Shown piece by piece: positions 1 to 24,665 of a DNA stretch of 24,665 nt (its first letter is position 1; each line of letters opens with the position of its first letter). The stretch is from the IMG/VR virus record IMGVR_UViG_3300021136_000056, positions 1-24,665 of that record, one strand, 5' to 3'. Under the pieces are notes generated by a model. That model saw nothing but the letters and a program-made list of their open reading frames with translations, did no database searches and was not told where the DNA came from. The stretch is from a virus. A program made the position numbers and the translations under genes.

Positions 1-1
1 T

Positions 2-217
2 ATATCAAACACGATTGAAGAGTATGCCTACGACGTGGGCAACATTAAAAACTTAATTGAAGTAATTGCAACAGACATACAAGACCCGCATAGCGGTGCA
101 TTGTGGGCTACTCGACTAATGCTTGACAGGATGGAAGAACTATTACTAAAGCAATCCGCAGAACTAATGGCTCTACATCGTGAACAAAAAGAAATACCTA
201 AAAAGAAAAAGAAATGA
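2..217 (+). CDS. C-terminal part of an unknown small protein (5' truncated by window edge)
   Basis: The reading frame is open from base 2 to the TGA at 215-217, so the gene probably begins left of the window. A GTG at 35 could start it, but I see no clear ribosome site there and the upstream residues read naturally. The visible part is mostly helical and charged and ends in a lysine run (PKKKKK). The stop overlaps the polymerase start as ATGA at 214-217, which points to translational coupling. I do not recognise the family. A role in replication is suggested only by its neighbour. Confidence 0.6.
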   Translation: MSNTIEEYAYDVGNIKNLIEVIATDIQDPHSGALWATRLMLDRMEELLLKQSAELMALHREQKEIPKKKKK

Positions 218-2046
218 ATATTTTAACCCTTGACTTTGAAACGTATTATGCACAGGACTTTAGCTTGTCAAAGCTGACGACCGAGGAGTATGTGCGTGAT
301 GATCGCTTTGAAGTTATTGGTGTATCAATAAAGGAGAATGACGATGAAGTTAAGTGGTTTAGCGGTACTCACGAAGAAGTATTGGATTTCTTGTCTAACT
401 ATGACTGGGATAGTTCTTTTGCTCTTGCCCACAATGCTATGTTTGACTCTGCTATTCTGTCTTGGCGGTTTGGTATTAAACCAATGGCTTGGCTTGACAC
501 GCTTAGCATGGCTCGTGCGACAGATGGTTTGGAAGCTGGCAACTCCCTCGCTAAATTGGCTCAGCGTTATAACCTTGGAGTCAAAGGGACAGAAGTACTC
601 AATGCGATCGGCAAACGACGTGCGGATTTTAGCGACAATGATTTGTACGCATATGGTGGATATTGTAATAATGACGTGGAGCTAACCTACTCTCTTTTTG
701 AAATACTACTGCCACGGTTTAGCCTGTCCGAGTTAAAGCTAATTAGTTTGACAATCAAGATGTTTTCAGAGCCAACGTTATTTTTAGACACGGCGCTACT
801 TGAACAGCATCTGATGCAAGTGCGTGCCCGCAAAGAGAAATTACTTGATGCTTGCGTAGCAGATAAAGATACCCTAATGTCCAACCCGAAATTAGCAGAA
901 CTACTAATATCGTTGGGCGTTGAACCACCGATGAAGATAAGCCCAGCTAACGGAAAGGAAACATATGCGTTCGCCAAAAGTGACGAGGGCTTCAAGGCTC
1001 TTGCGGAACACCCCGATGAAAGAGTCCAAGCTATTGTTGCAGCCCGACTCGGAACAAAATCAACTTTGGAAGAAACAAGAACCGAGCGCTTTATCAGTAT
1101 TTCTAAGCGTGGTAGGATGCCTGTGCCTTTGCGTTATTATGCTGCTCATACTGGTCGTTGGGGTGGGGATGACAAGTTAAACCTACAAAACTTACCAAGG
1201 AAATCGCTTCTTAAGGAGGCAATAATTGCACCCGACGGTTATACCCTTATCGACGCAGACTCTTCTCAAATTGAGGCTCGCATTGTTGCGTGGCTAGCGG
1301 GACAAAACGACTTAGTCACAGCATTTGAAAGGCATGAAGATGTTTACAAAATCATGGCATCGTCTATATATGGTAAGGCAGAAGAAGAAATCGACTCGCA
1401 AGAAAGGTTCGTGGGTAAGACGACAATCCTCGGTGCGGGGTATGGCATGGGTTCTACCAAGTTTGGGATACAACTCAAAACTTTTGGGGTGGAAATCGCA
1501 GATGCGGAGGCGGCTAGGATTATCGAAGTCTATCGATCTAGATACCCTCACATTCCCCGACTTTGGCAGGAAGCTGGTAGTGCCCTTGATGCGCTCAGAA
1601 CTAAAAAAACTTGTCAAGTTGGGCATCAAGCGCAAGCACTTACCGTTACGGAGTCAGGTTTTTTACTCCCAAGTGGTCTTTTCCTCAACTACCCCGACCT
1701 CCAGCGAGATTCTGACAATCAGTTCTCATACGCCAGTAGACGAGGAAGAATTAAGATCTACGGTGGGAAAGTAGTAGAGAATGTGTGCCAAGCCCTAGCA
1801 AGGTGTGTTATTGGGGAGCAAATGCTTCGTATAGCGAAGCGTTACAAGGTAGCCTTAACCGTACACGATGCGGTGATGGCTGTCGTTCCCGAAGATGAAA
1901 CCAAGTCTGCAATGCTGTATATTGATGAATGTATGAAATGGAGACCGAAGTGGGCTCAAGAACTCCCTTTGGCTTGCGAACTTGGTGTAGGTAAATCCTA
2001 CGGTGATTGTAGTAAAAAGAAAGCAATAGAAGAATGGCAAAAGTAG
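214..2046 (+). CDS. Family A DNA polymerase with 3'-5' exonuclease domain
   Basis: 610 residues. This should be the phage replicative DNA polymerase, copying DNA in the host cytoplasm. The N-terminal proofreading exonuclease shows Exo I (D7-F-E9), Exo II (N74, F77-D78) and Exo III (Y150-x3-D154). The polymerase half has the GRWGGDDKLNLQNLPR segment near residues 314-329 and motif A DSSQIEAR with catalytic D349. Motif B is R398-x3-K402-x7-Y410-G, and motif C is VHDA with H551-D552. There is no 5' nuclease domain, as is usual for phage enzymes. One oddity is that motif C has Ala where most family A enzymes have Glu (HDE). Bases 1312-1774 are unusually free of stops in other frames, a sign of a codon-use change. 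The start is fixed by the ATGA overlap with the upstream gene. The stop overlaps the next small gene by 13 bases. Confidence 0.95.
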   Translation: MNILTLDFETYYAQDFSLSKLTTEEYVRDDRFEVIGVSIKENDDEVKWFSGTHEEVLDFLSNYDWDSSFALAHNAMFDSAILSWRFGIKPMAWLDTLSMARATDGLEAGNSLAKLAQRYNLGVKGTEVLNAIGKRRADFSDNDLYAYGGYCNNDVELTYSLFEILLPRFSLSELKLISLTIKMFSEPTLFLDTALLEQHLMQVRARKEKLLDACVADKDTLMSNPKLAELLISLGVEPPMKISPANGKETYAFAKSDEGFKALAEHPDERVQAIVAARLGTKSTLEETRTERFISISKRGRMPVPLRYYAAHTGRWGGDDKLNLQNLPRKSLLKEAIIAPDGYTLIDADSSQIEARIVAWLAGQNDLVTAFERHEDVYKIMASSIYGKAEEEIDSQERFVGKTTILGAGYGMGSTKFGIQLKTFGVEIADAEAARIIEVYRSRYPHIPRLWQEAGSALDALRTKKTCQVGHQAQALTVTESGFLLPSGLFLNYPDLQRDSDNQFSYASRRGRIKIYGGKVVENVCQALARCVIGEQMLRIAKRYKVALTVHDAVMAVVPEDETKSAMLYIDECMKWRPKWAQELPLACELGVGKSYGDCSKKKAIEEWQK

Positions 2047-2213
2047 ACTATACCCCTATGTATTTAGAAGCGATGAAAGAAATGAAATTAGCACACGAAG
2101 CCTTAGTAAGAAACAATTTTCAGTCAGCATATGAACATACGCTCAATGCTCAGACCGAATTGCGTTTAATGCGTGGCGCAGTTAAAAGCTGGATTCCTAC
2201 GGAGGACAAATGA
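2034..2213 (+). CDS. Small hypothetical protein, 59 residues
   Basis: ATG at 2034 lies inside the end of the polymerase gene, and the frame runs to TGA at 2211-2213. The product begins MAKVDYTPMYLEAMKEMK and ends in WIPTEDK. It looks like a short amphipathic helical protein, rich in Glu, Lys and Ala. Its stop overlaps the next ATG as ATGA. The tight packing on both sides is the main evidence that it is translated. I do not recognise it. Confidence 0.6.
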   Translation: MAKVDYTPMYLEAMKEMKLAHEALVRNNFQSAYEHTLNAQTELRLMRGAVKSWIPTEDK

Positions 2214-2341
2214 GAGACGGCGGAAAAGGCGATACACCACGCCCACTAGGTGTACCTATGGAAAAGTTTGATGCTCAATGGGAACAAATCTTTGGTAAAA
2301 AAGAAAAGCCCGAAGAGCCAAAAGAAAAAGAGGCTGAATGA
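2210..2341 (+). CDS. Small hypothetical protein, 43 residues (GGKGDTPRPL type)
   Basis: ATG at 2210 overlaps the previous stop (ATGA), and its own TGA at 2339-2341 overlaps the nuclease start (ATGA). The product begins MRDGGKGDTPRPLGV, contains FDAQWEQIFGKK and ends in a Lys/Glu-rich tail. From memory, short phage proteins with a GGKGD-PRPL opening and an F-x-x-x-W-x-x-I-F-G segment occur beside replication genes in other phages. I cannot verify this here and know no function. The ATGA junction at both ends strongly supports translation. Confidence 0.65.
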   Translation: MRDGGKGDTPRPLGVPMEKFDAQWEQIFGKKEKPEEPKEKEAE

Positions 2342-3012
2342 GCTTTACTTGGTCATACTCGTCGCTTGGATTATTCCAGCAGTGTCCTCGCAAATACTAT
2401 CGCTTGCGTGTAGTAAAGGATATTGTCGAGCCCGAAGCCGAGCATCTTACTTATGGGAAGCTGGTGCATGAAGCCGCCGAGTTGCACATCAGAGATGGTG
2501 TGCCTATCCCTGAGAAGTATTCATTCCTTACTCCAGTATTGGATGTTCTAAAAGCAATACCAGGTGAGAAGCATTGTGAATACAAGATGGGTTTGACTGC
2601 TGATTTAGAGCCATGTGACTTCTTTGATAAAGCCAATGTGTGGTATCGAGGTATTGCCGATCTGATTATTATAGACGGCGGCTTAGCCCACATCATTGAC
2701 TATAAGACAGGCAAGTCTGCGCAGTATGCCGACACTAAACAGTTAGAACTTATGGCGCTGTGTGTATTCAAGCACTTCCCACAAGTCGAGAGAGTTAAGG
2801 CTGGCTTGGCTTTTGTGGTGTGCGAAGAGTTTGTTAAGGCTAAATATGCAAAAGACGAAGCGCCACAGAAGTGGATTACTTGGTTGCAAGAAACTAATAA
2901 ATTAGAAGCAGCCCATACCAATGATGTGTGGAACGCAAAACCTAACTTTACTTGCAGGAAGTTCTGCCCAGTAAAAGACTGCGAACATAATGGAAAAGGA
3001 CATTGGAAATGA
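2338..3012 (+). CDS. PD-(D/E)XK nuclease, Cas4/RecB-like, with probable Fe-S cluster
   Basis: 224 residues. This is probably a DNA exonuclease used in phage replication, recombination or host DNA breakdown. The nuclease core shows the motif I His (H44 in YGKLVHE), an acidic E81, motif II D108 in GIADLI, motif III D121-Y-K123 and motif QLE at 135-137. Four cysteines, C16 in the opening CPRKYY and C206, C210 and C215 near the end, match the Cas4/AddB arrangement that holds a 4Fe-4S cluster. The length is normal for phage Cas4-like nucleases. ATGA overlaps at both ends place it in the same translational chain as the polymerase. There are no cas1/cas2 genes or repeats nearby, so a CRISPR adaptation role is not supported. 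Assignment to the superfamily is secure; the exact substrate is not known. Confidence 0.88.
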   Translation: MSFTWSYSSLGLFQQCPRKYYRLRVVKDIVEPEAEHLTYGKLVHEAAELHIRDGVPIPEKYSFLTPVLDVLKAIPGEKHCEYKMGLTADLEPCDFFDKANVWYRGIADLIIIDGGLAHIIDYKTGKSAQYADTKQLELMALCVFKHFPQVERVKAGLAFVVCEEFVKAKYAKDEAPQKWITWLQETNKLEAAHTNDVWNAKPNFTCRKFCPVKDCEHNGKGHWK

Positions 3013-3224
3013 ACGAGAATGATTTAAGGGATTGCTTTGCGATGTTTGCATTAATGGGTTTAATTACGGCGTATAAAGACGACCACACAATTAACCATGA
3101 AATAGCAGAAAGAGCCTATAACCTTGCAGATAAAATGCTTGAAGCACGTAAAGTTGAACCCGAAGCCGAAGTCGGTATTGTTGCAGTTAAACGGAGAAAG
3201 AAACGTGAAGAAAGGGATGCGTAA
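3009..3224 (+). CDS. Small hypothetical protein, 71 residues
   Basis: I chose ATG at 3009 because it overlaps the nuclease stop as ATGA. A TTG at 3003 is also in frame. The product reads MNENDLRDCFAMFALMGL, then a short hydrophobic stretch, then AERAYNLADKMLEARK, and ends basic (KRRKKREERDA). The pattern of an LRDxFA opening and a Y-x-x-A-D-x-M-L-x-A-R end resembles many short phage proteins of unknown role, from memory only. It is part of the coupled chain. Confidence 0.7.
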   Translation: MNENDLRDCFAMFALMGLITAYKDDHTINHEIAERAYNLADKMLEARKVEPEAEVGIVAVKRRKKREERDA

Positions 3225-3438
3225 GGTTTTAGAAGAGGTCATTGATGATGTCTTACGCCGACTACCAAACAAAAAAGAAGGGCTAAAGCCTTATGAATTG
3301 TGGAACGCTGTACCAACTTTTCGACGAGCAAAACGAGTTGATGCGTATTGTTTCGAGGAAAGAAGAAGCGCTCGCAGTAGTCGCTCTGCGGAGTGGTTGG
3401 AGTTACAAAAGAGTAGCAGTAGTAAAACCAAAGTTTGA
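3205..3438 (+). CDS. Small hypothetical protein, up to 77 residues, GTG start (3' half doubtful)
   Basis: A GTG at 3205 follows GGAG at 3193-3196 with good spacing and overlaps the previous gene by 20 bases. The first 30 residues (VKKGMRKVLEEVIDDVLRRL and on) look like a real amphipathic helix. After about base 3293 the translation becomes an Arg/Ser-rich low-complexity tail (RRSARSSRSAE, SSSSKTK), which suggests that selection there acts on the other frame (see 3293-3460). The gene may be real to its TGA at 3436-3438, or a frameshift may join it to the next frame. I do not recognise it. Confidence 0.45.
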   Translation: MKKGMRKVLEEVIDDVLRRLPNKKEGLKPYELWNAVPTFRRAKRVDAYCFEERRSARSSRSAEWLELQKSSSSKTKV

Positions 3439-3460
3439 GTTTGAGGATGCACCATTTTGA
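3293..3460 (+). CDS. Small hypothetical protein, 55 residues, overlapping the previous frame
   Basis: This frame is opened by a TAA at 3284 and starts at ATG 3293, with AGAAGGG about 11 bases upstream. The product begins MNCGTLYQLFDEQNELMRIV, passes through EEALAVVALRSGWSYKRVAVV and ends KPKFEFEDAPF. It reads as a well-formed small soluble protein, unlike the Ser/Arg-rich translation of the overlapping frame. Its TGA (3458-3460) overlaps the TTG start of the PPK2 gene as TTGA, the same coupling pattern used elsewhere in this chain. Function unknown. Confidence 0.65.
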   Translation: MNCGTLYQLFDEQNELMRIVSRKEEALAVVALRSGWSYKRVAVVKPKFEFEDAPF

Positions 3461-4224
3461 GCACCATAGACCAAACAGAAGCATCACCTAGGAACTTGAT
3501 TAGTCTCAAGGATTACGAGGCGAAAAAGTATTTATTACAAATTGAACTATTGAAATGGCAAAATTATGTTAAAGAAACTAATACACAACATATCATCGTT
3601 TTTGAAGGGCGTGATGCAGCGGGAAAAGGAGGTTCTATTAAACGGTTTATGGAACACCTCAACCCAAGAACAGCAAGAGTCGTGGCCCTTTCCAAGCCAA
3701 CCGAGCAAGAAGCCAAAGAGTGGTACTGGCAAAGACACATCAAAGAGTTCCCCAAAGCAGGCGAAATCACGTTCTGGGACAGGTCGTGGTACAACCGAGC
3801 AGGGGTCGAATGCGTTCTTGGTTTTTGTACCAGAGAGCAAACCGAACAATTCTACAAAGAAGCGCCCATCCTTGAAAAAGTCTGGGTCGAAGGAGGAATT
3901 AAAATTATCAAGTTCTGGTACTCGGTCAGCAAAAAAGAGCAAGCCCGTCGCTTCAAAGAAAGGGAAACCCACCCGCTCAAGCAAGGCAAACTCAGCGAAG
4001 TAGACATGATTAGTCAGGATTTGTGGGATGAATACACTAGAGCCAAGAATGAGATGTTTGCGAGAACTAACATTCCCGAATGTCCTTGGATACAAGTGCG
4101 CTCAAACTGCAAAAGATCTGCGAGAATAGCGAGTATGCAGTACGTTCTGCTGAAGAATGACTACCCTGATCGGAGCCTAGAAAACATCGGGGTAATCGAC
4201 TCGTCTATATTAAAAGGAGTTTGA
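3457..4224 (+). CDS. ppk2: Polyphosphate kinase 2 (PPK2) family protein
   Basis: 255 residues. PPK2 enzymes transfer phosphate from polyphosphate to nucleoside di- or monophosphates. Walker A is EGRDAAGKGG at 50-59, with the PPK2-specific D53 and K57. The Walker B/lid segment is FWDRSWYNRAGVE at 106-118, with D108. The conserved YxRAKNEMF segment is at 193-201. The start is TTG at 3457, with GAGG at 3443-3446. No in-frame ATG occurs before residue 65, and an ATG start would lose the kinase core. A deviation is PLKQGKLS at 173-180, where bacterial relatives usually have PLKRWKLS. Between 3547 and 4095 the codons favour C endings and AGA/AGG, and both another + frame and the - strand are stop-free, unlike neighbouring genes. 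This hints at recent acquisition. Whether it makes NTPs from NDPs or NDPs from NMPs cannot be read from the sequence. Confidence 0.92.
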   Translation: MSTIDQTEASPRNLISLKDYEAKKYLLQIELLKWQNYVKETNTQHIIVFEGRDAAGKGGSIKRFMEHLNPRTARVVALSKPTEQEAKEWYWQRHIKEFPKAGEITFWDRSWYNRAGVECVLGFCTREQTEQFYKEAPILEKVWVEGGIKIIKFWYSVSKKEQARRFKERETHPLKQGKLSEVDMISQDLWDEYTRAKNEMFARTNIPECPWIQVRSNCKRSARIASMQYVLLKNDYPDRSLENIGVIDSSILKGV

Positions 4225-4225
4225 C

Positions 4226-4516
4226 ATGGCAAACAAGAAGAAGATTGTAGCACCTGCAATTCGTGAAAAGAAAACAGGGGTAGTTATTGAAGCTCCCTCT
4301 AAAGCATGGGCGCATGACCAGATAGAAGCAAAAGAGCATATACCTGATAAGAAAGTTAAGCGGGGGTTTATAACTAGCGAAGATAAATTTGTAGGTAGGA
4401 AAAAAGCCGCCAAGATTGCTAAGAAAGCTGGGCAAATTAAAGGCGAACACGTTAAAAAATTACATTCAAGCGACCTTCGCTTGGCTAATGGGATACCCAA
4501 AAAGAAATTTAAATGA
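4226..4516 (+). CDS. Small basic hypothetical protein, 96 residues
   Basis: ATG at 4226 is one base after the PPK2 stop and has a strong AAGGAG at 4214-4219. The product starts with a lysine-rich MANKKKIV, has a central KRGFITSEDKFVGRKKAAK and a later GQIKG, and ends LHSSDLRLANGIPKKKFK. The order R-G-F-x-T-S, F-V-x-R-x-x-A, G-Q-I, L-H-S-x-D-L recalls a small domain of unknown function that I have seen in phage proteins; this is memory, not a search. The high lysine content would suit nucleic acid binding. Its stop overlaps the methyltransferase start as ATGA. Confidence 0.75.
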   Translation: MANKKKIVAPAIREKKTGVVIEAPSKAWAHDQIEAKEHIPDKKVKRGFITSEDKFVGRKKAAKIAKKAGQIKGEHVKKLHSSDLRLANGIPKKKFK

Positions 4517-5043
4517 ACTTTACAGAAGATTGGTTTAGCCACAATATACCTAACTTTGAACTATGCATGAACAAGTTAGCCGAGAAAGAGTTATTTCTTG
4601 AAATTGGTAGTTACGAAGGGCGCTCAACTTGTTGGTTGCTTGAGAACGGCTTGGCAGACAAAGGTAGTATGGTGTCTATTGACCCATACCCAAACCTTAC
4701 CGAAGTTGAAACTAGGTTTTGGACTAATATTGCACAAGCTAAGAAAGATACTCAAGTGGTATCTGCCTTTAAAGATACTTCATATAAAGCATTAGCCGAA
4801 ATGATTGGGTATAAATATGCGTTTGACTTTATTTATGTGGATGGTAGCCACGCTCCTGATGTTGCTCTTACTGATGCTTGTATGGCGTGGGGGTTATTAA
4901 AACAAGGTGGCGTCATGTTGTTTGATGACTACCAGTATCCACACGAAGCTACTGGCAAAGGCATTGATGCTTTCTTATCCGCTTTTGAAGGTCAATATGA
5001 TTTAGTGTTTTCCAACTATCAACTGGCGGTGCAAAAGAAATGA
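4513..5043 (+). CDS. Class I SAM-dependent methyltransferase (Methyltransf_24-like)
   Basis: 176 residues with a Rossmann-fold methyltransferase layout. Motif I is FLEIGSYEGRST (28-39, E30 and the glycines binding SAM). The acidic residue after strand 2 is D57 in SIDPYP. YVDGSHAPD (108-116) and the late LFDDYQYP (136-143) match the small Methyltransf_24 group. Members of that group often act on sugars or small molecules rather than DNA, and there is no adenine-methylase (D/N)PP(Y/F) motif. ATGA overlaps with genes on both sides, followed directly by two glycosyltransferases, suggest joint work on a glycan or a modified nucleotide. The substrate is unknown. Confidence 0.85.
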   Translation: MNFTEDWFSHNIPNFELCMNKLAEKELFLEIGSYEGRSTCWLLENGLADKGSMVSIDPYPNLTEVETRFWTNIAQAKKDTQVVSAFKDTSYKALAEMIGYKYAFDFIYVDGSHAPDVALTDACMAWGLLKQGGVMLFDDYQYPHEATGKGIDAFLSAFEGQYDLVFSNYQLAVQKK

Positions 5044-5744
5044 CACGTATAGCAGTGATAACCCCAACAATCGGAACTGATTGGTTGCCACAAGCTATGC
5101 ACAGTGTTGGTATGGATGCCGAGCATTGGATTGTAGTAGATGGTATTGCCTATGCCCAGCGTGTAGCTAGCATGATTCAAGCACACCCATATAGACAAAA
5201 GCTAATTGTGCTTCCTGAGAATACTGGCACGCCGATAGTAGGCTTTAATGGTTTACCCTATACAGGGTTCTTTAATGGCTATCGAATAAATGCTGCTATT
5301 CCTTTGCTAACTAATGCCGACTACGTTATGTTCCTTGATGAAGATAATTGGTTTGAACCAAACCATATCACTAGCATGGTTGAGGCGCTAGAGAAAAACA
5401 ACTGGGATTGGTGCTATTCATTAAGAAACGTCGTAGCAAAAGATGGTTCATTTATTTGCAAAGATGAGTGCGACAGTCTAGGGATAATCCCTAGTTATCA
5501 CGAGACAAGCGGAAGTTTTGTGGATATGAACTGTTACTTATTTAAAAACTGTGTGATTAGTCAGATAGCTCATAAGATGTTTGATTTAGTTAAGACCTAC
5601 GACGGCGATAAGAATTTATATAAAGAAGCTAGTAGTAGATACCCTAACTTTGGCTGCACAGATTTGTTTACAGTAAATTACAGAATGACAAGACCGAATC
5701 AAGAAGATTTTTACTTAAAAGGAAACGAAGTATATGGAAAATAA
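5040..5744 (+). CDS. Glycosyltransferase, GT-A fold (family 2-like)
   Basis: 234 residues. The N-terminus MTRIAVITPTIGTDWLPQA is the nucleotide-sugar-binding opening of a GT2-like enzyme. It is followed by WIVVDG at 30-35 and the metal-binding D100-E-D102 in FLDEDNWFEP. The C-terminal part has several cysteines and an aromatic GCTDLFTVNYRM segment. It likely transfers a sugar from a nucleotide-sugar donor; acceptor and donor are unknown. The gene starts by ATGA overlap with the methyltransferase and overlaps the second glycosyltransferase by 11 bases. There is no signal peptide or membrane segment, so a cytoplasmic enzyme is expected. Confidence 0.85.
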   Translation: MTRIAVITPTIGTDWLPQAMHSVGMDAEHWIVVDGIAYAQRVASMIQAHPYRQKLIVLPENTGTPIVGFNGLPYTGFFNGYRINAAIPLLTNADYVMFLDEDNWFEPNHITSMVEALEKNNWDWCYSLRNVVAKDGSFICKDECDSLGIIPSYHETSGSFVDMNCYLFKNCVISQIAHKMFDLVKTYDGDKNLYKEASSRYPNFGCTDLFTVNYRMTRPNQEDFYLKGNEVYGK

Positions 5745-6483
5745 TAAGTCACTATTTATTGCCACCCCTATGTACGGTGGCTTATGCAACGGTTCTTATA
5801 CATTAGGTATGTTACTCATGCCTGGTGTGTTTGGTAAAGCAGGTATTGGTATGCAGTATGCCCACATGATGAATGAGTCTTTGATTACCCGTGCTCGTAA
5901 TAGTTTGGCGCATGACTTTTTAGAAAGCAACTGCACGCATCTTATGTTTATCGATGCCGATATTGGGTTTAATCCCAATGATATTATTCCTATGGTTGCT
6001 GCAGATAAAGATATTATTTGTGGTTTGTACCCTAAGAAAGAAATTAACTGGGTGCAAGTAGAAGCGGCAGTTAAAGCTGGCGTTCCTACCGAAAAGCTCA
6101 AAGATCATACAGGCATTTTTGTAGTTAATGCGGTTAATTATGAGACAGAGATTGCCGCAAACATTTCTGACGTAGTTGAGATTGCTAATGGAGGTACAGG
6201 CTTTATGTTGATTAAGCGTGAAGTATTTGCTGGCTTAGCTGACAAAGTACCTGAGTATATTAACGACATGTTTGCAGTTACTGACGACCACAATCAGAAA
6301 AAAGTAATCAAAGAATACTTTGCTACTAGTATTGATTCCACATCGGGTAATCGCTTATTGTCGGAAGACTATCATTTCTGCAAAATTGCAAGAGAAGCTG
6401 GCTTTAAAATTTGGGCAGCACCTTGGGCGCAGTTGTCCCACACAGGTTCTTACGTGTTTAGCGGTTATTTACCAAGGGTTTAA
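5734..6483 (+). CDS. Second putative glycosyltransferase (phage type)
   Basis: 249 residues. It opens LFIATPMYGG, has ITRARNSLAHDFL at 51-63 and a DxD at D74-A-D76 in MFIDADIGF. Near the end are SEDYHFC and a His in LSHTGS. These are the features of the phage GT-A proteins usually annotated as glycosyltransferase or glycosyltransferase-like hydrolase. The start ATG at 5734 lies inside the end of the previous gene and has AAAAGGAAA before it. It is probably a partner of the two upstream enzymes. Whether it acts on phage DNA, on virion protein or on host surface sugars is not shown by the sequence. Confidence 0.8.
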   Translation: MENNKSLFIATPMYGGLCNGSYTLGMLLMPGVFGKAGIGMQYAHMMNESLITRARNSLAHDFLESNCTHLMFIDADIGFNPNDIIPMVAADKDIICGLYPKKEINWVQVEAAVKAGVPTEKLKDHTGIFVVNAVNYETEIAANISDVVEIANGGTGFMLIKREVFAGLADKVPEYINDMFAVTDDHNQKKVIKEYFATSIDSTSGNRLLSEDYHFCKIAREAGFKIWAAPWAQLSHTGSYVFSGYLPRV

Positions 6484-6485
6484 TC

Positions 6486-6785
6486 ATGGCTACTAATGAA
6501 TTAGAAATTTGCACAATCCACAGCTATGCATTTCCAAAAGGCTTTAATTGCAGGGACTGCATTGCTGAGAAAAAGGCCAAGCCACATGATATGGTTAATC
6601 ACCCTAAGCATTACACTAGCCACCCAAGTGGGGTTGAGTGCATTCAAATTACTGAGCATATGGGGTTTAACTTGGGTAATGCTATGAAGTATGTATGGCG
6701 TGCCGATGAAAAAGGTAATGATGTTGAGGATCTACGTAAGGCAGTTTGGTACATTAACCGTGAAATAGCTAAGAGGATCAAATAA
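6486..6785 (+). CDS. DUF3310 protein with N-terminal Cys/His pair motif (T7 gp1.7 nucleotide kinase-like)
   Basis: 99 residues. The DUF3310 core is plain: VNHPKHYTSHPSGVECI at 37-53, the NLGNAMKYVWRADEKG segment at 62-77 and DLRKAVWYINREI at 82-94. T7 gp1.7, which carries this domain, is a nucleotide kinase acting on dTMP and dGMP, so a role in dNTP supply is reasonable but unproven here. The first 30 residues add C9-x2-H12 and C22-x2-C25, which could bind a zinc ion. AAGGG precedes the ATG at 6486. The stop overlaps the next start (TAATG). The gene lies in the same chain as the PPK2, a possible second step in nucleotide phosphorylation. Confidence 0.85.
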   Translation: MATNELEICTIHSYAFPKGFNCRDCIAEKKAKPHDMVNHPKHYTSHPSGVECIQITEHMGFNLGNAMKYVWRADEKGNDVEDLRKAVWYINREIAKRIK

Positions 6786-6988
6786 TGGAACCTATTCCAT
6801 TTGCTGGCTGGGTTGATTTTGACCCCCCTAATAAGACAGAAATCGAGGGTATTTTAAAGGATATGCTTGGTGATGACCCTCAAAGTGGAATAAAATATAT
6901 AGTATTGGCCGATGGTTCGGTCTATTATTTCCGCAAAGAAGGAGACCGATATGCCTTATGTGAACAAGCCAAGACCCTACAAGCATGA
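6785..6988 (+). CDS. Small hypothetical protein, 67 residues
   Basis: ATG at 6785 overlaps the DUF3310 stop by one base, with AGAGGA upstream. The product is acidic, begins MEPIPFAGWVDFDPPNKTE and contains a strand-rich centre (KYIVLADGSVYYFRKEG) like a small beta hairpin domain. Its last 38 bases overlap the start of the HNH gene. I do not recognise the family. Confidence 0.65.
   Translation: MEPIPFAGWVDFDPPNKTEIEGILKDMLGDDPQSGIKYIVLADGSVYYFRKEGDRYALCEQAKTLQA
6939..6944 (+). promoter_or_regulatory. Ribosome binding site deciding the HNH start
   Basis: AAGGAG lies six bases before ATG 6951 and supports that start over an upstream in-frame GTG at 6912, which would extend the protein by 13 unconvincing residues. 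Confidence 0.7.
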
Positions 6989-7247
6989 GTATGAAATGTA
7001 TGATGGAACACCAGCCGTTAAGAAGAAGCGGGCCGAGCGTAATAAAGCTCGCCGTATGCTTGAGAAAGCTGGAGTCGTTCACAAGGGGGATGGCAAGGAT
7101 GTCGACCACAAGACTCCTTTATCCAAAGGTGGTAAGACTGTCCGCAGTAACTTGCGAGCCGAGTCTGCCAGCGCCAACAGATCGTATAGCCGAAACTCAG
7201 ACCATACAGTAAAGCGGAATAAACCTAAAAATGGAAATAGTCGATAA
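6951..7247 (+). CDS. HNH endonuclease-like protein
   Basis: 98 residues, highly basic. The HNH signature is spread over residues 52-76: D52-H53 in VDHKTPLSKGG, N67 in SNLRAES and N76 in SANRS. This is the DH...P-L-x-x-G-G...N-L...N pattern of small phage HNH nucleases. These cleave DNA as nicking, homing or packaging-linked enzymes. The gene is not next to a terminase and is not inserted in a conserved gene, so neither packaging nor homing is directly supported. It overlaps the previous gene by 38 bases and the SNF2 helicase by 17, so the two nucleic-acid enzymes are probably made together. Confidence 0.8.
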   Translation: MPYVNKPRPYKHEYEMYDGTPAVKKKRAERNKARRMLEKAGVVHKGDGKDVDHKTPLSKGGKTVRSNLRAESASANRSYSRNSDHTVKRNKPKNGNSR

Positions 7248-8793
7248 CAAAGCAATTGTAATAACTACACGCAGACCGAACCTAATAACTGAATGTATAC
7301 CTAAAAGCGAAGTAATTGATACAGAGGGCGACATACATAAGGTTGCTGTTCATTGGGGTTTAGAAGAAGCACAAACCCTTAATAAGCTGAAGATAAAAAA
7401 CATTCCTTCGCCTATTAATAAAGAATATAAATGGCCTGGACTTTTTAAGCCTATGGCGCACCAAATAGAAACTGCTAGTTTCTTGACCCTAAACCAGCGT
7501 GCTTTTTGTTTTAATGAACAAGGTACTGGAAAAACTGCGTCGGCTATATGGGCAGCAGATTATCTAATGGAAACAAACCGTATTGGTCGTGTACTTATTA
7601 TCTGCCCACTATCTATTATGCAGTCGGCTTGGCAAGCAGATTTATTTAAGTTTGTTATGCACCGTAAGGTTGCCGTAGCTTATGGGGATAGACTTAAACG
7701 TAAAGCTATTATTGATAGCGATGCACAGTTTGTAATCATTAACTATGATGGTGTTGAAATCGTAGCCGATGATATTGCAAGAAACAATTTTGACTTAGTT
7801 ATTATCGATGAAGCTAATGCATATAAAACTGTTACTACGCAGCGTTGGAAAACCCTTAACCATATCTTAACTCCACGCACTTGGCTATGGATGATGACTG
7901 GTACGCCAGCAGCACAAAGTCCTACTGATGCGTTTGGTTTAGCAAAGATGTGTGTGCCCGACAATGTACCTAGATTCTTTGGCTCTTTCCGTGACCAGAC
8001 TATGGTCAACGTAAGTAAATATCGCTGGTTACCTAAACCCGATGCCCAGCAAACTGTATTTAATGCACTACAACCCGCAATTAGATTTGAGAAAAAAGAT
8101 TGCTTAGACCTACCAGAGGTGACACATGTTTACAGGGACGCCCCCCTTACTGCGCAACAGGAGAAATACTACAAACTCCTCAAAAAAGAAATGCTCATGG
8201 TCGCTGATGGAGAAGAAGTCAGCACTGTCAATGCTGCTATTAATCTCAATAAGCTGCTTCAAATTAGCGGTGGTGCTGTTTACTCTGATACTGGTGCTGT
8301 TGTTGAATTTGACGTTTCTAATCGGTTACGAGTTATCGAAGAAGTTATTAACGAAGCTAGCCACAAAGTTCTTGTCTTTGTACCGTTCACGCATACAATA
8401 GAACTACTCAGTGCGTATTTGAGAGGGGCAGGTATTAGCTGCGAAATTATAAATGGGGCTGTTCCCGTAAATAAACGTACTGAAATTTTCAAGAAATTTC
8501 AAGAAGAATCTGAGCCACGTGTACTTCTTATACAACCCCAAGCAGCTTCACACGGAGTCACACTAACAGCAGCAGATACCATCGTCTGGTATGCACCAGT
8601 AACATCTATTGAAACTTACTTGCAAGCTAATGCTCGTATTGATAGGCAAGGTCAAAAGAATAAGATGACTATAGTGCACATTAAGGGTAGTCCCGTAGAG
8701 ACAAAGCTGTATCATATGTTGCAAAATAAGCTTGATGTTCATGAAAAAATAATTGATTTATATAAACAAGAAGTAGTTGACACAGTAAAGTAG
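7231..8793 (+). CDS. SNF2-type DEAD/DEAH helicase
   Basis: 520 residues, an ATP-driven DNA translocase or helicase of superfamily 2. Helicase N lobe: the Q-motif-like MAHQIETA at 75-82, Walker A NEQGTGKT at 95-102 (K101), Walker B IIDEAN (D193-E194) and motif III MMTGTPA at 221-227. C lobe: VLVFVPFTHT at 380-389, motif V QAASHGVTLT at 437-446 and motif VI QANARIDRQGQ at 465-475. The RxDRxGQ form and spacing fit SNF2 relatives seen in phages. It may act in replication start, fork repair or remodelling of host DNA proteins. It follows the HNH gene with overlap. It ends just before a promoter, so it is probably the last gene of this transcription segment. Confidence 0.92.
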   Translation: MEIVDNKAIVITTRRPNLITECIPKSEVIDTEGDIHKVAVHWGLEEAQTLNKLKIKNIPSPINKEYKWPGLFKPMAHQIETASFLTLNQRAFCFNEQGTGKTASAIWAADYLMETNRIGRVLIICPLSIMQSAWQADLFKFVMHRKVAVAYGDRLKRKAIIDSDAQFVIINYDGVEIVADDIARNNFDLVIIDEANAYKTVTTQRWKTLNHILTPRTWLWMMTGTPAAQSPTDAFGLAKMCVPDNVPRFFGSFRDQTMVNVSKYRWLPKPDAQQTVFNALQPAIRFEKKDCLDLPEVTHVYRDAPLTAQQEKYYKLLKKEMLMVADGEEVSTVNAAINLNKLLQISGGAVYSDTGAVVEFDVSNRLRVIEEVINEASHKVLVFVPFTHTIELLSAYLRGAGISCEIINGAVPVNKRTEIFKKFQEESEPRVLLIQPQAASHGVTLTAADTIVWYAPVTSIETYLQANARIDRQGQKNKMTIVHIKGSPVETKLYHMLQNKLDVHEKIIDLYKQEVVDTVK

Positions 8794-8805
8794 TTGTTGT
8801 AGTAT
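8777..8805 (+). promoter_or_regulatory. Sigma-70-like promoter
   Basis: A perfect -35 box TTGACA (8777-8782), a 17-base spacer and a -10 box TAGTAT (8800-8805, four of six matches) lie across the end of the SNF2 gene and the 54-base gap after it. The transcript would start near 8812. A short TCGG/CCGA hairpin is possible in its leader. It would drive the second replication block from 8848 using host RNA polymerase. Confidence 0.6.
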
Positions 8806-8847
8806 TAATTATCGGGCAAAGATCCGAAATAACTTAAGGAAAACGAA

Positions 8848-9267
8848 ATGATACAAGATGCCGAAACGGTAGAACCCATTGCCAATATAGATAAGCTAGT
8901 CGAAGTCTATATTAAAATTCGTGATGCACGTGATGAAGTGCGTCGTGAAGCAGATAAAAAAGAAGCTGATTTAAACGAGCAGCTAGAAATTATTTCCCAG
9001 CAGATACTTGAGGTTTGCAAGCAGACTGGTGCCGACAGCATTAAAACACAACACGGTACTGCTATGCGAGGCGTCAAGTCACGTTTCTGGACTAATGATT
9101 GGGAGAAGTTTTACGAGTTCTTATTTGAACAAAAAGCCCCCGAATTATTAGAAAGAAGAATTCACCAAACCAACATGAAGCAATTCTTGGAGGAGAATCC
9201 GGACATGCATCCCGCCGGCCTAAATGTGGAACGCACATACGCTATAACTGTAAGGAGAAGCAAATGA
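8848..9267 (+). CDS. Coiled-coil hypothetical phage protein
   Basis: 139 residues. The N-terminal half (about residues 14-60) is a heptad-rich coiled coil (DKLVEVYIKIRDARDEVRRE and on). The C-terminal half is compact, with WTNDWEKFYEFLFEQ and a final beta-like RTYAITVRRSK. The layout resembles small phage proteins encoded before single-stranded DNA-binding genes, and some Gam-like nuclease inhibitors share a long helical hairpin. I cannot assign it firmly. The start follows AAGGAAAACG, a reasonable ribosome site. Its stop overlaps the next start as ATGA. Confidence 0.75.
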   Translation: MIQDAETVEPIANIDKLVEVYIKIRDARDEVRREADKKEADLNEQLEIISQQILEVCKQTGADSIKTQHGTAMRGVKSRFWTNDWEKFYEFLFEQKAPELLERRIHQTNMKQFLEENPDMHPAGLNVERTYAITVRRSK

Positions 9268-10151
9268 GTAACGTCGCCTTGTTCAACCAAAATCTACCCG
9301 ACTATCTTAAAGAAGTCGAACTTGATGAAGTCACTAAAGCCCTATCGGGTGGTGGTGAGAGTCAAACTAAACGCATTGCGCTCGGACCAAACAAGTTCGT
9401 GCTTAAAGTAAACGGCGCTGAGATTTCAAAGACCAACACAAACAAGTTGGAAGTTGTAATCGTTAATGCATCTAAGCATATTTCCAGAACATTCTATGCA
9501 AAAGCATGGGACCCAAAAGCTGATGCAGCTCCACCTGATTGCTGGTCTAATGATGGCGAGAAACCTGATGCTTCTGTTAAAGAGCCACAAGCGTCAAGCT
9601 GCACAGGATGTCCACAAGACATTAATGGTTCTGGTCAAGGTAGTACTAAAGCCTGCCGTAAGAACCGTCGTATTGCTGTAGCTTTAGCTTCTGATTTAGG
9701 TGGTGATGTTTATCAAATGACATTGCAATCCAAGTCAATCTTCTACGATATGAAAGACCCTGGCGATTTAGATCACATGCCATTTAACCAATACGCTAAG
9801 TATGTTGGCTCACAAGGCTACAACTTAATTAACTTGGTTACTGAAATGCGATTTGATGAAGACTCAACAGTCGGTAAGTTGTTCTTCCGCCCAGTACGCT
9901 TCTTAGAGAAACACGAGTGGGAACAAGCTGTTAAGTTGAGCGAAACCCCAGCAGCTAAGAATGCTATTGCTATGACTGTCGCACAAACAGATGGTGTTAA
10001 GAAGTTAGCTGCGCCTACTGCAGCAGCACCAAAGGCAGAAGCCGACCCTATTCCTGAGCCTAAAAAGCGTGAGGAAAAGAAAGCCGAGCCTACACCTAAG
10101 CGTGACTTAAAAGCCGTGATGAGCGGTTGGTCTACTGACGATTCAGAATGA
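9264..10151 (+). CDS. Possible single-stranded DNA-binding protein with four-cysteine site
   Basis: 295 residues. The N-terminal and central parts are beta-rich. Residues C93, C113, C116 and C131 (C-x19-C-x2-C-x14-C, within PPDCWSNDGEKPD and SSCTGCPQD) look like a zinc site. A Pro/Lys/Glu/Ala-rich linker (about 248-282) leads to an acidic end, SGWSTDDSE. A folded core, a flexible linker and an acidic tip that recruits partners is the design of phage SSBs such as T7 gp2.5 and T4 gp32, and gp32 also binds zinc. No sequence motif proves the assignment. It lies between a coiled-coil protein and an HTH protein, upstream of the primase-helicase. An unknown replication accessory protein is the alternative. 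Confidence 0.55.
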   Translation: MSNVALFNQNLPDYLKEVELDEVTKALSGGGESQTKRIALGPNKFVLKVNGAEISKTNTNKLEVVIVNASKHISRTFYAKAWDPKADAAPPDCWSNDGEKPDASVKEPQASSCTGCPQDINGSGQGSTKACRKNRRIAVALASDLGGDVYQMTLQSKSIFYDMKDPGDLDHMPFNQYAKYVGSQGYNLINLVTEMRFDEDSTVGKLFFRPVRFLEKHEWEQAVKLSETPAAKNAIAMTVAQTDGVKKLAAPTAAAPKAEADPIPEPKKREEKKAEPTPKRDLKAVMSGWSTDDSE

Positions 10152-10375
10152 GTCTAAGAGGCTACAGCTATCGCTTGGTCAAAGCAGTTCAAGCTGCTAA
10201 TCCTGAGTTAATCGGGGTTCGGCTTGGACAGCATTGCATAGCCAAAGATATACCAGTATGGGAAGTGGCAGAGCTATTTAGCGTTTCTCGTATGTCGGTG
10301 TATCAATGGTTCACTGGGGCTTCAAAACCTCACCCACGCAAAGCTGAATTAATAAAGAAGTATCTATCGAAGTAA
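10148..10375 (+). CDS. Small helix-turn-helix protein
   Basis: 75 residues starting by ATGA overlap. The C-terminal half carries a clear helix-turn-helix: VWEVAELFSVSRMSVYQWF (about 37-55), with the typical S-x-x-x-V-Y-x-W recognition helix, followed by TGASKPHPRKAELIKKYL. It resembles the DNA-binding half of Cro/C1-like or MerR-like small regulators. No dimerisation domain is evident. It may regulate phage genes or assist replication start. The structured RNA at 10382-10448 follows directly. Confidence 0.75.
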   Translation: MSLRGYSYRLVKAVQAANPELIGVRLGQHCIAKDIPVWEVAELFSVSRMSVYQWFTGASKPHPRKAELIKKYLSK

Positions 10376-10381
10376 GTCTAC

Positions 10382-10448
10382 GGGGGCAGCTAGCTTGACG
10401 GAGCGAATAGGGGTATTGCCGAACCCCATGCTGCCCTTTTCTTTTCGG
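10382..10448 (+). terminator. Structured intergenic hairpin with U-rich tail (terminator or attenuator)
   Basis: An outer stem GGGCAGC (10384-10390) pairs exactly with GCTGCCC (10430-10436) and is followed by TTTTCTTTT. Inside it, GGGGT (10410-10414) pairs with ACCCC (10423-10427). The inner loop holds CCGAA, which can pair with TTCGG at 10443-10447, giving a possible pseudoknot or an alternative fold. The U-rich tail suggests an intrinsic terminator, but the 39-base span between the outer arms is longer than usual. The stretch sits just before the primase-helicase gene and could set its expression. Confidence 0.5.
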
Positions 10449-10460
10449 TTCTGAGGTTAT

Positions 10461-13295
10461 ATGGCAACAACAGATCTACTGACGCATTTACTCGCACCAG
10501 AAGGTGAAGGGTATTATTGTATCGTCGGTTTACGGCAAGACGAAGTAAGACCTAAGCAAACATTCCATGCAACGCTTGCAGAATGTGCTACCAAGATTGA
10601 TGAATTATTGCAAGAAAAATGCAATGTGTACTTTGCTTGCGCTAAATATAAAGACCCTAAAGAAGGGCGTATTCAGCCTAACGGCAATATTATTAAAGCT
10701 TTTTGGATTGACGTCGATTGTGGCTTGGGCAAGCCATATGCAGATCAAGTTGAAGGCTTATCGGCTCTCAAGGAGTTCTGTGCAAAAGTGCACCTACCTT
10801 TGCCGACGATAGTCAATTCAGGTCGTGGTATTCATGCTTATTGGAGATTGTCTAGTGTAATTGACCGATCACAATGGAAGCCTATTGCTGAACGACTTAA
10901 AGCACTATGCGAAGAATACGAGTTTCATGCTGACCCATCACGTACTGCTGATAACGCATCTATTTTGCGTGTGCCTGAAACACTTAACTTTAAAGATGAA
11001 GAAGGTTTACCTGTAGAAATACTATCGGTTGAACCTGAGCTTGAGTACGAAGCAATTAAGTCTGTAATTGGTGTATTAATTGCACCTGATTGGGTACCGA
11101 AGAAACTTGATGAAGTAACTAAAGCACTGCTTGGTAATAAAGCTAGTCGGTTTAAAACCATCATGATAAAAACACTTGATGGCAAAGGCTGTGCTCAACT
11201 TGAAAACGTTGTAGTAAACCAAGACAGTATTGAAGAACCATTATGGAGGGCAGGCCTGTCTATAGCGGCAGCCTGTATAGATAGCGATGAGGCAATTCAC
11301 CAAATTTCCAGTGCGCACCCGGACTATTCGCCAGAAGCGACGGAGAGAAAGGCCCGCTCTACTAAGGGTCCCTACACTTGCGAGACGTTCCAAAAAATTA
11401 ACCCATCGGGATGCGAAACGTGCCAGCATAAAGGCAAGATATCGTCGCCGATACAGCTTGGATCCGAGATCTTGGTTTCGGAGGATTCTATCATCGTTGA
11501 GAAGACGGAAGATGGTGGGGAGGAAACGTTCGATATTCCAGAATATCCATTTCCGTATTTTAGAGGGAAGAATGGCGGAGTATACGTAAAGATTGAAACC
11601 GAAGAAGGCGATGATGCGCTTAATATTTACGAGCATGACTTTTATATTGTTAAGCGTCTATATGATCCCGCTAAAGGTGAGTCACTTTGGTTTAGACTAC
11701 ACCTTCCTAGAGATGGCGTAAAAGAATTTTCTCTGCCTATTACTGACGTAATGGCACTGGATAAGCTAAAAGATAAGCTAGGCTTTCATGGTGTGCTCGG
11801 TGGTAAGAAGCAAATGGAAGCAGTTATGTCCTACGTCATCACATCTGCTAAAAACCTACAACATAAAATGGAGCTAGAAGTTATGCGTAATCAATTCGGC
11901 TGGGCCGACAAAGACACGAAGTTTATTATTGGAGAGCAAGAAATATCTGCAGATAAGATAGCGTATAGCCCACCTTCTACTGCCACTGGCTCTTTAGCTG
12001 ACCATTTAAAGCCAGCGGGTGACTACGGTGCTTGGAAGAAAACAGTTAAGGTATACGACGCTCCTGGATTTGAGCCACATGCGTTTGGCTTTTTTACTGC
12101 ATTTGGCGCTCCACTGCTTAAGCATTTGAACTTTAAAGGCGGCATCATTAATTTAATTAACAATACATCGGGTACTGGTAAGTCTACTATTCTTAAGATG
12201 TGCAACAGTGTTTGGGGTCATCCAGAGGAGCTTATGTTGCAGTGGAAAGATACAATGAACTCCATTATTCACCGTATGGGTGTAATGAATAACTTGCCTG
12301 TGACTATTGATGAGGTTACTAAGCTGTCTGGAGACCACTTCTCTGACCTAGCCTACAGCGCATCACAAGGTCGTGGTAAGAACCGTATGCAGCAGCATGC
12401 TAACTCTGAACGTATTAATGCTACTAAGTGGGCAACTATTGTATTGTGCAGTTCAAATGCTTCTTTCTATGACAAGCTGTCTACTCTTAAGTCTACACCT
12501 GATGGTGAATTCATGCGTTTGTTAGAGTACAAGATTGATTTAACTGGCAACCTTACTAAAGAAGAAGCCGATGTTATATTTAATCGCTTGTACGATAACT
12601 ATGGTCATGCTGGCGTTGAGTATGCTAAGTATTTGGTAAACGACCTAGAGGCAGCTATCGACCTAGTCATGCAGGTTCAACAGAAGTTGGATAAAGCGGT
12701 CGGCTTAACAAACAGAGAGCGCTTCTGGTCAGCTATCGTTGCATGTAATATTGCTGGTGCTTTGATTGCTAAAGATTTAGGTATTATCGACTTTGATATC
12801 AAGCGTGTATATGACTGGATTGTTAAAGAATTAAAAGTTATGCGCACCGAGATTAAGGCTCCTACACAAAGCCAAGCTAGTGTGATTGGCGAGTTCATGA
12901 ACTCACACCGTGCAGCCGTATTAGTTATTAATGGCGAGGCCGACAAGCGTTCTGGAATGGAGCAGCTTCCTATTCTTGAGCCTAAGTTCAATGACTTGTT
13001 TGTCCGTATTGAACCAGATAATAAGCACATCTATATTAATGCCAAGCAGTTCCGTAAGTATTGTTCTGACAATCAGATTACTTTAAAAGATGTATTGACT
13101 CACCTGCAAGCAGATAAAGCGTACTTGGGGCAAGTTAAGAAGCGGCTTGGAAAAGGAACTAAAATTATTTCATCTTCTGTAGATGCATATTTGTTCGATA
13201 TGAATAACCCGCATTTCCATGAAACTGAACACTTCATTGAAGAAACTAAGAGCGTTACTATAGATGTTGATTCACGGACTGGACTTCCGAGTTAA
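10461..13295 (+). CDS. Primase-helicase fusion: AEP-type primase plus P-loop helicase (DUF927-like)
   Basis: 944 residues. The N-terminal domain (about 1-190) is an archaeo-eukaryotic primase-polymerase. It has the metal-binding hhDhD motif in AFWIDVDCG (D84, D86), the S-G-R-G-I-H motif (S120-H125) and the third block around LRVPETLNFKD (169-179). A middle segment has C307, C318 and C321 in CETF..GCETCQHKG, probably part of a zinc site. The C-terminal half is a P-loop ATPase resembling DUF927 helicases: Walker A NTSGTGKST (568-576, K574), Walker B VTIDEV (D617-E618) and a sensor Asn in VLCSSN (N666). Such fusions make primers and unwind at the fork. The start follows TGAGG at 10451-10455. Bases 11241-11636, the linker between domains, have distinctly different codon use (TCG, ACG, CCG, GAG). 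Confidence 0.9.
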   Translation: MATTDLLTHLLAPEGEGYYCIVGLRQDEVRPKQTFHATLAECATKIDELLQEKCNVYFACAKYKDPKEGRIQPNGNIIKAFWIDVDCGLGKPYADQVEGLSALKEFCAKVHLPLPTIVNSGRGIHAYWRLSSVIDRSQWKPIAERLKALCEEYEFHADPSRTADNASILRVPETLNFKDEEGLPVEILSVEPELEYEAIKSVIGVLIAPDWVPKKLDEVTKALLGNKASRFKTIMIKTLDGKGCAQLENVVVNQDSIEEPLWRAGLSIAAACIDSDEAIHQISSAHPDYSPEATERKARSTKGPYTCETFQKINPSGCETCQHKGKISSPIQLGSEILVSEDSIIVEKTEDGGEETFDIPEYPFPYFRGKNGGVYVKIETEEGDDALNIYEHDFYIVKRLYDPAKGESLWFRLHLPRDGVKEFSLPITDVMALDKLKDKLGFHGVLGGKKQMEAVMSYVITSAKNLQHKMELEVMRNQFGWADKDTKFIIGEQEISADKIAYSPPSTATGSLADHLKPAGDYGAWKKTVKVYDAPGFEPHAFGFFTAFGAPLLKHLNFKGGIINLINNTSGTGKSTILKMCNSVWGHPEELMLQWKDTMNSIIHRMGVMNNLPVTIDEVTKLSGDHFSDLAYSASQGRGKNRMQQHANSERINATKWATIVLCSSNASFYDKLSTLKSTPDGEFMRLLEYKIDLTGNLTKEEADVIFNRLYDNYGHAGVEYAKYLVNDLEAAIDLVMQVQQKLDKAVGLTNRERFWSAIVACNIAGALIAKDLGIIDFDIKRVYDWIVKELKVMRTEIKAPTQSQASVIGEFMNSHRAAVLVINGEADKRSGMEQLPILEPKFNDLFVRIEPDNKHIYINAKQFRKYCSDNQITLKDVLTHLQADKAYLGQVKKRLGKGTKIISSSVDAYLFDMNNPHFHETEHFIEETKSVTIDVDSRTGLPS

Positions 13296-13461
13296 TTGGA
13301 AGAATTTTGTAGTTGGTTCCTCCTTTTTTATTCCGTGTTTGGATACAGAGGAGGCTTTAGCCACAGTCTTAAGAACTACAAAACGCTTAGGGTATATAGT
13401 AAAAACTAGGGTTGTTGTGGAGAAAGGGCTAGGGGGCTTGCGTATTTGGAGGATTAAGTAG
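13264..13461 (+). CDS. Small hypothetical protein, 65 residues
   Basis: ATG at 13264 lies 32 bases inside the end of the primase-helicase gene in another frame. The product (FRVNWKNFVVGSSFFIPCLD, EEALATVLRTTKRLGYIVKT, ending GLRIWRIK) is compact and mixed alpha/beta. From memory, short phage proteins with a W-x-x-F-x-x-G-S-S-F-F-x-P-C opening and an RxWRI end exist and are unannotated. No clear ribosome site precedes the start, so coupling to the upstream gene is likely. It is the last + strand gene before the terminator. Confidence 0.7.
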   Translation: MLIHGLDFRVNWKNFVVGSSFFIPCLDTEEALATVLRTTKRLGYIVKTRVVVEKGLGGLRIWRIK

Positions 13462-13473
13462 TATTATTACTCC

Positions 13474-13493
13474 GTAGTCTCTCCTTGGACTAC
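13474..13493. repeat. Inverted repeat in the convergent gene junction
   Basis: GTAGTC (13474-13479) and GACTAC (13488-13493) form a 6-bp stem with an 8-base loop. There is no T-run after it, so it is probably not a terminator by itself. It may protect transcript ends or bind a protein. Confidence 0.4.
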
Positions 13494-13523
13494 TCGTTCG
13501 TTTCCTTCGGATATTTCCGTTTA

Positions 13524-13548
13524 CCCCACCCTAGCGGTGGGGTTTTTT
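13524..13548 (+). terminator. Intrinsic terminator ending the + strand genes
   Basis: CCCCACC (13524-13530), loop CTAGC and GGTGGGG (13536-13542) form a perfect 7-bp GC-rich stem followed directly by six T residues (13543-13548). It ends + strand transcription. Its T-run overlaps the stop codon of the converging - strand giant gene. On the - strand the hairpin is not followed by T residues, so it is chiefly a + strand terminator. Confidence 0.9.
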
Positions 13549-16500
13549 ATTCGTCAGGGTTACCGTAATCACCCATGCTGCTCAGCTCACCAATCAGCTT
13601 CTTGTTGATTGGCATACCACCAGTACTATCAGCTAGAGCACGCTGCTTAAATCGGGTTCTTACAGAGCTACTTAGATTCTTACCAGTAATAGCTAGAGTT
13701 GGATGTGTTGCATTAAACTTAGCAACCTTGTCTAATACTTTGTCAGTCATATCAGTATCGCCATTATCGATAGACATAAAGAAACCGTCCAGTAATCCTT
13801 GGCGCTTATTAAGAATAGCCTGTTCAGCAGTCTTCATTTCAATATTAGCTTTTTGGCGTTGTGCCAGGCGCTCTGGTGTAAACCCTAATGCTTGTGCTGC
13901 AACTTCTGGGCCGGTAATATCGCCTACAAGCACGTTGCCACGCAAGGTTGTAGCTTCGCCTTCTTTACCTAAGCGGATACCTTTAAGGATATTCTTAACC
14001 AATGCTGGGCTAGCAGTCTCCATTGCACGCTCAATATGGCCCTCATTCCACTGCTTAAGTGCCTCGGCTGAGCTAACCATTAGACCTGCAGTAGGGCCAA
14101 GTAAGTTAACCATCATGTTCTGTACGGCAGTAACTTCGTCAGGGCTCTTACGGCTATCTCTGTACCACATATCGTTTAAAGATAGTCGGTCGGCTACGTT
14201 AGCACCAAGTACTTGAGAAGCTACACCACGAGAAATAGAGTCGCCTACAAAGCCGCCAAAGGTCTTGTTACACCAGTTTTTAAACCAGTTATCAAAATCA
14301 AACTCATCATCGTCATCGCCAAATACAGCGTGCATAGCATTCATTACCCCAGATACCATCCACCATAAGGGTAAACCCGTAGCCCCAGCAAATACCGCAG
14401 TCATGCCGAGTGTTCCAGCTAAGCGGTCACGTGCTTCAGTTCTAGTATCTTTAATATATTGATGCACTTTAGCATCAAGTTCTGCATCAGATAGTGGTGG
14501 CAAACCAGGTTTATTTACTCTGTGGTCGTCCTTAATCTGATAACGAATGTCTTTAATCTCGTCTTCGCTATAAGACTTACCAATATATTCATAAGCACTA
14601 CGTGCTAGCAGGTACGTCATTTGCTGAGAGAACTGCTTGAACTGTAAGACTATCTTGGCTACTGGGTGCTGAAACCAGCGTGGCTTATTCAAAGTAGAAT
14701 AGTCAAACATAGACTTATAAGTTAAGTCTTTAGCAATACCAATAGCCTTACGGCGTGCAGCTTCTTCTGAATAGCCATCTTTTTTAGCTTGTTCATAAGC
14801 CATATCAAAAGAAGACATAGCTACAATTTCACGGTTAAACTTCTCAGCACCATGGAAAGCGCCACTTAACCACTTCATTGCGGTGTGGGAATGCCCAGTA
14901 TATAAGTTAGATGGCGCCTCGGCTAAGCCTACCAAGTCATGCGACAAAGTGTAGTCAATCAAACCGTCGGCTAAGAACTGGTCATAAGCAGCTTGTTGTG
15001 CCTCAGTAAAGATACCTGGCTTATTGCTAAGCGATGGGAAAGCTATCTCGCCATTCTGGTCTTTAAATCCAGTGCTAATAAATTTTTTAGTATATTCACC
15101 CATCTTAAGTGCAGTCTTAGTCCAGCCATATCTAGCAGCAACTACAGGCATACCTACTGCTGGAACACCTAGCATGTTAGTGATTGCTGATGCAGGTGAA
15201 GTCATAAACCACAAGAAAGATACATTAGATAACACCGATGGAATAGCGCCAGTATCGGTTGGGCTCATGATATAGCCAAGGCGTTGTTCTAGTTCACCAA
15301 GGTACTCGGCTTCAATCTTGCCTTCTCTACCACCTTTTTGCTGAGTAGCTTCTTTAGCAGTTTGGATATCACTATATAAACCACGACTATATTTATAACG
15401 TGATTGCTGATAAGCCATATGGAAAGCTGAGGATGTAAATGCACGAAGCATATCCTGATCCATACCAGCGGTACCCTTACGATTCATAAACATCTTACGA
15501 ATGCTTTGGTCAGGCAAAGTAAGCAGATATAACTGCTCCAAGCTTTCTTCTAAATTAGTACGCAGCTCAGTAGTATCTTTACCTGCAGTGGTATTAATAA
15601 TATCTTTTAGCTCTTTTAAGAACGTGAAGTCTTTCATGTTCTCAGACATAAGTTTTTGAATAGAGTTACGTGGCTTAACTTCATCGCTGCTTAATGGTCG
15701 GCCAATTTGTTTTTCAAGCTCGGCTTGGCGCTTAACTTGGAACGCATTACGAGCTGCAGCCGATTCAAACGTATAGAACTCTTTCTGTTTGCCAGATAAG
15801 AACTGAACTGAATAACGACCAAAACGACGTAATGGAAAGTATGGCTCAATAGAATGCTGCTTGAAATGGTCACGCAGCTTCTTAACCTCTGGCTCTTTTT
15901 CTAAGTCAGCAGTTTCCTGCGCATATTTAGGACTGCGAGTATCCAGGGTTGTACGCAACTGAGACTTCTTATTCTCAACGATATTATCGATATAGCGCTG
16001 TAAGCTCTGGCTATAGTAGTCACGCACTGTGGTATATATTTCTTTACCTTTTTCATCAAGGGAGTTCCATGCATTATCCAAAGATGGGATACCAGTCTTA
16101 CCTTTAGATGGGTCTTTAGCCTGCAAGGTAGAGTCAAGCATAATGCCATTTAGTTTTTTGGCTTGCTCTGGGTTATCCCGCTGGTAAATCATCCACTTAT
16201 TAACGATAGATTTAGTGGACTCAAGCATGTTGTTGCGTTCATCCAACATACCTTCGACCTTAGCAATGAAAGTTCTAAACTGCGGAACCTTATGGCCGAT
16301 CATATCGTCAAGCTGACGTAGGGTAAACCCGCCCAAATAATACTTACGGGAGGTATCTTTTACGTTCTCAATCAGGTCAGACATGTTTAACTTAAGTGCT
16401 GCCCAGCTAGGCTTGCCTTGGAATACTCTGTCTAAGAAGCTCATGTATCCAGGATTAGTCGGCATTGTATTGTCTAGAACAGAGCGGCGTGACCGACCAC

Positions 16501-19500
16501 GCTGGTTGTAAGCAACTGCTTCTTGAGAGAAAGCTGGGGCTGCTTGCAAGATTGTATTTACATTAGCTAGGGTATACCCTAATACGTTATTTAAACCAAA
16601 TAGTTTGGATACAAATTGCGCAAATTTATTCCATAAAGATACTTGACCGCCTTCGTACTTAATCTTTTTAAGTAGTGCTTGGAAGTTCTCATTAGCCATC
16701 GCTTCAGCCACAAACTCTTGTACGCTATTAAAGCCATATGCATTCTCATCTGACAGCGGAGTAAACTTTTTAATTGCTTCGTACTTGCGCTTAGCATTTT
16801 CAAATACTAGCTTGAGTTCTACAACGGCATCTTGCTGGGCTTTAGTAAGGTTCTTGAAGTTAGCTGGGTCTAAAGCATAAATAGTTCCAGCGTGCGTTAC
16901 TTCATGCAATAGAGTAACTGTGCTCATACCACCACGATCTGGGTTCAGATTGATGGTGTCTAGGTTTTCTAAGTACGTACCGTTAGCATCAATAATGCCG
17001 ACCGCTTCTTGGTAAGTCTTAAGTAAGTCTTCAAACTGCCCACGAATTGGCTCAAGCACTGCTTGTTTTGCTGGAGTCTTATCAGCATAAAGCGCTTCTA
17101 ATGTAGCTAAGCTTTGGCGTAAAGAAGCAGGGTCATCTAGTGAGCCATCAAAACCATGCTCAGCTAAGAACTCCCGACCCCATTCGTAGCTTTCAATCTG
17201 CTGCAAGAAAGTGCGACGTGCAATACGAGCATTCTTCTCAATATAGTAACGGGCAATTTTGTTCTGTTGATTTACACCAATACTAGTCGGCAAGTTAAGA
17301 TCAAGCAAACGCTGTGCTACCTTAGCAGTAAACTTCATGTACTTGCTAGCGTCTTTGCCTGGGTCTTTAGCCAATAAAGTAAGTGCGCCAGTTAAATCAT
17401 TATTAGCAACCTTTTCTTGGATTGCTGGATGCATTGGATAGAAACGGCTTGGGTCTAGCTTCTCAACAGGGCTTGGCTTCATAAAGCGAGCCATACCAGC
17501 GCCTTGAACACCAGCAGTCTTACCGGATGGGCCACGCCCAATAGATACAGAATAAGTTTTACCTATGCCACCAATCTTCTTAAGATTGTCTGCTACTTTA
17601 ATTGAGTTGTCGGCCTTGCGAACCATGTCCTTGTAGGACTGTACAGTTGCATCGAAGCGCTTGAGTTCGCTCTGTGGTAGATTTTCTTCTACCCATTTTC
17701 TAAACTCTTCTGCGGACTTCTTATTCTGTCCCTTAAATACAACACCAGCTTTGCCTGTATCTGGAGTGCCTAAATCAAACGCAGCCGAGCGCATTGCCAA
17801 AGCATAGCGCCAACCAGTCTCATCATTAAAATATGCGTGAGCAGCATTATCTGGAGCAGTTCTTTTATCTTTAGGTAAGTCTTGAAGCGTTGTTAATGCT
17901 TTAGCTATACGAGGTACAACAAACGAATCCATATTGGATAAGTCATCAGTTAGCTTGTAAGGAAGTGCAGTCTCTTCTTCTCCAATACGGGAGCGTTCAA
18001 ACTGTGCCAAAGCTGTATTAAACTTATCACGTAGTTCTGTAATACCACGAACGGTATTTAGTTCTGGTACGTTAGTTAAAGATTGCAGTGCCTGTGCTTG
18101 GTCTTGTGCAGACATGCCAGCAAAACGCTGGGATAGGGCAGATGTTAAGGCTTCTCTTTCTTTTGGAGCAATACTCATGCTATCAAAGAAGTTATTCAAG
18201 AAAGCCATACGTTGGTCTAACTCTGGGCCCTGCAACGGCACGCTTACATCTGGGCCTTTTTCTTCAGTGCCATAGCGAGTAACTTGTTGTGTACTCTTAC
18301 CGCCGACAAACTCTGCAACAGTATTAAGGAAGTTTTGAACTGTAGCTTTATATTGAGTAGCTTGCTGTGGGTTTTGGGTAGCTGGTTTTAAGCTATTGAA
18401 GAAAGCATTCATTGGCTTCATTGGGTTTGTTCTATCCCCAACAAGCATCATCTTAGCTTTTTCTGGCTCAGCTATAGCCTCAATACCTTTAGTCTCACCT
18501 ACTTTGCCTTCTGGCCTATCTAATGCAAACTCCATTGGTTCGCTAGATTTAATGGTGCGCTCAGGTTTTTTATTGGGATCTTCCGCACCAAACTCAAAGC
18601 CCATTTGACTAGGCATGTTATGTGCAACTTCTTTGCTAGCCGTAATTAAAGAATGGGCTTGGTCTTCTAATTCGTATAGATGTGTGCGTGCTTCTGCAAT
18701 CCGTTCATCGTTAGGGTCGGCTTGCTCTAAGTCTTTTATGTAAGCACGAGTCTGGAGTACTTTTCTATCTAGCTCGTCTAGTTGATTGTTGAGTTCTTCT
18801 TCTCGTACTGCAGTTCCGCTAGTAGAAAGCTCAGTTCCTCCCATGCCTCCAGGGGTAGTTTCTTCAGTTCCTTGCTCGGTTCTGCCTTGTTCTCCAGGCA
18901 TAGAAATGCCAGGCTTACTTGTTCGGGAGATAGTTCCAGTATTATCATATTCGGTCGCCTCACTAAAAGCACCACGTCCTGCAGCTTCACTTGCGTCTTG
19001 TTTAGCATTTGCAATTCTTTGGGCAAAATGTCCACGAGCACCACCAATACCCGCTGCGACACCTGGTTGTACAAATGATCCTACTGCTGTTTCAAAATAC
19101 TCATTAATTGCATCTGGGTTTAGCAAGTCTAAGTTAGCACCAAAGCGTTCAGCAACTTGCTGAGTTAATTCAGCAGGCATTTCTTTAACGCCAGTAGTAA
19201 CTATATTCTTAGCTACATCATACAATAAGTTTTTGCCTTGGGCGCCTAAACCGTCCAAAGAACCAATTCCAATTCTTTCAGCAATATAGTCGGCCGTAGC
19301 ATGCAAAGCCATAGCAGGCGCTAACTTAGCAAAGTCTAACTCGCTTACGTCTTTACCTTGGTTTTGTAATTCTTCTACAGCACGAGCACCAGGCTCACCT
19401 ACTCCATGGAATGCTGCTTGTGCAGCCATACCTACTTTACCGCCAGTGCTTTCAATTAAGCGTTTAGCTTGTGCAGTTACAAAATTCTGTGCAGCTTTCT

Positions 19501-20149
19501 CGCCTTGGGTCTCGGCGATCATCTTAGCTGCGTCTTTGATGCCTTCTTTGATTAAACCTTTTTCTAAGAATCCAGCTACGGCACCTGGGGCTGCACCAAC
19601 ACCTGCTCCACCTAATGCACCAATGGCTGCGCCGGCTCCAGTAGCTACTAAACTTTCGCCAACGTTAGCTACGCCTTGCCCCAACATATAAGGAAGATAG
19701 TCAGTGATGACAGTTCCTATCCCTTTTTCCCACGCATTTGCAAACGTGTCGGTTGATTTGCTGAGCGGTACCTGCTCAGCTTGTGCCTGCTTCATACCTT
19801 CCAGACCACTCTTAATCATTTCATCGGTATATTCACCTTTACCCAAAACTTTTTGAGCACCAGCACCAAGTACAGTCTTAGCGCCATAGTAAAGCTCTTT
19901 TGTCTGGGGAAGATATGATTTAATACCACGAACAAAGTCGCTACTATCTTCGTCAGCTTGTTGCCCTAAACCAAGTTCAGCAGGTGTATATTCTTTTTGT
20001 TTAGGTTGTGTTTCTTGTGGAGTAGCAATATATCTACCCAAAGAATCAGGCCTGGGTTTGTTATCCAAGCCGAGTTCTTCGGGCGTATATTCTTTCTTCT
20101 CAGGAGCGGCATTTAAGCCTAGCTCTGTTGCCGTGTATTCACGAGCCAT
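13547..20149 (-). CDS. Giant PLxRFG-type virion protein with HExxH metallopeptidase motif
   Basis: 2200 residues, the largest gene here. The N-terminus has three copies of EYTxxELGL at residues 4-12, 20-28 and 53-61. A Gly/Ala-rich hydrophobic stretch follows (VATGAGAAIGALGGAGVGAA and on, about 165-195). Near the middle is a zinc-protease motif, LLHEVTHAG, with H1082-E1083 and H1086. A likely third ligand is E1145 or E1149 in QEFVAEAM. P1439-L-R-R-F-G1444 is the signature of PLxRFG-domain phage proteins. The C-terminal third resembles large-polyvalent-protein regions (EKFNREIVAM, QFKQFSQQM) and has a hydrophobic LPLWWMVSGVM segment before an acidic DDDDEFDFD. The likely role is an internal virion or DNA-ejection protein that enters the host with the genome; the protease may cut virion or host proteins. 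It starts two bases after the 830-residue gene ends. Confidence 0.8.
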   Translation of the reverse strand: MAREYTATELGLNAAPEKKEYTPEELGLDNKPRPDSLGRYIATPQETQPKQKEYTPAELGLGQQADEDSSDFVRGIKSYLPQTKELYYGAKTVLGAGAQKVLGKGEYTDEMIKSGLEGMKQAQAEQVPLSKSTDTFANAWEKGIGTVITDYLPYMLGQGVANVGESLVATGAGAAIGALGGAGVGAAPGAVAGFLEKGLIKEGIKDAAKMIAETQGEKAAQNFVTAQAKRLIESTGGKVGMAAQAAFHGVGEPGARAVEELQNQGKDVSELDFAKLAPAMALHATADYIAERIGIGSLDGLGAQGKNLLYDVAKNIVTTGVKEMPAELTQQVAERFGANLDLLNPDAINEYFETAVGSFVQPGVAAGIGGARGHFAQRIANAKQDASEAAGRGAFSEATEYDNTGTISRTSKPGISMPGEQGRTEQGTEETTPGGMGGTELSTSGTAVREEELNNQLDELDRKVLQTRAYIKDLEQADPNDERIAEARTHLYELEDQAHSLITASKEVAHNMPSQMGFEFGAEDPNKKPERTIKSSEPMEFALDRPEGKVGETKGIEAIAEPEKAKMMLVGDRTNPMKPMNAFFNSLKPATQNPQQATQYKATVQNFLNTVAEFVGGKSTQQVTRYGTEEKGPDVSVPLQGPELDQRMAFLNNFFDSMSIAPKEREALTSALSQRFAGMSAQDQAQALQSLTNVPELNTVRGITELRDKFNTALAQFERSRIGEEETALPYKLTDDLSNMDSFVVPRIAKALTTLQDLPKDKRTAPDNAAHAYFNDETGWRYALAMRSAAFDLGTPDTGKAGVVFKGQNKKSAEEFRKWVEENLPQSELKRFDATVQSYKDMVRKADNSIKVADNLKKIGGIGKTYSVSIGRGPSGKTAGVQGAGMARFMKPSPVEKLDPSRFYPMHPAIQEKVANNDLTGALTLLAKDPGKDASKYMKFTAKVAQRLLDLNLPTSIGVNQQNKIARYYIEKNARIARRTFLQQIESYEWGREFLAEHGFDGSLDDPASLRQSLATLEALYADKTPAKQAVLEPIRGQFEDLLKTYQEAVGIIDANGTYLENLDTINLNPDRGGMSTVTLLHEVTHAGTIYALDPANFKNLTKAQQDAVVELKLVFENAKRKYEAIKKFTPLSDENAYGFNSVQEFVAEAMANENFQALLKKIKYEGGQVSLWNKFAQFVSKLFGLNNVLGYTLANVNTILQAAPAFSQEAVAYNQRGRSRRSVLDNTMPTNPGYMSFLDRVFQGKPSWAALKLNMSDLIENVKDTSRKYYLGGFTLRQLDDMIGHKVPQFRTFIAKVEGMLDERNNMLESTKSIVNKWMIYQRDNPEQAKKLNGIMLDSTLQAKDPSKGKTGIPSLDNAWNSLDEKGKEIYTTVRDYYSQSLQRYIDNIVENKKSQLRTTLDTRSPKYAQETADLEKEPEVKKLRDHFKQHSIEPYFPLRRFGRYSVQFLSGKQKEFYTFESAAARNAFQVKRQAELEKQIGRPLSSDEVKPRNSIQKLMSENMKDFTFLKELKDIINTTAGKDTTELRTNLEESLEQLYLLTLPDQSIRKMFMNRKGTAGMDQDMLRAFTSSAFHMAYQQSRYKYSRGLYSDIQTAKEATQQKGGREGKIEAEYLGELEQRLGYIMSPTDTGAIPSVLSNVSFLWFMTSPASAITNMLGVPAVGMPVVAARYGWTKTALKMGEYTKKFISTGFKDQNGEIAFPSLSNKPGIFTEAQQAAYDQFLADGLIDYTLSHDLVGLAEAPSNLYTGHSHTAMKWLSGAFHGAEKFNREIVAMSSFDMAYEQAKKDGYSEEAARRKAIGIAKDLTYKSMFDYSTLNKPRWFQHPVAKIVLQFKQFSQQMTYLLARSAYEYIGKSYSEDEIKDIRYQIKDDHRVNKPGLPPLSDAELDAKVHQYIKDTRTEARDRLAGTLGMTAVFAGATGLPLWWMVSGVMNAMHAVFGDDDDEFDFDNWFKNWCNKTFGGFVGDSISRGVASQVLGANVADRLSLNDMWYRDSRKSPDEVTAVQNMMVNLLGPTAGLMVSSAEALKQWNEGHIERAMETASPALVKNILKGIRLGKEGEATTLRGNVLVGDITGPEVAAQALGFTPERLAQRQKANIEMKTAEQAILNKRQGLLDGFFMSIDNGDTDMTDKVLDKVAKFNATHPTLAITGKNLSSSVRTRFKQRALADSTGGMPINKKLIGELSSMGDYGNPDE

Positions 20150-20151
20150 AG

Positions 20152-22644
20152 TTAACCTACTTTTACGTAGTTACCATTAGGTAATTGTTTAAAACTTCCT
20201 TTTCCAGGTATGTTAACTATACCACTATTGTCAGGGGCTGGACTAGCTTGTGGTGCAGCTGCAGCGGGTTGTTGTGGAGTTAATGTGTTCATGTATTCAT
20301 TAATTTTAGCTTCACGCATTTGTTGCGCTTTTTGCTGATCTTCTGGTTTTTTACTGTTGGCTAATTTAATATAGCTGACATCTTGGTTTAATGTAGCGTC
20401 GGCTTTAGAAATAGCAGTAAGCCTATTCGAGTCTGCACGGTTGGAGTAACCTTTAACAATACCAATAGCATCTTCCAAAGAATGGCCTTGAGCGACGAGT
20501 TGGTTAATTAAAGCTGTGCTTTCTCTAGCTGTTTGACCCGCAGCGGCAGCATGAATACCAGCAACTTTTTCAGCAGACTTATTCTTCTCATATGAGTCGT
20601 AATCTTTCCAAGCCTCATCAACATCACCAGCAGCAAATTTACGTTGTGCTTCAGATAGGTCAGAAGCAGCTTTAGCGGCCGCATCTTTAGCCATATCTTG
20701 TGCTTCGTATGCTTTAGCAATACCGGGAATAGCTGCTTGAACCCCCATATTAAGAGCCTGTCCTAAACCACCAGGAGCTGCAGTTGTACCAACTTTAGCA
20801 AAGCCTTGAGCAATAGCCAAAGCAAGTTCACGATTACGGGCTGTATCGCTACCACGAGTTTGTAGTTGCTCGGCGTAAGCTTTTTCAGCATCTGTTGGAC
20901 CAGCAGTAACACCACGAGCCGCCAGCATCTTGTCACGAGCAGCAGCAAAATCTTCTGGCGTAGTTAATGCGGCAGGGGCTGCTTTTTTAGGCGCTTTAGC
21001 TTGTAATTCTTTAGGGACAATAGGAGCGGCAGGGGCGGCAGGAGTAGTTTGGTTATCTGCATCTGGAACCAAACCTTCATTAGCAAATGCAATAATGCCA
21101 CCACCAGCAAAGCCTTGGCTATTAAACGCTGGACCACCTGCAGCACCAAGACCAGATAAGCGTGCTTGATCCATCATTGCTGGGTTAGGTTGTTGCATTG
21201 GAGGGGGTGCCATTTGGGGTACTTGACCGGCTTGTTGCAACATCTGAGCAGCGCCAGGATTTTGACGTAAACGATTCTGGTCAGCCTGAACTCCTTGGAA
21301 AAGGATACGTTCGCTAGGGGTAACTTGTGGGTCATTAATGCGTTGTTGTAAGGCGCTAGGCTGTCCTGGTTGCGATGGTGCAGCACCTAACTGACGTGCA
21401 TCATCTTGTAGCTTTGGGTCGTTAATAACGGCACCATATTTAAATCCAGGAATAGCATCGGCAATACCGCCCTTAGCCATTTTCTTCTCTTTAATCTTAC
21501 CGCCCTTCTTCTTACCAGCACCAAATGCAGCGCCGAGAGCTGCAGCAGTTCCACCAAGACCAATAGCTTGTTGAGTAGCAGTCGGTTGCGCTTGGTAGAG
21601 AGAAGTAGTAGAAGCCTGCATAGGAAGACCACGCAACATGTTGGACATTGTGCCAAGTTGCAATAATGGGTATTGCTGCGCAGTAGCGTAGTTCTGAATA
21701 GCTTGGTTAATAATCTGCTGTTGTTGGGCTTGTTCAGTAGCACCTTGAGCTGCTTGTGTACCAATAATGCCTTGCTGAGCTGCAAGTTGTTGTCCGCCAA
21801 TACCAGCTAACTGATTAGCTAAGTTACCTTGTTGTCCAAGTGCAGATGTAGCTGCAGTTTGCCCTTGTAGCCCCATGCTTGCAACATTTTGCGCTTGCTG
21901 TTGAGCATTTTGATACGCTTGACTATAAGCATTACCGACTAGTTGGTTTTGCGCCAACATCTGGTTTTGTGCATTTAAGTTTTGTTGCAATGCATTACGT
22001 GAGCCACCAAACGCACCTGATTGTGTTGCCTGACCTTGAGCTTGTTGCCCAGCGATACCGTATTGTTGGTTAAGTAGTTGTTCTGCTGGAGCTAGAGTAT
22101 TTTGCAGATATGGGTTCATGTACTGCGCCATACCGCCAGGGCTAGTTAATGTGTTCTGTAAGTTTTGACCTGCCATAGCTTCTTGGCCAGCCATCATGCC
22201 AGTTCCTCTAGCTGCCTGTGCAGTTAAACCAGTAGCCATACCGTATTGGCCAGGCATTTGCAAGTTAGCTGCAGAAGATTGTGCTTGTTGTTGAAGCGGA
22301 GAAAAACCAGCTACGTACTTAGTAGGGTCATTACTATAGGGGGTGTATGGTTGAAAACCAGTAATATTTGTTGCTGCCGCTGTTCCGTCTGCATTGTATA
22401 AACCACCAGAAACTTGTTTACCAGTTGCATCATACCCGCCTTGTCCAGATACAGGGGCTTGAGTAAACAGTTGCGCCTGTGTGGCGTTAAGCATATTACT
22501 TACATATGGTTGCGCATAGTCAGGAATATTGGTATTCTGAACCGTTGTTTGAGTTGGGCCAGACGAGCCACCGCCGCTTGGGGAGCTTGTTTGTAATACT
22601 CCGCCATTAGCTAGCAGCTTTTGTTTGTATCTTAGTATACTCAT
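20152..22644 (-). CDS. Gln/Ala-rich probable virion protein
   Basis: 830 residues. After the opening MSILRYKQKLLANGG comes a Ser/Gly-rich linker. A long Gln/Ala/Asn-rich region (about 115-340, with tracts such as LAGIGGQQLAAQQG and EQAQQQQIINQ) is probably extended helix. A basic patch, KKKGGKIKEKKMAKGG, lies at about 377-392 and a Gly patch, FAGGGIIAFANEG, near 511. A second helical Ala/Lys-rich region and a short C-terminal GKGSFKQLPNGNYVKVG follow. Composition, size and position before the giant protein suggest an internal core or ejection protein. The name is by analogy only; I see no enzyme motif. It is followed after two bases by the giant gene and preceded by the GNAT gene after three. 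Confidence 0.65.
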   Translation of the reverse strand: MSILRYKQKLLANGGVLQTSSPSGGGSSGPTQTTVQNTNIPDYAQPYVSNMLNATQAQLFTQAPVSGQGGYDATGKQVSGGLYNADGTAAATNITGFQPYTPYSNDPTKYVAGFSPLQQQAQSSAANLQMPGQYGMATGLTAQAARGTGMMAGQEAMAGQNLQNTLTSPGGMAQYMNPYLQNTLAPAEQLLNQQYGIAGQQAQGQATQSGAFGGSRNALQQNLNAQNQMLAQNQLVGNAYSQAYQNAQQQAQNVASMGLQGQTAATSALGQQGNLANQLAGIGGQQLAAQQGIIGTQAAQGATEQAQQQQIINQAIQNYATAQQYPLLQLGTMSNMLRGLPMQASTTSLYQAQPTATQQAIGLGGTAAALGAAFGAGKKKGGKIKEKKMAKGGIADAIPGFKYGAVINDPKLQDDARQLGAAPSQPGQPSALQQRINDPQVTPSERILFQGVQADQNRLRQNPGAAQMLQQAGQVPQMAPPPMQQPNPAMMDQARLSGLGAAGGPAFNSQGFAGGGIIAFANEGLVPDADNQTTPAAPAAPIVPKELQAKAPKKAAPAALTTPEDFAAARDKMLAARGVTAGPTDAEKAYAEQLQTRGSDTARNRELALAIAQGFAKVGTTAAPGGLGQALNMGVQAAIPGIAKAYEAQDMAKDAAAKAASDLSEAQRKFAAGDVDEAWKDYDSYEKNKSAEKVAGIHAAAAGQTARESTALINQLVAQGHSLEDAIGIVKGYSNRADSNRLTAISKADATLNQDVSYIKLANSKKPEDQQKAQQMREAKINEYMNTLTPQQPAAAAPQASPAPDNSGIVNIPGKGSFKQLPNGNYVKVG

Positions 22645-22647
22645 AAC

Positions 22648-23103
22648 CTATCCTAACATCTTTGAAAATGTTTTATCTGTATGCTTGTAACCTAAGTACT
22701 CAAACAATCTTGAATTGTCTAGATGCACTTTTGTACTCACAATAATCCTATTTACCCCAAGTCTTCTCAATACATCTTCTGCATATTGAAAAAGCCTAAT
22801 TCCTACTCTACCTTTGCGAAATTCTTTCTTAACGAAATAAATATCTTCAAAAGCAGTCATACAGGACTTGTAATGCAGATGCCCATGTATGCAAAAAATA
22901 ATGTAACCAATTAACTCACCATCTGCTCGGCAGGTAATAGCCCTTAATAACCCTAAACTAGCTAAACGCTTATATTCTTCATAATCAGGTTCTAGCTCGT
23001 ATTCTTTTGTAACACTTAACTCTTCGTAATGTAACGGCAATATTTGCTGAAACTCCGGCAAAAATTTAAACGCATCAACGTCTTCATAAATTAATGTTGT
23101 CAT
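22648..23103 (-). CDS. GNAT-family N-acetyltransferase
   Basis: 151 residues. The fold order fits GNAT: central strands (LIGYIIFCIHG), then the acetyl-CoA-binding motif after YFVKKEFRKGRVGIRLF (90-105), and a late LFEYLGYKHTDKTFSKML (133-150). The R/Q-x-x-G-x-G/A motif is slightly off: R96-K-G-R-V-G101, with Arg where Gly is usual. It would transfer an acetyl group from acetyl-CoA to an amine; the target is unknown. Its start overlaps the stop of the 470-residue virion gene as ATGA, so it is co-translated with virion genes. Acetylation of a virion protein or a host protein is possible. Confidence 0.85.
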   Translation of the reverse strand: MTTLIYEDVDAFKFLPEFQQILPLHYEELSVTKEYELEPDYEEYKRLASLGLLRAITCRADGELIGYIIFCIHGHLHYKSCMTAFEDIYFVKKEFRKGRVGIRLFQYAEDVLRRLGVNRIIVSTKVHLDNSRLFEYLGYKHTDKTFSKMLG

Positions 23104-24512
23104 TTTGGTAAGTACTTATCCGCCTTTACTTCAGGTGCTTGTTTCTTTCTTCCAGTACGTGCACGACGAATATTGTCCATCATACTATATAGCTTTTTAG
23201 CGCCAGCGTCAGTACTACCATTCCCAAGATGCGACACAACATCAGCAGGTACAACGAACTCTCCGTCAGCCAATCTGGCAGGCTGTTTTCCACCAATATT
23301 GGCAGGTATGCTATCAGACATACCATCGCCAGGACCTTTAAGTAAACGAGGGTTTCCACCACTTGCATATCCTCCTAAACTTGGGGCGCCCATAATGCCA
23401 CCACCAGCAGCTTCTTGAACTTCTGGAGTAGCGTCAGGATTAATTTTGCCGTAAGTAGTTGAAGCAGCAGGAAGAACAACGGCATTTTTACCTAATCCAG
23501 CAGCAGAAGCTTTTTGCTTTACACGATATAGTGCAGCCTCATATGGACTTAAATTGCGGGTATTTGGGTCTGTATCCTGAACAATACCAACGCTTGGTGT
23601 AGGGCTAGAAATAACAGGCCGAGGGCCATATAGACTTTCTAGATCTTGCGTAGCATTTTCAATGCCAACTACACTACCATATTCTCCAGAATAGGACGGA
23701 ACAGAGCCACCTTCACGCATAGTTGTAGGTGTGTACCCACCAGAATAAGTTCCTGGAGTGCTTGGGTATAGTGTGTTTGGAACCCCAGGCTGGTATGGAT
23801 TACGTTTGTAATCTGGATACTGGGCTACGTATGCTGGGTTTGGTTGGGTTGGGAATGAGCCTTTAAAATCAGGAGACAGCGTTTTTAAACCCATTGGGTT
23901 TGTGCTTGCAGTTGAAGCAACAGGTATTGTTGAACGATTGTTACTTAATGCACCAGATAAAATTGGAGCTGCTGCCATCATAGTGGAACCGAGATTATTA
24001 GAAATAACACTAGGTGCTTGGCTTAGTCCACTTACTACATCCGAGCCATAAGAAGGTTGATTAGCTACAATGCTGCTTATATCACCAGTAGTACCAGCGC
24101 CACCAGGGCCAGCTATTTGACCAATAGCATCGTACCCCCCTGAAGTTGCACCAGCATCAGCAAATGCACCAGATAAGTCCGCACCACCATAAGCGCCCAT
24201 ACCGGCCATAAGACCTTTAGTAACAGAGCCTGTCATTGCATAGTCGGCCCCGCCAACTAGCATACCCGATAGCAGTGGAGTCATCGCACCATCGGTTAAA
24301 ACGTCAAGTCCAATACCCGCAACCATTGGAAGCACAGAACTTAAGAATCCTGCTTCTGGAAGGCCTGTTTCTGGGTTAGTTGTTAGGTCTCCACCATGTT
24401 TTTTAGCCAAACCTTTAAGGGCTTGGACCTCGCCTTTGGTCATATGGACGAGTTCAGTATCGTCGTTCCGACCCTTAGTTTTTAAGTAGTGTGCTGTATT
24501 GTGTAGTCCCAT
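23100..24512 (-). CDS. Gly-rich probable virion protein with conserved C-terminal module
   Basis: 470 residues. The N-terminus (about 1-60) is hydrophilic. Residues 55-125 are small and hydrophobic (SVLPMVAGIGLDVL and on). The middle is Pro/Ser/Tyr/Gly-rich and probably disordered (NPYQPGVPNTLYPSTPGT). The last 80 residues hold GDGMSDSIPANIG, ARLADGEFVVPADVVSHLG, NGSTDAGAKKL and a basic MDNIRRARTGRKKQ. I remember this C-terminal pattern from many phage structural proteins near tail and ejection genes, so a virion role is likely; the exact function is not known. GAGG four bases before the ATG serves as the ribosome site and lies inside the palindrome GAGGCCTC. Confidence 0.7.
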   Translation of the reverse strand: MGLHNTAHYLKTKGRNDDTELVHMTKGEVQALKGLAKKHGGDLTTNPETGLPEAGFLSSVLPMVAGIGLDVLTDGAMTPLLSGMLVGGADYAMTGSVTKGLMAGMGAYGGADLSGAFADAGATSGGYDAIGQIAGPGGAGTTGDISSIVANQPSYGSDVVSGLSQAPSVISNNLGSTMMAAAPILSGALSNNRSTIPVASTASTNPMGLKTLSPDFKGSFPTQPNPAYVAQYPDYKRNPYQPGVPNTLYPSTPGTYSGGYTPTTMREGGSVPSYSGEYGSVVGIENATQDLESLYGPRPVISSPTPSVGIVQDTDPNTRNLSPYEAALYRVKQKASAAGLGKNAVVLPAASTTYGKINPDATPEVQEAAGGGIMGAPSLGGYASGGNPRLLKGPGDGMSDSIPANIGGKQPARLADGEFVVPADVVSHLGNGSTDAGAKKLYSMMDNIRRARTGRKKQAPEVKADKYLPK

Positions 24513-24549
24513 GGAGGCCTCACCCGTTAATTTTGTTCAAGTTTATCAT

Positions 24550-24663
24550 TTAAACTCCCGTTCCGGAAGCATTTACCCATTTAGTACCATTCCACCAGAT
24601 CGGGATATCTAGGGTTGTATCAAAATAAATCTGCCCAATTTGCTGCTTAGAAGTGGGTCTTTG
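24550..24663 (-). CDS. C-terminus of a probable phage tail/structural protein (partial)
   Basis: The frame is open from the right window edge to TAA at 24550-24552 and gives 37 residues. They contain KQQIGQIYFDTTLDIPIWW and then NGTKWVNASGTGV. The I-Y-F-D-T-T-L...P-I-W-W-N-G-x-x-W-V-x-A-x-G ending is familiar from the C-termini of phage tail fibre or appendage proteins; this is from memory. The start lies beyond the window. It precedes the 470-residue gene by 37 bases. Confidence 0.65.
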   Translation of the reverse strand, partial: QRPTSKQQIGQIYFDTTLDIPIWWNGTKWVNASGTGV

Positions 24664-24665
24664 GA

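Follow-up and report, generated by a model that had tools for sequence, protein, structure and literature searches.

A class I polyphosphate kinase 2 gene in a phage cassette belongs to a viral clade with glycine in place of the lid tryptophan

The PPK2 gene and its phage locus

We analysed a viral sequence record, 24,665 bases long (hereafter the window), which presumably derives from a freshwater phage. The window carries a class I polyphosphate kinase 2 (PPK2) gene on the plus strand (positions 3457 to 4224), which starts with TTG and encodes a protein of 255 amino acids. The gene lies in a block of co-directional replication genes which includes a family A DNA polymerase (PolA; 214 to 2046, plus strand; PF00476, phrog_17) as a marker of the phage backbone, a PD-(D/E)XK exonuclease (2338 to 3012, plus strand; PF12705, phrog_69), a SNF2-type helicase and a DUF927 primase/helicase, in line with the first-pass annotation, which had placed PPK2 inside a phage replication operon. 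Directly upstream, an open reading frame of 55 amino acids (approximately 3293 to 3460, plus strand), conserved as a stretch in relatives, ends with a TGA stop codon at 3458 to 3460. Read by eye, this stop codon and the TTG start at 3457 form the four-nucleotide TTGA overlap that had been proposed earlier. Related PPK2 genes start with TTG, GTG or ATG and their N-termini are conserved, which supports the TTG at 3457 as the start codon.

The predicted protein matches the Pfam PPK2 family (PF03976; E = 2.5e-83, 279.6 bits against a cut-off of 22.3, profile positions 3 to 225 of 229) and the NCBIfam equivalog TIGR03707 (314.6 bits against a cut-off of 301.8), which describes the class I type and is named for Pseudomonas aeruginosa. 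A search of PHROGs with the PPK2 protein returned no matches. The motifs EGRDAAGKGG and WDRSWYNRAG, on which the initial assignment as a full PPK2 was based, are both present. The Walker A segment (residues 51 to 57, GRDAAGK; 3607 to 3627, plus strand) includes D53 and K57, which are invariant in 28 viral sequences (see below), and the Walker B segment (residues 108 to 114, DRSWYNR; 3778 to 3798, plus strand) includes N113. The residue after Walker B is Asn in class I, Gly in class II and Glu in class III (PMC8776046). N113, assigned to this position by alignment, is found in all 28 viral sequences and most likely represents the class I signature residue.

The residues proposed to be catalytic or polyphosphate (polyP) binding in the Francisella tularensis enzyme FtPPK2 (PMC4748334) were compared by alignment. 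The catalytic D62, K66, D117 and R118 of FtPPK2 correspond to D53, K57, D108 and R109 in the window protein, and H76 (H67), R174 (R165), R178 (R169), K184 (K175), K228 (K219) and R232 (R223) are kept as well, while K229 is replaced by another basic residue, R220. A structure model built on 42 aligned sequences (mean pLDDT 91) superimposes on the nucleotide- and polyP-bound structure of FtPPK2 (5llb) over 240 residues with an rmsd of 0.9 Å (Z 36.8, 54% identity). Alignment and model thus show a full-length PPK2 with all tested catalytic and polyP-binding residues and a predicted class I fold, which is expected to be enzymatically active.

Four other metagenome contigs encode a PPK2 protein that is 100% identical to that of the window, with the same flanking genes. 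Because of this recurrence, a chimeric assembly at the gene is very unlikely. Together with the junction comparison described below it also led us to reject a stray host fragment, in agreement with the original view of the gene. The junction comparison delimits a two-gene cassette of 1,056 bp between two TGA triplets (3458 to 4513, plus strand), consisting of PPK2 and g4226 (4226 to 4516, plus strand), which encodes a basic protein of 96 amino acids from a widespread phage family (phrog_839, 8.9e-11). Three relatives with a PolA approximately 93% identical to that of the window (L031, L033 and L034) lack both genes as a whole unit. Their empty junction reads TTTTGAACTTTACAG in L033 and L034 and TTTTGAAGTTTACAC in L031, compared to TTTTGA-[PPK2, g4226]-TGAACTTTACAG in the window. 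The filled and empty junctions differ by 1,056 bp, which is exactly the two genes and is compatible with gain as well as loss. In the more distant L013, PPK2 is present at the same upstream junction, indicating either more than one event or a cassette in the shared ancestor. PPK2 occurs in six of the 48 PolA-related loci, some of which are truncated, and is therefore an accessory cassette and not core to these phages. The gene is thus located in a phage genome and not in host flanking DNA, and is maintained by selection (see below), as expected for an auxiliary metabolic gene. The closest isolates, Rhizobium phages TM3_14A, TM27A, TM27B and TM29 and Pseudomonas phages KPP25 and phiR18, have PolA proteins which are only 34-37% identical.

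The partner gene g4226 adjoins PPK2 in 22 of the 28 distinct viral sequences and is missing in L020, L021, L078, L085, L087 and L088, although L020 starts at a contig edge within PPK2 and its lack of g4226 is not fully informative. An obligate functional pair was considered and rejected, as only 12 of 80 g4226 loci contain PPK2. Some loci show the order PolA-g4226-exonuclease (L284-L289) and others PolA-PPK2-g4226-exonuclease (L006-L012). On this distribution, g4226 is more likely a shared landmark or insertion site beside PPK2 than an obligate partner. A PDB search with the g4226 model (pLDDT 83.5) gave no match at E < 0.8. The g4226 family (L002-L336; phrog_839, unknown function) has an invariant KKLHS..LR motif and was confirmed in 242 stretches of phage contigs.

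Several other features of these loci were recorded. A methyltransferase gene and two glycosyltransferase-like genes are located directly 3' of the cassette (4513 to 6483); all three are present in L031 and L033 and none in L036. The minus strand of the window (13547 to 20149) encodes a protein of 2,200 amino acids which carries a metallopeptidase-like motif, HEVTH, and may be an internal virion protein. DUF2201 metallopeptidase/VWA-like proteins are encoded several kb 5' of PPK2 in L017 (1511 to 2686), L024 (4401 to 5678) and L028 (3311 to 6261), and L028 additionally has a phage AAA ATPase gene upstream of PPK2.

The viral PPK2 clade and its diagnostic residues

A profile scan of IMG/VR identified 41 PPK2 loci. 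Four of these (L025, L026, L027 and L084) group with cellular PPK2s and retain the lid tryptophan discussed below; they probably represent host DNA or were captured recently. The remaining 37 loci, by which the gene is not unique to this contig, represent together with the window 28 distinct viral sequences. In a tree that also included cellular PPK2s of classes I, II and III and further phage records, the 28 sequences form one group with a support of 100/100, a single change being required in all 200 bootstrap trees. The phylogenetic placement suggested by the first-pass annotation thus yielded a virus-only clade inside class I, whose stem is long (0.86). A first tree, in which the cellular side was limited to the 80 closest sequences, required three changes and did not decide on monophyly; the broader tree was decisive. 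None of the sampled cellular PPK2s fell inside the viral clade in the broader tree. Cellular sampling consisted of one collection scan (best 80 kept, at most 59% identity) and some 90 further sequences, drawn from genomes in three phyla plus a few others, and an unsampled cellular relative of the clade is possible. Among the best 80 kept, the closest cellular match to the window protein is 59% identical.

Phage genes found in PPK2 loci include those for terminase and portal (L088), baseplate wedge (L020 and L087), a UvsX-like recombinase (L085), tail fibres (L021) and the terminase small subunit (L018), and more than one virion type appears to be represented. In a clustering by shared genes, low thresholds merged nearly all backbones and higher thresholds gave about five to nine groups. 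Judged by gene content, viral PPK2 is carried by several phage backbones, with a number of separate acquisitions that varies with the clustering threshold. Moraxella phage Mcat6 was considered as a viral relative and rejected: its unannotated PPK2, in which the Trp is retained and the N-terminus is long, clusters with cellular enzymes and is probably host DNA flanking the prophage. In the same Mcat6 record (L169, 4902 to 6545), an S24-type repressor-like protein adjoins an Abi_alpha (abortive infection) protein.

The clade differs from other PPK2s in the lid loop. Position 177 (codon 3985 to 3987, plus strand), which aligns with position 186 of FtPPK2, is Gly in 28 of 28 viral-clade sequences and Trp in 179 of 180 others, the single exception being Tyr. 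The 180 comparison sequences cover classes I, II and III and five records from phage collections outside the viral clade. The Trp preceding the second lid Lys is an empirical regularity and not a formal family criterion, and the viral clade departs from it. The model places G177 in the loop that joins the lid helices 159-171 and 181-188, flanked by K175 and K178. It had been noted earlier that the window protein reads PLKQGKLS where PLKRWKLS is usual. The variant is indeed present and its Trp to Gly replacement is diagnostic of the viral clade, but it is the only unusual letter, since the Q is common among cellular enzymes. Two further residues are diagnostic: W91 (F91W; 28/28 viral, 0/180 others) and W34 (L34W; 27/27 viral, 2 of the others). 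W107 (mostly F107W; 24/28) and Q187 (27/28) are seldom or never found in the closest cellular enzymes, although a few cellular sequences of the broader set have Q187. W91 is located two residues from R93, and both R93 and P81 are kept in viral PPK2. In the class III enzyme EbPPK2, R106 was reported to contact N7 of adenine (PMC12257356), and R93 is likely its counterpart by the spacing of 12 between P and R.

Because the viral clade is monophyletic, the replacement of Trp by Gly was probably a single event. Identity to the window protein within the clade falls as low as 52%, and retention of Gly177 across such divergence argues for constraint rather than drift. The dN/dS ratio in the viral clade is about 0.04-0.12 for most pairs and 0.29 for L021/L078; it is rough for several pairs with dS near or above 1, and pairs of low divergence agree. 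These low values indicate that the gene is under purifying selection and maintained. With the lid Trp lost, the activity or specificity of viral PPK2 may differ from that of cellular enzymes; our literature search on this Trp found no paper.

Proposed function and alternative explanations

We propose, with a probability of roughly 0.6, that viral PPK2 acts as a polyP-driven nucleoside diphosphate (NDP) kinase, encoded by an accessory cassette gene for NTP supply during infection. The enzyme would be a class I PPK2 adapted to the virus and encoded in an accessory cassette of the early/replication region, and would transfer the terminal phosphate of host polyP to NDPs (polyP(n) + NDP -> polyP(n-1) + NTP) and so keep up the supply of NTPs, and perhaps dNTPs, as host energy metabolism collapses. 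Class I PPK2s that have been characterised use NDPs as phosphate acceptors (PMC8776046), FtPPK2 uses ADP and GDP about equally and PPK2 kinetics in general favour NTP formation (PMC4748334). We infer that NTP formation is the direction in vivo and that the phage benefits, a benefit that would be conditional because most close relatives do not have the gene. No second nucleotide-metabolism enzyme was found among the scanned window proteins, and a literature search for a phage PPK2 acting on host polyP found none. Bacteria of the genus Polynucleobacter, which are frequent in freshwater, encode a PPK2 themselves (PMC7522526), an indication of possible polyP use only and not of host identity.

Whether the acceptors of the viral enzyme are those of cellular class I enzymes bears on a different explanation, which we regard as rather unlikely. 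With the lid Trp gone and W34 and W91 acquired, the enzyme could have shifted towards other acceptors such as pyrimidine or deoxy-NDPs, and would in effect serve phage DNA synthesis as a dNDP kinase driven by polyP. The exclusive occurrence of G177 and W91 in the viral clade (each in none of the 180 others), the near-exclusive occurrence of W34 (2 others), the proximity of W91 to the putative counterpart of the adenine-contacting R106 (PMC12257356) and the acceptance of all five NDPs by some class I enzymes (PMC8776046) are in agreement with such a shift, but R93, P81 and all catalytic residues are retained and the replacements could affect lid dynamics alone. About as unlikely is the wider claim that the clade is a virus-only subfamily whose chemistry was altered when the Trp was lost, for instance to that of a kinase which phosphorylates deoxynucleotides or other acceptors with polyP, so that the phages have a nucleotide supply that does not depend on host ATP.

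Since PPK2 works in both directions and polyP takes part in many kinds of regulation (PMC8776046), the enzyme might instead drain or synthesise the host polyP pool and blunt stress responses, chaperone/protease control or defence rather than supply nucleotides. The accessory and patchy occurrence of the gene is as expected for a host-specific factor; its position among replication genes, the general preference of PPK2 kinetics for NTP formation (PMC4748334) and the failure to find a link to defence make this takeover of the host improbable. If the gene had only recently been captured from a host, or were an assembly artefact, and had no function for the virus, it would resemble the four IMG/VR loci out of 41 that group with cellular sequences. 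The window sequence groups with the viral sequences and not with those four, its closest cellular match among the best 80 kept is only 59% identical, its flanking genes recur in four other contigs and it is under purifying selection. This explanation is contradicted by the data and has hardly any probability left.

Phages carry phosphate-uptake genes, and the use of a stored phosphate polymer as source of energy and nucleotides, as in the proposed NDP kinase function, would differ from these in strategy. The viral clade represents a clean test system, with natural pairs of phages with and without the cassette, one residue that sets the clade apart and thoroughly studied cellular class I enzymes as a reference, and could yield small NTP-regenerating enzymes with unusual specificity.

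Comparison with known PPK2 systems

Virus-encoded ppk2 is already known and the window gene is not the first report: ppk2 was listed as an auxiliary metabolic gene in metagenomes among genes of lytic viruses (PMC9636769) and as encoded by transcriptionally active viruses (PMC13188868). The accessible text of both papers describes the same gene category and does not give a clade, a lid change, a cassette boundary or an assay. In the main text of openly searchable papers, we found no description of a virus-only PPK2 clade, the lid replacement or the cassette. Uncultured megaphages of 634-735 kb (LR745206, LR756501-LR756503) likewise carry a class I-type PPK2, unannotated in the records. Unlike the window clade, these proteins form a separate branch, keep the lid Trp and have a long N-terminal extension in open frame, and on this basis are a second, separate phage lineage. 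In LR745206 and LR756501, the N-terminal part of PPK2 comprises roughly 170 residues in open frame.

Among characterised cellular enzymes, the window PPK2 shares its predicted fold with FtPPK2 (5llb, 5ll0, 4yeg; Z 36.8, 54% identity) and with SMc02148 of Sinorhizobium meliloti (6dzg, 3czq; Z 34.4, 45% identity), and has the Walker motifs, the class I Asn and the polyP-binding basic residues in common with both. It differs from cellular class I enzymes by Gly in place of the lid Trp186 (Ft numbering), by L34W, F91W and, in most members of the viral clade, F107W, and by the absence of an N-terminal PYP-type motif that is present in the sampled cellular class I sequences.
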